DNA of 64,000 nucleotides from Alteraurantiacibacter buctensis (GTDB lineage Bacteria; Pseudomonadota; Alphaproteobacteria; Sphingomonadales; Sphingomonadaceae): the NCBI RefSeq assembly GCF_009827655.1, contig NZ_WTYV01000002.1, forward strand, positions 744,657 through 808,656. Reading direction: 5' to 3'. A model generated the notes under the pieces. That model had not been told where the DNA came from. It ran no database searches and was given only the letters and a program-made list of their open reading frames with translations. Both the position numbers and the translations under genes were made by a program. This document shows positions 1-64,000 of this stretch, one piece after another. Position 1 is the stretch's first letter; each line of letters opens with the position of its first letter.

Positions 1-1
1 A

Positions 2-391
2 TCCGCCATGCTGGCCTACATCGGCCTCAACGCCGGGATCACCCATGCGCGGGAAAGCGCGCTGGCGGGGCAGGGTGACGTGGTGATCGCCAGCGCCGTT
101 CCGGTGGCCTTCTGGCAGCGGCAGATGATCGTGGGGGGCGAAGGGCGCTATACCATCGACGGCGAACCCATCGGCGATTTCGACCTGACCGAGGCTGACG
201 AGCCTGACATAGCCCGCGCCGTGCCACAGGCCGCGCCCTTCCTGTTCTGGGCACGCGCGCCTTTGGTCCATGTTGCCGATGACGGGCGCTATCTCCTACG
301 CGATGCCCGCTATCTGATGCGCGGGACGAACAGTTTCAGCGTGGAACTGCCCGCCGAGGTCTGCGCTCCGCAAGAGCCGCCGACGCAATAG
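2..391 (+). CDS. C-terminal part of a probable membrane-bound metal-dependent hydrolase (YdjM-like), 5' end outside window
   Basis: The reading frame is open from the first complete codon of the window and ends at 391, so this is the 3' part of a gene that starts upstream. The visible ~129 residues look like the soluble C-terminal tail found in alphaproteobacterial YdjM-type inner-membrane metal-dependent hydrolases: a short helix followed by a mixed alpha/beta stretch with many aromatic residues (FWQRQM, FLFWARAP). The membrane and metal-binding part would lie upstream and cannot be checked. The ATG at 8 is in frame but is probably internal. The photolyase gene follows after 15 bp. The family assignment rests on general resemblance only. 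Confidence 0.5.
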   Translation, partial: SAMLAYIGLNAGITHARESALAGQGDVVIASAVPVAFWQRQMIVGGEGRYTIDGEPIGDFDLTEADEPDIARAVPQAAPFLFWARAPLVHVADDGRYLLRDARYLMRGTNSFSVELPAEVCAPQEPPTQ

Positions 392-406
392 GAAAGGACG
401 CCCTTC

Positions 407-1792
407 GTGCCGCAACCGCAAATCGTCTGGCTGCGGCGCGATCTGCGCCTGGCGGACCAGGCTGCCTTCCACGCGGCGGCCAGGCTGGGCCCGGTCATCC
501 CGGTCTATATCCTGGATGACGAGACGCCCGCCGAACGCCGGATGGGCGGGGCCAGCCGCTGGTACCTGCACCAGGCGCTGTCCGCGCTGGAGATCGAGCT
601 GGATCACCACGAACTGCGCCTGATCCTGCGCCGCGGACGGGCCGACGAGGTGCTGGGGGCGCTGGTCGAGGAAACAGGGGCCGCCGGGGTCCACGCGCTG
701 CGCCATTACGAACCCTGGTGGCGCGAGGCGGAGGAGAGACTGGCGGGCAAGGTGGACCTGACGCTGCATGACGGGCTGTACCTGCTGCCGCCCGGCTCGG
801 TGGTGACGGGGGGTGGCACGCCGTTCAAGATCTTCACCCCCTTCATGCGCGCGCTGTTTGCCGAGATTGGCGAGGAGGAGCCACTGCCCGTCCCCGATTT
901 CTCGCGGCCCGCGAAGTGGCCCAAGTCCGACCGGCTGGAAGACCTGGCCCTGCTGCCGACCGCCCCTGACTGGGCAGAGGGCATGCGCCAGGCCTGGACC
1001 GCCGGTTCAGCCGCCGCGCAGGAGCGGTTCGACAGCTTCCTGGAGGTGATCGACGACTATCGCGAAGATCGCGAACTGCCCTCGATCGACGGTTCCTCGC
1101 GCCTCAGTCCGCAGCTTCATTTCGGGGAGGTCAGCCCGCGCCAGTTGTGGGCCCAGGTGGCGCACAATCCCGGGCGCGGGGCGGGCTTCTTCCGCGCCGA
1201 ACTGGCGTGGCGCGACTATGCCGCCAACCTTGTCGCCCAGTTCCCGCGCTATACCGAGGAGCCCTATCGCCCCGGCTATGACCACCGCCTGTGGCGCGAT
1301 CCGCTGACCGACGAGGAGGCAGCAGCGGACCTGAAGGCATGGCAGCAGGGCCGCACCGGCTATCCCATCGTCGATGCCGGGATGCGCCAGTTGTGGCAGA
1401 CCGGCTGGATGCACAACCGCGTGCGGATGATCGCCGCCAGCTTCCTGGTAAAGCACCTGCTGATCGACTGGCGCCACGGTGAGGAATGGTTCTGGGATAC
1501 GCTGGTGGATGCCGACCATGCCAGCAACGGCACTAACTGGCAGTGGGTCAGCGGCACGGGGGTAGACAGCAACATGTTCGTGCGGATCATGGCCCCGTTG
1601 AGCCAGAGCGAGAAGTTCGACGCGGGCGACTATATCCGCCACTACGTGCCGGAACTCGCCAGCCTGGCAGACCCCTATGTGCACGATCCGGAGGAAGCCG
1701 GCTGCCGCCCCGCAGCCTACCCGCGCAAGGTCATCGGCCACCGGGAAGCGCGCGAGCGGGCGCTGGCGGCCTATCGCGCCATCAGCCGCTGA
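407..1792 (+). CDS. phrB: Deoxyribodipyrimidine photolyase (cryptochrome/photolyase family)
   Basis: A 461-residue flavoprotein, the usual length for a class I CPD photolyase, which repairs UV-induced pyrimidine dimers with light. The N-terminal antenna-binding Rossmann domain opens with IVWLRRDLRL. The C-terminal FAD/DNA-binding half carries the family signatures ELAWRDY, GRTGYPIVDAGMRQL, WMHNRVRM and GTNWQWVSG, roughly residues 260-390. The start is GTG at 407, preceded by a good ribosome-binding site (AGGAAAGGA, 390-398). The 3' end overlaps the convergent sulfotransferase gene by 22 bp. No SOS box is visible upstream, so it does not appear to belong to the LexA-controlled block at the other end of the window. 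Confidence 0.95.
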   Translation: MPQPQIVWLRRDLRLADQAAFHAAARLGPVIPVYILDDETPAERRMGGASRWYLHQALSALEIELDHHELRLILRRGRADEVLGALVEETGAAGVHALRHYEPWWREAEERLAGKVDLTLHDGLYLLPPGSVVTGGGTPFKIFTPFMRALFAEIGEEEPLPVPDFSRPAKWPKSDRLEDLALLPTAPDWAEGMRQAWTAGSAAAQERFDSFLEVIDDYREDRELPSIDGSSRLSPQLHFGEVSPRQLWAQVAHNPGRGAGFFRAELAWRDYAANLVAQFPRYTEEPYRPGYDHRLWRDPLTDEEAAADLKAWQQGRTGYPIVDAGMRQLWQTGWMHNRVRMIAASFLVKHLLIDWRHGEEWFWDTLVDADHASNGTNWQWVSGTGVDSNMFVRIMAPLSQSEKFDAGDYIRHYVPELASLADPYVHDPEEAGCRPAAYPRKVIGHREARERALAAYRAISR

Positions 1793-2460
1793 CGCTGCGC
1801 CTCCATATAAGCGCGCACGTGCTGCTGCAGCACGGGGAAGGACTGCTGCATCGGGTTGCCCTGCAGTTCGCCACTGGCTTGCTGCATCGCCTCGCGCTCG
1901 TTGACGCGGGGATAGGGGATTTCGGGCACAGGCACGCCCAGGAAGGCACATAGCGGCTCCCACCCGTCGCGTGCCTCGAACACCAGTAGCCGCTCGGCCG
2001 GGATGGTGGCCTTCACCGCCTCGCCATACTGTTCGAACCGGGCGGTCATTGCCTCGCGGTCAAGCTTCGTGCCGAAGGGGTTCTGCGCCAACATGCCAGG
2101 GGCCAGCGGCGACCGCATCATGACCTTCACATGCCCGGGGTCGCCCACCGTCTCGCGCACCGAATCGAACCAGGCATCGGGATCACGCCGCGTCAGGATC
2201 ACCTTTGCCTGCGGGAAGCGTTGCGCCAGTTGCCGCCACATCATGCAGCCGGGGCTGTCGACCGTGGCCTGGTAGGTGTCCCACAGCGGATCGAGCAGCC
2301 CGGGGCGCAGCTTGGCGAAGGCCCACTTCCAGCGGTGTTCGGGGTGCTGGATGAACTCGGTCATGTGATAACATGGGCCGAAGCCCAGCAGCTCTAGCGC
2401 GAACTTCAGGCTCAGCGTGCCCGTGCGCGGCATGGCCGCCCCGATCACCTGCAGGGCCAT
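1771..2460 (-). CDS. Sulfotransferase family protein (Sulfotransfer_4-like)
   Basis: A 229-residue protein that begins MALQVIGAAMPRTGTLSL. The PRTGT-type loop near residue 11 resembles the 5'-phosphosulfate-binding loop of PAPS-dependent sulfotransferases, and the later ILTRRDPDAWFDSV segment matches their 3'-phosphate-binding region (RDP...S). Such enzymes move a sulfuryl group from PAPS to a hydroxyl or amine acceptor; the acceptor cannot be inferred. The ATG at 2460 is chosen over longer in-frame extensions because it has a strong GGGAAGGA ribosome-binding site and the conserved beta strand starts directly after it. It is divergent from the cyclopropane synthase gene, with 100 bp between the two starts. 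Confidence 0.85.
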   Translation of the reverse strand: MALQVIGAAMPRTGTLSLKFALELLGFGPCYHMTEFIQHPEHRWKWAFAKLRPGLLDPLWDTYQATVDSPGCMMWRQLAQRFPQAKVILTRRDPDAWFDSVRETVGDPGHVKVMMRSPLAPGMLAQNPFGTKLDREAMTARFEQYGEAVKATIPAERLLVFEARDGWEPLCAFLGVPVPEIPYPRVNEREAMQQASGELQGNPMQQSFPVLQQHVRAYMEAQRQRLMAR

Positions 2461-2560
2461 GGCCCGGTCCTTCCCCGTTGTTGTTTTTTGCCCTGATAGG
2501 CGCGCGCGTGGGCGGAGGCAAACCTTGCCCAGTAACCCGCGCGGGCGCATAAACCCGCGC

Positions 2561-3799
2561 ATGGCAACACGGGGAGAGGAGCTGTTGCACGCCGGTGCGC
2601 GATTCGGGTCCAGCCCGGGCGTGCTGTCGCGCCTGGTGGCCCCCGGTTTTCGCCACCTGATCGCGCGGATCGATGCGGGGCTGGCCGCCGGCCGGATCGA
2701 TGCCGTGCTGCCCGATGGTTCGCGCATCACCCTGGGCGGCCGCGCGCCGGGCTTTGCCGGGCAGATCCACCTGAAGGACTGGCGCGCCCTGTTGCGGCTG
2801 GCCACCGGCGGGTCCAGCGGCTGGTACCAGGCGTGGGAAGCGGGCGAATGGACCAGCCCCGATCCGGTGCCGCTGTTCGCCCTGTTCGCCGCCAACGGGG
2901 CCACGTTGGGCGAGGTCGGCCGTGCCAAGGGCCCGTGGCGCTGGGGCGCGCGGCTGTTCCACTGGCTGAACCGCAACACGAAGCGCCAGGCAGAGCGTAA
3001 CATCCACGTGCATTACGACCTGGGGAATGATTTCTACGGCGCCTGGCTGGACCCCACGATGAGCTATTCCTCGGGCTATCACCTGCGGGGTGACGGGCTG
3101 GAGCAGAGCCAGCACGCCAAGTGGCAGCGGCTGGCCGAACGGCTGGGTAATCCGGCAAGCTTGCTGGAGATCGGCTGCGGCTGGGGAGCCCTGTCCGGCC
3201 ATTTCGCTGCGGCCGGGGCGGCGGTGACGGCCATCAGCCTGTCTGACGAACAGCTTGCCTGGGCACGGTCGCGCTATCCCGCCGTGGACTTCCGCAAACA
3301 GGACTACCGCGACACAGGAGTGGAGGGTGGGGGCCAGTTCGATGCGATCGTAAGCGTGGAAATGGTCGAGGCGCTGGGCCGCGAATACTGGCCGGCCTTC
3401 ATGGATTGCGTGGCGCGCAACCTGAAGCCGGGCGGCCGCGCGGCGATCCAGTACATCGCCATGCGTGATGACCTGTTCGACGGCTATGCCCGCAATGCCG
3501 ATTTCATCCAGGCCTATATCTTCCCCGGCGGCCTGCTGATCCGCGCCAGCGAATTCCGCCGCCTGGCCGAGGCGCGCGGGCTGGCCTGGGAAGACGAGGA
3601 AAGCTTCGGCCTCGACTATGCCGAAACGCTGCGCCTGTGGCGCGAGCGGTTCGATGCGGCACAGCGCGAAGGGCGGCTGCCCGCTGGCTTCGACGAACGG
3701 TTCTGCCGCCTCTGGCGCTTCTACCTGCAATACTGCGAAGGCGGCTTTCGCGGCGGCGGCATCACGGTCAGCCAGGTGACGTTGGTGAAGCGCGGGTGA
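2561..3799 (+). CDS. cfa: Cyclopropane-fatty-acyl-phospholipid synthase family methyltransferase
   Basis: A 412-residue SAM-dependent enzyme that adds a methylene bridge to unsaturated acyl chains of membrane phospholipids. The ~140-residue N-terminal lipid-binding region is followed by HVHYDLGNDFYGAWLD and MSYSSGYH, typical of the family. The SAM-binding motif LLEIGCGWGAL lies near residue 205, and the C-terminal half has the conserved IFPGG stretch. The start is ATG at 2561; the frame is open 144 bp further upstream, but that extension is arginine-rich and overlaps the divergent sulfotransferase gene. The serine-hydrolase gene begins 1 bp after the stop, so the two are probably co-transcribed. 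Confidence 0.93.
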   Translation: MATRGEELLHAGARFGSSPGVLSRLVAPGFRHLIARIDAGLAAGRIDAVLPDGSRITLGGRAPGFAGQIHLKDWRALLRLATGGSSGWYQAWEAGEWTSPDPVPLFALFAANGATLGEVGRAKGPWRWGARLFHWLNRNTKRQAERNIHVHYDLGNDFYGAWLDPTMSYSSGYHLRGDGLEQSQHAKWQRLAERLGNPASLLEIGCGWGALSGHFAAAGAAVTAISLSDEQLAWARSRYPAVDFRKQDYRDTGVEGGGQFDAIVSVEMVEALGREYWPAFMDCVARNLKPGGRAAIQYIAMRDDLFDGYARNADFIQAYIFPGGLLIRASEFRRLAEARGLAWEDEESFGLDYAETLRLWRERFDAAQREGRLPAGFDERFCRLWRFYLQYCEGGFRGGGITVSQVTLVKRG

Positions 3800-3800
3800 G

Positions 3801-5012
3801 GTGCCAGTGAAACGGGGGCTGAAACTAGGCCTGCTGGCGCTGGCGGCCCTGGGCCTGGCCGGCGCGCTTGCCTGGCAGGCGATGGACCGCGACCTGCGGG
3901 CACTGGCCCTGACCGGCCCGACCGATACCGACATCCTGTTCTGGTCCACCGGGCAGCGCGACGCCGGCTTCCGCGCGCTCGACAAGCTGGATTGGGTGGT
4001 GGGCAACCGCACGATTGCGCGGGGGGAGCGGGTCCATCCCCTGCCGCCGGGTGAACCGCTGGCGCTGCCTGCCAGCTTCGATTTCCCGCGCTATCTGGCG
4101 CACCAGCGGGTGGCGGCCATTGTCGTGTTGCTCGATGGCAAGGTGGTGCTGGAACATTACGGGCTGGGCTTCGGGCCGCAGGGGCGCTGGACGAGCTTCT
4201 CGGTCGCCAAGAGCCTCACCTCGACCATGGTCGGTGCCGCGCTGCAGGACGGGGCGATCCGCTCGCTGGACGATCCGGTGACCGATTACATCGCCGACCT
4301 GCGCGGATCGGCCTATGACAAGGTGAGCGTGCGGCAACTGCTGACCATGACCAGCGGGGTGCGCTGGAACGAGGACTATGCCGATCCCGCCAGCGACGTC
4401 GCCCGTTTCAACAGCGCCACGCCCGATGCCGGGGTGGATGCCACCGTCAGCTACATGCGCCGCCTGCCGCGCCTCTATCCGGCCGGAGAACGCTGGGTCT
4501 ATAAGACCGGCGAAACCAACCTGATCGGCGTGCTGGTGAGCGAGGCGACCGGCAAGCCGCTGGCCCAGTACCTGTCCGAAAAGGTCTGGGCGCCTTTCGG
4601 CATGGAGCAGGATACCACCTGGCTGCTCGGCGCAACCGGCCACGAGATCAGCGGCTGCTGCATCCAGGCTACCACCCGCGACATGGCCCGCTTCGGCCTG
4701 TTCGTGCTGGGCGATGGGGTGATCGACGGCCGGCGCGTGGTGCCGGAGGGCTGGTTTGCCCAGGCCGGCAGCAGGCAGGCCGATATCGGCAAGCCCGGCA
4801 GGGGCTATGGCTTCCAGTGGTGGACCTATGACGATGGCACTTTTGGCGCGCAGGGCATCTTCGGGCAGGGTATCTTCATCGATCCGGCGCGGCGGCTGGT
4901 TATTGCCAGCAACGCGAACTGGCCGGTCGCCAGCGACGATGCCTATTGGGAGGAACGCGAAGGCTTATACCGCGCGGTTCAGGCGGCGGTAGATGCGGCT
5001 CAGCCGCGATAG
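3801..5012 (+). CDS. Beta-lactamase-family serine hydrolase, secreted or membrane-anchored
   Basis: A 403-residue protein with an N-terminal hydrophobic segment (about residues 6-24) that should act as a signal peptide or anchor, followed by a class C beta-lactamase/penicillin-binding-like hydrolase domain. The catalytic SxxK motif is Ser134-Val-Ala-Lys137 (FSVAKS). A YxxxxxN stretch at Tyr234-Asn240 probably supplies the second motif. Members include esterases, DD-peptidases and lactonases, so the substrate is open. The GTG at 3801 is 1 bp after the cfa stop; GTG at 3807 is an equally possible start because GGTGAGG lies just before it. The end overlaps the convergent PilZ gene by 13 bp. Confidence 0.85.
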   Translation: MPVKRGLKLGLLALAALGLAGALAWQAMDRDLRALALTGPTDTDILFWSTGQRDAGFRALDKLDWVVGNRTIARGERVHPLPPGEPLALPASFDFPRYLAHQRVAAIVVLLDGKVVLEHYGLGFGPQGRWTSFSVAKSLTSTMVGAALQDGAIRSLDDPVTDYIADLRGSAYDKVSVRQLLTMTSGVRWNEDYADPASDVARFNSATPDAGVDATVSYMRRLPRLYPAGERWVYKTGETNLIGVLVSEATGKPLAQYLSEKVWAPFGMEQDTTWLLGATGHEISGCCIQATTRDMARFGLFVLGDGVIDGRRVVPEGWFAQAGSRQADIGKPGRGYGFQWWTYDDGTFGAQGIFGQGIFIDPARRLVIASNANWPVASDDAYWEEREGLYRAVQAAVDAAQPR

Positions 5013-5350
5013 ACCCCGTCTCCGCGATAGCGGGCCAGGATGTTGTCGTGGACAATGGGGCTGAGCAGGTTGGTGAAGGCGCAGCCGCACTGGCCGTTTT
5101 CCCACCAGACCACCTCGGCCTGCAGCGATTCGAGGCCCGGCAGGGTGAGCCAGCAGATCGACCCCGGATACATCCGCGTGATCGCCGTGGCCGAGAAACC
5201 CGACAGGGACAGGTCGTTCACCACCGTCTGGTAGGCGCGCATTCCGGAGGCGCGCAGTTGCGCCGGAATGACGATCTTGGTCCGCGGAGCCGAGCGGTCT
5301 TCCTGGGAGACGATCTCGTAGCGGCTGTGCCGGTTATGCAGCTCGACCAT
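5000..5350 (-). CDS. Stand-alone PilZ domain protein (probable c-di-GMP receptor)
   Basis: A 116-residue single-domain protein with both PilZ c-di-GMP-binding signatures: RxxxR at Arg19-Arg23 (RSAPR) and [D/N]xSxxG at Asp46-Gly51 (DLSLSG). Binding of c-di-GMP is therefore plausible. Small stand-alone PilZ proteins usually work as adaptors that link c-di-GMP to motility or polysaccharide output; a role in controlling the nearby EPS locus would be inference only. The stop overlaps the convergent serine-hydrolase gene by 13 bp. Upstream lies a 99-bp gap before the SDR gene, which is on the same strand. Confidence 0.9.
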   Translation of the reverse strand: MVELHNRHSRYEIVSQEDRSAPRTKIVIPAQLRASGMRAYQTVVNDLSLSGFSATAITRMYPGSICWLTLPGLESLQAEVVWWENGQCGCAFTNLLSPIVHDNILARYRGDGVYRG

Positions 5351-5449
5351 AGTGCTTCTTGCCCAATTGCTTGCGGAAAAACCGGAAATTGTCCGGCGAT
5401 GCGGGGCAAGAATGCAGGCGGCTGTTTAACAGCAGCTTGCCAAACGTGG

Positions 5450-6169
5450 TTACCGTGAAGTTTCCACTCTTTCGCGGTGCAGGTTGGGGAAGTCCTCTGC
5501 CAGCAGGGCGGCAATGCGCTGACCCACCACTTCGGGAGCTTTCACGGTCTGCGGGTCCTCGCCCGGATAGGCGCGCGCGCGCATCTGGGTGCGCGTGGCG
5601 CCCGGATCGATGATGGCGACGCGCGTATTGGAGATGCGGCCGATCTCCTGCCCGTGGCTCAGCAACAAGCTTTCGAAGGCGGCCTTGCTGGCCCCGTAGG
5701 CACCCCAGAAGGCACGCGGCTCGCTGCCGACGGAGCTGGTGAGGCCCACGATCCGGCCATCGGCGCTGCGCTTGAGCAGCGGATCGAAGGCGGCGATCAG
5801 CGCTTGCGTGGCCAGCACGTTCAGGGTCAGCGCTTGGCTGAACTGCTTCGGCTCGATCTGCGTTACGGGCGTCAGCGTGGGCAGCATGGCGGCGTTGATA
5901 ACCAGGATGTCCAGCCGGTCCCACCGCTCGGCCACCGCCTGGGTGAGGCGCAGGATGCCGTCGCCCTCGGTCAGGTCCAGCGGGGCGATGGTGCTGGTGC
6001 CGCCGGCTTCGTGGATGGCATCCTCCACCGCCTCGAGCTGCTTCACGCTGCGTCCGGTGATGATCACGTGGGCACCCGCCGCAGCCAGCGCCTGCGCCGT
6101 CGCCGCGCCGATGCCGCGGCTGGCACCGGTTACCAGGGCGACGCGTCCGGCCAGGGGCTTGTCGGTCAT
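5450..6169 (-). CDS. Short-chain dehydrogenase/reductase (SDR) family oxidoreductase
   Basis: A 239-residue classical SDR. The NAD(P)-binding TGASRGIG motif is at residues 14-21, an NAA motif (VINAAML) follows near residue 90, a catalytic serine lies in the LTSSVGS stretch, and YGASK near residue 155 gives the Tyr and Lys of the active site. The start is the ATG at 6169, directly before the conserved first beta strand; the upstream extension is basic and not family-like. The gene lies 10 bp downstream of purF on the same strand and is likely co-transcribed with it. The substrate is not identifiable. Confidence 0.9.
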   Translation of the reverse strand: MTDKPLAGRVALVTGASRGIGAATAQALAAAGAHVIITGRSVKQLEAVEDAIHEAGGTSTIAPLDLTEGDGILRLTQAVAERWDRLDILVINAAMLPTLTPVTQIEPKQFSQALTLNVLATQALIAAFDPLLKRSADGRIVGLTSSVGSEPRAFWGAYGASKAAFESLLLSHGQEIGRISNTRVAIIDPGATRTQMRARAYPGEDPQTVKAPEVVGQRIAALLAEDFPNLHRERVETSR

Positions 6170-6179
6170 GGCAGCAAAC

Positions 6180-7673
6180 TCAGACCAGCGCGGCCTTGCC
6201 CACCGGCAGGGCAAGCTGTGCCTCGTCCTGGGCGCGCAGGGCCAGGTCGGTCAGCGGTGTGGGATAGTCGCCGGTGAAGCAGGCATCGCAATACTGCGGG
6301 CAGGCGTTGTCGCGGCCCTTGAGGCCGACCGCGCGATAGAGCCCGTCAATCGAAACGAAGGCCAGGCTGTCAGCCTGGATGAACTCGCGCATGGCGGCCA
6401 GGTCCATGCGACCGGCCAGCAGCTTTGAGCGCTCGGGCGTGTCCACCCCGTAATAGCAGCCGTGCCCGGTGGGCGGGCTGGCCACGCGGAAGTGGACCTC
6501 GGTGGCCCCCGCATCGCGCATCATCTGCACGATCTTGAGGCTGGTGGTGCCGCGCACGATCGAATCGTCGATCAGCACGATGCGCTTGCCGGCCACGATG
6601 GCGCGGTTGGCGTTGTGCTTGCGGGCCACGCTGTTGTGGCGCGTGGCATCGCCCGGCTGGATGAAGGTGCGGCCGACATAGTGGCTGCGGATGATCCCCA
6701 GCTCGAACGGGATGCCCGACTGCTGCGAATAGCCGATTGCCGCGGGAACGCCGCTATCGGGCACGGGAACGACAAGGTCTGCCTCTACCGGGGCTTCCTT
6801 GGCCAGTTCCATGCCGATGGCCTTGCGCGATTCGTAGACCGAACGATCGTTGAAGATCGAATCCGGGCGGCTGAAATATACGTGCTCGAAAATGCACGGC
6901 CGCGCCTTGACAGTACCGAACGGGCGGTGGGTGCGGATTGCGCCGTCAAAATCCACCTCGACGAACTCGCCCGGCTCGATCTGGCGGACGAAATCGGCGC
7001 CCACGGTGTCGAAAGCCACTGTTTCGCTGGCAAACACGGTGTTGCCGTCCAGCATGCCCATCACCAGCGGGCGGATGCCCAGCGGATCGCGGCAGGCGAT
7101 CATGCCGCGCGGGGTCATCACGATCAGGGCATAGGCCCCTTCGACCAGGCGCAGGGCATCCACCAGCTTGTCGAGCATGGTGGGATAGCGGCTGGTGGCG
7201 ACCAGGTGGATGATCACCTCGGTATCGCTGGTGGACTGGAAGATCGCGCCTTTCTGCACCAATTCCTGGCGCAGCATCCGGGCGTTCGAGATATTGCCGT
7301 TGTGCGCCACGGCAAAGCCGCCGCTGGCAAGGTCGGCATAAAGCGGCTGCACGTTGCGCATGCCCGCGCCGCCGGTGGTGGAATAGCGCACGTGCCCTGC
7401 AGCCATGTGGCCGGGCAGTTCGGCAATCGATTCGCCGCTGGCGAAGTTCTCGGCCACGTGGCCCAGGCCGCGGCGGGTGAAGAACTCGACCCCGTCGAAA
7501 CTGGTGATCCCCACGGCTTCCTGCCCGCGATGCTGCAGGGCATGGAGCCCCAGCGCGCAGGTAGCCGCGGCGTTCGCACCGCTGGCGCCATTTCCGATGA
7601 TCCCGAAAATGCCGCATTCCTCGCGCAGCTTGTCGCCGTCGAGGTCAAGGAAAGGGTGGGTAAGGTTGGTCAT
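6180..7673 (-). CDS. purF: Amidophosphoribosyltransferase (first committed step of purine synthesis)
   Basis: A 497-residue glutamine PRPP amidotransferase. It looks like the Bacillus-type enzyme: a short propeptide precedes the nucleophile (EEC-GIFGI, Cys20), which would be exposed by cleavage. Cysteines at PCIFEHVYFSRPDS, GHGCYYGVD and CPQYCDACF correspond to the four ligands of the structural [4Fe-4S] cluster. The PRPP-binding loop is VLIDDSIVRGTT. The start is ATG at 7673; the frame extends further upstream but without family similarity. An SDR gene follows 10 bp downstream. The 213 bp up to the divergent EPS gene at 7887 should hold both promoters; no riboswitch is recognised there. Confidence 0.97.
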   Translation of the reverse strand: MTNLTHPFLDLDGDKLREECGIFGIIGNGASGANAAATCALGLHALQHRGQEAVGITSFDGVEFFTRRGLGHVAENFASGESIAELPGHMAAGHVRYSTTGGAGMRNVQPLYADLASGGFAVAHNGNISNARMLRQELVQKGAIFQSTSDTEVIIHLVATSRYPTMLDKLVDALRLVEGAYALIVMTPRGMIACRDPLGIRPLVMGMLDGNTVFASETVAFDTVGADFVRQIEPGEFVEVDFDGAIRTHRPFGTVKARPCIFEHVYFSRPDSIFNDRSVYESRKAIGMELAKEAPVEADLVVPVPDSGVPAAIGYSQQSGIPFELGIIRSHYVGRTFIQPGDATRHNSVARKHNANRAIVAGKRIVLIDDSIVRGTTSLKIVQMMRDAGATEVHFRVASPPTGHGCYYGVDTPERSKLLAGRMDLAAMREFIQADSLAFVSIDGLYRAVGLKGRDNACPQYCDACFTGDYPTPLTDLALRAQDEAQLALPVGKAALV

Positions 7674-7886
7674 CCCAGGGGGTTGTGACTCTGTAGCTGG
7701 ACCGGCGCTGCCCCCAATGGCGATGCGCGCCGGCAATTACAAGTTGGCATGGGGGCTTTTCAGACCTGATCTGCCGGAATTTTGCGGGTTTTGCGATGAT
7801 TGGACCGGCCAGGCAGGTGATACACTTTGGTCATCAAGGGGTTAACACGCTTGCGGGAACGCGCCGGCGCGGTTAGCGAGTGCGCC

Positions 7887-9224
7887 ATGCGGCAGATGGA
7901 CATGCAACCCGGCGGCGGCGGCTCGGCCTATAGCGAAGTCCTCGCCGGCAGGGGCCATTCGGCCATTGGCCGGCGTACGCTGCTGGAACGCTATACCTTC
8001 ATCCTGCCGCTGATGGTCCTGTTCGTGCTGGCGGGGCAGACGCTGGTGGCGCTGACCATGCTTTCCGTGCCGCTGGGGCACCGGGACGTGATCAACGGGT
8101 ACATTGCTGCCGTCCCGGTCAACGTGCTGGCGGCACTGATCCTGCGCGAGTTTCGCCGCACGCCCGGCACCAGCCGGTTCGCCTTCATCCTGCCCTCGTT
8201 CGCCCTGCCGGTGTTGGCGATGCTGGCCGTGCTGGTGGGGCTTCGCATCCCTTACAGCAACTACATGCTGGTGGGCGGCGTGGGCAGCGCGCTGGCCTTC
8301 CTCTACCTGATCAGTGCTTTCCAGCGCCCCACCTCGGGACGGCGCATCTACCTGGTGCCGGGTGGCGAGATCGCGCAGTTGCAGGAGGACATGGGCTGGC
8401 TGAATGTCGAGGTGCTGCGCAGTCCGGCAGACCTCGCCAGGTGCGGCGACGGGGCGGTGGTTGCCGACCTCAGGCATGAGTTGTCTTCCGAATGGGAGCG
8501 CGGCATCGCCCGCGCCACGATCAACGGCGTGCCGGTCTATAACGCCAAGCAGGTGCGCGAATCGCTGACCGGGCGGGTGCAGATCGAATCGCTGTCCGAA
8601 AACTCGTTCGGCGCGCTGATCCCCTCGCTCAGCTACCTGCTGGTCAAGCGGGTGATCGACCTGGTGGGTGCGCTGGTGCTGCTGGCGGTGCTGGCCATTC
8701 CGTTGGTGGCGATTGCCCTTGTCATCCGCGCCGATTCCCCAGGGCCCGCGCTCTATCGCCATCGCCGCGTTGGCTATCGCGGCCGGCCGTTCGATACGAT
8801 CAAGTTCCGCACCATGCACGCGCGGGTGCAGGACGATGAGGACCTGGAAAGCCAGAAGACGCTGGACAACGATCCCCGCGTGACCGCGGTGGGCCGGACC
8901 CTGCGCAAGATGCGGCTGGACGAACTGCCGCAACTGATTAACGTCGTGCGCGGCGAAATGAGCCTGATCGGCCCCCGGCCGGAAGCCCAGGCCCTCTCGC
9001 GCTGGTACGACGAGCATCTGGATTTCTACGACTACCGGCACATCGTGCGTCCAGGCATAACCGGCTGGGCCCAGGTCAACCAGGGCCATGTTACCGAACT
9101 GGATGACGTGTATATCAAGCTGCAGTACGACTTCTATTACATCAAGAACGTCTCGGCCTGGCTCGATCTCCTGATCGCGCTGCGGACCTTGGGCGTGATG
9201 ATCAACTTTCGCGGCGCAAAGTAG
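7887..9224 (+). CDS. Initiating polyprenyl-phosphate sugar transferase (WbaP/ExoY-like) of the EPS locus
   Basis: About 445 residues. The N-terminal part has four predicted membrane helices and a degenerate nucleotide-binding-like region; the C-terminal ~210 residues form the bacterial sugar transferase domain. Signatures are KRVIDLVGALVLL (membrane entry), DSPGPALYRHRRVG, KFRTMH, RLDELPQLINV, GPRPE and RPGITGWAQVN. Such enzymes load the first sugar phosphate onto undecaprenyl phosphate at the inner membrane and so start repeat-unit assembly. The start is uncertain: ATG at 7887 is used, but TTG at 7827, preceded by GCAGGTGA, is possible. It is the first gene of a long + strand run. Confidence 0.92.
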   Translation: MRQMDMQPGGGGSAYSEVLAGRGHSAIGRRTLLERYTFILPLMVLFVLAGQTLVALTMLSVPLGHRDVINGYIAAVPVNVLAALILREFRRTPGTSRFAFILPSFALPVLAMLAVLVGLRIPYSNYMLVGGVGSALAFLYLISAFQRPTSGRRIYLVPGGEIAQLQEDMGWLNVEVLRSPADLARCGDGAVVADLRHELSSEWERGIARATINGVPVYNAKQVRESLTGRVQIESLSENSFGALIPSLSYLLVKRVIDLVGALVLLAVLAIPLVAIALVIRADSPGPALYRHRRVGYRGRPFDTIKFRTMHARVQDDEDLESQKTLDNDPRVTAVGRTLRKMRLDELPQLINVVRGEMSLIGPRPEAQALSRWYDEHLDFYDYRHIVRPGITGWAQVNQGHVTELDDVYIKLQYDFYYIKNVSAWLDLLIALRTLGVMINFRGAK

Positions 9225-9236
9225 GGCGGGGCAGTG

Positions 9237-10640
9237 ATGAACGCGAAATCCGGCCGCAGGCACGGCCGCAGTGGCCGTAAGGGCGGCCTCAACAGCGAAA
9301 CTGCCTTCTGGCTGCTGGCCGGCTTCGTGGCGCTGGTCATGCTGATGGGCGGCGGATCACGGGCCGACATCGCCAGCAACGGGCCGCTGCGGGCGCTTGC
9401 CGCCGTGCTGCTGGCGGTGGGTGTGTGGTACCAGACGCGCACCAGCCTGCGCCGCGTGCTGGTGCCGCTGCTGGCCCTGCTGGCGCTGGCCTTGCTTATC
9501 GCCCTGCAACTGGTGCCCTTGCCGCCCGACGTGTGGGGCAGCCTGCCTGGGCGCGAGCCTTTCGTGCGGCTGGGTGAACTGGCCGGTATTCCAGATGCCT
9601 GGCGGCCGCTCACCTTCTCGCCGATGAAAACCGGCAATTCGCTGGCCGCGCTGATAGTGCCGCTGGCCGCCCTGCTGATGGTGAGCCTGCTGGACGACGA
9701 GCACTGGCGCAACCTTCCCTGGGTGTTCATCGCCGCCGGCGTGGCATCCGCGCTGTTCGGGATGGCCCAGATCCTGCTGCCCGGCGCGGGCGGTCTGTAC
9801 CTTTACGACGTCACCAACACCGGCAGCGCCGTGGGGCTGTTTTCCAACCGCAACCACAACGCCATGTTCCTGGCGGTGGCGCTGCTGCTGTGCGTGCTGC
9901 GGCTGGAGCGCGCCCGGCGCGGCCCGCTGGAGAACGAGGTGCTGGCCGCCGGTCTGGCCGCACTGGTGATCCTGGCTGGTATCCTCGTCAATGCCTCGCG
10001 TTCGGGCCTGGTTGGCCTTGGCCTGGTGGGGCTGATCTTCGCGGTGCGGGCCCTGCTCCACTGGCGCGAGCAGGCCCGGGCCGGCCAGTCCGGCGTGCCG
10101 CGCCGGGTATGGGCCGGTGGTCTGGTGGGCCTGCTGTCGCTGGGCCTGGTCGCCATGTTTGCCGCGCTGGGCCGCAGCCCGGCAATCGCGCGCCTGCTGC
10201 AGGAAGACCCGGGCCAGGACCTGCGCGTGCAGGCGCTGCCCACCGTGCTGGCCATGCTGCGCGATTTCCAGCCTTTCGGCGCGGGCTTCGGCGCCTTCGA
10301 ATATGCCTTCTTCGTCCGCGAGCCGGAAGCGATGCTGGGCGAGCGCTATCTCAACAACGTGCATAACGACTGGCTGCAGTTCCCGCTGGAGGGCGGCGTG
10401 CCGGCGATCCTGCTGGCGCTGGTGCTGCTCGGCCTGTTTGTTAGCCGCTGCTGGCAGCTTGTCCGCGACCGTGCGCACGGCGGGGCCATGCTGCGTAACG
10501 CCGTCGCCGGTGCGCTGGTGCTGCTGCTGCTGATGATCGGCAGCCTGGTCGACTATCCGCTGCGCACGCCGTCGATCATGGTGCTGGCCGTTGTGGCGGC
10601 CGCCATGCTGTTCAAGCCGATTGCCGACAGCAGGCACTGA
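9237..10640 (+). CDS. O-antigen ligase/polymerase family membrane protein
   Basis: A 467-residue, very hydrophobic protein with about 11-12 membrane helices and a periplasmic loop near residues 320-380 containing FGAGFGAFEYAF and LNNVHNDWLQF, which are typical of the O-antigen ligase (Wzy_C/RfaL) family. It is probably a polymerase or ligase acting on lipid-linked oligosaccharide at the periplasmic face. A second, unrelated Wzy-like polymerase is encoded at 16103, so division of labour between the two is open. ATG at 9237 is preferred to GTG at 9234, with GGCGGGG just upstream. It follows the sugar transferase gene by 12 bp. Confidence 0.85.
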   Translation: MNAKSGRRHGRSGRKGGLNSETAFWLLAGFVALVMLMGGGSRADIASNGPLRALAAVLLAVGVWYQTRTSLRRVLVPLLALLALALLIALQLVPLPPDVWGSLPGREPFVRLGELAGIPDAWRPLTFSPMKTGNSLAALIVPLAALLMVSLLDDEHWRNLPWVFIAAGVASALFGMAQILLPGAGGLYLYDVTNTGSAVGLFSNRNHNAMFLAVALLLCVLRLERARRGPLENEVLAAGLAALVILAGILVNASRSGLVGLGLVGLIFAVRALLHWREQARAGQSGVPRRVWAGGLVGLLSLGLVAMFAALGRSPAIARLLQEDPGQDLRVQALPTVLAMLRDFQPFGAGFGAFEYAFFVREPEAMLGERYLNNVHNDWLQFPLEGGVPAILLALVLLGLFVSRCWQLVRDRAHGGAMLRNAVAGALVLLLLMIGSLVDYPLRTPSIMVLAVVAAAMLFKPIADSRH

Positions 10641-10728
10641 TATGCATTTGCACAATACTGCAAGGTGGCTAAGACGAGGGCCGAAACGCGGACAAGAAAC
10701 CGGCCCTGGTGTCGGCGCGAGGTTGAAA

Positions 10729-11460
10729 TTGAGTATTTTTCCTAAGGTATTGCTTGCGGTTGCCGCTTCCGTCAGCCTGGCGGCCTGCGGCGGCGGGGAC
10801 CGGCCGATCGGTGAGGATAGCGCCACCATGGTGGCCGAACTTACCAGCCTGCCTGCTCCCGGCGCGCAGGACTATTCTGCCGGTCGCCAGGATGACCAGG
10901 TGCGCCCGCTGGACCAGTTGAGCATTGCGGTGTTCGGCGTGCCGGAACTGGCGCGCACGGTGCGTGTCGGCAACGGCGGGTTCTTCGACTTTCCGCTGAT
11001 CGGCGCGGTCCAGGCAAATGGCCGCACGCTGGCCGAAATCGGCTACGAGATCGAGACCCGGCTGCGGGGCACCTATGTCCGCGATCCCGACGTGACGCTG
11101 GAATTTGGCGAGCGCAGCGGCCAGGTCATCACCGTGGGTGGCGAAGTCGCCCGGCCGGGCCAGTTCCCGATCCGACAGCGCACCACGCTTATGGAGGCGA
11201 TCACGATGGGCGGCGGGCGCGGCCAGTTTGCCAGGATGTCCGAGGTGCTGATCTTCCGCGAGGTCAATGGCCAGCGCTACATCGGAGTCTATGACATGAC
11301 GGCGATCCAGCGTGGCAACTACCCCGACCCGCAGGTCTATGCCCACGACATCATCATGGTTGGCGATTCGCCCAACCGGCGGGCTATGGCCGATGTGATC
11401 CAGTATGCGCAGATCCTGACCAGCCCGTTGATTCTCCTCCAGCAGACGATCGGGAACTGA
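10729..11460 (+). CDS. Polysaccharide export outer-membrane lipoprotein (Wza-like)
   Basis: The protein carries a signal peptide with a lipobox (VSLAAC, Cys20 with the chosen start), then a Poly_export domain (QLSIAVFGVPEL, FFDFPLIGAVQANGRT) and an SLBB-type domain (ITVGGEVARPGQF, MEAITMGGG). Homologues form the octameric outer-membrane channel for capsule or EPS. Start choice: TTG at 10729 (243 aa) gives a normal short signal peptide and has GAGGT 8 bp upstream. ATG at 10642 (272 aa) would place ~30 charged residues before the hydrophobic core. It lies 3 bp before the tyrosine kinase gene, its usual partner. Confidence 0.92.
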   Translation: MSIFPKVLLAVAASVSLAACGGGDRPIGEDSATMVAELTSLPAPGAQDYSAGRQDDQVRPLDQLSIAVFGVPELARTVRVGNGGFFDFPLIGAVQANGRTLAEIGYEIETRLRGTYVRDPDVTLEFGERSGQVITVGGEVARPGQFPIRQRTTLMEAITMGGGRGQFARMSEVLIFREVNGQRYIGVYDMTAIQRGNYPDPQVYAHDIIMVGDSPNRRAMADVIQYAQILTSPLILLQQTIGN

Positions 11461-11463
11461 GCC

Positions 11464-13656
11464 ATGAACGGTGAAGCCAATCTGCGTCGTCCGACGTCGG
11501 TGCCCGTGCTGGCAGACAGCGCCTATGACGAGGTCGTGGCGGCTGACGGCGGCGTGTCGATGGTCGAGCAGTACCTCCAGGTAGCCCGCAACCACAAGCT
11601 GCTGATCGCGGCCATCATCCTGGGCAGCCTGGTGCTGGGCCTGATCATGTCGCTGCTAGCCGAGGAGCGTTTCCGCGCCTCCTCGCGCATCGAGATCAGC
11701 CAGATCCAGGATAACGTGACCGAGGTCCAGTCGGTCCAGAACGGGGATTTCCGGCAGGACCGCCTGTACCTTCCCACGCAGTACGAACTGCTGCAGACCA
11801 AGTCGCTGGCGGGCCGCGTGGTGCGCGAGCTGAACCTGGGCCAGGATCGCCAGTTTCTCGATGCCTATGGCATCGAACTGGGTGGCGACGCCAATGTCGA
11901 GGACATCCTGGCTCCTGTGCTGCTGGGTAACCTCACCATCGTGCCGGTGCAGAACAGCTCGCTGGTGGATATCCAGTTCACCAGCCGCAACCCCGAGGTT
12001 GCCGCCAAGCTGGCCAATGCCTGGGCCGACCAGTTCATCGCCGAGAACCTCGACCGCCGCTATGGTGCCACGATCGAGGCGCGCCAGTTCCTCGAGGAAC
12101 GGCTGGCGCAGACCCGCGAGCGGCTGGAGGATGCCGAGCGGCAACTGATTACCTACGCTTCCAATCGCGGCCTGCTGACCATCGAGCAGGCCAATACGGG
12201 AGGATCGGATAGCCAAGGCACAGTGTCGCAGACCCTGGTGGCCAGCGACCTGCAGGCCCTCAACCGGGAACTGGCCGCTGCCACCTCTGCTCGCATCACG
12301 GCGGAAGCCGCGCTGGCCGCCGGCAATACTTCGGACACCAGCAGCACATCGGCCACTGTGGCCTCGCTGCGCCAGCGCCGGGCCGAGGCAAACGCCCAGC
12401 TCGCCGACCTGACCAGCCGCTTCGGTGATGGCTACCCGCCGGTCCGTGCCCTGCGGGCGCAGATTGCCCAGCTGGATAACGACATTGCCAGCGAGGAAGG
12501 CCGCACTGTCTCGCTCAGCCGCACTGCCTACCAGGAAGCCCTGGGCCGCGAGCAGCGCCTGCGGGCGCAGGTCAACGGCCTGCGCGACCAGTTCGTTACC
12601 CAGCGGCAGGACAGCGTCCAGTACAACATCCTGCAACGCGATGTGGATACCAACCGCGAGCTCTATGCCGGCCTGCTGCAGCGCTATCGCGAGATCGGCG
12701 TGGTCGGCGCGGGAGAAAGCAACGTGCTGGTGGTTGACCGGGCCAGCGTGCCGGGTGCCCCGTTCGAGCCCAACCTGGTCCAGAACCTCGTTGTCGCCCT
12801 GCTCCTGGGCGTGCTGCTGACCGCCGTGGTCCTCTTCATCCTCGAGCAGCTCAACCAGAGCTTGCGCGATCCGCGCGAAGTGCAGGAACGGCTGGGTCTT
12901 CCCCTGCTGGCCGGCATTCCGCGCACGGCCGAGAAGGACCTCATGGAGGATATCACCCGGTCCTTCTCGGAACTGTACGAGGCCTATTTCAGCCTCACCT
13001 CCACCATGGCGTTCCGCAATGGCGGAATGGTGCCGAAGTCGATCATGGTCACCTCCTCGCGTCCTGGCGAAGGCAAGAGCCTGAGCGCCGTGGCGCTGGC
13101 CTACCTGCTGGGCCGCCAGGGCAAGAAGGTGCTGCTGGTCGATGCCGATCTCAGGCATTCGGGCATGGGCAAGTACCTGCAAGCCGAAAGCAACATCGGC
13201 GTCAGCCAGTACCTGCAGGGCAACGACGACTGGCGCGCCATGCTCTCGCGGCCCGATCCGCTGGATGGCTTCGATCTGCTGGGTCCGGGGCGCAAGTCGA
13301 TGTCGGTTGCCGAGATGCTGGCCAACGGCCGCTTCCAGCGCCTGCTCGACGCGGTCGAGGCGGAATACGATCACGTGGTGGTCGACGGGCCGCCGGTGCT
13401 GGGCCTGGCCGATGCGCCGCTGATCGCAGCCGCGCTCTCGGGCGTGCTGATTGTGATCGAGGCGAACGAGGGCAAGTGGCGCTATGTCGAAAGCGCGATC
13501 ATGCGGCTCGAGCAGGCCCATGCCACGCTGCTGGGCGCCGTCGTTACCAAGCTTGATGACCGCAACGCCAGCTATGGCTACGGTTATGGCTACGGCTACG
13601 GCTATGGCTATGGTCCGGGCGGCAAGGACGGTTCCGGGCAGGAGGCGTCTGCGTGA
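11464..13656 (+). CDS. Polysaccharide co-polymerase/tyrosine autokinase (Wzc/ExoP-like)
   Basis: A 730-residue inner-membrane protein. The Wzz domain and first membrane helix lie at about residues 42-62. A long periplasmic coiled-coil part follows (about 190-420), then a second helix (about 440-462) and a cytoplasmic BY-kinase domain: Walker A SSRPGEGKS near 527, Walker A' VLLVDADLRHSG, Walker B HVVVDGPPV. The C-terminal tail holds seven consecutive Tyr-Gly pairs, which would be the autophosphorylation cluster. Phosphorylation cycles control chain length and export through the Wza channel encoded just upstream. The next gene overlaps its stop by 4 bp (GTGA). Confidence 0.95.
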   Translation: MNGEANLRRPTSVPVLADSAYDEVVAADGGVSMVEQYLQVARNHKLLIAAIILGSLVLGLIMSLLAEERFRASSRIEISQIQDNVTEVQSVQNGDFRQDRLYLPTQYELLQTKSLAGRVVRELNLGQDRQFLDAYGIELGGDANVEDILAPVLLGNLTIVPVQNSSLVDIQFTSRNPEVAAKLANAWADQFIAENLDRRYGATIEARQFLEERLAQTRERLEDAERQLITYASNRGLLTIEQANTGGSDSQGTVSQTLVASDLQALNRELAAATSARITAEAALAAGNTSDTSSTSATVASLRQRRAEANAQLADLTSRFGDGYPPVRALRAQIAQLDNDIASEEGRTVSLSRTAYQEALGREQRLRAQVNGLRDQFVTQRQDSVQYNILQRDVDTNRELYAGLLQRYREIGVVGAGESNVLVVDRASVPGAPFEPNLVQNLVVALLLGVLLTAVVLFILEQLNQSLRDPREVQERLGLPLLAGIPRTAEKDLMEDITRSFSELYEAYFSLTSTMAFRNGGMVPKSIMVTSSRPGEGKSLSAVALAYLLGRQGKKVLLVDADLRHSGMGKYLQAESNIGVSQYLQGNDDWRAMLSRPDPLDGFDLLGPGRKSMSVAEMLANGRFQRLLDAVEAEYDHVVVDGPPVLGLADAPLIAAALSGVLIVIEANEGKWRYVESAIMRLEQAHATLLGAVVTKLDDRNASYGYGYGYGYGYGYGPGGKDGSGQEASA
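13573..13614 (+). repeat. Seven-fold Tyr-Gly codon repeat in the tyrosine-kinase tail
   Basis: Fourteen codons alternate TAT/TAC and GGC/GGT, giving a six-base tandem repeat (consensus TAYGGY) that encodes seven Tyr-Gly pairs near the C-terminus of the BY-kinase. Synonymous third positions vary irregularly, so the array is not a freshly duplicated perfect repeat, but slippage could still change the number of tyrosines. Confidence 0.9.
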
Positions 13657-14792
13657 ACCGGGTAGCCCGGTGGATCGTTTGCGCGCTTTGTCTGGCCCTG
13701 GCACCGGTTCTGCTGTTCCAGGGCCAGGCCAATGCCAACCGGCCATCGGGACCGTTCCTGACAACTAATGGCTTCAACCTGGCGGGAATGGCCCGGGCCG
13801 GCCTGCGGGTGCGCGAGACCCGCGGCACCACCACGCTGACGGTAGAGCCGGCGGCTCTGCGGATGGCTCGCCGGGCCTTTGCCCGCGAGCCGCTGGCGGG
13901 TGATGCGCTGTTCGTCATGGCCATCGACGAGCGCGCCAATGTGCCTGGCGGCGAGGGGGAGCAGGCGCTGCTGGATGCCGCTGCCGCGATGATCCCGCGC
14001 AGCCGTTATCTCGGCGCGTTGCAGGTAGAGCAGTTCTCGCGCCGGGGGGACTTTACCCGCACCTTTGCGGTGATCGATCGCCTGGCGCGGGTCTATCCGG
14101 GTCTTACTTCCGAATTTGTCCAGCCGCTGGTGGAGGCACTGCGCCAGGACGATGCGCTGGACGTGATGGCCACCGCGCTTGCCGGCAACCCGGTGTGGGC
14201 CAGGGAGTTCTGGTTGGCCGTGCCGGGTGATCCGGAGCTGGTGGGGCGCATGTTTGCCCTGCGCCAGCGGGTGGACAGCGGCACCGATGCCACCACCGAT
14301 GCCCGGCTGATGGCCGGCCTGGTGGGGGCCGGACGGTTCGACGATGCCATCGCCTTCCGCGACAGCCTGCCTGCCGGCCGGCCGCAGGGCACCGGCTTCG
14401 TGAGCTTCGGCGGAGAGGCGCCGTTCGGCTGGAACCTGGAGGCCAGCGGAGAGCGGGCAATGAACCCGCAGGGCGATGCGGGTTACGACGTTTTCGTCCA
14501 GCAGGACACCAGCGGTGTGCTGGGACAGCAACTGCTGGCCCTGCGGCCGGGCCGCTACACCTTTGATGCCACGGTTACTCCGGTCTCCTCCGCCCCGAAC
14601 CTCAAGGTACGCCTGCGCTGCGCCACCGCGCGCGGCGATGCCGGCACCACGCAGCCGCTGGGCAAGCCCTTGAGCTTCAGCGTTACGGGCGCGTGCGAGG
14701 CCTGGTGGCTGGAGATCATGGGCGATGCCTGGAACTTGCGCGATGGCCTGCGCGCAACATTATCGGACATGAGCTTCGAGGCTGCGCGGTGA
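13653..14792 (+). CDS. Exported protein of unknown function in the EPS operon
   Basis: A 379-residue protein that I do not recognise as a named family. A signal peptide covers roughly residues 1-28 (cleavage near ANA). The central part (about 60-230) is alpha-helical and rich in Ala, Arg and Asp, resembling a TPR-like solenoid. The C-terminal ~130 residues look beta-rich (GWNLEASGER, GRYTFDATVTP, LKVRLRCATA, WWLEIMGD) and could be a jelly-roll, carbohydrate-binding-like domain. GTG at 13653 overlaps the kinase stop (GTGA), so translation is probably coupled. Its position suggests a periplasmic role in export or chain handling, which is inference. Confidence 0.7.
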   Translation: MNRVARWIVCALCLALAPVLLFQGQANANRPSGPFLTTNGFNLAGMARAGLRVRETRGTTTLTVEPAALRMARRAFAREPLAGDALFVMAIDERANVPGGEGEQALLDAAAAMIPRSRYLGALQVEQFSRRGDFTRTFAVIDRLARVYPGLTSEFVQPLVEALRQDDALDVMATALAGNPVWAREFWLAVPGDPELVGRMFALRQRVDSGTDATTDARLMAGLVGAGRFDDAIAFRDSLPAGRPQGTGFVSFGGEAPFGWNLEASGERAMNPQGDAGYDVFVQQDTSGVLGQQLLALRPGRYTFDATVTPVSSAPNLKVRLRCATARGDAGTTQPLGKPLSFSVTGACEAWWLEIMGDAWNLRDGLRATLSDMSFEAAR

Positions 14793-14793
14793 C

Positions 14794-16062
14794 ATGGCCG
14801 GCGATCACCGGCAGGACCAGCAAGACCGGGTAATCTGGGTCAACCGGTTCTTCTATCCTGACGAATCGGCCACCTCGATCATGCTGACGGACCTGGTGCG
14901 GCAGCTCGCCGCCACCGGTGCCGGGCACGAACACCACCTGGTGACCAGCACTGCGCGCTATGCCGGCGGGGCGGAAGACGGTGGGGCGGGGCTGCCCGGC
15001 GTCATCGTCCACCGCATCCCCGCCCTGGGCCGCGGGAACGATTCCCTGCTGCTCCGGCTTGCCAACTTCCTGCTGTTCTATACCGGCGCGCTGCTGCTTT
15101 TGCTGCGGTACGCCCGCCGCGCCGATACCATCGTGGCCCTGACCGATCCGCCCTTGGTGGGCACTGTCGCCGCACTGGCCGCGCGGCTGAAGGGGGCGTG
15201 GCTGATGCACTGGGTGCAGGATATCTTCCCCGAAACAGCCAGCCGGCTTGGTTTCGCCCGCGAGGGTGGCGTGCTGGAGGGAATGCTGGTCCGCCTGCGC
15301 AACGCCGCCTGGCAGCGCGCCGGGCGCAACGTGGTCATCGGCGAACGGATGCGGGACTTCCTGGTGGTGCAGGGCATCCGGCCGGAACGCATCGCGGTGA
15401 TCCCGAACTGGGCCGACGAGACCGCGATCCGGCCCGTGCCACCATCCGCTAATCCGCTTCGCGCCGAATGGGGTTATGCCCCGGAGCACTGCGTTATCGG
15501 CTATTCCGGCAACCTGGGCCGGGCCCACGATGTGGCCACCAAGGTCGCGGCCATGGAGCACCTGCGCGCCGCCGGCCCGGCCAACCTGCGGTTCCTGTTC
15601 ATCGGGGGCGGTGCCCGGCAGGGCGAACTGCGCCGCCTGGCAGGCGAGGGGGATGATGGCCTGCTGGCCTTCCGTCCCTACCAGCCGATGGCCATGCTGG
15701 CGAACAGCTTGTCGGTGCCCGATGTCCACTGGATATCGCTGCTGCCCCGGCTTGAGGGGCTGATCGTGCCAAGCAAGCTTTACGGTGTGCTGGCGGCAGG
15801 CCGGCCGGTGGTCTTCATTGGCGATCCGCGGGGCGAGGTGGCGCGGCTGCTCGCCGAGGGCGAGTGCGGGGCCAGTTTTGCCCCGGGCGAGGCTGACACG
15901 CTGGCCCGCTACCTGGCACGGCTGGCACAGGATCCGGGCCTGCGCGCCGAGCTGGGTGCCAGGGCCCGATCGCTGGCCGAGGACCACCTTCATCGCCAAG
16001 GCCGGGCTGCTGCCTGGCGGGCCCGGTTGCGGGGCGATGGCACCGGCGAAGGCGGCAAATAA
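14794..16062 (+). CDS. Glycosyltransferase family 4 (WbuB/WcaI-like)
   Basis: A 422-residue GT-B fold enzyme. The N-terminal domain begins VIWVNRFFYPDESATS, a pattern seen in WbuB/WcaI-like enzymes of colanic-acid and O-antigen loci. A hydrophobic patch at about residues 85-110 may associate with the membrane. The C-terminal nucleotide-sugar-binding domain includes VIGYSGNLGRAHD, LRFLFIGGG and GLIVPSKLYGVLAAGRPV. It probably adds one sugar to the lipid-linked repeat unit on the cytoplasmic side. It starts 1 bp after the preceding stop and is followed, after 40 bp, by a polymerase gene. Confidence 0.88.
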   Translation: MAGDHRQDQQDRVIWVNRFFYPDESATSIMLTDLVRQLAATGAGHEHHLVTSTARYAGGAEDGGAGLPGVIVHRIPALGRGNDSLLLRLANFLLFYTGALLLLLRYARRADTIVALTDPPLVGTVAALAARLKGAWLMHWVQDIFPETASRLGFAREGGVLEGMLVRLRNAAWQRAGRNVVIGERMRDFLVVQGIRPERIAVIPNWADETAIRPVPPSANPLRAEWGYAPEHCVIGYSGNLGRAHDVATKVAAMEHLRAAGPANLRFLFIGGGARQGELRRLAGEGDDGLLAFRPYQPMAMLANSLSVPDVHWISLLPRLEGLIVPSKLYGVLAAGRPVVFIGDPRGEVARLLAEGECGASFAPGEADTLARYLARLAQDPGLRAELGARARSLAEDHLHRQGRAAAWRARLRGDGTGEGGK

Positions 16063-16102
16063 TGGGTTTGTTCCGCGCGGCTTATATGCCAATTGGGTCG
16101 GC

Positions 16103-17614
16103 ATGACCCAGTCGACGATCACCCCCAACAGGCCCGGTGCCCGTCGCTACCGGTCGGCCCCGCGTGCCCCCGCCCGGGCTGCTGCGGCGCAAAGTGGCGG
16201 CTACATCCTGCCCGGTACTCCGCCCATCGCCCTGCTGCAGGCCACGTTTGCGCTGGTCGTGGGGTGCCTGGTGACCGGTTTTTCGATGCCCGAAGGGATC
16301 GACGAACTGGCGGTCTATCGGCACTGCTCGATGTTTCTGGGCCTGTCACTGGCCGTTTCGCTGCTGATCCAGGCGCGGGGCAACCTGCGCCGGCTGATCC
16401 GGGCAGACGTGGTGGCCCTGTGCGCCATGTATTTCCTGACCTTCGCCGAGTTTCTCAACCCCGACGTGCGCGTGCTGTTTGCCGGCTATACCGGACAGGC
16501 CCAGCACGCATCGTGGCTGGTGCTGGCAACGATGATGTCGATCGCTGTCGGCCGTCATCTGGCGCCGAACCTGGGAAGCAGGCCGTTCAATCTGCCGCAC
16601 CTGTCGTTGAACGGCATGCTGGTCGTGGCCGTCGTCTGTTTCTTTCTGGGCTACCTGTGGCCGCTGATCACCGTCAACTTCAACCCTGTGAGCCTGGTGA
16701 CCGAGGCGCTTGGGCCCCGCTTCAGCCAGCCCTGGCAGCGCGGGCGCACGGGTGACTGGAGCTCCTTCCTCACCGAGCTGAGCCTGCTGCACTATGCCTT
16801 TGCGGGCCTGGTCGGCGTGATCATGAGCGGGCGGCAGAAGCTGGTGCTGCCGGTGGTGGGCCTGCTGGCCGGCCTGTTCGCGTTCATGTGCTTCATGGAT
16901 TTCGCCGCAGGCACCCGCTACATCCTGATGATCAAGCTGGGTCTGGCGGTTGCGGGCTATGTGGCGGGGTCGCGCAAGATTGCCAGCATGAAGCTGTGGA
17001 TCGTGGGTGCGCTCAGTCTGGCGGCCATGTGGTTCATCACCGGCGAGATGCTGCGCTTGCGCGAAGTGGGGCTGACGCGCTGGATCGAGGGTGACCAGAT
17101 CACCGCCGCCACCGCGGGGCAGAACTACTTCCTGGTCGACAACAACATGATCACGATCGCCCGCGCCCTGCAGGTGTTTCCCAATCCCAACCCGTTCCCG
17201 GGGGCCGACGTGGTCCTGGTGGCAATCACCAAGTGGGTTCCGCGCGTGCTCTGGCCGGGCAAGCCGGCAGAATGGGGAACAAGCCTGGAACAGGCCCTGG
17301 GCCTCGACGGCAGCTATACCCTGGCGGTCACGCTGACGGGCGAGGCATACCTGATCGCCGGCCTGCCATCGCTGATCGTCGTCGGGCTGCTGATCGGCAT
17401 GGCCACCACTTTCTGGAACCGGAAGGGCGAAACCCTGCGCAGCAACCTTGACCTGCTCCTCTACATCAGCGCCTTCTTTGCCGCAGCCATTTGCATGCGA
17501 TCGCTGCAGTTCGTGACCGTGGCGATCCTGCCCACGGTCATGGTGTACATCATGGGCAAGGTGGTCGCCCAGCAGCGCAGCCGCGTTCCCGGCGGCAGAC
17601 GGTACCAGGCCTGA
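16103..17614 (+). CDS. Wzy-like oligosaccharide repeat-unit polymerase
   Basis: A 503-residue protein with about 11-12 membrane helices. The stretch VPRVLWPGKPAEWG followed by TLTGEAYLIAGLPSLIVVG is typical of oligosaccharide repeat-unit polymerases, which join undecaprenyl-linked units at the periplasmic face. The N-terminal ~30 residues are basic and cytoplasmic. ATG at 16103 is chosen; the frame continues upstream into the glycosyltransferase gene, but that part has no membrane character. This is the second polymerase- or ligase-type protein in the locus, after the one encoded at 9237. Confidence 0.8.
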   Translation: MTQSTITPNRPGARRYRSAPRAPARAAAAQSGGYILPGTPPIALLQATFALVVGCLVTGFSMPEGIDELAVYRHCSMFLGLSLAVSLLIQARGNLRRLIRADVVALCAMYFLTFAEFLNPDVRVLFAGYTGQAQHASWLVLATMMSIAVGRHLAPNLGSRPFNLPHLSLNGMLVVAVVCFFLGYLWPLITVNFNPVSLVTEALGPRFSQPWQRGRTGDWSSFLTELSLLHYAFAGLVGVIMSGRQKLVLPVVGLLAGLFAFMCFMDFAAGTRYILMIKLGLAVAGYVAGSRKIASMKLWIVGALSLAAMWFITGEMLRLREVGLTRWIEGDQITAATAGQNYFLVDNNMITIARALQVFPNPNPFPGADVVLVAITKWVPRVLWPGKPAEWGTSLEQALGLDGSYTLAVTLTGEAYLIAGLPSLIVVGLLIGMATTFWNRKGETLRSNLDLLLYISAFFAAAICMRSLQFVTVAILPTVMVYIMGKVVAQQRSRVPGGRRYQA

Positions 17615-17747
17615 GAGCTGTGATGCACGGTTTTGCTGTTACACCTGCGTGCAACCGCGCCGTCGCCACCAGTGCCACCGGCACTGCGTGGAATTGCGGA
17701 TCAGTCCTGGCGTTTGACCCTCTGCGGGTGACAACCGCCACCACATA

Positions 17748-17763
17748 TGGCAGCGCGTTCGCT
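17748..17763 (+). promoter_or_regulatory. Candidate sigma-54 (-24/-12) promoter upstream of the C-methyltransferase
   Basis: TGGCAG-N5-TCGCT has the right spacing between the GG and GC elements for sigma-54 (consensus TGGCAC-N5-TTGCA) with two or three mismatches. It ends about 40 bp before the ATG at 17804, inside a 189-bp gap that has no gene and no other clear signal. The window encodes PrsR, a sigma-54 activator, but no upstream enhancer site was recognised. The call is weak. Confidence 0.22.
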
Positions 17764-17803
17764 CTCGCTGCATCCAACCTTTAGTTCGAGGAACCCGTTC
17801 CGA

Positions 17804-19051
17804 ATGACGCGCACGCATTGCATGAATTGTGGCGAAGCCCGCCTGCACGAGTTCATCGACCTGAAGGACCAGCCCAACGGCAACAGCTTCCTCCATGCGG
17901 ACGAGCTGGCGAAGGAGCAGAAGTTCCCGCTGGCCATGATGGTCTGCGACAACTGCTGGCAGGTGCAGATCAACGAGTTCCCTTCACAAAAGGTGCTGTT
18001 TGACGACCATGCCTATATCACCGGCCGCAATGCCCCGGTGGTGGCGCACTTCAAGGAGCTGGCCCCGCGCATCGTCAACAAGCTGGGCCTGAAGGAAAAC
18101 GACCTTGTCATCGACGTGGGCGCGAACGACGGCACCTTCCTGCGCGCCTTCCAGAGCCAGGGAATGCGCGTGCTCGGGGTCGATCCGTCGGACCGCACCG
18201 GCCAGCTGGCCCGCGCGCAGGGCGTCACCGTGTTCCGCCAGTTCTGGTGCCACGAAACCGGCAAGAGCCTGAAGCAACTGGGCGTGAAGCCCGATGCCAT
18301 CACCGCCACGGCGGTGTTCTATCACGTGCCCGACCTGCACGATTTCGTGGCGGGACTGGAAGAGGTGATGGGGCCGAACACGGTGTTCGTGGTGCAGGGC
18401 GTCAACTGCCTGGACCTGATCCAGAAGAACGAGTTCGACCATTTCTACCACGAGCATAGCTGTATCCACGCGGTGGGCCCCCTGCAGCGGCTGTTCAACG
18501 CGCATGGGCTGGCCATCCGCGACGTGGAGTTCTCGCCCATCCACGGCGGCAGCTTCATCCTCTATGTCTACCGGCAGGAGAACCCGATTGCAGAAAGCCC
18601 TGCGGTGGCCGCTGCCATCAGGGCCGAGGAAGAGGCCGGCCTGTTCCGGTTGCAGACCTACCAGGACTTCGCGGCCCGGGTGGAGCACAACATGACCGAG
18701 CTGCGCGCGCTGCTCGAGAAGCTCAAGGCCGAAGGCAAGACCGTGTGGGGCCTGGGCGCACCGGTGAAGGGGTCCACCGTGCTCAACTATGCCGACATCG
18801 GCCCCGATCTGGTCAGCCACGTGACCGAGGTGAACGAGTTCAAGATCGGCCGTGTCACGCCGGGCACGCACATCCCCGTGATCGACGAGAACGCCGTGAC
18901 CGAGCACCCGGACTACTATCTGGTGCTGTGCTGGAACTTCCTCGATTTCCTGCTGGGCAAGTATGACGGCTACCTGAAGGCCGGCGGGCGTTTCATCACC
19001 CCGGTGCCATCGGTGCAGATCCTGGGGCCGGGTGGCAAGCCGGAAGCCTGA
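17804..19051 (+). CDS. Sugar C-methyltransferase (NovU/TylCIII/TcaB9-type, zinc-binding)
   Basis: A 415-residue three-part protein. An N-terminal zinc site is formed by Cys6-x2-Cys9 and Cys48-x2-Cys51. A SAM-binding domain carries VIDVGANDGTF near residue 105. The active-site-like FYHEHSCIH follows near residue 210, matching the His/Glu pair of TcaB9-type enzymes. The C-terminal domain (VWGLGAPVKGSTVLNY) is typical of C-methyltransferases. Such enzymes add a branching methyl group to an NDP-4-keto-6-deoxysugar. ATG at 17804 has GAGGA upstream. The reductase gene follows after 3 bp, suggesting a two-step branched-deoxysugar pathway. Confidence 0.88.
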   Translation: MTRTHCMNCGEARLHEFIDLKDQPNGNSFLHADELAKEQKFPLAMMVCDNCWQVQINEFPSQKVLFDDHAYITGRNAPVVAHFKELAPRIVNKLGLKENDLVIDVGANDGTFLRAFQSQGMRVLGVDPSDRTGQLARAQGVTVFRQFWCHETGKSLKQLGVKPDAITATAVFYHVPDLHDFVAGLEEVMGPNTVFVVQGVNCLDLIQKNEFDHFYHEHSCIHAVGPLQRLFNAHGLAIRDVEFSPIHGGSFILYVYRQENPIAESPAVAAAIRAEEEAGLFRLQTYQDFAARVEHNMTELRALLEKLKAEGKTVWGLGAPVKGSTVLNYADIGPDLVSHVTEVNEFKIGRVTPGTHIPVIDENAVTEHPDYYLVLCWNFLDFLLGKYDGYLKAGGRFITPVPSVQILGPGGKPEA

Positions 19052-19054
19052 TCG

Positions 19055-20005
19055 ATGAAGAACGTCATCGTCACCGGGGCCACGGGTTTCGTCGGCAAGA
19101 CGCTGGTGCGCGAGATCCGGCGCCGGTTTCCGGATGCCAACGTGATTGCCGCAGGCTCGGCCACGGTCGACCTGGCCGACATGCATGCCACATCGGCGTG
19201 GATGCAGGGCCTGAAGGACAGCGGCTTTGCCTGCGATCACATCATCCACCTGGCCGCGCTTTACAAGGCGGGCGACTGGCCAGTGCGCCATCCGGCCACG
19301 CAGCTTTACGCCAACATGGTGATCAACATTAACCTGCTGGAAGGCTGGAAGTCCTTTTTCCCTGAGGCCAAGCTGACCGCGATCATTTCCTATTGCCTCT
19401 ACCCCAGCACCGAGCATCCGCACCCGGAGAGCGAGCTGTGGGGGCACGAGCCGGAGGAATACCTGTTCGCCTATGCCTTCGCGAAGAAGGCGTTGCTGGT
19501 GGGGCGCAAGGCCTACCTCAAGGAGTATGGCCTTAAGAGCACCTGCGTGGTCCTGCCAACGGTCTATGGCCCGGGTGACAGCTTTGCCGAAAACAGCCAC
19601 GTGGTGGGCGCACTGGTGGGCAAGTTCGTGCGCGCCGCGCGCGAAGGCAAGCCATCGGTGGAAGTGTGGGGGACCGGCGATCAGCAGCGAGAGTTCCTGC
19701 ATGTGGATGACGCCGCAGACGGCATCATCGCCGCTGCCCTCGGCTCTGACGAGGAAGCGCTTAACCTGGGCATCGGCGATGCCTATCGCATCCGCGATAT
19801 TGCCGAATGGATCCGCGATGCCGCCGGGTTCACGGGCCAGATCGAATACCGCGTGGAGGGCCGCTTCGTGGGGGTCCACAAGCGGATGCTCGACGTGACC
19901 CTGGTGCGCGAGACGCTGGGCTGGACCGCGCCTACGCCCATCCGGGACGGGTTGCAGAACACGGTCGACTGGTACCGCGACCAGCTGGACGCGGGCCTGG
20001 CATGA
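19055..20005 (+). CDS. NAD(P)-dependent epimerase/reductase, GDP-L-fucose-synthase-like
   Basis: A 316-residue extended SDR. The NADP-binding motif TGATGFVG is at residues 7-14. The segment ISYCLYPST resembles the serine/cysteine region of GDP-fucose synthase, YAFAK gives the catalytic Tyr-Lys pair near residue 141, and PTVYGPGD and REFLHVDDAAD are typical of the family. Fcl converts GDP-4-keto-6-deoxymannose to GDP-L-fucose. Here the partner is a C-methyltransferase rather than a GDP-mannose dehydratase (gmd), so the product may be a C-methylated deoxysugar. No gmd or rml genes are visible in the window, so the 4-keto precursor must come from elsewhere. Confidence 0.8.
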   Translation: MKNVIVTGATGFVGKTLVREIRRRFPDANVIAAGSATVDLADMHATSAWMQGLKDSGFACDHIIHLAALYKAGDWPVRHPATQLYANMVININLLEGWKSFFPEAKLTAIISYCLYPSTEHPHPESELWGHEPEEYLFAYAFAKKALLVGRKAYLKEYGLKSTCVVLPTVYGPGDSFAENSHVVGALVGKFVRAAREGKPSVEVWGTGDQQREFLHVDDAADGIIAAALGSDEEALNLGIGDAYRIRDIAEWIRDAAGFTGQIEYRVEGRFVGVHKRMLDVTLVRETLGWTAPTPIRDGLQNTVDWYRDQLDAGLA

Positions 20006-20090
20006 GCGGGCAAGCACGGCTGTCATCCGGTCGCGCGCCGTGGCACAGTGCCGCAGGCTTGCGGCAGGGGCGGGACGGCCGGTCGGCGGT

Positions 20091-21896
20091 ATGAAGGCAT
20101 CAATCTTCAGCAGTGTCTACGAGATCATCCGCCCGTTCGGACGGCGGCGGCTGGTCAGCGTGTGCCTGGTCATGCTGCTGCAGGCGGTTACCCAGTTCCT
20201 GGCGGTATTCTCGCTTGCCCCGTTCCTGGCGGCGGCAACCGATACCGCACTGTTCCGTGGCTCCAACGCCGGCCAGCTGCTGCTGGGCGTGCTGGGCGAT
20301 GTCTCCGATTTCGACCTGATCATGATCACCGGCATCGTCTCGCTGGTCAGCATCGCGATCAGCAATGCCGTGGGCCTGCTGGGCGATTATACGCGGGCCC
20401 GCTATTCCTATGCGCTGGCGCACTGGACGCGGATGCGCGTGCTGCACAATGTCCTGTCACGGCGGTACGAATACTTCCTTTCGGTCAACACTGCGCACCT
20501 TTTGAAGACGCTGGCGGAAGATGTGAGCCTGCTGGTCAATCACGTGGTCATGGCGATTCTCGACCTCGCCTCGCGTGCTGTCATCGTCGTGCTGCTGGCG
20601 CTGGTGGTGCTGATCGTCAGCCCGCAGGTGATGCTGGTAGCGGTCCTTGCGCTGGGCGTGTTCGTGCTGACTATCCTGAAGCCCATGCGCCGCCGGGCGG
20701 CGGATGCCTCGGACGAATTGCTGGTGTGGCTGCGGGCCACGTTCAAGGAGGTCAACCAGCTCCTCGCGGGGATCAAGCCGGTGCTGGCCACATCGCGCAT
20801 CCCGCAGTTTGTCGACCGGGTCTCGCGCGCCTCGCAGGGATATTCCAACGTGATGGTACGCATGCCGATCTACGCCGCGATCCCGCGCAGCGCGCTGGAA
20901 GTGCTGGTGTTCGGCGGGATCATTGCCTGGGTGATGGTGGTCATGGCTACCGGCGGCAACCTGATTGCCATGCTGCCCGAACTGGGCGTGATCGGGCTGG
21001 TTGCCTATCGCATGATGCCGCTGCTGCAGGCGATCACGATCCAGAGCATGAACATCACCTCGTCCCGCCAGGCGCTGGACGAGGTGCTGGCACTGTATCG
21101 CGAGCAGCATCTCCATGCCGACCAGCCGGAACCCTGGACCGCCAAGCCGGAGCAGCCACCGGCCATCACCTGGGCAAGCGAAATCCGCCTGCAGGACGTG
21201 AGCTTCACCTACGCCGGGGCGGAGCGCAAGGCGATCGACGGCATCAGCCTGACCATCCCAAAAGGCTCGCACGTGGCTTTCGTAGGGCCCACCGGATCGG
21301 GCAAGTCGACCATCATCGACATGCTGATGGGCCTGCTGCTGCCCACCGAGGGGCATATCCTGATCGACGGCAAGCCGCTGACCGCCGAACAGACCCCCGC
21401 CTGGCGCAAGGGCATCGGCTATGTGCCGCAGGATCTATTCCTGTACGATGCCACCATTGCCGAAAACATTGCCTTCGGCTTTCCGCGTAACGAGGTGGAC
21501 GATGACCGCGTGCGCGAGGTGGCCGGCCTGGCTCGGGCGGCGGAATTCATCGAGCAGCCGGGAACCGCCGGGTTCGAAACCATGGTGGGGGAGCGCGGCG
21601 TGCGGCTCAGCGGCGGCCAGCGCCAGCGGCTGGCCCTGGCGCGCGCGCTTTATGACGGGCCGCGCGTACTGGTGCTGGACGAGGCGACCAGCGCGCTTGA
21701 TCCACGCACTGAGGCAGCCGTGGTGGCCAACCTGGGCAAGGGGAGCGACAAGCTGACGGTGATCTCGATCACCCATCGGCTAGCGACCATCAAGCATTAC
21801 GACTGCATCTTCTTCATCCGTGACGGGCGGATCGTGGCCTCCGGCTCGTACGACGAGTTGCAGAAGGACCCTCACTTCCACGAGTTCAGCCACTGA
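20091..21896 (+). CDS. ABC exporter, fused permease and ATPase (MsbA/PglK-like)
   Basis: A 601-residue half-transporter. Six predicted helices fill about residues 10-320, then comes a nucleotide-binding domain with Walker A GPTGSGKST (about 399), Q-loop VPQDLF, signature LSGGQRQR (about 505), Walker B VLVLDEA and an H-loop (THRLA). Fused exporters in glycan loci often flip lipid-linked oligosaccharides, as PglK does. No MOP-type Wzx flippase is visible in this locus, so this protein is the best candidate for moving repeat units. ATG at 20091 lies 85 bp after the epimerase stop. The next gene overlaps its stop codon by one base. Confidence 0.9.
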   Translation: MKASIFSSVYEIIRPFGRRRLVSVCLVMLLQAVTQFLAVFSLAPFLAAATDTALFRGSNAGQLLLGVLGDVSDFDLIMITGIVSLVSIAISNAVGLLGDYTRARYSYALAHWTRMRVLHNVLSRRYEYFLSVNTAHLLKTLAEDVSLLVNHVVMAILDLASRAVIVVLLALVVLIVSPQVMLVAVLALGVFVLTILKPMRRRAADASDELLVWLRATFKEVNQLLAGIKPVLATSRIPQFVDRVSRASQGYSNVMVRMPIYAAIPRSALEVLVFGGIIAWVMVVMATGGNLIAMLPELGVIGLVAYRMMPLLQAITIQSMNITSSRQALDEVLALYREQHLHADQPEPWTAKPEQPPAITWASEIRLQDVSFTYAGAERKAIDGISLTIPKGSHVAFVGPTGSGKSTIIDMLMGLLLPTEGHILIDGKPLTAEQTPAWRKGIGYVPQDLFLYDATIAENIAFGFPRNEVDDDRVREVAGLARAAEFIEQPGTAGFETMVGERGVRLSGGQRQRLALARALYDGPRVLVLDEATSALDPRTEAAVVANLGKGSDKLTVISITHRLATIKHYDCIFFIRDGRIVASGSYDELQKDPHFHEFSH

Positions 21897-23140
21897 TGCC
21901 CGCGCCGCACGGTCCGCTTGCCGGCAAGCGCATGCTGGTGGTCGAGGAAGCGCTGAAAAGCGAGAGCGGCCATTGGTTCGAATATGTTCGCTCCGTCAAG
22001 CAACTGAACGCTGCTGCGGGGGCGGAAACCGTGGTGGTGGTACACAAGGATGCCCAGCCTGACGTGGTGGCCGCGCTGGAGGCGCACGCGCTGTTTCCGT
22101 GGACCAACTGGGACGGGATATACAACCATCCCCAGGCCTGGCGGCGCTATCTCGGCATCGTGCAGCACAACTGGCGGGTGTTCCGCCTCATGCGCGGGTT
22201 CGTGGCCAGGCACGGTCCGTTCGACATCGTCTTTGCCCCTACCGTGGTGATCCACCACGTGTTCGGCTGGCGCTGGCTGATGGCCGCTCAAGGGCACAGG
22301 ATCGGGCAGATCGTGCTGCTGTTCCGCAACAACGCTGGATCCTATGAACCCGGACGGCGCGAGCCGGTGTTCAAGCGCTCCACTGCCGTGCTGCGCTGGG
22401 CCTTGCGCAGCTTTGCTCCGCTGATCGCGCGCGGACGGGCGCGTTTCGCCACCGACAGTGCCAAGCTGGCGCTGGAGTATCGCCTGCTGTGCGGCATCGA
22501 GCCGCAGGTCTTTCCCAGCCCGCGCGTGTCGCCGCCGCCGCCGCTGGAAGAGGCCACCCGCGCGCCCGATGCGCCGGTTACCTTTGCCTGCCTGGGTCCG
22601 GCACGGTTCGAGAAGGGGATCGATGTGATGCAGGAAGCGATCCGCCGCTTCCTGGCGGCCCATCCGCAAGCGCGGGCGCGGTTCGTGATCCAGTGGAACC
22701 AGCCGATCCTGGACGAATCGGGCGCGCTGTATGAACCCGATCCCGCGCTGGTGGCCGACCCGCGGGTGGACCTGATCACGGAGGCGATGAGCAGCGAGCG
22801 CTACGATGCCGAAGTCGCCGCGACCGATTGCATGCTGCTGCCCTATCGCCGCGCCAGCTATTATGCGCGCATTTCCGGCGTGGCGGTGGAGGCGGTGACG
22901 GCGGGCGTACCGCTGATCTACACCCGCGACACCTGGTGCGAGGACCTGGTGGCCGACGTGGGTGAGGGCATTGGCGTGGACGATGGCGACGTGGACGGGC
23001 TGGCCCAGGCCATTGCCCGCATGGTCGCCGATTTTCCCGCCATCTCCGCCCGCGCCCGCGCGAAGGCCCTGGCCGCGCGCGAGAGCCATTCGGGTGAAGC
23101 TTTCACCGCCGCCCTGTGGGGCCTCGGCGGGCATGGCTGA
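21896..23140 (+). CDS. Glycosyltransferase (GT-B fold), putative
   Basis: A 414-residue protein with an N-terminal domain that opens MLVVEEALKSESGHWFEYV and a C-terminal domain with FACLGPARFEKGIDVMQEAI and a late acidic-aromatic region (ERYDAEVAATDCMLLPY, YARISGVAVEAVTAGVP) in the position of the donor-binding site of family 4/1 enzymes. The acceptor and donor are not identifiable. The start codon shares its first base with the preceding TGA stop (TGATG), which indicates translational coupling to the ABC exporter. Confidence 0.75.
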   Translation: MPAPHGPLAGKRMLVVEEALKSESGHWFEYVRSVKQLNAAAGAETVVVVHKDAQPDVVAALEAHALFPWTNWDGIYNHPQAWRRYLGIVQHNWRVFRLMRGFVARHGPFDIVFAPTVVIHHVFGWRWLMAAQGHRIGQIVLLFRNNAGSYEPGRREPVFKRSTAVLRWALRSFAPLIARGRARFATDSAKLALEYRLLCGIEPQVFPSPRVSPPPPLEEATRAPDAPVTFACLGPARFEKGIDVMQEAIRRFLAAHPQARARFVIQWNQPILDESGALYEPDPALVADPRVDLITEAMSSERYDAEVAATDCMLLPYRRASYYARISGVAVEAVTAGVPLIYTRDTWCEDLVADVGEGIGVDDGDVDGLAQAIARMVADFPAISARARAKALAARESHSGEAFTAALWGLGGHG

Positions 23141-24347
23141 CGCAGCCCCCTGGATCACCTGCCAGATCGGCGCGCGCGAACACTATGTGCTGGCGGCGGA
23201 GCTTCACCGGATCGGGCGGTTGCGAAGGCTGGTCACCGATCGGTGGGCACCGCCGGGTTCTCTGGCTGCGGGCCTGCCCGGCGCGTTGGGGCAGCGGCTG
23301 GCCGATCGTTACAATCCTGCGCTGGCCGATGCCCCGGTGACGCATTTCACCGCTGCCTCGATGGCTCGCGAAGGGCGTGCGCGGCTGCCGGGGGCAAAGG
23401 CTGGCTGGCACAAGATCATGGCCGACAACGCCTGGTTCGAGCGGCGCAGCGCGGCGGCCCTGGTGCGGGGCGGCTGGCTGGACGGGCAAGTCAAGCCGGT
23501 GGTCTTCGCCTATAGCTATGCCGCGCTGGGCATCCTGCAGGCAGCAAAGGCGGCGGGCTGCGTGACCGTGCTGGGGCAGATCGACCCTGCCGTGATCGAG
23601 GAAGAGATCGTCGCCGCCCTGCCGCATGGTAACGGCAGGTTGGAGCGGACCCCGCCAGGTTACTGGCCACGCTGGCGGCAGGAGTGCGCGCTGGCCGATC
23701 ACATCGTGGTCAATTCCGCATGGGCGCGCGACGGGCTGGTGCAGGCAGGGATCGCGCGGGAGAAGCTGCACGTGGTTCCGCTCGCTTACGCCGCACCACC
23801 GACGCCGCAACGCGGGCCCGTGCCGGAGGTGTTCACCGCGGCCCGTCCGCTGAAGGTACTGTTCCTCGGCTCGCTGATCGCGCGCAAGGGCATTCACGAG
23901 GTGATCGGCGCGGCAGGACTGCTGGCTGGCGAGCCGGTGGAGTTCCATCTTGTTGGTCCGGGCGGCGATGCACTGCGGGGCGAATTGGCCGGGATACCGC
24001 ATGTGATCGACCATGGCCCGGTGCCGCGCGGTGAGGTGCCGGCACGCCTTGTCGCTGCCGACCTGTTCGTCCTGCCGACCCATTCCGACGGGTTCGCGCT
24101 GACCCAGCTCGAGGCCCAGGCCCACGGCCTGCCGGTGATCGCCTCACGCCGTTGTGGTGACGTGGTGCAGGACGGGATCAACGGCACGTTGCTGCCAGAA
24201 GTCTCGGCCGAGGCGCTGGCCGCTGCCGTGCGTGGCTATCTTGCCAATCCCGGCCTGCTGGGCACGCAAGGGCAGGCGGCGTTGGCGGGCCTGGACCGGT
24301 TCAGCCCGCAACGGGTGGTGGCGGATCTGCTGCGGATCGCAGGCTAG
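23133..24347 (+). CDS. Glycosyltransferase family 4
   Basis: A 404-residue GT4-type enzyme. The linker to the second domain reads IVVNSAWARDGLVQAGI and HVVPLAY. The donor-binding domain has LKVLFLGSLIARKGIHEV, FHLVGPGG and HSDGFALTQLEAQAHGLPVIAS, which includes the acidic pair used for nucleotide-sugar binding. Its start overlaps the upstream glycosyltransferase by 8 bp. At the 3' end its TAG stop interlocks with the TAG of the opposite-strand gene inside a shared CTAG. It is likely one of the enzymes that build the repeat unit. Confidence 0.85.
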   Translation: MADAAPWITCQIGAREHYVLAAELHRIGRLRRLVTDRWAPPGSLAAGLPGALGQRLADRYNPALADAPVTHFTAASMAREGRARLPGAKAGWHKIMADNAWFERRSAAALVRGGWLDGQVKPVVFAYSYAALGILQAAKAAGCVTVLGQIDPAVIEEEIVAALPHGNGRLERTPPGYWPRWRQECALADHIVVNSAWARDGLVQAGIAREKLHVVPLAYAAPPTPQRGPVPEVFTAARPLKVLFLGSLIARKGIHEVIGAAGLLAGEPVEFHLVGPGGDALRGELAGIPHVIDHGPVPRGEVPARLVAADLFVLPTHSDGFALTQLEAQAHGLPVIASRRCGDVVQDGINGTLLPEVSAEALAAAVRGYLANPGLLGTQGQAALAGLDRFSPQRVVADLLRIAG

Positions 24348-25306
24348 CCTGCCTTGCCCTCGCGGCGGGCGATTTCCAGTTCCGGAAATGGCGGATCGTT
24401 GCCGATCAGCGTGTTCAGCGTGATGGTCCGCATCTGCGGATTGATAACGGCCGCCACCGCCGAAAGGTAGGACACCGTGCGCACGCACACCTTGGCGCGG
24501 GCGATCAGGAACGAGTTGACCAGTGCTTCCAGCGCCTTGTCGTCCGGGTTCATGGTGGAGCGATAGCGGGCCGTGCCCGATGCCACGTCACCGATGTCGT
24601 AGGAGACGAACCGCGCCCGGGGAAAGCGCGCCCGCACGACCTGCGCGAAAGCAGGGATATCCGTGGCCAGGAACACGACCGGATCGGCCAGGCCCTGCAA
24701 CTGCCGCTCGATCTCGGCCAGCGCTGCGTCGGCGCTGGTGGTGGTCGCTTCCATCGACTTGTCGGTGCCGCGATAGTGGATGGCCAGGTCGAATGCGGCA
24801 AACCCCTGCGAGCCTTCCTCGATCGCGTCAGCCAGCAGCGGGGTGGGGCGGAAATGGCGCTGCACCAGTTCGCTGGCGCGCTGCAGGTCCATATGGTCCG
24901 GCCGCAGGTACTCGATGATGAAATCGCAGGTCTTGCTGGGCAGCATCCGAACATCGGCGGGCCAGGGTTCGGCGATGAAGTGGCGGGCCAGCACGTCCTG
25001 TCCCGGTCGGGCATAGAACGGGCTGGTGGCGCGCAGGTGGCAGGCGATTCCAGCGCGTTCAAAGTGATCGTGCAGCAACAGGGCATGGCACACGATGGCC
25101 CCCATGCCGATCGGCGTATCGATATCGAGGCCAATGGCGGCCTGCCCCGTGCCTTTCCAGCGCGCATAGGCGAGGGCCCCCGGCAGGGCGCGGACCTTGC
25201 GCACCGCGCCCGATGACTTGGCCCGCACCATCACCGGATAAAACCGGCCCAGCCGCCGCTTGGCCAGCGCCTTAAGTTCCGAATAGGCCAAGCTTAAATC
25301 CACCAC
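24344..25306 (-). CDS. Fucosyltransferase-superfamily-like protein (GT23/NodZ/O-FucT motifs)
   Basis: About 320 residues, and the only inverted gene in the EPS locus. Three motifs fit the GT-B fucosyltransferase superfamily: a glycine-rich opening (PIGMGAIVCHALLL), the GDP-binding-type stretch AIHYRGTDKS near residue 177, then FLATDIPAF and a late LVNSFLIARAKVCV...SYLSAVAAV block. These resemble motifs I-III of NodZ, FUT8 and POFUT enzymes. A nearby GDP-fucose-synthase-like gene makes a GDP-linked deoxyhexose donor plausible. The start is uncertain: GTG at 25306 or 25303, or ATG at 25231. An unrelated polysaccharide-pathway protein cannot be excluded. Confidence 0.55.
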   Translation of the reverse strand: MVDLSLAYSELKALAKRRLGRFYPVMVRAKSSGAVRKVRALPGALAYARWKGTGQAAIGLDIDTPIGMGAIVCHALLLHDHFERAGIACHLRATSPFYARPGQDVLARHFIAEPWPADVRMLPSKTCDFIIEYLRPDHMDLQRASELVQRHFRPTPLLADAIEEGSQGFAAFDLAIHYRGTDKSMEATTTSADAALAEIERQLQGLADPVVFLATDIPAFAQVVRARFPRARFVSYDIGDVASGTARYRSTMNPDDKALEALVNSFLIARAKVCVRTVSYLSAVAAVINPQMRTITLNTLIGNDPPFPELEIARREGKAG

Positions 25307-25429
25307 CGCTGCATTGCGCCGGTTCCTAGGGCGGGCAGCCCCGGCGAGCAAGGCGTTTGGCCGGTCACCGGCTGCGGCCTGTGGCGAGGGGTTTTGACTG
25401 GCGCGTCGGCTGCCCCTACCGAGAGGCGG

Positions 25430-26599
25430 ATGAGCCTGCGCAAGATTCTGATCCATTGTTCGCTGCCCGAAGGTGGCCTGGCCGAGCATTCGCATTACCA
25501 GGCGCAGGCGCTGGAGGATGCGGGGGTGGCGGTCACGCTGCTCACCTGCCGGCAGTTCCTCCCCAGCCACCAGGGCAAGCGTTATCGCCAGTTGAATTGC
25601 CTGCTGGCCCCCTATTCCACCAGCCGCAACCCCTGGCTGCGCCGCGCCTGGTTCGTGCTGGCCACGCTCACCAACGAGTTCATGCTGGCTCTGGTGATCG
25701 TATTTGGCCGGTTTCGCCACGTGGTCATGGCCTCTCCGTCGGAAACGCTGGTGCTGCTGTGGATCTGGCCCCATGCCCTGCTGCGGCTGCTGGGGGTGCG
25801 CTATGCCACCAATATCCACGATCCCCAGCGCAAGCCGCGCGAGGGGCTGGGCTGGCTGCATGGCTGGGCGGTCAGGGCCAGTTTCCTGCCGATCCGCTAT
25901 GGCCTGATTCACGAGGATTTCGATCCTCACCAGCCACATATCCCTGCGCATGTGCGGTGTCTGCGCGTGCCCTATGGCTGCATGGCGGCGAGCATCTCTC
26001 CGCAGGACGGGCAGGATCTGCGTGCCCGGCTGGCTCCGCCAGGATCGCACGTGTTCCTTTCCTTCGGCTACATTGCCGACCGCAAGAACATCGACGCCTG
26101 CGTGGAAGCGGTGGCGCAGATTCCGCAGGCCGTGCTGCTGGTGGCGGGCCGGGTGGCCTCGCGCCATGACAAGCCGGCACAGTGCTACCGGGACCAGGCC
26201 GCCCGGCTGGGCTGTGCCGACCGGGTGCACATCTTCGATGGCTTCGTGCCGGAGGAGATGATCGCCCACTATTTCGGCGCTGCGGACAGCGTACTGCTGA
26301 CCTACAAGGCCGAATTCGTCTCGCAGAGCGGGGTGCTGTTGCTGGCCGCGAACTGGGGCAAGCCCGTGATTGCGTCCTCGGGGCCTGGACCGCTGGTGGA
26401 AACGGTCCGCAAGTTTGACCTGGGGCCGGTAGTTCCGGCAGAAGACGTAGCGGCCCTTGCCGAGGCCATGCGGCAGGTGATCGCCAGCGGCTATTCCGCT
26501 GCCGGGTGGGCGCGGCTGCGCGAGCACGCATCGTGGGCGCGCAATGTGGCGATCCTGCGGGCGGCGCTTGAAGGGCGAGCCGACGAGGTAGCGGCGTGA
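25430..26599 (+). CDS. Glycosyltransferase, putative (GT-B fold)
   Basis: About 389 residues. The N-terminal domain opens KILIHCSLPEGGLAEHSHYQ, a common start in enzymes that bind an extended acceptor. The second domain contains HVFLSFGYIADRKNIDACVEA, LLVAGRVAS and FDGFVPEEMIAHYFGAAD. It lacks a clean EX7E; the corresponding stretch is YKAEFVSQSGVLLLAANWGKPV. The start ATG at 25430 has GAGAGG just upstream; TTG at 25394 is an alternative. The 123-bp gap to the divergent fucosyltransferase-like gene should contain promoters for both. Confidence 0.8.
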   Translation: MSLRKILIHCSLPEGGLAEHSHYQAQALEDAGVAVTLLTCRQFLPSHQGKRYRQLNCLLAPYSTSRNPWLRRAWFVLATLTNEFMLALVIVFGRFRHVVMASPSETLVLLWIWPHALLRLLGVRYATNIHDPQRKPREGLGWLHGWAVRASFLPIRYGLIHEDFDPHQPHIPAHVRCLRVPYGCMAASISPQDGQDLRARLAPPGSHVFLSFGYIADRKNIDACVEAVAQIPQAVLLVAGRVASRHDKPAQCYRDQAARLGCADRVHIFDGFVPEEMIAHYFGAADSVLLTYKAEFVSQSGVLLLAANWGKPVIASSGPGPLVETVRKFDLGPVVPAEDVAALAEAMRQVIASGYSAAGWARLREHASWARNVAILRAALEGRADEVAA

Positions 26600-26676
26600 C
26601 GGCGGGGGTGATCCTTTGTGGCGCCGACGGCGCATGGCCGCTATCCTCGCGGATGAAAGGGCGGGGGACAGTCTGA

Positions 26677-27210
26677 ATGCGCGTGCTTGCCGGCACCATC
26701 CTGGCCTTTGCCTACAACCGCATAATCGGGCGCATCCCCTCGCGCACGCTGCGTCGCCTGTTCCTGGCCGCCTGGTTGCAGCGGTTGGGGCAGGGCAGCG
26801 GGGTGCAGCTCGATTGCCGCTTCCTCAACGGTCGCAAGATCTCGCTGGGCCAGCGCAACGTGATCAATTTCGGCACCCTGTTCGACGGGCGCGGACACGC
26901 GGTGACCGTGGGCGATGACGTCTCGATCGGGCCGCAAGCGACCATCCTGACGCTGGGCCACGATCCACAGTCGCCCCATTTCGCCGACAAGGGCGGCCCG
27001 GTGACCATCGGCAGCCGGGCGTGGATCGGCTATGGCGCGCTGGTGCTGCCGGGCGTGACCATCGGCGAAGGCGCGGTCGTCGCGGCGGGCGCAGTGGTGA
27101 CGAAGGATGTTGCTCCCTATACGATTGTCGGCGGCAATCCGGCACGGCCAATCGGCGAGCGGCAGCGGGGGCTGGACTATCGCCTCGCCTACCAGCCCTG
27201 GCTGACCTGA
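26677..27210 (+). CDS. Hexapeptide-repeat acyltransferase (LbetaH fold)
   Basis: A 177-residue left-handed beta-helix acyltransferase with successive hexad turns ([52 protein letters not shown]) and the typical terminus [10 protein letters not shown]. The DPQSPHF loop with its preceding GHD carries the histidine position of O-acetyltransferases such as WcaF and NodL. It probably acetylates a sugar hydroxyl in the EPS. The N-terminus is a short basic helix. It starts 77 bp after the glycosyltransferase, with AAGGGCGGGGG upstream of the ATG. Confidence 0.88.
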
Positions 27211-27216
27211 TCCGCC

Positions 27217-27771
27217 GTGGCTTCCTTCCGCGACAGGTGGACCGTGCTTGGCGAGCGGGTGCTGCTGGCCCGCCCGCCCTATGTAACCGTGACCCAGCAG
27301 CAGGTGCGAACCTCGGCTGGTGCCACGATCGACGATTTCTACCGCGTCGACCTGGCCAGCTTCGCGGTATGCGTGCCGCAATTGGCCGATGGCGGGATCA
27401 TGACGCTGTGGCAGTACAAGCACGGGCCGCAGGCCTATGGCCTGTCGTTCCCCGCCGGATACCTTGAGCCGGGCGAGGAGCCACTGGCCGCCTGCCAGCG
27501 CGAACTGCTTGAGGAGACGGGGTTGGCGGGTGGCGACTGGAGCCACCTCGGCAGCTTTGTCGACAACGGCAACCAGCGCGGATCGCTGGGCCATTTCTAC
27601 CTTGCCACGGGCTGCCACTTCGCCGGTGAGCCGGATCACGGCGACCTGGAGGAGATGGAGCTGCGGGTGATGCGCCCGAACGAGATCGATGCCGCGCTGG
27701 CGGCAGGGCAGATCCAGATTCTCCACCACGCCGCTGCCTGGTCGCTGGCGCGGGGGGCCCTGCTGGGCTAG
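27217..27771 (+). CDS. NUDIX hydrolase
   Basis: A 184-residue protein with a complete Nudix box (GX5EX7REUXEEXGU) in the segment from GYLEPGEE to RELLEETGL. The overall layout resembles ADP-ribose/GDP-sugar pyrophosphatases, which hydrolyse nucleoside diphosphates linked to another moiety. Its place between sugar-acylation and glycosyltransferase genes suggests a nucleotide-sugar or related substrate; this is inference. It starts with GTG 6 bp after the acyltransferase stop. Confidence 0.9.
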   Translation: MASFRDRWTVLGERVLLARPPYVTVTQQQVRTSAGATIDDFYRVDLASFAVCVPQLADGGIMTLWQYKHGPQAYGLSFPAGYLEPGEEPLAACQRELLEETGLAGGDWSHLGSFVDNGNQRGSLGHFYLATGCHFAGEPDHGDLEEMELRVMRPNEIDAALAAGQIQILHHAAAWSLARGALLG

Positions 27772-27781
27772 GGCTGCGCAA

Positions 27782-28981
27782 GTGTTGAAAATCGCCGTCT
27801 ATTTCCGGATGTTCAGCCCCTATATCCTCGCCCGTCTCAACGCGGCGGCAGGGGTGGCGCAGGTCGTCGGGATCGAGGGATCGCGCCGCAGTTCCACCTA
27901 TGCCTGGGAGCCGCGCCTGGGTGAGGAAGCGTTCGAACGCGTTACCCTGTTCGAGGACCGGGCGGTGGAACAGGTGCCCAATCGCGAGGTGATGGCGGCG
28001 GTTGCGGCCGCGCTGGATCGTGCTCAGCCCGATGTGGTGGTACCCGGCGGGTGGAGCCATGTGGAGGCGCTGGCGATGATCCGCTGGGCGCGGGCGAACC
28101 GGCGGCGCGTGGTGATGATGTCGGAAAGCACAGCGCACGATTACGCCCGCTCCCCGTTTCGCGAGGCGATCAAGCGCCGGCTGGTGCAGTTGGCCGATGC
28201 CGCACTGGTGGGCGGCGCGCCGCAGCGGCGGTATATTTCCCAGCTTGGCCTGCCGGAAAGCCGCGTATTCCTGGGCTATAACGCGGTGGATAACGCCTGG
28301 TTCGAGCGCGGCGCGGCCGAGGCGCGGGCAAACCCGGCGCTGCGCGCGCAACTGGGCCTGCCGCCGGCCTATTTCCTTGCCTCCGGCCGCTTCATTCCCA
28401 AGAAGAACTTTGACCGGCTGGTCCGCGCCTATGCCTCCTATCGCGCCTCTGCGGGAGCGGGTGCGTGGGACCTGGTCCTGCTGGGCGATGGCGAGCTTCG
28501 CGCCGAACTGGAAGCGCTGGTGGCGCAACTGGGACTTGGCGCGCAGGTCCATTTCCCCGGCTTCCGCCAATATGACGAACTACCGCAGGTGCTCGCCTTT
28601 GCCGGAGCCTTCGTTCACGTCAGCCTGTCTGAGCAGTGGGGCCTGGTGGTCAACGAGGCGATGGCGGCGGGCCTGCCGGTGATCGTCTCGCGCCAGTGTG
28701 GCTGTGCCGAGGACCTGGTGGAGCACGGCGTCAACGGCTGGACCGTGGATGCCTGGTCCGAGGTCGAGATTGCCGCGCGCCTGGACGACGTGACGCGGGC
28801 TGACCGGGCAGCGATGGCAGCGGCGGGCCAGCAGATTGTTGCCCGCTACGGCCCGGCGCGATTTGCGCAAGGCATGGCGGCGGCCCTGGCGGCAGCGGGC
28901 GCGGTGGATCCGCGTGGCCTCTCCCTGGCAGACCGGTCGCTGATCGCCGCGCTGGCGCTGCGCGGTACCAGCGCGGGCTAG
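27782..28981 (+). CDS. Glycosyltransferase family 4
   Basis: A 399-residue GT4 enzyme. The acceptor domain opens KIAVYFRMFSPYILARLNAA, and the donor domain has FLASGRFIPKKNFDRLV, LVLLGDGEL and SEQWGLVVNEAMAAGLPVIVS with a canonical EX7E (Glu-Gln-Trp...Asn-Glu). It is co-directional with, and 10 bp downstream of, the NUDIX gene. The start is GTG at 27782 or TTG at 27785; both directly precede the conserved first strand. Confidence 0.88.
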   Translation: MLKIAVYFRMFSPYILARLNAAAGVAQVVGIEGSRRSSTYAWEPRLGEEAFERVTLFEDRAVEQVPNREVMAAVAAALDRAQPDVVVPGGWSHVEALAMIRWARANRRRVVMMSESTAHDYARSPFREAIKRRLVQLADAALVGGAPQRRYISQLGLPESRVFLGYNAVDNAWFERGAAEARANPALRAQLGLPPAYFLASGRFIPKKNFDRLVRAYASYRASAGAGAWDLVLLGDGELRAELEALVAQLGLGAQVHFPGFRQYDELPQVLAFAGAFVHVSLSEQWGLVVNEAMAAGLPVIVSRQCGCAEDLVEHGVNGWTVDAWSEVEIAARLDDVTRADRAAMAAAGQQIVARYGPARFAQGMAAALAAAGAVDPRGLSLADRSLIAALALRGTSAG

Positions 28982-28987
28982 GGTCCG

Positions 28988-30097
28988 GTGCACATCGTCC
29001 ACCTGCTCGATACGTCCTCCCGGCTGGGCGGCGGCATTCCCGAGGCGGTGAAGGGGCTGGCCAGAGCGCAGGCGGCGGCGGGGGCGCGGGTCAGCGTGCT
29101 GGCCGGTGCCGATGCCCGCAGCCTGGCCGACGCGTCGGACTGGGCACCGCTGGCTGTCGACAATGTCCCTTCTGCCGGTTTTGCCAATGGCCTTCACGGC
29201 GCGGCCCTGCGCGCCCGGCTTGATGAACTGCGGCCCGATCTGGTCCACCTCCACGGCCTGTGGGGACCGGCAGCGCGCGCCCTGGCAGGGTGGCGCGGCG
29301 GTGCGCCCCATGTCGTCTCGCCACACGGGATGCTGGATAGCTGGGCGCTGGCCCGCAGCGCGGCCAAGAAGCGCCTGTCCGCCGCCCTGTGGGAGGGGGG
29401 GCTGCTGCGCCGTGCCGCTTTCATCCATGCGCTGGCCGGGGCCGAGGAGCAGGCGGTGCGGGCCTATGGACTGGCCGGGCGGGTGGAAGTGGTGCCGAAC
29501 GGCGTCACCTGCCGGCAGCAGATCGGCCCGCTGACTTCCGCAAGGCCACGCACCTTGCTGTTCATGGCGCGAATCCATCCGAAGAAGGGGCTGGCCGAAC
29601 TGATCGCTGCCTGGGCCATGCTGCCGCCCGAACTTCGCCACGACTGGCACCTGCGGATCGCCGGCTGGGACGAGATCGGCATTCTCGATTCGCTGCGCCA
29701 GCAGGCCGCTGCGGCGGGGCTGGGCAATGGCGTGAGTTTTCCGGGCGGGCTGCACGGGGCAGACAAGGATGCGGCCCTGCACGGGGCCAGCGCCTTCATC
29801 CTGCCGAGTCATTCCGAGGGCCTGCCGATGGCCGTGCTGGAAGCCTGGGCCCATGGCCTGCCGGTAATCATGACCCAGGCTTGCAACCTGCCCGAGGGCT
29901 TTGCGGCGGGGGCGGCGGTGGAAGTGACCACCGATCCCGCGCAGATGGCCACAGTCCTGGCGCGGGTGCTGGCCGATGATTCCGCGCTGGCCGCCATGGG
30001 CGCCGCCGGCCGCAGGCTGGCGCTGGAGCGGTTCGCCTGGGACACGATTGCCGCGCGGATGCTGGCGCATTACCACAGCGTGGTGGAGGGCCGATGA
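28988..30097 (+). CDS. Glycosyltransferase family 4
   Basis: A 369-residue GT4 enzyme with the acceptor-side motif HIVHLLDTSSRLGGGIPEAV, then VHLHGLWGP and SPHGMLDSWAL. The donor-side motifs are LLFMARIHPKKGLAELI and HSEGLPMAVLEAWAHGLPVIM with EX7E. The SPHGML motif is common in colanic-acid-type enzymes that act late in repeat-unit assembly. The start is GTG at 28988, 6 bp after the preceding stop. It overlaps the acetyltransferase gene by 4 bp. Confidence 0.9.
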   Translation: MHIVHLLDTSSRLGGGIPEAVKGLARAQAAAGARVSVLAGADARSLADASDWAPLAVDNVPSAGFANGLHGAALRARLDELRPDLVHLHGLWGPAARALAGWRGGAPHVVSPHGMLDSWALARSAAKKRLSAALWEGGLLRRAAFIHALAGAEEQAVRAYGLAGRVEVVPNGVTCRQQIGPLTSARPRTLLFMARIHPKKGLAELIAAWAMLPPELRHDWHLRIAGWDEIGILDSLRQQAAAAGLGNGVSFPGGLHGADKDAALHGASAFILPSHSEGLPMAVLEAWAHGLPVIMTQACNLPEGFAAGAAVEVTTDPAQMATVLARVLADDSALAAMGAAGRRLALERFAWDTIAARMLAHYHSVVEGR

Positions 30098-30657
30098 GCC
30101 AGCAGATTGACACCGGGCGCGCGCCGTTGACCATGCAGGACCCGCCGGGCCTGGCCAACAAGATCGCAAGGGGCCTCTGGGGCCTCGTATGGCTGCTGCT
30201 TTACCGGCCCAGTCCGCGCCCCTTGCACGCCTGGCGACGCCTGTTGTTGCGGCTGTTCGGGGCGAAAGTGGGCAAGGGGGCGCTGGCCTATCCCTCGGCG
30301 GTTATCTGGGCTCCCTGGAACCTGTCGCTGGGCCCGGGTTCGACCCTGGGTGACGGGGTCGATTGCTACAACGTTGCCCATGTGCGGCTGGGGGCGGGGG
30401 CCGTGGCCAGCCAGCGGGCGTACCTGTGCACGGCCAGCCGCAACATCGATGCCCCCGGCAAGCCGCTGATGACTGCGCCGATCGTGCTGGCAGACCATTC
30501 CTGGGTGGCGGCCGAAGCCTATCTCGCGCCCGGTGTCACCGTGGGCGAGGGAGCCGTCGCGGCAGCCCGCGCCGTGGTGACGCGCAGCATCGCGCCCTGG
30601 AGTGTGGTGGCCGGCAACCCGGCGCGCGTGATCCGACGGCGCCAGGGCGCCGACTGA
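30094..30657 (+). CDS. WcaF-like putative colanic-acid-type acetyltransferase
   Basis: A 187-residue acyltransferase. The N-terminal half (LWGLVWLLLYRPSPRPLHAWRR and LRLFGAKVGKGA) is characteristic of the WcaF/WcaB group, and the C-terminal half is a short left-handed beta-helix (VTVGEGAVAAARAVVTRSI, ending VVAGNPARVIRRR). It is expected to O-acetylate a sugar of the repeat unit or polymer. ATG at 30094 overlaps the preceding stop (ATGA). It is the last gene of the EPS run; tRNA-Pro follows on the other strand. Confidence 0.88.
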   Translation: MSQQIDTGRAPLTMQDPPGLANKIARGLWGLVWLLLYRPSPRPLHAWRRLLLRLFGAKVGKGALAYPSAVIWAPWNLSLGPGSTLGDGVDCYNVAHVRLGAGAVASQRAYLCTASRNIDAPGKPLMTAPIVLADHSWVAAEAYLAPGVTVGEGAVAAARAVVTRSIAPWSVVAGNPARVIRRRQGAD

Positions 30658-30679
30658 TCATCGCCAGTTTTAGAAGAAA

Positions 30680-30756
30680 TGGTCGGGGAAAGAGGATTCG
30701 AACCTCCGGCCCCTGCCTCCCGAAGACAGTGCTCTACCAGGCTGAGCTATTCCCCG
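30680..30756 (-). tRNA. tRNA-Pro (anticodon CGG)
   Basis: A 77-nt tRNA with encoded CCA. The acceptor stem is CGGGGAA/TTCCCCG, the D arm has AGCCTGGTA, the anticodon stem is CTGTC/GGCAG with loop TTCGGGA (anticodon CGG), and the T arm is GGAGG-TTCGAAT-CCTCT. It lies 22 bp beyond the last EPS gene and marks one edge of that locus. No copy of its 3' end was noticed near the other edge. Confidence 0.95.
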
Positions 30757-30800
30757 ACCGATCTTGCCTGCGAGAAACCCGCAGGCGAGGCAGACGCGGG

Positions 30801-30829
30801 CCAATAGCGGCCACTTGGGCCACTGGCAA
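30801..30829 (-). promoter_or_regulatory. Candidate sigma-70-type promoter of tRNA-Pro
   Basis: On the minus strand TTGCCA and TATTGG are separated by 17 bp. The predicted start would fall about 38 bp upstream of the mature tRNA 5' end. A perfect 7-bp hairpin (GCCTGCG/CGCAGGC, 30766-30786) lies in the leader. The identification is based on spacing and consensus only. Confidence 0.35.
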
Positions 30830-30922
30830 GCGGGTATGCCAAGGAAATTGCGCTCCTCCTCGCATCGGCCATCCACAGCCTGCGGTTTGCCTCGCCAAGC
30901 CGCGCGGTGGTAGCTACTGGCC

Positions 30923-31876
30923 ATGATGCAGGACTCGCCCCACGCCCGCCATTACGAATGGCAATACCTCGACCTGATGCGCCACGTGTGGGAGCACGGC
31001 GATCAGCGGATGGACCGCACGGGAGTGGGCACGCGCTCGGTCTTCGGGGTGCAGTTGCGCTTCAGCCTGGCCGAAGAGCAGGTGCCGCTGCTGACCACCA
31101 AGCGCGTGTTCTGGAAAGCCGCCGCGCGCGAGATGCTGTGGTTCCTGACCGGCGAGACCAACATCCGCCCCCTTTTGCAGGAAGGCGTGACGATCTGGAG
31201 TGACTGGCCGCTGGCGAAATTCCGCAAGGCCAGCGGCACCGACATCACGCAGGCCGAGTTCGAGGCGCGAATCGTCGCCGACGAGGCTTTTGCCGCACAA
31301 TGGGGCGACCTCGGCCCGGTCTACGGCAAGCAGTGGGTCAACTGGGACACCTACGAATACGGGCCGGATGGCAAGTACACCAAGGGCAAGGGCATCAACC
31401 AGGTGGCGCAAGTGGTGGAAAGCCTGCGCAGCAACCCCGGCAGCCGCCGCCACATCATCGAAGGGTGGAACGTGGCCGAGCTGGACCGGATGGCCCTGCC
31501 GCCGTGCCACAAGACCTACCAGTTCCATGTGGCGGGCGAGGGTGCCAGGGCGCGGCTTAACTGCCTGCTCTACCAGCGTTCGTGCGATGTGGCGCTGGGC
31601 CTGCCGTTCAACCTGTTCGGGGCCGCGCTGCTGACGCGGATGATGGCGGCGCAGACCGGCCTGCAGCCGGGCGAACTGGTGTGGAGCGGGGGTGACGTGC
31701 ACCTCTACCTTAACCACGCCGAACTGGTCGAAGAGCAGCTTGGCCGGACGCCTGAAGGCAGCCCGCGCCTGGCCCTGGTCCGTCAGCGGGATTCGATCTT
31801 CGGCTACCGGATCGATGATTTCCAGGTGTGCGACTATGCGCCGCAAGGGGTGATCCGCGCGCCCGTGGCAGTGTGA
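30923..31876 (+). CDS. thyA: Thymidylate synthase
   Basis: A 317-residue ThyA, which converts dUMP and methylene-THF to dTMP and DHF. Motifs are DRTGVGTRSVFG (phosphate-binding arginine region), LTTKRVFW, FLTGETN, the active-site LPPCHKTYQFHV and YQRSCDVALGLPFNLF. It is longer than the 264-residue E. coli enzyme because of an insert in the small domain (about residues 95-145), as in Lactobacillus-type enzymes. The start may be ATG at 30923 or the next codon, ATG at 30926. Confidence 0.97.
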   Translation: MMQDSPHARHYEWQYLDLMRHVWEHGDQRMDRTGVGTRSVFGVQLRFSLAEEQVPLLTTKRVFWKAAAREMLWFLTGETNIRPLLQEGVTIWSDWPLAKFRKASGTDITQAEFEARIVADEAFAAQWGDLGPVYGKQWVNWDTYEYGPDGKYTKGKGINQVAQVVESLRSNPGSRRHIIEGWNVAELDRMALPPCHKTYQFHVAGEGARARLNCLLYQRSCDVALGLPFNLFGAALLTRMMAAQTGLQPGELVWSGGDVHLYLNHAELVEEQLGRTPEGSPRLALVRQRDSIFGYRIDDFQVCDYAPQGVIRAPVAV

Positions 31877-31920
31877 TTTGCGGGTGGGGACAAGTTTTTC
31901 ACCAGCCGCCGATCAGCCGG

Positions 31921-31949
31921 TTGACAGCCATTTTGATCGGCCCTAGAGG
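31921..31949 (+). promoter_or_regulatory. Candidate sigma-70-type promoter of tRNA-Asp
   Basis: TTGACA at 31921-31926 and TAGAGG at 31944-31949 are separated by 17 bp. The CCTAGA sequence over the -10 also fits the alphaproteobacterial GCTANA-type -10. The predicted start is about 25 bp before the tRNA gene. Confidence 0.5.
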
Positions 31950-31981
31950 CGCGTCTCCCAAGCGGTGCAGTCGCAAGATAC

Positions 31982-32058
31982 GCGGGTGTAGCTCAGTTGG
32001 TTAGAGTATCGGCCTGTCACGCCGAGGGTCGCGGGTTCAAGTCCCGTCACTCGCGCCA
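31982..32058 (+). tRNA. tRNA-Asp (anticodon GTC)
   Basis: A 77-nt tRNA with encoded CCA. The acceptor stem is GCGGGTG/CACTCGC, the D arm contains AGTTGGTTAGA, the anticodon loop is CTGTCAC (anticodon GTC), and the T arm contains GTTCAAG. It is followed by a clear rho-independent terminator. Confidence 0.97.
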
Positions 32059-32101
32059 CTTGGGACATTTCGGATCGTCCGCCCGGATTGACGGATGGTT
32101 G

Positions 32102-32128
32102 AAAGCCCCTGTGAAAGCAGGGGCTTTT
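32102..32128 (+). terminator. Rho-independent terminator downstream of tRNA-Asp
   Basis: A perfect GC-rich hairpin, AAAGCCCCTG/CAGGGGCTTT with a 6-nt loop, is followed by a short T run. It lies 44 bp after the tRNA-Asp end and 21 bp beyond the convergent DUF2842 gene, so it may also act weakly for the opposite strand. Confidence 0.85.
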
Positions 32129-32148
32129 CACATTTGGAGGCCACGAGT

Positions 32149-32364
32149 TCAGGCCTTCCAGCGTCCGGTTTCCATCCAGATCAGGAACGGGCGCAGCGGC
32201 AGCAGCCAGGCCACGCCCAGAATAAGGTAGACCACAGCCTGCACCGGTACTGGCCACTGGCCAATCCACTGGCTGGCCCAGGCCACCCCCAGGGCATAGA
32301 GTGCCAGCACCACGATCAGCGCGAGGATACCGAAGGGGATTCGCAGGGTGGGCTTCTGGCGCAT
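32149..32364 (-). CDS. DUF2842 domain-containing small membrane protein
   Basis: A 71-residue protein with two predicted membrane helices (about residues 10-32 and 39-57) and the conserved end LPLRPFLIWMETGRW. DUF2842 is found mainly in Alphaproteobacteria, and its function is unknown. Its start codon overlaps the stop of the 5-FCL gene by one base (TGATG), implying coupled translation. Confidence 0.85.
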   Translation of the reverse strand: MRQKPTLRIPFGILALIVVLALYALGVAWASQWIGQWPVPVQAVVYLILGVAWLLPLRPFLIWMETGRWKA

Positions 32365-32948
32365 CAGAACGGACCCAGCACGCGGGTGGGGGTGACGATG
32401 GCGGTCAGCGGCATGTCATGGTCCTCGATGGGTAGCTCGGCCACTTCCTGCATGTCCCAGGCCATGCCGATGGCGATGGTATCAGGGTGGGCGGCAAGCC
32501 AGCGATCGTAGAAGCCGCCGCCCTGGCCCAGCCGCTCGCCGCGCGCGGTGAAGGCGACCAGCGGCATGAACAGCACCTGCGGCACCACTTCGGGCAGGTC
32601 GCCCGATGGCTGCATCAGGCCCATCACTCCGGGCACCAGGTCGCTTTCCTCGTAGGGATCGGTGTGGGCGTGAAAGCGCATCGGCTGCGACAACCTGGTC
32701 ACGCGGGGCAGAGCCAACGGATGACCCGCTTCGAAGAAGTATCGCGCATAGCCACCTGTCGGTGCCTCGCCCGGATCGGCGCGGTAGATGCCGATGGTCG
32801 CGCCTTCCGGCACCAGCGCGCGAACCGGGGCGGGGGGCTGGCGGAAGACCAGCGCGCTCACCTCGCGCGGGAGGGCGGCGGCATGGGCGCGGCGCTCATC
32901 CCGCAGGCGATCGCGCAGCGCTGCCTTGTCTTCGCTTACGGTTGTCAT
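32364..32948 (-). CDS. 5-formyltetrahydrofolate cyclo-ligase
   Basis: A 194-residue ATP-dependent enzyme that recycles 5-formyl-THF to methenyl-THF. The N-terminal basic helix (KAALRDRLRDERR), the mid-protein PLVAFTARGERLGQGGGFYDRWLA (substrate and ATP site; note the GxGxGYYD-type motif as GQGGGFYD) and C-terminal AVELPIEDHDMPL-like end are present. ATG at 32948 is used; the open frame upstream runs into the 6S RNA. Its position next to 6S RNA and zapA is a widely conserved arrangement. Confidence 0.93.
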   Translation of the reverse strand: MTTVSEDKAALRDRLRDERRAHAAALPREVSALVFRQPPAPVRALVPEGATIGIYRADPGEAPTGGYARYFFEAGHPLALPRVTRLSQPMRFHAHTDPYEESDLVPGVMGLMQPSGDLPEVVPQVLFMPLVAFTARGERLGQGGGFYDRWLAAHPDTIAIGMAWDMQEVAELPIEDHDMPLTAIVTPTRVLGPF

Positions 32949-32974
32949 GCGCCGCCCTTGTTCACCGAAAATCG

Positions 32975-33135
32975 AGTGGCGGAACCACCATGGGTCGTTT
33001 GCCGGGAAATCCACTGACGCCTAACGTCAGGTGGGCACCGTATATCCCGAACCAGGGTTCAGGTAGGGACAGCTCCCATGGATTGCTTATAGCCTCAGGG
33101 ATATTCGAAGGCTCGTGCCGGGCAGTCCCGCCGTG
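32975..33135 (-). ncRNA. ssrS: 6S RNA (regulator of RNA polymerase)
   Basis: The ~190-bp gap between zapA and the 5-FCL gene reads, on the minus strand, as a series of 6S RNA-like segments: CCCTGAGGCTATAAG, GGAGCTGTCCCTACC, GAACCCTGGTTCGGGATA and GTGCCCACCTGACGTTAGG, closed by a GC-rich stem whose 3' side includes GGTTCCGCCACTCG. 6S RNA mimics an open promoter and binds sigma-70 RNA polymerase, chiefly in stationary phase. The synteny (zapA, ssrS, 5-FCL) supports the call. The exact ends are approximate. Confidence 0.8.
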
Positions 33136-33141
33136 GCCTAT

Positions 33142-33447
33142 TTAGGAAGCTGCCGCCGAAGCCTCAAGCTGCGATGCGAGCGATTCCAGCCGGTCGGCCA
33201 GTTTTTCCAGCGGCTCGGCTGCACCGGACTGCTGCGTCGGGGCCTGCTTGCCAGCCTCGTGCAGTTCGTCCGCCAGCAAAAGGGCGGCGTAAAGCAGCGA
33301 GCGCGCCTCGGACTGGCCGTGGACATTGGGGATCGTGCTGAGGCGATCATTGATCGTGGCGCCCAGTCCCGCGATGTGGCCTTCCTCGCCCGGTGCGCAG
33401 GCGATGGTGTAGCGCCGCCCGCCGATCTGCAGCGTGACATTGCTCAT
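33142..33447 (-). CDS. zapA: Cell division protein ZapA
   Basis: A 101-residue ZapA family protein (NVTLQIGGRRYTIACAPGEEGHI at the start, then a helical part with SLLYAALLLADEL and a coiled-coil C-terminus). ZapA bundles FtsZ filaments at midcell. ATG at 33447 is chosen because the family begins with a short beta strand directly after it; the frame is open far upstream without similarity. It overlaps the 66-residue upstream gene by 4 bp, and the 6S RNA gene follows. Confidence 0.9.
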   Translation of the reverse strand: MSNVTLQIGGRRYTIACAPGEEGHIAGLGATINDRLSTIPNVHGQSEARSLLYAALLLADELHEAGKQAPTQQSGAAEPLEKLADRLESLASQLEASAAAS

Positions 33448-33644
33448 GCGGGAATCGTTTCGATCAGGCTGTCGAGCTCGGCCAGGGCGGCCCATGCCTC
33501 GCGCTTCAGCGCCTCGTGGCGGCGGGCAAGATCGGGATCGGCGGGGGCTGCGGGCGAAGGGGCGGGGCGGGCGGCGATCCGCTCGATCCGCGAAGTGGCT
33601 GCCTCGATCCGCGCCAGGGCCTGCTGGATACGATCCTGCTCCAT
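33444..33644 (-). CDS. Small coiled-coil protein encoded upstream of zapA
   Basis: A 66-residue, highly charged, helical protein (begins MEQDRIQQALARIEAATSRI) with heptad-like spacing of Ile, Leu and Ala, and a proline-rich break near residue 30. It overlaps zapA by ATGA, so the two proteins are probably made together and may interact. No named family is recognised. An upstream in-frame ATG (33764) would add 40 residues but overlaps the probable tkt promoter region. Confidence 0.65.
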   Translation of the reverse strand: MEQDRIQQALARIEAATSRIERIAARPAPSPAAPADPDLARRHEALKREAWAALAELDSLIETIPA

Positions 33645-33832
33645 CCGCGCTGCATAACCAAAACCGCCCCTTGCGGCAAAGCCTTGGACCGCGAACTTGT
33701 GAATAAGCCTGCTGGCGATGCGGCCCGCCGCGCGCGCGCTTGCCGCCCCCTGCGCTTGACGCAAGGGTGGCTGCCTCGCATGGAGCGCGCGAGCCGAATC
33801 GACAGCCGGTTATCCCGGGCGGAGAAAAATCC

Positions 33833-35830
33833 ATGAGCCAAGACGCCAGCCGTTTCCTGCCGATGGCCAATGCCATCCGCGCCCTGACCATGGATGCGGT
33901 GCAGGCGGCCAACATTGGCCACCCCGGCATGCCCATGGGCATGGCCGACGTGGCGACCGTGCTCTATGCCGATTACCTGAAGTTCGATCCGGCCGACCCG
34001 CACTGGGCCGACCGTGACCGGTTCATCCTTTCCGCCGGCCACGGCTCGATGCTGATCTATGCCCTGCTGCACCTGACGGGCTATGCCAGCCCCACGCTGG
34101 ATGACATCCGCAATTTCCGCCAGCTTGGCAGCGTGTGTGCCGGCCACCCGGAAAACTTCCTGATCGACGGTGTCGAATGCACCACCGGTCCGCTGGGCCA
34201 GGGCCTTGCGATGGGCGTGGGCTTTGCCCTGGCCGAGCGGCACCTGAACGCGCAGTTCGGCGATGACCTGGTCAACCACCGCACCTGGGTGATGGCGGGC
34301 GATGGCTGCCTGATGGAAGGCGTGAACCACGAGGCCATCGGCCTGGCCGGCCACCTTAAGCTCTCCAACCTGATCGTGCTGTGGGACGACAACAACGTCA
34401 CCATCGATGGCAAGGTGGGCCTGTCCTCCAGCGAGGATATCCGCGCCCGCTATCGCGCCACCGGCTGGCATGTGGTCGATTGCGACGGACACGATGTGGC
34501 CAGCATCCGCGCGGCGATTGACGAGGCGCTGGCCAGCCCGCTGCCTTCGCTGGTGGCGTGCAAGACCATCATCGGCAAGGGCGCGCCCAACAAGCAGGGC
34601 ACCAGCGGTGTCCACGGTTCGCCGCTGGGCGCGGATGAAATCGCCGCTGCCCGCGTTGAACTGGACTGGCCGCACGAGCCGTTTCTGATCTCCGAGGATA
34701 TAATGGCCGATTGGCGCTCGCTCGGCGCGCGCGGCGCAGCGGCCCATGCCGAATGGTCCGCGCGGCTCGATGCCAGCGCCACCAAGGCGGGTTTCCTCGC
34801 CCGCTTCGCTTCGGTGGCCGACCAGGCCGGGCCGGCGGTACAGGCGCATATCCGCGACCTGGCGGCCAAACCGCAGAAGATCGCCAGCCGCGTTGCCTCG
34901 CAGAAGGCGCTGGAGCCGCTGACCGTGGCCCTGCCGCAACTGATCGGCGGTTCGGCCGACCTTACCGGATCGAACAACACCAAGACTGCAGCCACCCACG
35001 GCATCACCGCCGAAAACTATGGCGGGCGCTATGTCTATTACGGCATCCGCGAATTCGGCATGGCCGCGGCGATGAACGGCATGATGCTGCACGGCGGGAT
35101 CGTGCCCTATGGCGGCACCTTCCTGATCTTCAGCGACTATGCCCGCAATGCCATCCGCCTGTCCGCGTTGCAGAAGGCGGGCGTGGTCTATGTGCTGACG
35201 CACGACAGCATCGGCCTTGGCGAAGACGGCCCCACCCACCAGCCGGTGGAGCAGGTGATGAGCCTGCGCCTCATCCCTAACCTCACCGTCTTCCGCCCGG
35301 CAGACGCGGTGGAGACGGCGGAGTGCTGGGCGCTGGCGCTGGCCACTCCGGCAACGCCCTCGGTCCTCGCGCTGTCGCGCCAGAACCTGCCGCAGGTGCG
35401 GGGCGAGGGGGACGCGGAGTGGACCCCGGCCGGCAACCGCAGCGCCAAGGGTGCCTATCGCCTCAAGGCCGCCATGGCTGCCCGCAAGGTGGTGCTGATG
35501 GCCACCGGCAGCGAGGTTTCGGTCGCGCTCGATACCGCCGCCGCGCTGGAGGCCCAGGGCATCGGCGCGGACGTGGTTTCGATGCCATGCCAGGAACTGT
35601 TCAACCGGCAGGATGCTGCCTACAAGGCAGACCTGCTGCCGGCCGATACGCTGAAGGTCTCGATCGAGGCGGGCGTTACCCACGGCTGGGAACGCTATAC
35701 CGGGCTCGACGGCCTGACCATCGGGCTCGACCGGTTCGGCGCTTCGGCCCCGGCAGAGGTGCTGTTCCAGCACTTCGGTTTCAGCGCGGAGAAGATTGTT
35801 CCGCAAATCCTCGCCAAGCTTGGCAACTGA
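33833..35830 (+). CDS. tkt: Transketolase
   Basis: A 665-residue thiamine-diphosphate enzyme of the pentose phosphate pathway. It begins [20 protein letters not shown] and has the ThDP motif GDGCLMEG...NHEA...[10 protein letters not shown], the DGHD segment, and in the C-terminal half [17 protein letters not shown] (catalytic Glu), [14 protein letters not shown] and GSEVS. ATG at 33833 has GGCGGAGA upstream. It is the first gene of a run with gap, a MOSC-domain gene and pgk, and is divergent from the zapA pair. Confidence 0.97.
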
Positions 35831-35846
35831 TCAGGAGACAGGTTCC

Positions 35847-36854
35847 ATGACGATCAAGGTATCGATCAACGGTTTCGGGCGCATCGGCCGCAACGTGGCG
35901 CGCGCCATCCTGGAGCGGACCGATCACGATCTGGAACTGGTCCACATCAATGACCTCGCCAGCCCCAAGGCCAACGCCATGCTGTTTGCCCGTGACAGCG
36001 TGCACGGCCCGTTCGGCGGCAAGGTGGACGTGGAAGGCGATGACCTGGTGATCAACGGAAAGCGCATCCGCGTGACGGCTGAGCGTGATCCCGCCAACCT
36101 GCCGCACGGCGAAATGGGCGTGGATATCGCCCTGGAATGCACCGGCTTCTTCACCGACCGTGCTTCGTGCGAAAAGCACCTGGCGGCGGGTGCCAAGCGC
36201 GTGCTGATCTCGGCTCCCGGCAAGAACGTGGACCTGACCGTGGTCTTCGGCGTCAACCATGACAAGCTGACCGCCGATCACACCATCGTGTCCAACGCTT
36301 CGTGCACCACCAACTGCCTGGCACCCTTCGCCCAGGTGCTGAACGATACGGTGGGCATCGAGCGCGGCCTGATGACCACGATCCACGCCTATACCAACGA
36401 CCAGAAGATCCTCGACCAGATCCACTCCGACCCGCGCCGCGCCCGCGCTGCGGCGATGAGCATGATCCCCACCAGCACCGGCGCCGCCGCGGCGGTTGGC
36501 CTGGTGCTGCCCGAACTGAAGGGCAAGCTGGACGGCTCGTCGATCCGCGTGCCCACGCCCAACGTCTCGGTGGTGGACCTGACCTTCCAGCCCAAGCGCG
36601 ACACCACGGTCGAGGAAGTCAACGGCATCCTGAAGGCCGCGGCAGAAGGCGCGCTGAAGGGCGTGCTGGGCTATACCGAGGAGCCGCTGGTATCGATCGA
36701 TTTCAACCACGATCCGCACAGCTCCACCATCGACAGCCTCGAAACGGCGGTGATCGATGGCAAGCTGGTGCGCGTGCTGAGCTGGTATGACAACGAGTGG
36801 GGCTTCTCCAACCGCATGATCGATACCGCCGGCGTGATGGGCAAGCTGCTGTAA
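35847..36854 (+). CDS. gap: Type I glyceraldehyde-3-phosphate dehydrogenase
   Basis: A 335-residue enzyme with the NAD-binding start [12 protein letters not shown], active-site [12 protein letters not shown] (catalytic Cys) and C-terminal [13 protein letters not shown]. It links the Entner-Doudoroff/glycolytic and gluconeogenic routes. ATG at 35847 has CAGGAG upstream and follows tkt by 16 bp, so the two are very likely co-transcribed. The next gene starts only 2 bp after its stop. Confidence 0.97.
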
Positions 36855-36856
36855 AG

Positions 36857-37315
36857 GTGGGCGGCAGGCTGGCAGGAATCGCCAGGCGCGACCGGCCCAA
36901 GGGCCCGATGCACACGGTCGATCACGGCCAGGTGTCTCTGGCCGAGGGCCTGCACGGCGATTTCCGCAGCGCGCTTGCCTCCGGTAAAGGCACCCGCAAG
37001 CGCCAGCTCTCGCTGATCGAAGGCAATAGCTGGCGCGCCGCACAAGCGGACAGTGGCTGCTTGGCCGACTGGTCCGAAGCCCGCCGCAACCTGCTGGTTG
37101 AAGGCCTGCGCCTACCGCGCGAACCGGGCGCGCAGATCGCCATCGGTTCCGCGCTTGTGCTGGAAGTAACCGGTGAATGCGATCCGTGCGAGCGGATGGA
37201 TGCCCTGCACGAAGGGCTGCGCGCCGCGCTGACGCCGGACTGGCGCGGCGGGGTGCTGGCGCGCGTGATATCTGAAGGGCCGATCGCCCTTGATGATGAG
37301 GTAAGGATAGTCTGA
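36857..37315 (+). CDS. MOSC domain-containing protein
   Basis: A 152-residue stand-alone MOSC domain, related to the C-terminal domain of molybdenum-cofactor sulfurases and to YiiM-type proteins. Visible family features are [27 protein letters not shown] and the conserved cysteine region [10 protein letters not shown] near residue 113, where the reactive Cys of MOSC proteins lies. It starts with GTG 2 bp after gap, and its TGA stop shares a base with the pgk ATG. It is therefore embedded in the central-carbon operon; a metabolic link is not known. Confidence 0.85.
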
Positions 37316-38514
37316 TGGCTGCTTTCAAGACGCTCGACGATCTGGGTGATGTGACCGGCAAGGTGGCGCTGGTGCGGGTGGACCTGAACCTGCCCATGGC
37401 TGACGGCGTGGCGACCGACCTGACTCGCGCGCGCGCCGTCGCCCCCACGATCCTGGAGCTGGCCGACAAGGGTTCCAAGGTGCTGCTGCTGGCCCACTTC
37501 GGCCGGCCCAAGGGCGCGCGCCATTCGCAGATGTCGCTCAGCATGGTGCAGGGCGCACTGGAGGGTGTGCTGGACCGCGAAGTGATGTTCATTCCCGAAG
37601 TTGCCGGCCCCGTGGCCGCCCAGGCGATCGACATCCTGCGCCCCGGCGACATCGGCATGCTGGAGAACACCCGCTTCTGGCCGGGCGAGGAAAAGAACGA
37701 TCCGGAATTTGCCAGGGCCATTGCCGCCAACGGCGATTTCTATGTCAACGATGCCTTCTCTGCCGCCCATCGCGCGCACGCCACCACCGAAGGCCTGGCG
37801 CACTTGCTGCCGGCCTATGCCGGCCGCTCGATGGAGGCCGAGCTGAAGGCCCTTGATGCCGCGCTAGGTAAGCCTCAGACCCCCGTTGCCGCAGTTGTGG
37901 GCGGGGCCAAGGTGTCCACCAAGCTGGCCGTGCTGGAGAACCTTGTCGGCAAGGTGCAGCACCTGATCATCGGCGGCGGCATGGCCAACACCTTCCTGGC
38001 AGCGCGCGGCGTGGACGTGGGCAAGAGCCTGTGCGAGCATGACCTGACCGCCAAGGCCGAGGCCATCATGGATGCCGCCGATGCCTCAGGCTGCACCGTC
38101 CATCTGCCGTATGACGTTGTGGTGGCAAAGGAATTTGCCGCCAATCCGGCCAGCTTGCGCACCTGCAATGTGCATGAGGTCGCTGCCGACGAGATGATCC
38201 TCGACGTCGGCCCGCAGGCGGTGGAAGCGCTGGGCGATGTGCTCAAGACCTGCCGCACGCTGGTGTGGAATGGCCCGATGGGTGCGTTCGAGACCCCGCC
38301 GTTCGATGCTGCTACCGTGGCCCTTGCGAAGACCGCCGCTGCCCTGACCAAGGAAGGTTCACTGGTCTCGGTTGCCGGTGGTGGCGATACCGTGGCCGCG
38401 CTGGCACACGCCGGGGTGACCGATGACGTCACCTATATCTCCACGGCGGGCGGGGCTTTCCTCGAATGGATGGAAGGGCGTGAACTGCCCGGCGTGGCGG
38501 CGCTCTCCGCCTAG
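37315..38514 (+). CDS. pgk: Phosphoglycerate kinase
   Basis: A 399-residue PGK. The N-domain has [26 protein letters not shown] and [12 protein letters not shown]. The C-domain has [22 protein letters not shown] and [12 protein letters not shown]. It transfers phosphate from 1,3-bisphosphoglycerate to ADP. The start overlaps the MOSC stop by one base (TGATG), and the stop interlocks with that of the opposite lipoprotein gene in a shared CTAG. Confidence 0.97.
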
Positions 38515-38915
38515 TCCAGCGGCCTGTCCGGCGAACTGCCCTCGTAGGCGAAGCGATAGTCCTTCGGGTCAGTTTCCGCTGTGCCCGCCATCCGGCCCGG
38601 TTCGGCGGAAACGAGGTTGAGGACATAGCCGTGGGTGCCTGCCGGCTCGCCCAGTTGCATCGGCAGCGTTTCGCGCCAGCCGCGTCCGTCTACGCGCGTT
38701 TCCACGATGATCTGGCCGGCCCACACGCAGCGGGCGTTGATCGGGCAGCGCGAATCCTCGGTCACGCGGAGGGGAGTCAGCACGATGTCGGCCACCTGCA
38801 CCGGCTGGCCAAGGGCAACCGTGCTGCCTTCAGGCGCGGCGGGGCCCGCAAGCGGGGTGGTGGCACAGGCTGCCAGCAGGGGCAGGGCGGCAAGGGAGAG
38901 AAATAAGGTTTTCAT
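38511..38915 (-). CDS. Putative lipoprotein of unknown function
   Basis: A 134-residue protein with a lipoprotein signal peptide (lipobox LLAAC, Cys17). The mature part has a conserved-looking [21 protein letters not shown] stretch with two cysteines seven residues apart, as seen in uncharacterised small lipoproteins of proteobacteria. No enzymatic motif is visible. It is convergent with pgk and divergent from the thiamine-phosphate-synthase-like gene, with 84 bp between the starts. Confidence 0.7.
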
Positions 38916-38999
38916 GGCCGGCTATACGCAGCACGGCGGGTTTCGCTCCGCTGAACGGACGGTTCCCTTTGTGCGCAGGGGGTTCTAAGGGCGTGGGCC

Positions 39000-39626
39000 A
39001 TGTCTGAATCCGGCTGCCAGCTTTATCTGATTTCCCCGCTCGATGTGGGCGGGGACTTTCCCCAGCGGCTTGCCCGCGCGATCGATGCGGGAGACGGCCT
39101 TGTTGCCGCCTTCCAGTTTCGCGTGAAGGGGCTGGACCAGCACGAGTCGGCGCGCCTTGCCGCCCCGCTGCAGGCCATCTGCGCCGAGCGGGATGTGGCT
39201 TTCATCGTCAACGATTCCATCGCGCTCGCCAAACGGCTCAAGGCCGATGGCGTGCACCTGGGGCAGGATGATGGTGACGTGAAAGAGGCGCGCGAGGAAC
39301 TGGGCCGCGAGGCGCAGATTGGCGTCACCTGCCATGCCAGCCGCCACCTGGCGATGGAAGCGGGCGAGGCGGGGGCCGACTACGTGGCGTTCGGCGCTTT
39401 CTTCCCCAGCGGCACGAAGCAGACCGAGCATCATGCCGAGCCCGACCTGCTGGAATTCTGGGCCGGCCTGTTCGAGATTCCCTGCGTCGCCATCGGCGGC
39501 ATCACGCCGGAGAACTGCGCCCCGCTGGTTGCGGCGGGAGCCGATTTCCTGGCCGTGTCGGGGGCCGTGTGGAACGGGGACGAGGCGGCTGCGGTGCGCG
39601 CCTTTACCCCAGTGCTGAAGGCCTGA
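39000..39626 (+). CDS. thiE: Thiamine phosphate synthase (ThiE/TenI family)
   Basis: A 208-residue (beta/alpha)8 protein. Family segments are AFQFRVKG (strand 2), FIVNDSIALAKRLKADGVHLGQDDGDV, GVTCHASRHLAMEAGEAGAD, VAFGAFFPSGTK and VAIGGITPENC. The pyrophosphate-binding and HMP-binding residues expected of ThiE appear to be present, but the sequence diverges from the canonical GVxxGP...T pattern, so a TenI-like role remains possible. No TPP riboswitch is recognised in the 84-bp upstream gap. Confidence 0.8.
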   Translation: MSESGCQLYLISPLDVGGDFPQRLARAIDAGDGLVAAFQFRVKGLDQHESARLAAPLQAICAERDVAFIVNDSIALAKRLKADGVHLGQDDGDVKEAREELGREAQIGVTCHASRHLAMEAGEAGADYVAFGAFFPSGTKQTEHHAEPDLLEFWAGLFEIPCVAIGGITPENCAPLVAAGADFLAVSGAVWNGDEAAAVRAFTPVLKA

Positions 39627-39699
39627 CAGGCCTGTCGCTACCCTTTGCGGCAACCGATCGCGCGCTTGCGCGTTGGGCAGCCAAAGGGAGGCTGTCGCC

Positions 39700-40863
39700 A
39701 TGCGTTCGTTTCAGGTTTTCGTTGGGGTTGCGGCCCTGTCCCTGCTTGCAGGTTGCGGCCTCAATGGCACCGACCGCAACCGCAATGACCATTCGGAAGG
39801 GGCCCCAGAGGATGCGGGGCTCGCCGACTCCATGCGCTCGGATGATGATGTCGCCCAGACCTTACCGGACAGCCAGCCGCGCCCGGTGATGCAGTTGCAG
39901 GTCGTGCTCGATCGCCTTGGTTTCACCCCCGGTGTTGTCGATGGCAAGGAAGGCTTCTCCACCACCAACGCCATCAGCGCCTTCCAGGAATCGCGCGGCC
40001 TGGCAGCCAGTGGTGAGCTGGACGAAGAAACACGCCGCCTGTTGCAGCAGTGGGAAACAATCCCCGCCACCCGCGTGGTGACAATTCCCGAGAACTGGGG
40101 CAGCCTGACCTTCCAGCCCGTGCCCGAAGGCGCGGCAGAGCAGGCGCAGATGGACAGCCTGGGCTATGAAAGCCTGGACGAGAAACTGGCCGAACGTTTC
40201 CACACTACGGTTGAGGTGCTGCGCGAGCTCAATCCCGGCGGTCGGCCGGCGGGGGCCGACAACCGGGCGGCAACGCCCGCTCCCAGGCCGTCCGCCTCTG
40301 CCAGTGCCGCGACGCCCGCACCGCTGTTCCGTGCCGGACAGCAGATTCGCGTTCCCAACATCGGGGCCGATGCGATGCCCCCGGGCTCGGTCGAGAATCG
40401 CGAGTGGCAACGCACCCTCGCCTCGCTGGGCGTGGGTTCGCGCCAACCGGCTGCCGCACGCATCGTGGTCGACGAAAGCGAGAAGATGCTGCGGGCCTAC
40501 GATGCGGACGACAGGCTGGTCGCCGCTTTCACCGTATCGTCGGGATCAGCGAACGATCCCTTGCCCATCGGTGAGTGGGGCATCAACGGCGTCGCCTACA
40601 ACCCGCCATTCACCTACCAGCCGGACCTGTTCTGGGACGTGCCCGACAGCGAGGAGGAGCAGCAGCTTCCACCCGGTCCGAATGGCCCCGTGGGCGTGGT
40701 TTGGATCGACCTCACCAAGGAGCACTACGGCATCCATGGCACACCCGAGCCGCAGACAATCGGCCGCGCGCAAAGCCATGGCTGCGTGCGCCTGACCAAC
40801 TGGGACGCCGCGCGTCTGGCAGGCATGGTTTCGGGCTCCACCAAAGTGGTGTTCCAGCGGTGA
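39700..40863 (+). CDS. L,D-transpeptidase lipoprotein with peptidoglycan-binding domain
   Basis: A 387-residue lipoprotein (lipobox LLAGC near residue 18). A peptidoglycan_binding_1-like region (LQVVLDRLGFTPGVVDGKEG, about 65-120) is followed by a region resembling a LysM-type linker, a Pro/Ala/Ser-rich stretch (about 180-210) and a YkuD domain with IHGTPEPQTIGRAQSHGCVRLTNWDA, which carries the catalytic His and Cys. It should form or remodel 3-3 cross-links or attach proteins to peptidoglycan in the periplasm. ATG at 39700 has AAGGGAGG upstream. The M23 peptidase gene overlaps its stop by 4 bp. Confidence 0.92.
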   Translation: MRSFQVFVGVAALSLLAGCGLNGTDRNRNDHSEGAPEDAGLADSMRSDDDVAQTLPDSQPRPVMQLQVVLDRLGFTPGVVDGKEGFSTTNAISAFQESRGLAASGELDEETRRLLQQWETIPATRVVTIPENWGSLTFQPVPEGAAEQAQMDSLGYESLDEKLAERFHTTVEVLRELNPGGRPAGADNRAATPAPRPSASASAATPAPLFRAGQQIRVPNIGADAMPPGSVENREWQRTLASLGVGSRQPAAARIVVDESEKMLRAYDADDRLVAAFTVSSGSANDPLPIGEWGINGVAYNPPFTYQPDLFWDVPDSEEEQQLPPGPNGPVGVVWIDLTKEHYGIHGTPEPQTIGRAQSHGCVRLTNWDAARLAGMVSGSTKVVFQR

Positions 40864-41513
40864 GGGGGCTGGCGACCTTGCGGGTGGTGGAACTCGTCGG
40901 CGGCACCGCGCTGGTCACCTCGGTGTTCTGGCTGCTGATGGGCGCACTGGTGTGGCCATATGCAACCGCCAGCGGCAACATCGCCTTGCCAGACAGGGTC
41001 ATGGCCGAACGCGCGGGTGAAGCTGCCCCCACGCAGACTGCCACGGTCCGTCCGGCATCGCCAGGCCTGACCGCACGGTCGCTGATTGTTCCGGTCGCGG
41101 GAATCGGCCCGGAGGCGCTAGCCGATACCTTCACCCAAGCGCGGGGCGAGGGGCGGCTGCATGATGCGATAGACATCACGGCGCGCGAGGGAACCCCGGT
41201 GGTGGCCGCGGCCGCCGGCAGGGTCGAGAAGCTCTACCGCTCTGACGCTGGCGGCAACACGATCTATGTTCGCTCGCCCGATGGGCGGGTGATGTTCTAC
41301 TATGCCCATCTCAAGGACTATGCCCCCGGCCTTGCGGAAGGTCAGGTCGTGGCACCGGGCGACGCGCTGGGCTCGGTAGGCTGGACTGGCAATGCCGACC
41401 AGTCCGCCCCCCACCTGCATCTCGCCATGCAGGAAATCGCCCCCGATGCCCGCTGGTGGGAAGGCGGGGCGCCGCTCAACCCCTATCCGCTGCTGGTTGC
41501 CGGAACCTATTGA
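40860..41513 (+). CDS. M23 family metallopeptidase, membrane-anchored
   Basis: A 217-residue protein with an N-terminal membrane helix (about residues 8-32) and a LytM/M23 domain: zinc ligands in HDAIDITA (HxxxD) and HLHLA (HxH), with the GNTIYVRSPDG and YAHL strands between. It should cleave peptide cross-links in peptidoglycan. GTG at 40860 overlaps the L,D-transpeptidase stop (GTGA), so the two cell-wall enzymes are translationally coupled. It ends directly at the convergent small secreted-protein gene. Confidence 0.9.
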   Translation: MRGLATLRVVELVGGTALVTSVFWLLMGALVWPYATASGNIALPDRVMAERAGEAAPTQTATVRPASPGLTARSLIVPVAGIGPEALADTFTQARGEGRLHDAIDITAREGTPVVAAAAGRVEKLYRSDAGGNTIYVRSPDGRVMFYYAHLKDYAPGLAEGQVVAPGDALGSVGWTGNADQSAPHLHLAMQEIAPDARWWEGGAPLNPYPLLVAGTY

Positions 41514-41864
41514 TCAGCGGCCGCGCCAGTAACAGCGCAGGCGCCCTGGCTGGCCATTGTCGATCCGGCGCAGCAGCGTTTCGGAAATCACTTCGTATTG
41601 CGAGCCGTTGCGCGGGCCGCTGGACATGATTACCCGGTCGCCCCGCCGCAGGTAGGTGCCGTTGCCCTGCGGAGAACGATAGCGCGACGCGCCGGCAATC
41701 TCGAAGCTCTCCTCAGGCTGGGCCAGAGCTACCACGCCCGCCGTTTCCCCCGGCAGTTCGCACGCATAGTGACCACGCTCGATCGTGCCGATGGGGCCAG
41801 CTGCCACCACGGGGACCGCTGCGGACAGGGCAAGCAGGGCGGAAAGGGCAAGCGCGCGGATCAT
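41514..41864 (-). CDS. Small secreted protein of unknown function
   Basis: A 116-residue protein with a signal peptide (cleavage near VVAAG) and a mature part of about 94 residues. Features are a basic cysteine pair (HYACELPG, LRCYWRG) and repeated aromatic strands (SRYRSPQGNGTYLRRGDRVIM). Similar short proteins are common in Sphingomonadales, but no function is known. ATG at 41864 is the only sensible start in the frame. Convergent with the M23 gene with no gap; divergent from efp by 132 bp. Confidence 0.7.
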   Translation of the reverse strand: MIRALALSALLALSAAVPVVAAGPIGTIERGHYACELPGETAGVVALAQPEESFEIAGASRYRSPQGNGTYLRRGDRVIMSSGPRNGSQYEVISETLLRRIDNGQPGRLRCYWRGR

Positions 41865-41996
41865 CAGCGCGCCATAGCATTGCTGGCTTGCAAGGCCATG
41901 AATGATTGCACAGGCGCCGCCCCACTTGCTCCGGCGGCTCCTAACGGCTAGGGCGCGCGCAATCCCACATTTGCGATTTTGCGAAGGCCCGTGTCC

Positions 41997-42560
41997 ATGA
42001 AGATCAGCGGCGTTGATATCCGTCCCGGCAACATCCTCGAATACGAAGGCGGCATCTGGAAGGTCGCCAAGATCCAGCACACCCAGCCCGGCAAGGGCGG
42101 GGCCTACATGCAGGTCGAGATGAAGAACCTGATCGACGGGCGCAAGACCAACGTCCGCTTCCGCAGCGCCGATACGGTCGAGAAGGTGCGGCTGGACACC
42201 AAGGACTACCAGTTCCTCTATGAGGATGGCGACCAGCTGGTGTTCATGGACCAGGATACCTACGAGCAGATCAACCTGCCTAGCGACCTCCTGGGCGATG
42301 CCAAGGCCTTCCTGCAGGATGGCATGCAGGTGATGCTGGAACTGTGGGACGAACGGCCGATCTCGGTTGAACTGCCCAGCCAGGTGGAGGCCACCATCGT
42401 TGAGGCCGATGCCGTGGTAAAAGGCCAGACCGCCAGCTCCAGCTACAAGCCTGCCATGCTCGACAACGGCGTGCGCATCATGGTCCCGCCGCACATCGAA
42501 AGCGGCACCCGCATCGTGGTGGACGTGTACGAGCAGGCCTACGTCGGCAAGGCCGGCTGA
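41997..42560 (+). CDS. efp: Elongation factor P
   Basis: A 187-residue EF-P with the three usual beta-barrel domains. The tip loop reads [11 protein letters not shown], with Lys33 in the position modified in many EF-Ps. It rescues ribosomes stalled at polyproline. ATG at 41997 is used; a 6-residue longer start at 41979 is in frame. The suhB-like gene follows 6 bp after the stop. No EpmA or EarP modification enzyme is visible in the window. Confidence 0.96.
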
Positions 42561-42566
42561 TCCGGC

Positions 42567-43400
42567 ATGGCAGTTCTTTCCGGCCTGATCCGCGTAATGG
42601 AAAAGGCTGCCCGCAAGGCGGGTGGCCGGCTGCGGCGTGACTTCGGCGAAGTGGAGCACCTGCAGGTCAGCCGCAAGGGCCCGTCGGACTTCGTGTCCAA
42701 GGCGGACCAGGCGGCGGAACGAACCATCTATGACGAGCTGCGCACCGCGCGGCCCGATTGGGGCTTTGTGCTGGAAGAGGGCGGCCTGATCGAGGGCGAT
42801 CCCACCAAGCCGCGCTGGATCATCGATCCGCTCGACGGCACCAGCAACTTCCTGCACGGCATCCCGCACTTCGCCATCTCCATCGCGGTGCAGGAGCCGG
42901 CGCTGGACGGCAAGGGCCCGGACGGGTCGGGCTGGGGCGAGGTGACTGCGGGCGTGGTCTACCAGCCCATTACCGACCAGACCTTCTGGGCTGAGAAGAC
43001 GCGCGGGGCCTGGCTGCACGATGCGCGCTTGCGAGTTTCCGGACGGCGGCACCTGTCCGAGGCGCTGATCGCCACCGGCATGCCTTACCAGGCCCATGGT
43101 GACTTTGCCGAATGGCAAAAGATCTATGCCGCGCTGGGCCCTCAGGTGGCTGGCGTGCGCCGCTTCGGGGCGGCTTCGCTGGATCTGGCCTGGGTTGCCG
43201 CTGGCCGTTTCGACGGGTTCTGGGAAAGCGACCTGGCCCCGTGGGACACTGCCGCTGGTTGCCTGCTGGTGCGCGAGGCGGGCGGCTTCGTATCGGACTA
43301 TCGCGGCCGCAGCCTGCCGATCTGTGACAAGCAGGTGATCGCGGGCAACGATCCGCTGCATTCACGCCTGCACAAGATCATCGCCACCGCCCTCAAGTAA
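42567..43400 (+). CDS. suhB: Inositol monophosphatase family protein (SuhB-like)
   Basis: A 277-residue Mg-dependent, lithium-sensitive phosphatase family member. Metal-site motifs are FVLEEGG, WIIDPLDGTSNFLHG and SDLAPWDTAAGCLLVREAGG. Homologues act on inositol-1-phosphate and, in enterobacteria, SuhB also associates with NusA-RNA polymerase. The substrate here is not certain. Co-directional with efp and probably co-transcribed. tRNA-Leu begins 60 bp downstream. Confidence 0.93.
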   Translation: MAVLSGLIRVMEKAARKAGGRLRRDFGEVEHLQVSRKGPSDFVSKADQAAERTIYDELRTARPDWGFVLEEGGLIEGDPTKPRWIIDPLDGTSNFLHGIPHFAISIAVQEPALDGKGPDGSGWGEVTAGVVYQPITDQTFWAEKTRGAWLHDARLRVSGRRHLSEALIATGMPYQAHGDFAEWQKIYAALGPQVAGVRRFGAASLDLAWVAAGRFDGFWESDLAPWDTAAGCLLVREAGGFVSDYRGRSLPICDKQVIAGNDPLHSRLHKIIATALK

Positions 43401-43460
43401 GGCGATAAATCGCCATCGACAGGCGAACACCGGCCCGCTAAGCGGCGGGTCCAGCCCAGT

Positions 43461-43544
43461 GCCCCTGTGGCGGAATTGGTAGACGCGCTCGACTCAAAAT
43501 CGAGTTTCTCTGAAGTGCCGGTTCGAGTCCGGCCAGGGGTACCA
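43461..43544 (+). tRNA. tRNA-Leu (anticodon CAA)
   Basis: An 84-nt class II tRNA with encoded CCA. The acceptor stem is GCCCCTG/CAGGGGT, the anticodon stem is CTCGA/TCGAG with loop CTCAAAA (anticodon CAA), there is a 12-nt variable arm, and the T arm is GCCGG-TTCGAGT-CCGGC. A truncated gene lies directly downstream. Confidence 0.95.
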
Positions 43545-43565
43545 CCGCATTTTTCATCGCATTGC

Positions 43566-43589
43566 AAACACACGATTAATCTTGTGTTT
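43566..43589 (+). terminator. Candidate hairpin downstream of tRNA-Leu
   Basis: A perfect inverted repeat, AAACACA and TGTGTTT around a 10-nt loop, lies 22 bp after the tRNA. It is AT-rich and has only a short T run, so it is a weak terminator candidate. Confidence 0.35.
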
Positions 43590-43604
43590 CGTTGTTCAAC
43601 CTAG

Positions 43605-43910
43605 GGCCTTGGGCTGCAAGGTTGGACAACGCGCGCTCGGCCCGAGCGGAAGCGTGACCGGCAGTCCGACTTCTATGCGCAGAACGAGCGCAAGTGGATC
43701 TTCGACACGCCAGCCTATTGCTTGGCCCATTGGAAAACCACCAACTGGGCATCGGTGCCCGAGGTTGCGATCGCGGTGGACAAACCCACGTTCGAGCAGA
43801 TTTTTGACGAAATCGGGCTGAAGGTGTGCGGCTATCACTCGGGCCAGTGGAAGGACCACCCGGGGTTCTTCTTCCAGGACGTGGTGGTGTTCGAAAAGCC
43901 GGCTGGCTAG
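43605..43910 (+). pseudogene. 3' fragment of a gene, possibly a SAM-dependent methyltransferase
   Basis: A frame open from 43605 to the stop at 43910 gives about 101 residues but has no ATG or GTG with a ribosome-binding site at a sensible place; the first codon follows an in-frame stop. The sequence around SDFYAQNERKWIFDTPAYC, then a GLKVCGYHSGQW stretch and the end FFFQDVVVFEKP, resembles the C-terminal ~85 residues of a class I SAM-dependent methyltransferase family. I infer a 5'-truncated remnant. A TTG at 43722 could in theory start a 62-residue product. Its position right after a tRNA fits loss of an inserted element. Confidence 0.5.
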
Positions 43911-43920
43911 TCCCGGCCAC

Positions 43921-44430
43921 TCAGGTGCTGCCGCTGCGGCGGCGAGAGCCGGTTTCCAGCAATTGCTGAATCTGCTGGCGGGTTGCGGGATCCTGCACCC
44001 CGCCGGCACGCAACTGGCGCAGCAGCTCTTCCAGTTCCTCGTCAGTCAGGCTGTCGAGGTATTCGCGGGTGAAGCCCGCGTTCTCAGATCCTGACCGGGC
44101 TGCGGTTGTGGCACCGATCTCGCCAATAACGTCGCTGCCCGCTGCCCGGCGGAAGTTGGACTGGTCGTATTCCTGGTAGATCTCGTAGCCGTTGCCGGAT
44201 TCGATCTTGCCGCCGGTATCCATGTTTGCCTCGCCATAGGCTGGCGTAGGCGTGGATGCCGGGCGCGGGTCTGGCCGTCCGCTCTGGGTACTTTCCGGAG
44301 TGGGGCGAGACCCGCTTTCCTGTGGCGAGCCGCTGGCAAACAGCGCCAGCAGCGCGGTCAACGCGAAGGTCGTGACCGCGAAATGCTTGTACATCTTGAC
44401 CGGAATGGCCGGTTTGCTGAGCTGTGCCAT
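43921..44430 (-). CDS. Hypothetical exported protein, low-complexity
   Basis: Up to 169 residues with a hydrophobic signal-like segment (FAVTTFALTALLALFASG). ATG at 44394 (157 aa) would give a more usual signal peptide than ATG at 44430. The middle is rich in Pro, Ser and Thr, and the C-terminal third is helical and acidic (YLDSLTDEELEELLRQLR). No family or function is recognised. It sits between the truncated fragment and a small membrane-protein gene. Confidence 0.6.
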   Translation of the reverse strand: MAQLSKPAIPVKMYKHFAVTTFALTALLALFASGSPQESGSRPTPESTQSGRPDPRPASTPTPAYGEANMDTGGKIESGNGYEIYQEYDQSNFRRAAGSDVIGEIGATTAARSGSENAGFTREYLDSLTDEELEELLRQLRAGGVQDPATRQQIQQLLETGSRRRSGST

Positions 44431-44573
44431 GGTCAGCGCTCTAGCAGTGACAGATTAATCGCCTTGCGCCGCAAGATGGTTAATCCCGCATTACCCTCAA
44501 ACCCTTGGCATGCCACCGGAACTGAACCTCCATCCCGCCATTGTCTGAACCATACGGGGCAAGGAGAATGACG

Positions 44574-44870
44574 ATGGAAACCGAACATATCGTAGAGACC
44601 CGCGCAGATGGCACATCCGACCGCACCACGATCGTGCGCGAAAGCGGTGACAGCAAGGGCAGTTCCTCGTGGGTCGTGCTGCTGGTGATCCTGGTGCTGG
44701 CGGCGGTAGCATTCTTCGCGTTCTCTCAGATGAGCGATGCCGAGGTGGCAAAAGATAATGCCGTGGCCGATGCCGCCAATGCGGTGGACAATGCCGCCGA
44801 CAATGTGGGTGCTGCGGCCAACCAGGTTGGCAATGCCGTGGAAGAGGGCGTTGATTCGCTGGCTGAGTAA
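44574..44870 (+). CDS. Small single-pass membrane protein with Ala/Asn-rich tail
   Basis: A 98-residue protein: an acidic N-terminus (about 1-30), one membrane helix (SSWVVLLVILVLAAVAFFAF) and a C-terminal tail of repeating Asn/Ala/Val-rich units (DNAVADAANAVDNAADNVG, then GAAANQVGNAVEEG). The tail resembles amphipathic helices of stress or desiccation-related proteins, but no family is recognised. ATG at 44574 is 7 bp after AAGGAG. Two bases of spacing make ATG at 44568 less likely. Confidence 0.7.
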   Translation: METEHIVETRADGTSDRTTIVRESGDSKGSSSWVVLLVILVLAAVAFFAFSQMSDAEVAKDNAVADAANAVDNAADNVGAAANQVGNAVEEGVDSLAE

Positions 44871-44976
44871 ACGTTCAGCCAGCAAACGGGGCTGTAAAGT
44901 TTACCGACATTTCACCTCTCCCCGCTAGTCCTGCATGGCCCGTCAGATCGGGCCTGCAGGTAAACCGGCTGGGACG

Positions 44977-46362
44977 ATGGTCAGACTATTCAAACACTAC
45001 GTACCGCACGCGGTGCTGCTGCTGGGTCTGCTCGATGCCGTCCTGCTGCTGGCGGCAAACAACCTCGCGTGGACACTGCGAGCTTCCCAGATTGAAAGCG
45101 ATCCCGGACCGCTGATCGAGCGCCTGCCGGCGCTGGTCATCATCTCGCTGATCACCATGCTGGCCATGGTTGCGGTGGGGGTGTTTGGGCCGGATTCGCT
45201 GCGTTCGATGCGCTTCGCCGCCGCACGCCTGCTGGTTGCCGTCAGCCTGTCGGTGCTTGGCCTGGCCTTCGTGGATTTCGTCATGCCCGGCCAGACCTAC
45301 TGGCGCTCCACCCTGCTGTACGGGATGGGCTTCAGCATTGTTGCCCTGCTCCTCAACAGGGTTGTAATTGCGGGCCTGCTGCCGCCCGATGCGTTCCGTC
45401 GCCGCATTTTGGTGCTGGGTGCCGGTAAGCGGGCCACGCGCCTGCAGGAACTGTCAGCAAGGCCGGAGAGCGGCTTTGGCGTGGTTGGCTTCGTGGCAAT
45501 GGGCGCAACCGAGCCGCTGGTTGCAGGAGCCGTCCCGCGTTCCATGATCGACGACCTGTCTTCCCACGTTGCCAGCGTGGGCGCCAGCGAGGTTGTGCTG
45601 GCCTTGGAGGAGCGGCGTAATGCGCTGCCGTTAAAGGACCTTCTGCGGATCAAGACGCTGGGTGTCCATGTCAACGATTTCTCAAGCTTCATGGAGCGCG
45701 AGACGGGCCGCGTCGATCTCGACACGTTGAACCCCAGCTGGCTGATCTTTTCCGACGGCTTTTCCAGCGCTCGGGCCATTTCCGGCACCATCAAACGCCT
45801 GTTCGATATCACCGCCAGCCTGCTGCTGATGCTGCTGAGCCTGCCGGTGATCCTGCTGTTCGCCCTGATAGTGAAGCTGGACAGCCCCGGCCCGGCCTTT
45901 TTCCGCCAGAAGCGGGTGGGCCTTTACGGCCAACCGTTCGAACTGATCAAGCTGCGCTCGATGCGGACCGATGCCGAGAAGAACGGGGCCCAGTGGGCGC
46001 AGAAGAGTGATCCGCGCATCACCCGCGTGGGGGCAATGATCCGCAAGTTGCGTATCGATGAACTGCCGCAGGTGTGGACCGTGCTGAAGGGCGACATGAG
46101 CTTTGTCGGTCCCCGGCCCGAAGTGCCCCAGTTCGTCGACGATCTGGAGGAGAAGCTTCCCTATTACGCCGAGCGGCACATGGTGAAGCCCGGCATCACC
46201 GGCTGGGCACAGATCAACTATCCCTATGGCGCATCGATCGAGGATGCGCGGCACAAGCTGGAATACGATCTCTACTACGCCAAAAACTATACCCCTTTCC
46301 TTGACCTGCTGATCCTGTTGCAGACCTTGCGGGTGATCCTGTGGCCGGAGGGCGCGCGATGA
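44977..46362 (+). CDS. Polyprenyl glycosylphosphotransferase, XrtA/PEP-CTERM-associated type (TIGR03013-like)
   Basis: A 461-residue initiating sugar transferase. It begins MVRLFKHYVPHAVLLLGLLD, has about four N-terminal helices and a Rossmann-like middle part (ILVLGAGKRATRL), then a membrane helix near 275 and the catalytic domain (LDSPGPAFFRQKRVG, LRSMRTDAE, RKLRIDELPQVW, GPRPE, KPGITGWAQIN). The opening and the prsK-prsR-TPR neighbourhood match the PEP-CTERM-associated group. It is distinct from the initiating enzyme encoded at 7887, so the genome may make two glycans. ATG at 44977 precedes the conserved start; the upstream extension is not family-like. Confidence 0.9.
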   Translation: MVRLFKHYVPHAVLLLGLLDAVLLLAANNLAWTLRASQIESDPGPLIERLPALVIISLITMLAMVAVGVFGPDSLRSMRFAAARLLVAVSLSVLGLAFVDFVMPGQTYWRSTLLYGMGFSIVALLLNRVVIAGLLPPDAFRRRILVLGAGKRATRLQELSARPESGFGVVGFVAMGATEPLVAGAVPRSMIDDLSSHVASVGASEVVLALEERRNALPLKDLLRIKTLGVHVNDFSSFMERETGRVDLDTLNPSWLIFSDGFSSARAISGTIKRLFDITASLLLMLLSLPVILLFALIVKLDSPGPAFFRQKRVGLYGQPFELIKLRSMRTDAEKNGAQWAQKSDPRITRVGAMIRKLRIDELPQVWTVLKGDMSFVGPRPEVPQFVDDLEEKLPYYAERHMVKPGITGWAQINYPYGASIEDARHKLEYDLYYAKNYTPFLDLLILLQTLRVILWPEGAR

Positions 46363-48491
46363 GTGGTGCCTTGTGGACCTTGCTGGTCACCGGCGCGCAC
46401 CTGCTGGCGGCCACTGCTGCGATCCTGCTGGCGCTGGTTCATGCCAGCCAGAAGGGCGGCGAGCGGCGGCTGCTGCGCCGTGCCAACCTGGCCCTGGCGC
46501 TCTCGGCCCTGTGGGCGCTGGCGGGTGTGGGCTATGACGGTAGGGGCTCGGAACTGCACCTGCTGCTGGGGCTGGCAGACCTGGCCTGGCTGTGGCTGCT
46601 AGCCGGCTTCTTCGCCAGCGACGAGCGGGACAAGAGCATTGCCCTGGTCAGTCCGTTGATCCACGCGCTGGCCCTCGTCGAAACAGCGCAGATCGCTATT
46701 GCCGCACTACGCCTGCCGGTCTGGGCTTATGGCGTATTGCCCGCGCCGGTCAGTGATGCGCTGTTCTCGCTTTCGGTCATGTTCCAGTTGCTGTTCTGCA
46801 TCGGCGCACTGGTGCTGGTGCACAACCTCTATGTCGGCGCCGCCCAGCCGGCGCGGCAGGGCCTGCGCTGGCCGGCGGCAGCCCTGGCGGTGCTGTGGCT
46901 GTATGACTTAAACCTCTATACGATCACCTATCTTGCGGACCGCATCCCCGCCGCCCTGGAGGAGGGACGCGCGCTGGCCCTGCTGGTGGTCGTCGCCCTG
47001 CTGGGCATCGGCACCCTGGGTCGTCGCGGAGACCTACGCTTCCAGCCGTCTCGCAGCTTTGCCTTTCGCTCGTTCTCGCTGGCGGTGATCGGCGCCTACC
47101 TGGTGGTGATGGTGCTGATCGCCCAGGCGATTGCCTATACCGGCAACGACATGGCCAAGGCCGCGCAGATCGGCTTTGTCGTCATTGCCAGTGCCATTGC
47201 CCTGGCCGTTGTGCCTTCGCGCCGGGTGCGGGGGTGGCTGCGGGTAACCCTGACCAAGCACCTGTTCCAGCACCGTTATGACTACCGGGCGGAGTGGCTG
47301 CGCTTCACCGATACCATCGGCCGGGCCGGGCCGCAGGCGATATCGCTGCACGAGCGCGCGGTGCAGGCCGTGGCCGACATTGCCGACAGCCCCTCGGGCC
47401 TGCTGCTAACCCCACGCGAGGAGGGTGGCCTGGCTGTCGATGCGCGGTGGAACTGGCGCAGCATCGAAGTGCCAGCCATGGCCATGGATGCCGCCGCCGT
47501 GCGCTTCTTCGAGGAGCGGCAGTATATCGTCGACCTCGACGACCTGCGCGCCGGCCGCAAGCAGGATATTCCTGAATGCGCCAGCCCCGCCTGGCTGCTG
47601 GCCAACCCCGACGCCTGGGCCATGGTACCGCTGCTGCATTTCGAGCGGCTGGTGGGCATGGTAATCCTGGCGCGCCCGCCGGTCGCGCGGATGCTCGACT
47701 GGGAAGATTTCGACCTGCTGCGGGTAATCGGCCGGCAGCTTGCCAGCTACCTCGCCGAGCAGACCAGCCAGGACGCGCTGGGCGAAGCGCAGCGGTTCGA
47801 CGAATTCAACCGCCGAATTGCTTTTGTGATGCACGACATCAAGAACCTGGCCAGCCAGCTCAGCCTTCTGGCGCGCAATGCGGAAAAGCACGCCGACAAG
47901 CCGGCCTTCCGTGCCGACATGATCCTGACCCTGAAGAATTCGACCGACAAGCTGCAGAACCTTCTTGCCCGTCTGTCGCGCTATGGCAGCCAGGGCGGGG
48001 CCGGGTTGCAGGATGCGGACATTGACCTGGTGCTGCAAAAGGTTACGCGCCAGTTCTTCGGCAAGCACGAGCTGGTCATGCTTGACCGCGCGCCCTGTGT
48101 GGTCCGTTGCGATCCGGAGGCGCTCGAACAGGCCCTGGTCCACCTGGTGCAGAACGCCATCGAAGCAGGCCCCGAAAACTCGCCGGTGTTTCTCGATTTG
48201 CGCGTGGATGCTTCCGGCGCGCATATCGAGGTGATCGACAACGGCTGCGGGATGAGCCCCGAATTCATCCGCACCCGGCTGTTCAAGCCCTTCCACTCCT
48301 CCAAACAGGGCGGCTTTGGCATCGGCTGCTTCGAGGCGCGCGAGATGGTGCGGGCCATGGGTGGCAGGCTTGACGTGGAATCGCGCGAGGGCATCGGCAC
48401 CCGCTTCCAGATTACCCTGCCGCTCGATCCTGCCAGCGGCCTGATAGAAACCTTGAGACAACAAGCCGGTCCGGCAACGGAGGTCGCATGA
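46359..48491 (+). CDS. prsK: XrtA/PEP-CTERM system histidine kinase PrsK
   Basis: A 710-residue kinase. About eight N-terminal helices (to ~residue 295) precede a GAF-like domain (about 320-460) and a kinase core. The phospho-acceptor region is MHDIKNLASQLSLL with His492. The ATPase domain carries ALVHLVQNAIEAG (N box), VIDNGCGMS (G1) and GFGIGCFEAREM (G2). It should phosphorylate PrsR, encoded directly downstream. Its ATG overlaps the preceding stop by 4 bp and its own stop overlaps prsR by 4 bp, so the three genes form a tight operon. Confidence 0.93.
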   Translation: MSGALWTLLVTGAHLLAATAAILLALVHASQKGGERRLLRRANLALALSALWALAGVGYDGRGSELHLLLGLADLAWLWLLAGFFASDERDKSIALVSPLIHALALVETAQIAIAALRLPVWAYGVLPAPVSDALFSLSVMFQLLFCIGALVLVHNLYVGAAQPARQGLRWPAAALAVLWLYDLNLYTITYLADRIPAALEEGRALALLVVVALLGIGTLGRRGDLRFQPSRSFAFRSFSLAVIGAYLVVMVLIAQAIAYTGNDMAKAAQIGFVVIASAIALAVVPSRRVRGWLRVTLTKHLFQHRYDYRAEWLRFTDTIGRAGPQAISLHERAVQAVADIADSPSGLLLTPREEGGLAVDARWNWRSIEVPAMAMDAAAVRFFEERQYIVDLDDLRAGRKQDIPECASPAWLLANPDAWAMVPLLHFERLVGMVILARPPVARMLDWEDFDLLRVIGRQLASYLAEQTSQDALGEAQRFDEFNRRIAFVMHDIKNLASQLSLLARNAEKHADKPAFRADMILTLKNSTDKLQNLLARLSRYGSQGGAGLQDADIDLVLQKVTRQFFGKHELVMLDRAPCVVRCDPEALEQALVHLVQNAIEAGPENSPVFLDLRVDASGAHIEVIDNGCGMSPEFIRTRLFKPFHSSKQGGFGIGCFEAREMVRAMGGRLDVESREGIGTRFQITLPLDPASGLIETLRQQAGPATEVA

Positions 48492-49858
48492 AATCGCCTG
48501 AGAAACCCCGCCTGCTGATCGTCGAGGACGATCCTGGCCTGCAGGCCCAGTTGAAGTGGGCCTATGACGATTTCGAGGTCACCATCGTGGGCGACCGGGA
48601 AAGCGCCATCACCGCCCTGCGGGCCGAGGAACCGAACGTGGTGACGCTGGACCTGGGCCTGCCGCCCGATCCGGACGGGACCAGCGAGGGTTTTGCGGTG
48701 CTGGATGCCATCATGGCGCTGAAGCCCGATACCAAGGTGATCGTGGCATCGGGCCATGGCGCGCGCGAATCCGCGCTGACCGCGATCGAGCGCGGAGCCT
48801 ATGACTTCTACCAGAAGCCGGTGGATATCGAGCAACTGGGCCTGATCGTGCGCCGCGCCTTCAATCTGCACCGGATCGAGGCGGAGAACCGCGCCCTTGC
48901 CGAGCGGGCGGGCGACGACAACCGCGTGCTGGGCCGGATGATTACCAGCGCGCCGGAAATGGTCCGCGTGGCGCGCACCATCGAACGGGTAGCCAACACC
49001 AACGTTTCTGTCATGCTCCTAGGAGCCAGCGGCTCGGGCAAGGAGCTGCTGGCGCGTGGCCTGCACGATGCCAGCGGGCGGCGTAACGGTGCCTTCATCG
49101 CCATCAACTGCGCGGCCATCCCCGAGAACCTGCTGGAGAGCGAGCTGTTCGGCCACGAGAAGGGTGCCTTCACCGGCGCGGTCAAGACTACCGAGGGCAA
49201 GATCGAGCTGGCCAGCGGCGGCACCCTGTTCCTCGACGAAGTGGGCGATATCCCCCTGCCGCTGCAGGTGAAGCTGCTGCGCTTCATCCAGGAGCGCACG
49301 ATCGAGCGGATCGGTGGGCGCAAGGCGATCGATGTGGACACCCGCATCGTTTGCGCCACGCACCAGAACCTGGAAGCGATGATTGCCGCCGGTACCTTCC
49401 GCGAAGACCTGTTCTATCGCCTGGCCGAAGTGGTGGTGAAGATCCCCAGCCTGGCTGAACGCCCGGGTGATGCAGTGCTGCTGGCCAAGGCCTTCCTAAA
49501 GCGCTTCGCGGCGGAAATGAACCCGCAGGTGACCGGGTTTGCCCCGGATGCGCTGGCCGCGATCGACGGATGGCCCTGGCCTGGCAACGTCCGCGAGCTG
49601 GAAAACCGCGTCAAGCGCGCCGCGATCATGGCCGATGGCAAGCTGGTCACCGCCGCAGACCTGGACCTGCAGGGCAACGGCGAGGAAGCCGATGGCGACG
49701 TGCTCAACCTGAAGAGCGCGCGGGAAGCGGCGGACCGCAAGGTAATCCGCCATGCCCTGGCGCGCAGCGAAGGCAACATCTCCAGCACCGCGCGGTTGCT
49801 GGGGATCAGTCGGCCGACCCTGTATGACCTGCTCAAGCAATACGACCTCTCGGCCTGA
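48488..49858 (+). CDS. prsR: XrtA/PEP-CTERM system sigma-54 response regulator PrsR
   Basis: A 456-residue NtrC-family activator. The receiver domain (LLIVEDDPGL...VVTLDLGLPPD, with the phospho-acceptor Asp in TLDLGL) is followed by an AAA+ domain: Walker A LGASGSGKE near 178, GAFTGA near 225 (sigma-54 contact), LFLDEVGDIPL (Walker B) and an arginine region. The Fis-type HTH is at the C-terminus (ISSTARLLGISRPTLYDLL). It should activate sigma-54 promoters of EPS and PEP-CTERM protein genes in response to PrsK. The TPR gene starts within its 3' end. Confidence 0.94.
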   Translation: MKSPEKPRLLIVEDDPGLQAQLKWAYDDFEVTIVGDRESAITALRAEEPNVVTLDLGLPPDPDGTSEGFAVLDAIMALKPDTKVIVASGHGARESALTAIERGAYDFYQKPVDIEQLGLIVRRAFNLHRIEAENRALAERAGDDNRVLGRMITSAPEMVRVARTIERVANTNVSVMLLGASGSGKELLARGLHDASGRRNGAFIAINCAAIPENLLESELFGHEKGAFTGAVKTTEGKIELASGGTLFLDEVGDIPLPLQVKLLRFIQERTIERIGGRKAIDVDTRIVCATHQNLEAMIAAGTFREDLFYRLAEVVVKIPSLAERPGDAVLLAKAFLKRFAAEMNPQVTGFAPDALAAIDGWPWPGNVRELENRVKRAAIMADGKLVTAADLDLQGNGEEADGDVLNLKSAREAADRKVIRHALARSEGNISSTARLLGISRPTLYDLLKQYDLSA

Positions 49859-51581
49859 CCGCCGCCGCCTGGCGGTGCTGCTGGCTGCATGCGCCTGCCT
49901 GGCGCTGGCGTCCGCGGCCGATCCGCTGGGCGCGGCGCCGGCAGATGACGCTGTTGCCGAGGCCCGCGCCGCGCTCGAGCGAGGTGACGGTGTGGCTGCC
50001 GAAGTGGTCGGCAAGCAGGCGCTGGATCAGGGTGCGCCGCGCACGGCCGTGGCGGCCTATATCGGCGAAGGCGAACTGCTGCAGGGCGATCTTGCCGAAG
50101 CACGCGAATGGCTGGGCGAGGGGGGCTTCGATGCTGCTAGCCACGATCGCGGCTTTGTGGCGCTCGCCAAGCTGGAAATCGCTGCAGGAAATTTTGCCGC
50201 TGCGGAAGCGGCGTTCGACCAGGTGCTGCAGCATGGCCGCCCTAATGCGGCCACCTGGGTCGAGATCGGCCGTATGCGCTATCGCGCGGGCGAACACCAC
50301 GCTGCGCTGGCGGCGGCGCGCCAGGCGCTGCAGCTTGACGGTGAGAGCCCCGCCGCACTGGAGTTCATGGGCCAGCTTACCCGCGACGCGCAGGGGCCGC
50401 TTGCCTCGCTAGACCTGTTCCGCCGGGCTATGCGCCAGGCACCCCAGGACATGCAGCTTGCCGCGCAATATGCCGCAACGCTGGGTGATGCGGGCGAGCA
50501 CCGGCAAATGCTGGCGACGGTGCGCGAGATCGTGAAGCAGAGCCCGGACATCCCGCAGGCCTATTACCTGCAGGGCATCCTCGCCGCGCGTGCTGGAGAC
50601 GATGATCTTGCCCGCGCCCTGTGGTGGCGGACGGAGGACGCCTTTGCCGAGACCGCGGCGGGGATGCTGGTGGCAGGCGTGCTGGAATACCGCTCTGGCA
50701 ATCCGGCGGCGGCGGCGGAAAGCTTTGCTAAGCTTTCCCGAATGCAACCGCTGAATATCACCGCGCAGTTGCTGTTCGCCCGTGCATCTGTGGCCAACGG
50801 CGAGGCCAACGTGGCCGTGCCCGTGCTGGAGCGGCTGGCAGAACGGCAGGATGCTTCCGCCTATACATTGGTGCTGCTGGCGCGAGCTTACGAACAGCTT
50901 GATCGGCGCGGGGATGCCGCCCCGCTGCTTGACCGGGCCGCCGCCCTGCCGCGCCCGGCGTCAGGTGCAATAGCTGCGCTGTGGCTGCGCGACGAAGCGG
51001 GCCGCACCCGCGATCCTGCCGACCCCGTCCAGCATCTCCGCGAGCTGGTGAACAACGGCCGCGTAGCAGAGGCGCGCGGGCTGGTGGCCGGGGTCGCCAG
51101 CCAGTTCGACGGTTCGGTAGACCTGCAATTGGTGGCGGGGGACGGGGCCCTGCTGGCGGGCGACGCTTCCGCTGCTCGCGCCGAGTATCGCCAGGTGGCC
51201 CTGATCCGGACCAATTGGCCACTCGTGCAGCGCATGGTGGCGATTGACCTCGCCAGCGGAAATGTTGCCGCCGCGCGGCGCCTTCTGGCAACCTACCTGC
51301 GCACCAATCCGCGAGACTTTGCCGCTGCGGCCATGCTCGGCCGACTGGAGCGCGATGCGGGCAACGCGGCGGCCGCCGCAGCGCTGCTTGGCTATGCCGC
51401 CAGCGCCGGATCTGGCCCGTCCGACCCGCTACTGCTGGGTGACCTTGCCACGGTGGAGCAGGCCCTCGGCCGGCGCGAGGCCGCGCTCGATAATGCTCGC
51501 CATGCGGCTCGCCTGGCCCCCGCCAACGGCCGCCTTTCCGCCCTGTTGCAGCGCCTGCGAGGCAGTGCGGCCGAAAGCTGA
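49824..51581 (+). CDS. prsT: TPR-repeat protein of the PEP-CTERM/EPS system (PrsT-like)
   Basis: About 585 residues with a signal peptide (LAVLLAACACLALASA) and repeated helical pairs, including ALAAARQALQLDGESPAAL and AALLGYAASAG-type TPR units over most of its length. The gene order prsK-prsR-TPR is that of XrtA systems, where the TPR lipoprotein PrsT supports EPS export. An outright lipobox is not certain; Cys residues sit in AACACLALAS. ATG at 49824 overlaps prsR by 35 bp; a later GTG would shorten the signal peptide. Confidence 0.8.
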   Translation: MTCSSNTTSRPDRRRLAVLLAACACLALASAADPLGAAPADDAVAEARAALERGDGVAAEVVGKQALDQGAPRTAVAAYIGEGELLQGDLAEAREWLGEGGFDAASHDRGFVALAKLEIAAGNFAAAEAAFDQVLQHGRPNAATWVEIGRMRYRAGEHHAALAAARQALQLDGESPAALEFMGQLTRDAQGPLASLDLFRRAMRQAPQDMQLAAQYAATLGDAGEHRQMLATVREIVKQSPDIPQAYYLQGILAARAGDDDLARALWWRTEDAFAETAAGMLVAGVLEYRSGNPAAAAESFAKLSRMQPLNITAQLLFARASVANGEANVAVPVLERLAERQDASAYTLVLLARAYEQLDRRGDAAPLLDRAAALPRPASGAIAALWLRDEAGRTRDPADPVQHLRELVNNGRVAEARGLVAGVASQFDGSVDLQLVAGDGALLAGDASAARAEYRQVALIRTNWPLVQRMVAIDLASGNVAAARRLLATYLRTNPRDFAAAAMLGRLERDAGNAAAAAALLGYAASAGSGPSDPLLLGDLATVEQALGRREAALDNARHAARLAPANGRLSALLQRLRGSAAES

Positions 51582-51629
51582 CGGCGATCGGCACTGGACA
51601 GCGCCGCCTGCAGGCGGCAGGCCTGCGCC

Positions 51630-52601
51630 ATGACCCCGGCCCGCTTTTTCGGCTCCATCGATCCGCTGGTGCGGCTGCTGCTCGTCGCCATCGTCCTTGC
51701 CACGATCCTGCCCGTAACCGGGGAGGGGCGGGTGATAGCCCGTTTCGTCTCCGATGCGGCAATCTTTCTGCTGTTCTTCCTCAACGGCCTGCGCCTGCCG
51801 CGCAGGGACGTGATGCGAGGTATCGGCAACTGGCGCTTCCTCATGCCGCTGTTCATCTGGTGCTTTGCCGGGATGGGCCTGGCGGGCTGGGGGCTGTGGC
51901 AGGCCGGCATGACGATTTTGCCCGAGCAGGTGGCGCTGGGCCTGCTGTTCCTGGGTGTGCTGCCCAGCACCGTGCAATCCGCCACCGCCTATTCCAGTCT
52001 GGCGGGCGGCAACGTGGCGACATCGGTGGTGGCGGCTGCGGTGATCAACGTGGCCGGGGTATTCGTCACCGCTCCGCTATTCGCCCTGGCGGCCGGCACG
52101 GCCAGCACCGGCATCGACATCGGCGGGCTGGAGCGGATCGCCACGATCCTGCTGCTGCCCTTCGCATTGGGGCAACTGGCGCAGGGCTTGGCCGGCGGAT
52201 GGGTGAAGGACCACAAGCCACTGGTAAGCTGGATGGACCGCAGTTCCATCGCCATTGCGGTCTATGTGGCCTTTTCGGGCGCGGTGGAACAGGGCCTCTG
52301 GAGCCGGGTTGACCTCGCCGCATGGGCCGCGCTGGTGGCCTGCGTGGCAGTGTTCCTGCTGGTCGGCTTTGGCGGATCGTGGCTGCTGGGTGGACTGCTG
52401 CGGCTTGAGCGGTCAGACCACATCAGTTTTCTGTTTGCCGGGGCGCAGAAGAGCATCGCGCTGGGCGCGCCGCTGGCCACCGTGCTGTTCCCGCCAGCTA
52501 TCGCTGGGCTGCTGCTGCTGCCCGTGCTGGTCTATCACCTGCTGCAACTGGTCCTGTCTGCCCCGTTGGCGAACCGCCTCAACCCGCATCCGGCGACGTA
52601 G
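51630..52601 (+). CDS. Bile acid:sodium symporter family protein (SBF-like)
   Basis: A 323-residue membrane protein with about nine to ten helices and the family signatures FFLNGLRLP, GLLFLGVLPSTVQSATAYSSLAGGN and LFAGAQKSIALGAPLATVLF. SBF-like (PF13593 type) proteins are secondary transporters; the substrate is not predictable. It begins 48 bp after the TPR gene and overlaps the convergent DUF475 gene by 23 bp, so whether it belongs to the prs operon is unclear. Confidence 0.87.
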   Translation: MTPARFFGSIDPLVRLLLVAIVLATILPVTGEGRVIARFVSDAAIFLLFFLNGLRLPRRDVMRGIGNWRFLMPLFIWCFAGMGLAGWGLWQAGMTILPEQVALGLLFLGVLPSTVQSATAYSSLAGGNVATSVVAAAVINVAGVFVTAPLFALAAGTASTGIDIGGLERIATILLLPFALGQLAQGLAGGWVKDHKPLVSWMDRSSIAIAVYVAFSGAVEQGLWSRVDLAAWAALVACVAVFLLVGFGGSWLLGGLLRLERSDHISFLFAGAQKSIALGAPLATVLFPPAIAGLLLLPVLVYHLLQLVLSAPLANRLNPHPAT

Positions 52602-53652
52602 CGTTCAGCGCATCCTCGCGCCGCTTGTGGCGCACCGACCACCAGAAGCTCAGGCCGATCAGGATGCCGCCGATCAGGCCGGTGATCGTCTCCGGAATAT
52701 GCCACTTGGCCGAAAGCAGCATGATCGCGCCCAGCACCACGATGGCCCAGAAGGCCCCGTGCTCGAGGTAACGGTATTCTGCCAGGGTGCCCTGCTTCAC
52801 CAGGTGCACGGTCATTGAACGCACGAACATGGCGCCGATCGACAGGCCCAGGGCAATGACGATCATGTTGTTGGACAGGGCAAAGGCCCCGATCACGCCA
52901 TCGAAGCTGAAGCTGGCATCGAGGATGTTAAGGTAGAGGAATCCGCCAAAGCCGCTGCGCACCACGGCCCCGGCCATACGGGCAGCCTCTTCCTTCATCT
53001 CCAGCCAGTGGCTGACTGCTTCAACCGCGATGAAGGTGACGAGGCCCAGCATGCCGGAGACGATGAAGGTCAGCGCATCCTCGGTTGGAAGCAGGGTGGA
53101 AATGCCCCACATGCCCAGCAGCAGCAAGGCAATCTCGATGGCAGGAAGGGCGGCGACTCGGGTCAGCGAACGCTCGATCACGCCGATCCAGTGCACATCC
53201 TTGTCGGCGTTGAAGAAGAACTTCATGCCCACCATCGCCAGGAAGGCACCGCCGAAACCGGCAATGCCGATGTGGGCGGAATTGACCAGCCGCTCGTATT
53301 CCTGCGGATCGTTCAGCGACAGATCCAGCGCCTGCATCGGCCCGATCCCCGCCGCGATGGCGACAATGGCCAGCGGGAAGACGATGCGCATGCCGAACAC
53401 GGCAAAGGCGATGCCCCAGGTGAGGAAGCGCTTCTGCCACACCTCGTCCATTTCCTTCAGCACCGAGGCGTTGACCACGGCGTTGTCGAAGCTGAGCGAG
53501 ACTTCCAGCACCGACAGGATCACGATGATCCAAAGCAGCGACAGCATGCCCCCGATGGTGCCGGTACTTTCTAGCCCGTACCAGGCACCAAGGCCCAGAC
53601 AGATGACGGTGAAGATCAGCGAGAAAGTATAGAAGCGCAGCAGGGTTTGCAT
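52579..53652 (-). CDS. DUF475 / TerC-like integral membrane protein
   Basis: A 357-residue protein with about nine helices. Two acidic segments within helices (LEVSLSFDNAVVNAS and LNILDASFSFDGVIGAFA) are hallmarks of the TerC/DUF475 superfamily, which has been linked to metal homeostasis and tellurium resistance. The function here is unknown. The reading frame has an ATG at 53652; the panB gene ends 35 bp upstream on the same strand. Confidence 0.85.
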   Translation of the reverse strand: MQTLLRFYTFSLIFTVICLGLGAWYGLESTGTIGGMLSLLWIIVILSVLEVSLSFDNAVVNASVLKEMDEVWQKRFLTWGIAFAVFGMRIVFPLAIVAIAAGIGPMQALDLSLNDPQEYERLVNSAHIGIAGFGGAFLAMVGMKFFFNADKDVHWIGVIERSLTRVAALPAIEIALLLLGMWGISTLLPTEDALTFIVSGMLGLVTFIAVEAVSHWLEMKEEAARMAGAVVRSGFGGFLYLNILDASFSFDGVIGAFALSNNMIVIALGLSIGAMFVRSMTVHLVKQGTLAEYRYLEHGAFWAIVVLGAIMLLSAKWHIPETITGLIGGILIGLSFWWSVRHKRREDALNATSPDAG

Positions 53653-53687
53653 CCGGGAGTGGTCCGACAGCTAGGAGGAAAGAGGGG

Positions 53688-54557
53688 TTACTTGGGCTGG
53701 TAGGTCTGGTCTGGCCCGGGGAAACTGCGGGTACGCACTTCCTCGGCATAGTTCTGCGCCGCCGCAGCAATGATCGCGGCGACGTTCTCGTAGCGCTTCA
53801 CGAAGCGCGGCACGCGTTCAAACATGCCCACCATGTCGTCGGTCACAAGCACCTGCCCGTCACAGCGGGCCGAAGCGCCGATGCCGATGGTGGGGCAGGA
53901 TACCGCCTGGGTTACGGCCAGGCCCAGCGGCTCCACCACGCCTTCCAGCACGATGGCGAAAGCCCCGGCAGCGTCGAGCGCCTTGGCATCGCCCACGATC
54001 TTGGCAGCTTCCGCCTCGCTGCGCCCGCGCGGACCATAGCCGCCCAGCACGTTGACCGCCTGCGGCGTTAGGCCGACGTGGCCCATCACGGGAATGCCGC
54101 GCTGAACCAGGAAGGCCACGGTTTCGGCCATGGCCGCGCCGCCTTCCAGCTTGATGGCAGTGGCACCGCTGGCCTTCAGCAGGCGGGCCGCAGTGGCAAA
54201 GGCCTGTTCGGGCGAACCTTCGTAGCTGCCGAAAGGCAGGTCCACCACCACCACCGAGTGATAGGATCCGCGCACCACGGCGGCGGCGTGGTTCTCCATC
54301 ATCTCCACGGTCACCGGCACGCTGGAGGGCAGGCCATAGATCACCTGGCCCAGCGAATCGCCCACCAGCAGCAGGTCGCAATGGGCATCGAGCAACTGCG
54401 CCTGGCGGGCAGTATAGGCGGTGAGCATCACGATCGGCTCGGCCGTCACCCCGTCGCGCTTGCGATCGCGGATCGCCGGCACAGTCAGCCGCCGCATGGG
54501 CTGCGGCGTGGGATGCGCGCGGCTGGTGGAGGTGTCGAGGTTGAAGGTGGTGGACAT
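53688..54557 (-). CDS. panB: 3-methyl-2-oxobutanoate hydroxymethyltransferase (pantothenate synthesis)
   Basis: A 289-residue PanB, which makes ketopantoate from 2-oxoisovalerate and methylene-THF. Typical segments are [75 protein letters not shown] and [11 protein letters not shown]. The N-terminal ~25 residues are extra to the core. The gene is co-directional with DUF475. The 137-bp gap upstream has a 9-bp hairpin but no other recognised feature. Confidence 0.96.
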
Positions 54558-54658
54558 GGCTGCCTTCTAGGGTCCGCGCTGCGCGCCAGCAAGTGCGCGT
54601 TCGGGCGTTGCCCCGATGGAGTGCGGGCCGCCACCGCCAGGAACGATGACGACCCGCT

Positions 54659-54686
54659 CCCTGACTGATTTGGGGGGCAGTCAGGG
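54659..54686 (-). terminator. Hairpin downstream of the FMN-binding stress protein gene
   Basis: A perfect 9-bp stem (CCCTGACTG/CAGTCAGGG) around a 10-nt loop lies 8 bp beyond the stop at 54695 on the minus strand. It has no T tract, so it may be a transcript-stabilising hairpin or a weak terminator. Confidence 0.4.
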
Positions 54687-54694
54687 TGGACTTG

Positions 54695-55162
54695 CTACAG
54701 GCTGGTTTCCACGTGTTCCTTGGCCGCTTCGTCCTGCACGTCGAAGCCCAGCAGCATCTTGATGTTGTCGATCATGCCCAGATCGCTGTTCCAGATTTCG
54801 GCCTTGCTTAGGTCCATCCGCAGTAGGAGCAGTCGGGGGTCGTCCTTGCCTTCGAACCACGAGGCGATGATCGGGCTCCAGAACTGGTCCACCCGCTCGC
54901 GGCTGGTTTCGGTGACCAGGGTGCCGTCCAGACGGGTGAAGAGCTGGTTGTCCTTGGCCGCAAAGGTGGCGGTTGCCGGTCCGCCGGCGGCCAGGTGGTG
55001 CTCCTTGCTGGTGAAGAACCAGATGGCGCCGTTGGCATCCTTGTCGAGCTGGGCGGTCATCGGCACGGCGCCTTCGGGCTGGCCGTTGCGCTGCAGGAAC
55101 ACGAAGGGGCTGGCCGCCAGCGCGGTCCAGAACTGGTGCTTGAGGTCTTTAGTGGTGCTCAT
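54695..55162 (-). CDS. Pyridoxamine 5'-phosphate oxidase-family general stress protein
   Basis: A 155-residue split-barrel flavin-binding protein (begins STTKDLKHQFWTALAASPFV). Segments such as AIWFFTSKEHHLA, FAAKDNQLFTRLDGT and QFWSPIIASWFEGKDDPRL are typical of the general-stress-protein branch of this superfamily. Its cofactor and substrate are not certain. ATG at 55162 has AAGGAG upstream. It is divergent from imuA, with 105 bp between the starts, and the SOS box lies in this gap, 75 bp upstream of its own start. Confidence 0.87.
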   Translation of the reverse strand: MSTTKDLKHQFWTALAASPFVFLQRNGQPEGAVPMTAQLDKDANGAIWFFTSKEHHLAAGGPATATFAAKDNQLFTRLDGTLVTETSRERVDQFWSPIIASWFEGKDDPRLLLLRMDLSKAEIWNSDLGMIDNIKMLLGFDVQDEAAKEHVETSL

Positions 55163-55237
55163 CTGGTATTCTCCTTTGTGAGGCCAACGGCACAGCCGCG
55201 CTGGCGTTCCCGCGGGATTGCCAAAGCCCATCTGTGA

Positions 55238-55252
55238 GAACATAAATAGAAC
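55238..55252 (+). promoter_or_regulatory. LexA (SOS) box upstream of imuA
   Basis: GAAC-ATAAATA-GAAC is an exact match to the alphaproteobacterial direct-repeat LexA site (GAAC-N7-GAAC / GTTC-N7-GTTC). It lies 16 bp before the imuA ATG. It controls imuA-imuB and possibly the following genes. Confidence 0.9.
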
Positions 55253-55267
55253 ATCGGAGCGATTCGC

Positions 55268-56029
55268 ATGGACCTTGCCACCCTTCCCACGGCTGCCCGG
55301 CTGCTGACGCTGGGGCAGGGCGCACCGCGCTGGCGGCCCGGTCTGCCTCCGGCGGGCCCCGTGCATCACGAGATTTTCGCCCCTGCCGACGAAGCGGGCG
55401 GGGCCGCTTTCGCCCTGGCCCTGGCGCTCGATAGCCTGCGTGCACAAGCCCCCGGGGAGGAGGCGCGACGTGGCGTGTTCCTGGCGGAAAGGCCGCTGCT
55501 GTGGGTGCAGGATGCCGCTTCGATCCGGAAGGCTGGGCGGCCCTATGCTCCCGGCCTGCCGCCTGCTTGGCGCAACCGGGTGATCCACGTGGCGGTGAAG
55601 GATGCCGCCGATGCCCTGTTCGCGCTGGAGGAGGGGATGCGCTGCCGCGACCTGGCCTGCGTGATCGGGGAGATATGCGGCAATCCGCGCGCGCTGGACC
55701 TCACCGCCTCGCGCCGGCTGGGGCTGGCGGCGGAAAGGCACGGCGTGCCGCTGTTCCTGGTGCGCCACGATGCCGCGCGCGACATCAGCTCGGCGCGGAT
55801 GCGCTGGCAGGTGCGCTCTGCCGCGTCACCCCTGCCGCGCTGGAATGCGGCGGCACCCCGGGCCGGGCCGGGGGTCGGCTCGTGGCATGCCGAACTGTTC
55901 CGCGCCCGCACCCACCCTCCCGGAGAATGGACCCTGCACGATGACGGACAGACCCTCATCGCCGAGCGGCCGGTCGCTCACGCCACCGCGCCGGATCATG
56001 GCGCTATGGCTGGCGCGGCTGGCGCTTGA
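55268..56029 (+). CDS. imuA: ImuA, SOS mutasome accessory protein (RecA-like)
   Basis: A 253-residue ImuA/SulA-like protein. The N-terminal part (VHHEIFAPADEAGGAAFALAL) and the segment DLACVIGEICGNPRALDLTASRRLGLAAERHG are typical of ImuA, which has a RecA-like fold without a proper Walker A. In mycobacterial and caulobacterial systems ImuA and ImuB recruit DnaE2 to damaged DNA. It is directly downstream of a LexA box, and imuB overlaps its 3' end by 89 bp, so the two are translated from one message. Confidence 0.93.
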   Translation: MDLATLPTAARLLTLGQGAPRWRPGLPPAGPVHHEIFAPADEAGGAAFALALALDSLRAQAPGEEARRGVFLAERPLLWVQDAASIRKAGRPYAPGLPPAWRNRVIHVAVKDAADALFALEEGMRCRDLACVIGEICGNPRALDLTASRRLGLAAERHGVPLFLVRHDAARDISSARMRWQVRSAASPLPRWNAAAPRAGPGVGSWHAELFRARTHPPGEWTLHDDGQTLIAERPVAHATAPDHGAMAGAAGA

Positions 56030-57548
56030 CCGCTGGCGTCAGGCGCAAGGTTGCGCGCGCGGGGAGGGATCCGATGCCCAGCCGCTGGCGCTGGTAACCG
56101 AAACCGCACACGGGCCGCGCATCGATGCCGCGAACGATGCCGGCGCTGCGGGCGGGGCCGCGCCCGGCATGTTGCTGGCCGATGCCCGTACGCTGTGCCC
56201 TGCCTTGCAGGTGGTCGCTTCGGACCCCGCAGGCGATCTTGCTTTCCTTGAACGGCTGGCGCTGTGGGCGCGGCGCTGGGGGCCATGGTCGGCAATGGAT
56301 GCGCCCGATGGCCTGCTGGTGGACGTGACCGCCGTGGCTCACCTGTTCGGCGGCGAGGAAGCGCTGCTGGCCGATGTCCACCGCCAGCTGGAGGCGCGCG
56401 GGCTGGCGGTCCGCGCTGCCATTGGCCCCACGGCGGGATCGGCCTGGGCGCTGGCCCGCTATGGCCCGCCGGCTGCCATCCTGTCTCCCGGCGAGGACGT
56501 GATCGCCCGCCTGGCCGCGCTGCCGGTGGCGGCGTTGCGGCTGGATGATGACGTGCTGCTGGTGTTGCGCCGGCTGGGGCTGAAGCGGCTGGGTGACCTT
56601 GCGGGAATAGGCGAGGGCACGGGAGGCCGCGATGCCGTGCAGCGCCGCTTCCGCAACCGCCGCTCGCCCGCCGCCAACCCGCTGATCCGGCTGGACCAGA
56701 TTGCCGGGCGCGTGCCCGAACCGCTGCTGCCGGTGATCGCGGTGGAACCCTGCCTGGCCGAGCGGCGCCTGCTGGAACCCATCCGCCACCGCCCCTTGCT
56801 CGATCAGGTGCTGGCCGACCTGGCGGGAGACATGGTGCGCCTGCTCGAAGCGCGCGGAGAAGGCGCGCGGCGGTTGGAGCTGGGGTTGTGGCGGGTGGAT
56901 GGCGAGGTGGTGGTGCGCCGCCTGGAACTGGCTGCGGCCACCCGTGATGTGGCCCACGTCTGCCGTCTGTTCGCCACCCGGCTGGACGATGTCGATGCCG
57001 GTTTCGGGATCGAGCTGGTGCGCCTGCTGGCCACCTGGACCGAGCCGCTGGCCCTGGCCCAGGCCGATCTGGATGCCGCAGCCGATGCCCATGGCATATC
57101 ACTGGCGGCCTGCATCGACCGGCTGACCGTGCGGTTGGGGGCCAAGGCCTTAAGCCGCCCCGTGCCGCGCGGCAGTCATAAGCCCGAGCGGGCGCAGGGC
57201 TGGCAGGCGCCGCTCGATCCGGTCAGGCCTTCTCAGGAAGTCTTTGCTTTCCACAGCAGACCATTGAAATTACTTGAACGTTCAGAGTCTATCGCAGTCA
57301 TCTACGCCAGTCCTGACGGCCTGCCGCGCCGGTTCAGTTGGCGGGGGCAGGCGCGCGAGGTGGCGCGGGTGGAGGGGCCGGAACGGATCAGCCCTGAATG
57401 GTGGCGCGAGAAGGGCGGATCCCGCCTGCGCGATTATTACCGGATCGAGGACGCAAGCGGCTGCCGCTACTGGATCTATCGCGAAGGCATCATGGGTGAC
57501 GCGCGCGGCGGCATGCCGCAGTGGTTCCTGCAGGGGTTGTTCGGCTGA
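55941..57548 (+). CDS. imuB: ImuB, catalytically inactive Y-family polymerase homologue
   Basis: About 535 residues. The polymerase-like N-terminal half starts ALWLARLALDRW and includes LLVDVTAVAHLFGGE in the place of the SIDE motif. The acidic residues needed for catalysis in active Y-family polymerases are not present, as in other ImuBs, which act as a scaffold between the sliding clamp, ImuA and DnaE2. The C-terminal ~120 residues are the ImuB-C domain (RPLKLLERSESI, DYYRIEDASG, YWIYREG). The start is ATG at 55941 or possibly 55998. Very long overlap with imuA. Confidence 0.9.
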   Translation: MTDRPSSPSGRSLTPPRRIMALWLARLALDRWRQAQGCARGEGSDAQPLALVTETAHGPRIDAANDAGAAGGAAPGMLLADARTLCPALQVVASDPAGDLAFLERLALWARRWGPWSAMDAPDGLLVDVTAVAHLFGGEEALLADVHRQLEARGLAVRAAIGPTAGSAWALARYGPPAAILSPGEDVIARLAALPVAALRLDDDVLLVLRRLGLKRLGDLAGIGEGTGGRDAVQRRFRNRRSPAANPLIRLDQIAGRVPEPLLPVIAVEPCLAERRLLEPIRHRPLLDQVLADLAGDMVRLLEARGEGARRLELGLWRVDGEVVVRRLELAAATRDVAHVCRLFATRLDDVDAGFGIELVRLLATWTEPLALAQADLDAAADAHGISLAACIDRLTVRLGAKALSRPVPRGSHKPERAQGWQAPLDPVRPSQEVFAFHSRPLKLLERSESIAVIYASPDGLPRRFSWRGQAREVARVEGPERISPEWWREKGGSRLRDYYRIEDASGCRYWIYREGIMGDARGGMPQWFLQGLFG

Positions 57549-57616
57549 TCCTGACCTCGCGTTTGCGACGAGCCGAACACGGGCGGCGGCAAATCCGCTA
57601 GGCACAACAAGCATCA

Positions 57617-57631
57617 GAACATATATAGAAC
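57617..57631 (+). promoter_or_regulatory. LexA (SOS) box directly upstream of the radical-SAM gene
   Basis: GAAC-ATATATA-GAAC is a perfect alphaproteobacterial LexA site, 86 bp after imuB ends and only 2 bp before the ATG at 57634. The radical-SAM, udgX and dnaE2 genes downstream are on the same strand, so this site may control all three. Confidence 0.9.
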
Positions 57632-57633
57632 AT

Positions 57634-58881
57634 ATGACCCATCCGACCGTTATCGAAAAGCTCGCCGTGTTGGCCGATGCGGCCAAATATGATGCCTCGT
57701 GCGCCTCTTCAGGCACCACCAAGCGCAGTTCAAAAGGGGTCAAAGGGGGCATAGGCTCTACCGAAGGGATGGGCATCTGCCATTCCTATGCGCCCGATGG
57801 CCGCTGCATCTCGCTGCTCAAGATCCTGCTGACCAACCACTGCATTTTCGATTGCCACTATTGCATCAACCGCAAGAGCAGCAACGTGGCCCGCGCCCGC
57901 TTCACCCCGCAGGAAGTGGCGGACCTGACGATGGCCTTCTATCGCCGCAATTACATCGAGGGGCTGTTCCTCTCATCGGGCATCGTGAAAAGCGCCGACC
58001 ACACGATGGAGCAGCTGGTGGAAACCGCGCGCATCCTGCGCCACGAGCACCAGTTCCGCGGCTATATCCACCTCAAGACCATACCCGAAGCCTCGCCCGA
58101 ACTGGTCCACCAGGCGGGCCTGCTGGCCGATCGCGTCTCCATCAACGTGGAACTGCCCACCGACAGCGGCCTGACCCGCCTGGCGCCGGACAAGAACGCG
58201 CGCCAGATCGAAGGGGCGATGGGGGGCATGAAGATGGCCATTGCCCAGGCGCGGGACGAGAAGAAGCGTTTTCGCCACGCGCCCACCTTTGCCCCCGCAG
58301 GGCAATCCACGCAGATGATCGTGGGGGCGGACGGGGCCAGCGATGCGGATATCGTGGGCAAGGCCAGCCGCCTGTACGACGGGTTCCGTCTGCGCCGGGT
58401 TTACTACTCCGCCTTCAGCCCTATTCCCGATGCCAGCGCCGTGCTGCCGCTGAAGCGCCCCCCGCTGATCCGCGAGCACCGGCTGTACCAGTCCGACTGG
58501 CTGATGCGGTTCTACGGCTATTCCGCGCAGGAGGTGGTGCAGGCGACCGACAGCATGGGCAACCTGCCGCTGGATATCGATCCCAAGCTCGCCTGGGCGT
58601 TGAAGTTTCGTGAACATTTTCCAGTGGATGTGAACCGTTGTTCGCGCGAGATGTTGCTCCGCGTGCCGGGGCTGGGCACGCGCGCCGTGGGCCAGATCCT
58701 CGCCAGCCGCCGCCATCGCACCTTGCGGCTGGAGGATGTGGGCAAGCTCACCGTCTCGGTAGCCAAGGTGCGCCCGTTCATCGTCACCTGTGACTGGCGG
58801 CCCACGCTGCTGACCGACCGGGCGGACCTCAGGGCCATGCTTGCCCCCAAGGCCGAGCAGCTTGAGCTGTTCGCGGCATGA
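57634..58881 (+). CDS. Putative DNA modification/repair radical-SAM protein (TIGR03916-like)
   Basis: A 415-residue radical-SAM enzyme. The cluster motif is Cys70-x3-Cys74-x2-Cys77 (CIFDCHYC). A helix-hairpin-helix stretch (LRVPGLGTRAVGQILASRR, about 342-360) suggests DNA binding. The protein ends EQLELFAA; QLELF at residues 409-413 matches the beta-clamp-binding pentapeptide (QLxLF). The family is usually encoded beside udgX or its partner gene, and its chemistry is unknown. ATG at 57634 fits family length but has no ribosome-binding site, because the LexA box sits directly upstream. Its stop overlaps udgX by 4 bp. Confidence 0.88.
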   Translation: MTHPTVIEKLAVLADAAKYDASCASSGTTKRSSKGVKGGIGSTEGMGICHSYAPDGRCISLLKILLTNHCIFDCHYCINRKSSNVARARFTPQEVADLTMAFYRRNYIEGLFLSSGIVKSADHTMEQLVETARILRHEHQFRGYIHLKTIPEASPELVHQAGLLADRVSINVELPTDSGLTRLAPDKNARQIEGAMGGMKMAIAQARDEKKRFRHAPTFAPAGQSTQMIVGADGASDADIVGKASRLYDGFRLRRVYYSAFSPIPDASAVLPLKRPPLIREHRLYQSDWLMRFYGYSAQEVVQATDSMGNLPLDIDPKLAWALKFREHFPVDVNRCSREMLLRVPGLGTRAVGQILASRRHRTLRLEDVGKLTVSVAKVRPFIVTCDWRPTLLTDRADLRAMLAPKAEQLELFAA

Positions 58882-60329
58882 CCGCGCTCCAGCATGTCCG
58901 CTTCGGCGCGTTCTACGCCGTGCATCTGCCGCAGCCGGACGATTTTTCCTTCTGGCGCGAGCGGGCGCGGCAACTGGTCCAGTGCGATGTGCCGCCCGAC
59001 CGGGTGGCGTGGCTGGAACCGGGGGCCAATGGCAACCTGTTTGCCAAGGGGGAAAGCCGCTTGCCCACACCGCCTGCCGATGCACGCGCGGTGCGGGCCA
59101 GCAAGGCCTTCGTGCAGGCGGCGCAGACCGCCATCTGCCACGCCGATCCTGCGCGGTTCGACCTGCTCTATCGCCTGTTGTGGCGGCTGCAGGGCAATCC
59201 GCGCGTGCTGGAAGACCGTGCTGACAATGATGTGCGGCGGCTGGACGAACTGACGCGGCAGGTGCGGCGTGACATCCACAAGATGCGCGCTTTCGTCCGC
59301 TTTCGCGTGGTGCCGCCCGATCCCGATGCGATGGGCCGGGAGACGCACGAGCACTACATCGCCTGGTTCGAGCCGGAACATCACATCCTGCGCAACAATG
59401 CCGGCTTCTTCACCCGCCGTTTTGCCGGGATGCGCTGGTCGATCCTGACCCCGCAGGGTTCGCTTCATTGGGATGGCGAAACACTGTGCGAGGGCCCGCC
59501 CGCGCTGAAGGCCGATGCCCCGGCGGGCGATGCGATGGAGGAACTCTGGCGCCGTTACTACGCTTCCATCTTCAACCCCGCGCGACTGAAGATCGGTGCA
59601 ATGCTGAAAGAAATGCCGCGCAAGTATTGGAAAAACATGCCTGAAACCGCGCTGATCGCCGATCTGGTGGCCGGCGCGCAGGGGCGGGAGGCGGCGATGG
59701 TGGCAGCAGGCACGGTGGACATGGGTGAGCGGCCCGAGACGCTGGCGGCGATCGACCGGGCGATCCACGCCTGCCGGAAATGCCCCATCGGCCTGCTGGA
59801 GAACCGCGCGGTGATGGGCGAGGGGCCGCCGGGTGCGCCGCTGATGATCGTGGGCGAGCAGCCGGGCGACCAGGAGGACCTGGCTGGCAAACCCTTCGTC
59901 GGCCCTGCCGGGCAACTGCTGGACAGGCACCTTGAGCGCGCGGGGATCGATCGGCAGGCGGCTTATGTCACCAATGGGGTGAAGCACTTCAAGTTCGTGA
60001 TGCGGGGGAAAAGGCGGCTGCACCAGTCGCCCACCGCCAAGGAGATCGACACCTGCCGCTGGTGGCTGGAAGGTGAGCGGGCCTTGGTGAAGCCGAAAGT
60101 GGTGCTGGCCCTGGGTGCCAGCGCCGCACGCAGCCTGCTGGGCCGCACCGCCAGCATCGCCCGCGAACGGGGGCGGCCACACGCGTTGGATGATGGCAGC
60201 GAGCTGTGGATCACCGCCCATCCGTCCTACCTGCTGCGGCTGGAGGGTGCGGCGCAGGAGGAACAGGAGCGGTTGTTCGCAGCAGACCTTGCCGCCGTGG
60301 CCGGGCGGCTGGCGGAGCTTGTGGAGTGA
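58878..60329 (+). CDS. udgX: UdgX family uracil-DNA-binding protein with N-terminal DUF4130 domain
   Basis: A 483-residue two-part protein. Residues ~1-255 are a DUF4130-like domain that in other genomes is a separate radical-SAM-associated protein (TIGR03915 type). Residues ~285-483 are the UdgX uracil-DNA glycosylase fold: Fe-S ligands at Cys299/Cys302, GEQPGDQED (326-334), the family loop KRRLHQ (378-383) with His382 as the residue expected to trap uracil-DNA covalently, and HPSYLLR (448-454). UdgX binds uracil sites irreversibly. It overlaps the radical-SAM gene by ATGA. Confidence 0.9.
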   Translation: MTALQHVRFGAFYAVHLPQPDDFSFWRERARQLVQCDVPPDRVAWLEPGANGNLFAKGESRLPTPPADARAVRASKAFVQAAQTAICHADPARFDLLYRLLWRLQGNPRVLEDRADNDVRRLDELTRQVRRDIHKMRAFVRFRVVPPDPDAMGRETHEHYIAWFEPEHHILRNNAGFFTRRFAGMRWSILTPQGSLHWDGETLCEGPPALKADAPAGDAMEELWRRYYASIFNPARLKIGAMLKEMPRKYWKNMPETALIADLVAGAQGREAAMVAAGTVDMGERPETLAAIDRAIHACRKCPIGLLENRAVMGEGPPGAPLMIVGEQPGDQEDLAGKPFVGPAGQLLDRHLERAGIDRQAAYVTNGVKHFKFVMRGKRRLHQSPTAKEIDTCRWWLEGERALVKPKVVLALGASAARSLLGRTASIARERGRPHALDDGSELWITAHPSYLLRLEGAAQEEQERLFAADLAAVAGRLAELVE

Positions 60330-60340
60330 AGCCCTTCAAT

Positions 60341-60430
60341 TCGTCATTGCGAGGCCGCAGGCCGAAGCAATCCAGTGCGTGTTACGCGGCTCTGGATTGC
60401 TTTGTCGGCTACGCCTCCTCGCAATGACGA
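60341..60430. repeat. Nested palindromic (REP/MITE-like) repeat between udgX and dnaE2
   Basis: A 90-bp element with an outer 14-bp perfect inverted repeat (TCGTCATTGCGAGG, 60341-60354 and 60417-60430) and an inner 11-bp perfect one (AAGCAATCCAG, 60365-60375 and 60392-60402). The arms resemble common interspersed repeats built on CATTGCGAGG...GAAGCAATCC. It begins 11 bp after the udgX stop and ends 10 bp before the dnaE2 ATG, so the transcript would fold into a large hairpin just before the dnaE2 ribosome-binding site. Confidence 0.85.
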
Positions 60431-60440
60431 GGGGGTTGGA

Positions 60441-63400
60441 ATGCCCGAAAACGACCTCCTCGTCCCCCGCCGCACGATCGAACTCGATCCGGATGGCCTA
60501 ACCCCACCCGAGCGCGCGCCTTATGTCGAACTGGGCCTGGCGACCTGCTTTTCCTTTCTGCGCGGCGCTTCCGATGCGGTGGACCTGGCCCTGCGGGCGC
60601 GGGCGCTGGGCTATGATGCGCTGGGTATTGCCGACGTCAACTCCATGGCCGGGGTGGTGCGGCTGCATTGCGAGGCAAAAACGCTCAAGATAAAGCCAGT
60701 TATCGGCTGCAGGATAGAAACGGTGGAAGGCCTTGCCTTCCTTGCCTATCCGGAAAACAGGGCCGCCTATGGTCGCCTGTGCCGGCTGATTTCCGCCGGA
60801 CGCATGGGACGGCTGGATGGCACCTGGCAGGACAAGGGCGTGTGCGAGATCAGCCTGCCGATGCTGGCCGACCACGCCGAAGGCGTGCACCTGGTGCTGT
60901 TGCCGCCACGCGATCTGGACGCCCGCCTGACCGTGACCGCCTGGGGCAACAACGTGGTGACGCTGGAGCGCGAAGCTTTCGCCCCCGAGGTGGCCGGCAG
61001 TTTTGCCGAAGTCCTGCCCCATCTGGCTGCCGGTTTGCCTGCCTTGTGCCATGTGGGGGCCAGCTACCTCTATTGCGGGGACGATCTGGCACGGATCGAG
61101 CGGCTGGATATGCTGGCGCGGGCAAATGGCCTCTCGCTGCTGGCTACCAACGACGTGCTCTATCACGCACCCGAGCGCCGTCCGCTGCATGACGTGATGA
61201 CAGCCATCCGCCACAAGACCACCGTGGCCGCCGCCGGTCACCTGCTGGAAGCCAATGCCGAGCGGCACCTGAAAAGCCCTGACGAGATGGCGCGGCTGTT
61301 CGCCCGCTGGCCCCACGCCGTGGCCGCCACCCGCGCGCTGGCCGATGCCTGCCGGTTCTCGCTGGACGAACTGCGCTATGAATATCCGGAGGAGATCTAT
61401 CCCGATGGGCTGACTCCGCAGGCTTTCCTGGAACAGCAGACTTGGGTGGGGGCACGGGGCCGCTATCCCGAAGGCGTGCCCGATGCCGTGCGCGAGACGC
61501 TGGAGCGTGAGCTGGCGCTGATCGCCAAGCTGGACCTGGCGCGCTATTTCCTGACCATCAAGGACATCGTCGATTTCGCCCGCAGGTGCGATCCGCCGAT
61601 CCTGTGCCAGGGGCGCGGCAGCGCGGCCAATTCGGCGGTCTGCTACGTGCTGGGCATCACCAGCGTGGACCCCGCCAAGCATGCCCTGCTGTTCGATCGC
61701 TTCATCTCCGAAGAGCGCAAGGAGCCGCCCGATATCGACGTCGATTTCGAGCACGAGCGGCGCGAGGAGGTGATCCAGCACATCTACAGCAAGTATGGCC
61801 GCCACCGCGCGGGCCTGTGCGCTACGGTGATCCACTATCGCCCGCGCATGGCCATCCGCGAGGTTGGCAAGGCCATGGGCCTCAGCGAAGATGTCACCAG
61901 CGCGCTTGCCCGCACGGTCTGGGGCGGGTGGGGGCGCGAGATTGGCGAACAGCACGTGGCCGAAACCGGCATGGACGTGACCGACCCGCACCTGCGCCGC
62001 GTGCTGAAGCTGACCGAGCAGATGATCGGCATGCCGCGCCACCTGGGCCAGCACGTGGGCGGCTTTATCCTGACGCAGAACCCGCTGACCGAGACGGTGC
62101 CGATCGGCAACGGGGCCATGCCCGACCGCACCTTCATCGAGTGGGACAAGGACGATATCGAGGCGCTGGGCATCCTGAAGGTGGACGTGCTGGCGCTGGG
62201 CATGCTCACCTGCATCCGCAAGTGCCTGGACCTGCTGGGCGCGCACCACGGGCGCGAGCTGACGCTGGCCACGGTCCCGCGCGAGGATCCGGAGGTTTAC
62301 GCCATGCTGCGCAAAGGCGATTCGCTGGGCGTGTTCCAGGTGGAAAGCCGCGCGCAGATGAACATGCTGCCGCGCCTGCGCCCGCGCGAGTTCTATGACC
62401 TGGTGATCCAGGTGGCCATCGTGCGACCGGGGCCGATCCAGGGCGACATGGTCCATCCCTACCTGAAGCGGCGACGCGGGGCGGAAGCCGTGCAGATTCC
62501 AGCGCCCGCGCCCGAACACGGCCCGCCGGACGAACTGACCAGCATCCTGGGCCGCACGCTGGGGGTGCCGATCTTCCAGGAACAGGCGATGAAGATCGCG
62601 CTGGATGCGGCAAGGTTCTCCAGCCTGGAGGCCAACCGGCTGAGGAAGGCCATGGCCACCTTCCGCAGCCGTGGCATGGTGGGCGAGCTGCAGGACATGA
62701 TGGTGGAGCGCATGGTGGCGCGCGGCTATGATCGCGACTTCGCCCAGCGCTGCTTCAACCAGATCAGGGGCTTTGGCGAATACGGCTTCCCCGAAAGCCA
62801 CGCCGCCAGCTTTGCCCACTTGGTCTATGTTTCCAGCTGGCTGAAATGCCACTTCCCGGCGGCCTTTGCCTGCGGCCTGCTCAATTCCCAGCCGATGGGC
62901 TTCTATGCCCCGGCGCAGATCGTGCGGGATGCGCGCGAGCATGGCGTCATGGTGCTGGCGGTGGACGTGAATTGCAGCGAGTGGGACTGCACGCTGGAGC
63001 CGCAGGGGGAGGGCCGGGTGGCCCTTCGCCTGGGCCTGCGCCAGGTGGATGGCCTGCCCGAACACGTCGCCGCCGCCATCGTCGCCGCGCGCGCGGAGGG
63101 CGGGGCTTTCCGCGACGTGGCCGACGTGCGCGCCCGGGCACGGATCGGGCCGGCCCATGTGGAGCGGCTGGCCAGCGCCGATGCCTTCGGCTCGATCACC
63201 CTGTCGCGCCGGCAGGCGCTGTGGGATGCCCGCAGCCTGATCGCCGCGCCCGACCTGCCGCTGTTCGCCCATGCCGATGCGCGCGACGAGGGGGCAGAAC
63301 GGGGCCGCGCGGTCCTGCCGCTGATGCCGCTATCGGAAGAAGTGGTGACCGATTACCAGACCACCCGTCTCAGCCTCAAGGCGCATCCCATGGCCTTCCT

Positions 63401-63941
63401 GCGCTCCGGTCTGGCCGAGCGCGGCTTTGTGCGCGCCAGCGAGCTGAGGGATCGCAAGTTCCGCTCCATGGTGCAGGTGGCCGGTGTGGTGTTGATCCGC
63501 CAGCGGCCGGGCAGCGCCAAGGGCGTCTGCTTCATCACGCTGGAGGACGAGACCGGCGTCATCAACCTGGTGGTCTGGCCGGACCTGAAGGAGAAGCAGC
63601 GCAAGGTGGTGATGGGATCGCGCCTGATGGAAGTGCGCGGCCGGGTGGAATACGATGACGAGGTGATCCACGTTATCGCCCACCACATGACCGATGCGAC
63701 CGCGCAGCTCTATGCCCTGTCGGATACGCTGCTCAATGCGCCCATCGCCCGTGCCGACCATTGCAACAGCCCGCTGCCGGGCAAGTTCGGGCTGCGCCAG
63801 CCTGCGGGGCAAGCGGCAGAACCGGTGGAACCGTGGCAGCCGGTGCAGCCCGGCAACCGTGAATGCGGCTTTCACGATCCCAATACCCGCGGCCATCCGC
63901 GCAACGTGCGGATCATTCCGCCGTCTCGGGATTTCCATTAG
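60441..63941 (+). CDS. dnaE2: Error-prone DNA polymerase DnaE2
   Basis: A 1,166-residue C-family polymerase, the length expected for DnaE2 (alpha subunits of replicative type are longer). The N-terminal PHP domain opens YVELGLATCFSFLRGASDAV, lacking the HxHS metal ligands, so proofreading by this domain is not expected. The catalytic palm carries PDIDVDFEHERREE. A C-terminal OB-like region (VQVAGVVLIRQRPGSAKGV) is present. It performs translesion synthesis with ImuAB. ATG at 60441 has a G-rich region upstream, part of it in the repeat arm. Confidence 0.95.
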   Translation: MPENDLLVPRRTIELDPDGLTPPERAPYVELGLATCFSFLRGASDAVDLALRARALGYDALGIADVNSMAGVVRLHCEAKTLKIKPVIGCRIETVEGLAFLAYPENRAAYGRLCRLISAGRMGRLDGTWQDKGVCEISLPMLADHAEGVHLVLLPPRDLDARLTVTAWGNNVVTLEREAFAPEVAGSFAEVLPHLAAGLPALCHVGASYLYCGDDLARIERLDMLARANGLSLLATNDVLYHAPERRPLHDVMTAIRHKTTVAAAGHLLEANAERHLKSPDEMARLFARWPHAVAATRALADACRFSLDELRYEYPEEIYPDGLTPQAFLEQQTWVGARGRYPEGVPDAVRETLERELALIAKLDLARYFLTIKDIVDFARRCDPPILCQGRGSAANSAVCYVLGITSVDPAKHALLFDRFISEERKEPPDIDVDFEHERREEVIQHIYSKYGRHRAGLCATVIHYRPRMAIREVGKAMGLSEDVTSALARTVWGGWGREIGEQHVAETGMDVTDPHLRRVLKLTEQMIGMPRHLGQHVGGFILTQNPLTETVPIGNGAMPDRTFIEWDKDDIEALGILKVDVLALGMLTCIRKCLDLLGAHHGRELTLATVPREDPEVYAMLRKGDSLGVFQVESRAQMNMLPRLRPREFYDLVIQVAIVRPGPIQGDMVHPYLKRRRGAEAVQIPAPAPEHGPPDELTSILGRTLGVPIFQEQAMKIALDAARFSSLEANRLRKAMATFRSRGMVGELQDMMVERMVARGYDRDFAQRCFNQIRGFGEYGFPESHAASFAHLVYVSSWLKCHFPAAFACGLLNSQPMGFYAPAQIVRDAREHGVMVLAVDVNCSEWDCTLEPQGEGRVALRLGLRQVDGLPEHVAAAIVAARAEGGAFRDVADVRARARIGPAHVERLASADAFGSITLSRRQALWDARSLIAAPDLPLFAHADARDEGAERGRAVLPLMPLSEEVVTDYQTTRLSLKAHPMAFLRSGLAERGFVRASELRDRKFRSMVQVAGVVLIRQRPGSAKGVCFITLEDETGVINLVVWPDLKEKQRKVVMGSRLMEVRGRVEYDDEVIHVIAHHMTDATAQLYALSDTLLNAPIARADHCNSPLPGKFGLRQPAGQAAEPVEPWQPVQPGNRECGFHDPNTRGHPRNVRIIPPSRDFH

Positions 63942-63943
63942 CG

Positions 63944-64000
63944 ATGCAATTTTCGCGCACCATCGGCGACATGAAGCGCGATCGCGCGCTGCTGGTAATC
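63944..64000 (+). CDS. Start of an unidentified gene, truncated by the window end
   Basis: An ATG 2 bp after the dnaE2 stop opens a frame that runs to the window end (19 codons, MQFSRTIGDMKRDRALLVI). Too short to identify. Its spacing suggests co-transcription with dnaE2, so it could be part of the SOS block. Confidence 0.5.
   Translation, partial: MQFSRTIGDMKRDRALLVI

Follow-up and report, generated by a model that had tools for sequence, protein, structure and literature searches.

A mutasome locus of Alteraurantiacibacter buctensis with two LexA boxes and dnaE2 placed behind a radical-SAM and udgX pair

Genes and features of the locus

We analysed a 64,000-nt stretch of the Alteraurantiacibacter buctensis genome (NZ_WTYV01000002.1, positions 744,657–808,656; assembly GCF_009827655.1), hereafter the window, whose positions are used throughout. 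The features of the locus were as follows.

55238..55252, + strand: LexA box 1 (GAACATAAATAGAAC), 5′ of imuA, exact GAAC-N7-GAAC
55268..56029, + strand: imuA; NF033429, 28.5 bits, 1.2e-6, below the cut-off of 150
55998..57548, + strand: imuB, Y-family-like mutasome subunit; PF00817 (34.6 bits) and PF20114 (32.3 bits), both above cut-off
57599..57604, + strand: proposed −35 of the radical-SAM promoter, TAGGCA (consensus of relatives, TTGGCA)
57617..57631, + strand: LexA box 2 (GAACATATATAGAAC), 5′ of the radical-SAM gene, exact GAAC-N7-GAAC
57622..57627, + strand: proposed −10, TATATA, within the spacer of LexA box 2
57634..58881, + strand: radical-SAM (rSAM) gene; TIGR03916, 574 bits, cut-off 343.5
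58858..58872, + strand: QLELF codons (residues 409–413), beta-clamp-motif-like C-terminal tail of rSAM
58878..60329, + strand: udgX, a TIGR03915 (DUF4130)-UdgX fusion; TIGR03914, 308 bits; TIGR03914 and TIGR03915 above cut-off
60342..60429, no strand: palindromic repeat CGTCATTGCGAG ... CTCGCAATGACG between udgX and dnaE2, with its core at 60342 and again, in reverse, at 60418
60441..63941, + strand: dnaE2 (imuC), error-prone C-family polymerase; NF004225, 1385 bits, cut-off 939

Profile matches placed the five genes on one strand in the order imuA-imuB-rSAM-udgX-dnaE2, as an earlier note on this DNA had described; that note had also called the mutasome and the pair fused, and no fusion spans the five genes. 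The imuA product matched zero families in the Pfam profile search, and its probable identity rests on the weak NF033429 match, its position and the homologues found 5′ of imuB in relatives. It overlaps imuB by 32 nt. ImuB was assigned by PF00817 together with PF20114 (DUF6504), which we take to be the ImuB C-terminal domain. The ATG of udgX overlaps the rSAM stop codon (ATGA). The dnaE2 product, a DnaE2-type polymerase by its NF004225 score, matched six Pfam families above cut-off (PHP, polymerase III alpha, finger, two HhH and OB) and carries DIDVD at residue 431; its start at ATG 60441 was chosen by eye, GTG 60375 being the alternative.

The rSAM protein carries CIFDCHYC (CxxxCxxC) from residue 70 and an HhH-like VPGLG from residue 344, and the CxxxCxxC motif and the score above cut-off assign it to TIGR03916, a family that the profile search also recovered from the control, Caulobacter vibrioides. 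It had no sequence relative in the PDB at 1e-3. Among the best 50 of 1202 Foldseek matches, HydE was the top fold (TM 0.40) and SplB was not seen. An SplB-type photolyase was dropped as a settled identity, given the lack of a PDB relative and the HydE match.

The UdgX protein was identified by its TIGR03914 score and by GEQPG at residue 326, KRRLH at 378 (L for I) and HPSYLLR at 448 (Y for S/A). The hallmarks given in the available text of PMC10359453 are motif A GEQPG, the R-loop KRRIH with the trapping His, and motif B HPS(S/A)(L/V)(L/V)R. The UdgX domain matched M. smegmatis UdgX structures at 45–48% identity over the domain, among the structures listed, and the DUF4130 part had no recognisable DUF4130 match among the 50 fold matches listed. 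A known anti-phage defence system was dropped as an identity after PADLOC returned no match for rSAM, udgX, imuA or imuB, the four genes scanned.

Gene order in relatives

Eighty loci were compared, which were the nearest by rSAM identity and not a random sample. Fourteen cut by contig ends were set aside (L063 and L078 with imuB upstream, L064 and L083 with dnaE2 downstream), leaving 66 usable loci, made up of 30 with the full order, regardless of flank, and 36 whose flanks reached 6 kb or more upstream and 5 kb or more downstream. The full order imuA-imuB-rSAM-udgX-dnaE2 was thus found at 30 of the 66, and at 35 neither imuB nor dnaE2 lay within the fetched flank. At the level of the order, rSAM stood directly 5′ of dnaE2 in 18 of the 42 genomes having both; beyond the order sample, distances are those of the rows listed. 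The comparison across relatives proposed in the earlier note therefore bore out that pair and mutasome neighbour each other repeatedly; the full order itself was seen in a single clade.

Of sixteen family members without the interposition (L134–L149), 15 had imuA-imuB-dnaE2 contiguous and on one strand, and 15 had an exact box near imuA. A different linkage occurred elsewhere in the class: in seven genomes of another family (seven of the eight rSAM-bearing genomes of f178), udgX-rSAM and imuA-imuB-dnaE2 are transcribed away from each other, with a single box, GAACATATCATGAAC, in the gap that parts them.

LexA boxes and the proposed rSAM promoter

The exact GAAC-N7-GAAC boxes previously noticed before imuA and before rSAM are present at 55238–55252 and 57617–57631. 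The bare pattern is not rare. The window has three copies where 0.88 would be expected, a number attained by 7 of 100 shuffles, and the whole genome has 101 copies compared with 50 of a reversed control pattern, so the two boxes were dropped as stand-alone proof. What makes boxes 1 and 2 credible is their placement, their A/T-rich spacers, the GTTC-N7-GTTC form (the same pattern in the other reading) 5′ of lexA and recA in the same genome, and the recurrence of a box at the rSAM start, an exact one lying no more than 56 nt from that start at 77 of the 80 loci. The third box (17277), with a G+C-rich spacer, is probably due to chance. Among the 30 full-order relatives, 29 also had an exact box within 400 nt 5′ of the imuA match, the exception (L059) being at a contig edge. 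With a box at the promoter, the locus looks as expected of LexA-regulon members.

The layout of the proposed rSAM promoter was conserved, with a TTGGCA-like −35, 17 nt and a −10 inside the LexA box. When 78 upstream regions (the 77 loci plus the window; related rows, not independent ones) were aligned on the box, 92% had T at −18 and 95% had G at −16, and the other upstream columns mostly held less than 0.3 bit. A sigma-70 scan made no call at the proposed −35. The ATG lay exactly 17 nt from the box start at 56 of the 80 loci; together with a −10 within the LexA box, this spacing suggests that the promoter most likely gives a leaderless mRNA.

Of 31 additional rSAM loci drawn from the order, class and phylum samples, 28 had a box no more than 120 nt from the match, which suggests that the pair came under LexA control before the linkage arose. 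Four loci from other classes of the phylum (L229–L232) had no exact GAAC-type box adjoining rSAM.

One operon or two LexA units

The layout of the five genes suggests two LexA units, one of imuA-imuB and one of rSAM-udgX-dnaE2. Of the 30 same-order relatives, 14 have an ORF on the opposite strand between imuB and rSAM. Thirteen of these ORFs are well supported, eight by Pfam (three carbonic anhydrases, four hydrolases and one patatin) and five as copies of a single conserved ORF that matches no Pfam family; the remaining one (L075) is unsupported. In such relatives dnaE2 must use another promoter, most simply that of rSAM, and the udgX-dnaE2 gap, estimated from alignments, was at most 21 nt in 26 of the 30 full-order loci. 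The pair had been described as interposed between imuB and dnaE2. A simple insertion into one mutasome operon is not supported; dnaE2 appears instead to travel with rSAM-udgX under that unit's own LexA promoter, and imuA-imuB appears as a separate unit, split off by opposite-strand genes in many relatives. A single five-gene operon was accordingly dropped as a general rule. It may apply in the window itself, where imuB ends only 85 nt from rSAM and read-through from imuAB could occur.

A strong hairpin parts udgX from dnaE2 in the window and counts against the two-unit reading. The RNA fold of 60330–60440 had −64.9 kcal/mol (z −7.0), and a terminator scan made no call at the 60342–60429 palindrome.

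Phylogeny and loss of the pair

Trees were built under LG+G4 with no mixture model, and the ImuB/DnaE2 analysis contained two long outgroup branches. All 30 interposed loci and the window formed one clade in the ImuB tree (100/99), and 28 of the 30 with the window did so in the DnaE2 tree (97/93), from which L066 and L068 were omitted as partial. In the rSAM tree, interposed and other rows were mixed, with at least nine changes, L058, L063, L064, L078 and L083 (contig-edge or one-sided) being labelled interposed.

Three genomes of the clade (G019, G127 and G130) keep the mutasome and have no pair. In G127, a box and a frameshifted rSAM start remain before dnaE2; this relic, box included, aligned to four relatives with scores of 61 to 114, the shuffled maxima being 40 to 53. 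G130 has a box directly before dnaE2. In G019, imuAB-dnaE2 is contiguous; the ImuB of this genome is sister to that of the window (98/94), whereas the DnaE2 groups with L069 (92/96) within the interposed clade. These two placements make loss or recombination likelier in G019, and the idea that contiguity is ancestral in its genus was dropped.

Co-occurrence of rSAM and DnaE2

DnaE2 was found in 42 of 43 rSAM-positive and 44 of 104 rSAM-negative genomes of the order sample (family cut-offs). The corresponding counts were 23 of 25 and 150 of 360 in the class sample and 72 of 84 and 98 of 314 in the phylum sample (both at E 1e-60 for rSAM and 1e-260 for DnaE2). Within the window's own family the signal was weak (41/42 against 18/22, p 0.044, the co-occurrence p values ignoring phylogeny). 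In the phylum sample, 12 of the 84 rSAM-positive genomes had no DnaE2 at the threshold of E 1e-260; these and the 35 of 66 unlinked loci indicate that the pair does not need DnaE2.

The C-terminal tail of the rSAM protein

The clamp-like tail of rSAM is what is new here. The pattern Q[LMIV]x[LMIV][FLYW] occurred in the last 25 residues of 132 of 148 distinct rSAM proteins, against 311 of 14,800 shuffled tails. It was found in 4 of 2216 other rSAM blocks and in few tails of the neighbouring proteins (UdgX 2/132, ImuB 0/71, DnaE2 1/60, ImuA 0/61). In 164 aligned rows, duplicates included, Q was conserved at 100%, L at 94% and F at 85%. The seven genomes with the divergent linkage carry QLGFGF, outside the search pattern. 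Residues 410–415 of the window protein were modelled with pLDDT <50.

The available text of PMC3919608 gives the beta-clamp motif consensus as QL[S/D]LF. The rSAM tail resembles it, keeps positions 1, 4 and 5 and is predicted to be exposed, as for a clamp client, and so looks like a replication-clamp tether. The tail is also found in unlinked lineages, which points to work at the replisome and not with DnaE2 in particular; it may offer a candidate physical route to DnaE2 synthesis, not proof of one. Among 67 ImuBs, no Q-x-x-L-F-like column, the motif form searched, was conserved, and a QxxLF-type clamp motif in these ImuBs was dropped.

Proposed mechanism and alternatives

We regard the locus as a real and moderately novel variation on a known system, and we infer the coupling to DnaE2. 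In our preferred reading, for and against which we judge the chances about even, an SOS mutasome has had its polymerase gene rewired into an rSAM/UdgX operon, with coupled action through the clamp. After DNA damage, LexA would be inactivated and two promoters would fire together, the first giving ImuA and ImuB and the second rSAM, the DUF4130-UdgX fusion and DnaE2. ImuB would recruit DnaE2 to the beta clamp, as the available text of PMC3901139 describes for M. tuberculosis ImuB, and rSAM would probably dock on the same clamp by its C-terminal QLELF. UdgX would excise uracil and remain covalently bound to the abasic sugar, the rSAM enzyme (with DUF4130) may act at the stalled fork on a base that is damaged or modified, and DnaE2 would synthesise across or past the UdgX-trapped site.

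Shared regulation alone is a serious rival, to which we give substantial credence short of an even chance. It holds that SOS genes with LexA promoters become neighbours because a single promoter is enough for the two; the pair and DnaE2 would act on different lesions without ever coming together. The many loci at which the pair stands apart from imuB and dnaE2, the box retained near rSAM in most of the further loci, the rSAM-positive genomes without DnaE2 at the threshold used and the three genomes that keep the mutasome without the pair all favour it. It fits less well with two different linkages to the same cassette, with dnaE2 having left its known partner imuB to stand behind the pair, and with a clamp-like tail that would place rSAM at the same platform.

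That UdgX acts as a brake, co-expressed to limit DnaE2 mutagenesis by capping abasic sites that arise from uracil and so keeping them from being cut or bypassed, seems to us quite improbable: protection of abasic sites has been proposed for UdgX (available text of PMC10359453) and UdgX was detrimental to C-to-G editing (available text of PMC7925527), which also counts against the preferred reading, yet a covalent template block would presumably itself need bypass or recombination, and the sequence cannot tell a brake from a feeder.

The preferred reading of coupled action at the clamp has a bolder form, which we consider rather unlikely. TIGR03916 would be a clamp-tethered base editor or opener at stalled forks that, with UdgX, makes abasic or UdgX-capped sites which ImuABC bypasses, and UdgX, not the polymerase alone, would be the source of the G:C to C:G changes of Caulobacter. 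M. tuberculosis has, to our knowledge, no UdgX. According to the available text of PMC3901139, ImuB/ImuC-dependent G:C to C:G changes arise in Caulobacter after UV, unlike with E. coli UmuDC or M. tuberculosis ImuA′BC.

An apparent natural operon here joins UdgX and rSAM, with its conserved clamp-like tail, to an error-prone polymerase. The position of dnaE2 at the end of this apparent operon and the tail of rSAM make a link between uracil handling and mutagenesis testable. If true, the link would explain part of the ImuABC mutation signature and provide a natural parallel to base editors in which UdgX, itself used as a tool, is combined with polymerases. The physiological role of UdgX is called largely unknown in the available text of PMC10359453, and the literature, in the parts available, gives only predicted roles for its radical-SAM partner.

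Comparison with known systems

The locus shares three genes, in the same mutual order, on one strand and with a LexA box, with the Caulobacter-type imuA-imuB-dnaE2 cassette, and differs in that dnaE2 is parted from imuB and stands behind rSAM-udgX and a second LexA promoter. The COG4277 protein is presumably the TIGR03916 protein. LexA control of the UDG/rSAM pair (COG1573-COG4277) is already published in PMC8565304, whose available text reports SOS regulation in Alphaproteobacteria and Verrucomicrobia and infers it in Bacteroidetes; no mention of a leaderless LexA promoter or a clamp-like tail was found in that text. That pair has the same order, rSAM then udgX, and the same LexA control, and the window unit differs by having dnaE2 as its third gene. 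With M. smegmatis UdgX, the window protein shares GEQPG, KRR(L/I)H with the trapping His, and HPSxLLR, and differs from it by the fused N-terminal DUF4130. A precedent for coupling is the DnaE-UDG fusion (DnaEX variant), in which a C-family polymerase is joined to a PF03167 glycosylase. According to the available text of PMC3919608, that fusion is one polypeptide with an archaeal-type UDG in some enterobacteria, whereas in the window the polymerase and the glycosylase are separate proteins and the latter is of the UdgX class.

Gene arrangement and LexA boxes

The five genes that the earlier note had placed in order on a single strand were all found so on the + strand, and both exact GAAC-N7-GAAC boxes it described, one ahead of imuA and one ahead of the radical-SAM gene (rSAM), are present; this arrangement is solid.

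Features of the mutasome region
55268-56029, + strand, imuA, overlapping imuB by 32 nt
55998-57548, + strand, imuB, sharing 32 nt with imuA
57634-58881, + strand, radical-SAM gene, overlapping the udgX start by ATGA
58878-60329, + strand, udgX, product a TIGR03915/DUF4130 and UdgX fusion
60342-60429, palindromic CGTCATTGCGAG repeat in the udgX-dnaE2 gap
60441-63941, + strand, dnaE2

The neighbours are ordinary, with a pyridoxamine-phosphate-oxidase-like protein upstream (54695-55162, - strand) and an extensin-like protein downstream (from 63944, + strand).

The bare box pattern is common (101 genome-wide versus 50 for a reversed control), but it also stands upstream of the genome's own lexA and recA, and within 56 nt of the rSAM start in 77 of 80 related rSAM loci. 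Of another 31 rSAM loci drawn from the order, class and phylum samples, 28 have it within 120 nt of the match. By contrast, L229-L232, four loci of the phylum that belong to other classes, have no exact box of this type beside rSAM. A third exact match in the window, at 17277-17291, has a G+C-rich spacer and is probably a chance occurrence. Outside the window, three genes of this genome (L191, L192 and L193) match DUF7146, Toprim and, weakly, the CHC2 zinc finger, and may stem from mobile elements. Each of them follows or spans an A/T-rich LexA-type box (GAACATATATAGAAC in two cases, GAACATATAAAGAAC in the third), so such elements may have SOS-inducible replication genes.

Predicted transcription units and proposed rSAM promoter

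Eighty named loci, the closest relatives by rSAM identity, were compared, of which 66 were usable and 14 were cut by contig ends. The full order imuA-imuB-rSAM-udgX-dnaE2 (interposed) was present in 30/66, one locus (L058) had rSAM-udgX-dnaE2 with no imuB upstream, and 35 had neither imuB nor dnaE2 within the flank. Among the 30 interposed loci, imuB and rSAM were 50 to 2822 nt apart; 14 loci had an opposite-strand ORF separating the two genes, encoding an alpha/beta hydrolase (four), a carbonic anhydrase (three), a patatin (one), a conserved protein with no Pfam family (five), or standing as a single unsupported ORF (one). The estimated udgX-dnaE2 spacing was 21 nt or less in 26/30. This tight spacing, together with the variable and interrupted imuB-rSAM gap, points to rSAM-udgX-dnaE2 as the conserved unit; the comparison of loci makes both this predicted operon and its rSAM promoter well supported. 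By the same sequence comparison, imuA-imuB appears to form a separate unit under a LexA box of its own (present in 29/30). The earlier note's placement of the pair (rSAM and udgX) between imuB and dnaE2 stands as a gene order, but a single five-gene operon does not hold as the general rule. In the window, imuB and rSAM lie only 85 nt apart with no terminator called between them, so read-through is possible there.

Upstream regions of 77 loci and the window, all related rows, were aligned on the box and carried T at -18 in 92% and G at -16 in 95%, with a TTGGCA-like -35 followed after 17 nt by TATAWN within the LexA box. In 56/80 loci the distance from box start to ATG is 17 nt, at which a start site 7 nt past TATAWN would coincide with the ATG; in some relatives this distance is 28 to 56 nt. 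LexA would therefore cover the -10 element, and the conserved spacing in these related rows suggests that the rSAM mRNA is probably leaderless. The proposed promoter was not among the calls of a simple sigma-70 scan.

The udgX-dnaE2 gap comprises only a few nucleotides in most of the 30 interposed relatives, whereas the window has the palindromic repeat; the RNA fold of 60330-60440 was -64.9 kcal/mol (z -7.0), and the repeat may influence how stable the transcript is or how dnaE2 is expressed.

History of the interposed order

In the ImuB tree, a single clade of 34 members held the window together with every one of the 30 interposed loci (support 100/99), and the DnaE2 tree, which left out two partial contigs, placed 28/30 and the window in one clade (97/93). 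The nearest lineage outside was genome G138, followed by genomes with contiguous imuA-imuB-dnaE2. In G138 (locus L140), dnaE2 and imuA-imuB are divergently oriented around one box; dnaE2 may have parted from imuB before it joined the pair.

Three genomes inside the interposed clade lack rSAM. G127 (L150, ~5819-5960, reverse strand) retains an intact LexA box and a frameshifted rSAM start directly before dnaE2 (protein match of 24 residues, 54%, E 0.032); DNA alignments of this relic, box included, to four relatives scored 114, 104, 81 and 61, where shuffled sequences reached at most 40, 43, 47 and 53, respectively. Judged from this relic, G127 is a case of pair deletion that left the box to dnaE2. 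G130 has a LexA box directly before dnaE2, and in G019, of the window's own genus, imuB and dnaE2 overlap with no trace of the pair. In the rSAM tree, interposed and other rows were intermixed within a clade of 52, with at least nine changes. Locus L157 (genome G134) has rSAM-udgX, and its rSAM groups with that of the interposed clade; no DnaE2 over the family cut-off was found in this genome and no imu gene in the region around L157, possibly a reverse loss. Across the order sample, rSAM immediately preceded dnaE2, both on one strand, in 18/42 genomes with both (eight genus codes), one of the 42 (G002) being too fragmented for an adjacency call.

Linkage of the pair with DnaE2

In another family of the class, udgX-rSAM was divergent from imuA-imuB-dnaE2 in 7/8 rSAM-bearing genomes (G503, G621, G662, G780, G818, G840 and G857, with G602 the exception), with one exact box, GAACATATCATGAAC, between the units in 7/7. 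In the rSAM tree, the G503 sequence sits well away from the interposed clade, so the simplest reading is two separate origins of the linkage with the mutasome cassette. Gene order bears out the neighbourhood noted earlier in these two lineages, and not in the 35 loci with neither imuB nor dnaE2 in the flank. DnaE2 was commoner with rSAM than without it in the order (42/43 versus 44/104), class (23/25 versus 150/360) and phylum (72/84 versus 98/314) samples, and within the window's family the contrast was weaker (41/42 versus 18/22), all ignoring kinship of the genomes.

The window's UdgX keeps all three motifs, trapping histidine included, and matches structures of M. smegmatis UdgX. The rSAM protein carries CxxxCxxC plus a helix-hairpin-helix-like motif; it has no PDB sequence relative at 1e-3, and HydE was nearest to its model among the matches listed. 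Its C-terminus, QLELFAA, resembles the beta-clamp consensus QL[S/D]LF, in which positions 1, 4 and 5 weigh most according to PMC3919608. Among related, mostly alphaproteobacterial rSAM proteins, the pattern fell within the last 25 residues in 132/148 distinct sequences, compared with UdgX 2/132, ImuB 0/71, DnaE2 1/60, ImuA 0/61, other rSAM blocks 4/2216 and shuffled tails 311/14800. The 16 tails missing it include near variants (QFELF, QLSLAF, QLGFGF and QLQLI), and the Q was kept in 164/164 aligned rows, duplicates counted. Residues 410-415 were modelled with pLDDT <50.

It is plausible that the pair acts with DnaE2, the recurrent linkage and the clamp-like tail being two physical hints at joint work, but shared regulation alone is a serious rival explanation.

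Comparison with known systems

PMC8565304 reports a UDG-based system under SOS regulation in Alphaproteobacteria and Verrucomicrobia and infers such regulation for Bacteroidetes, and PMC3765255 notes that DUF4130, SplB-like radical-SAM proteins and UDGs occur together in SOS gene neighbourhoods. In the literature searched, with subscription journals mostly outside it, no paper was found on UdgX together with ImuB or 'radical SAM', on 'radical SAM' jointly with 'clamp binding motif', or naming TIGR03916 or TIGR03915 (TIGR03914 alone was found). The rSAM family was present in a control genome, that of Caulobacter vibrioides, the same species as Caulobacter crescentus. In C. crescentus, post-UV G:C to C:G transversions depend on imuB and imuC, as stated in PMC3901139.
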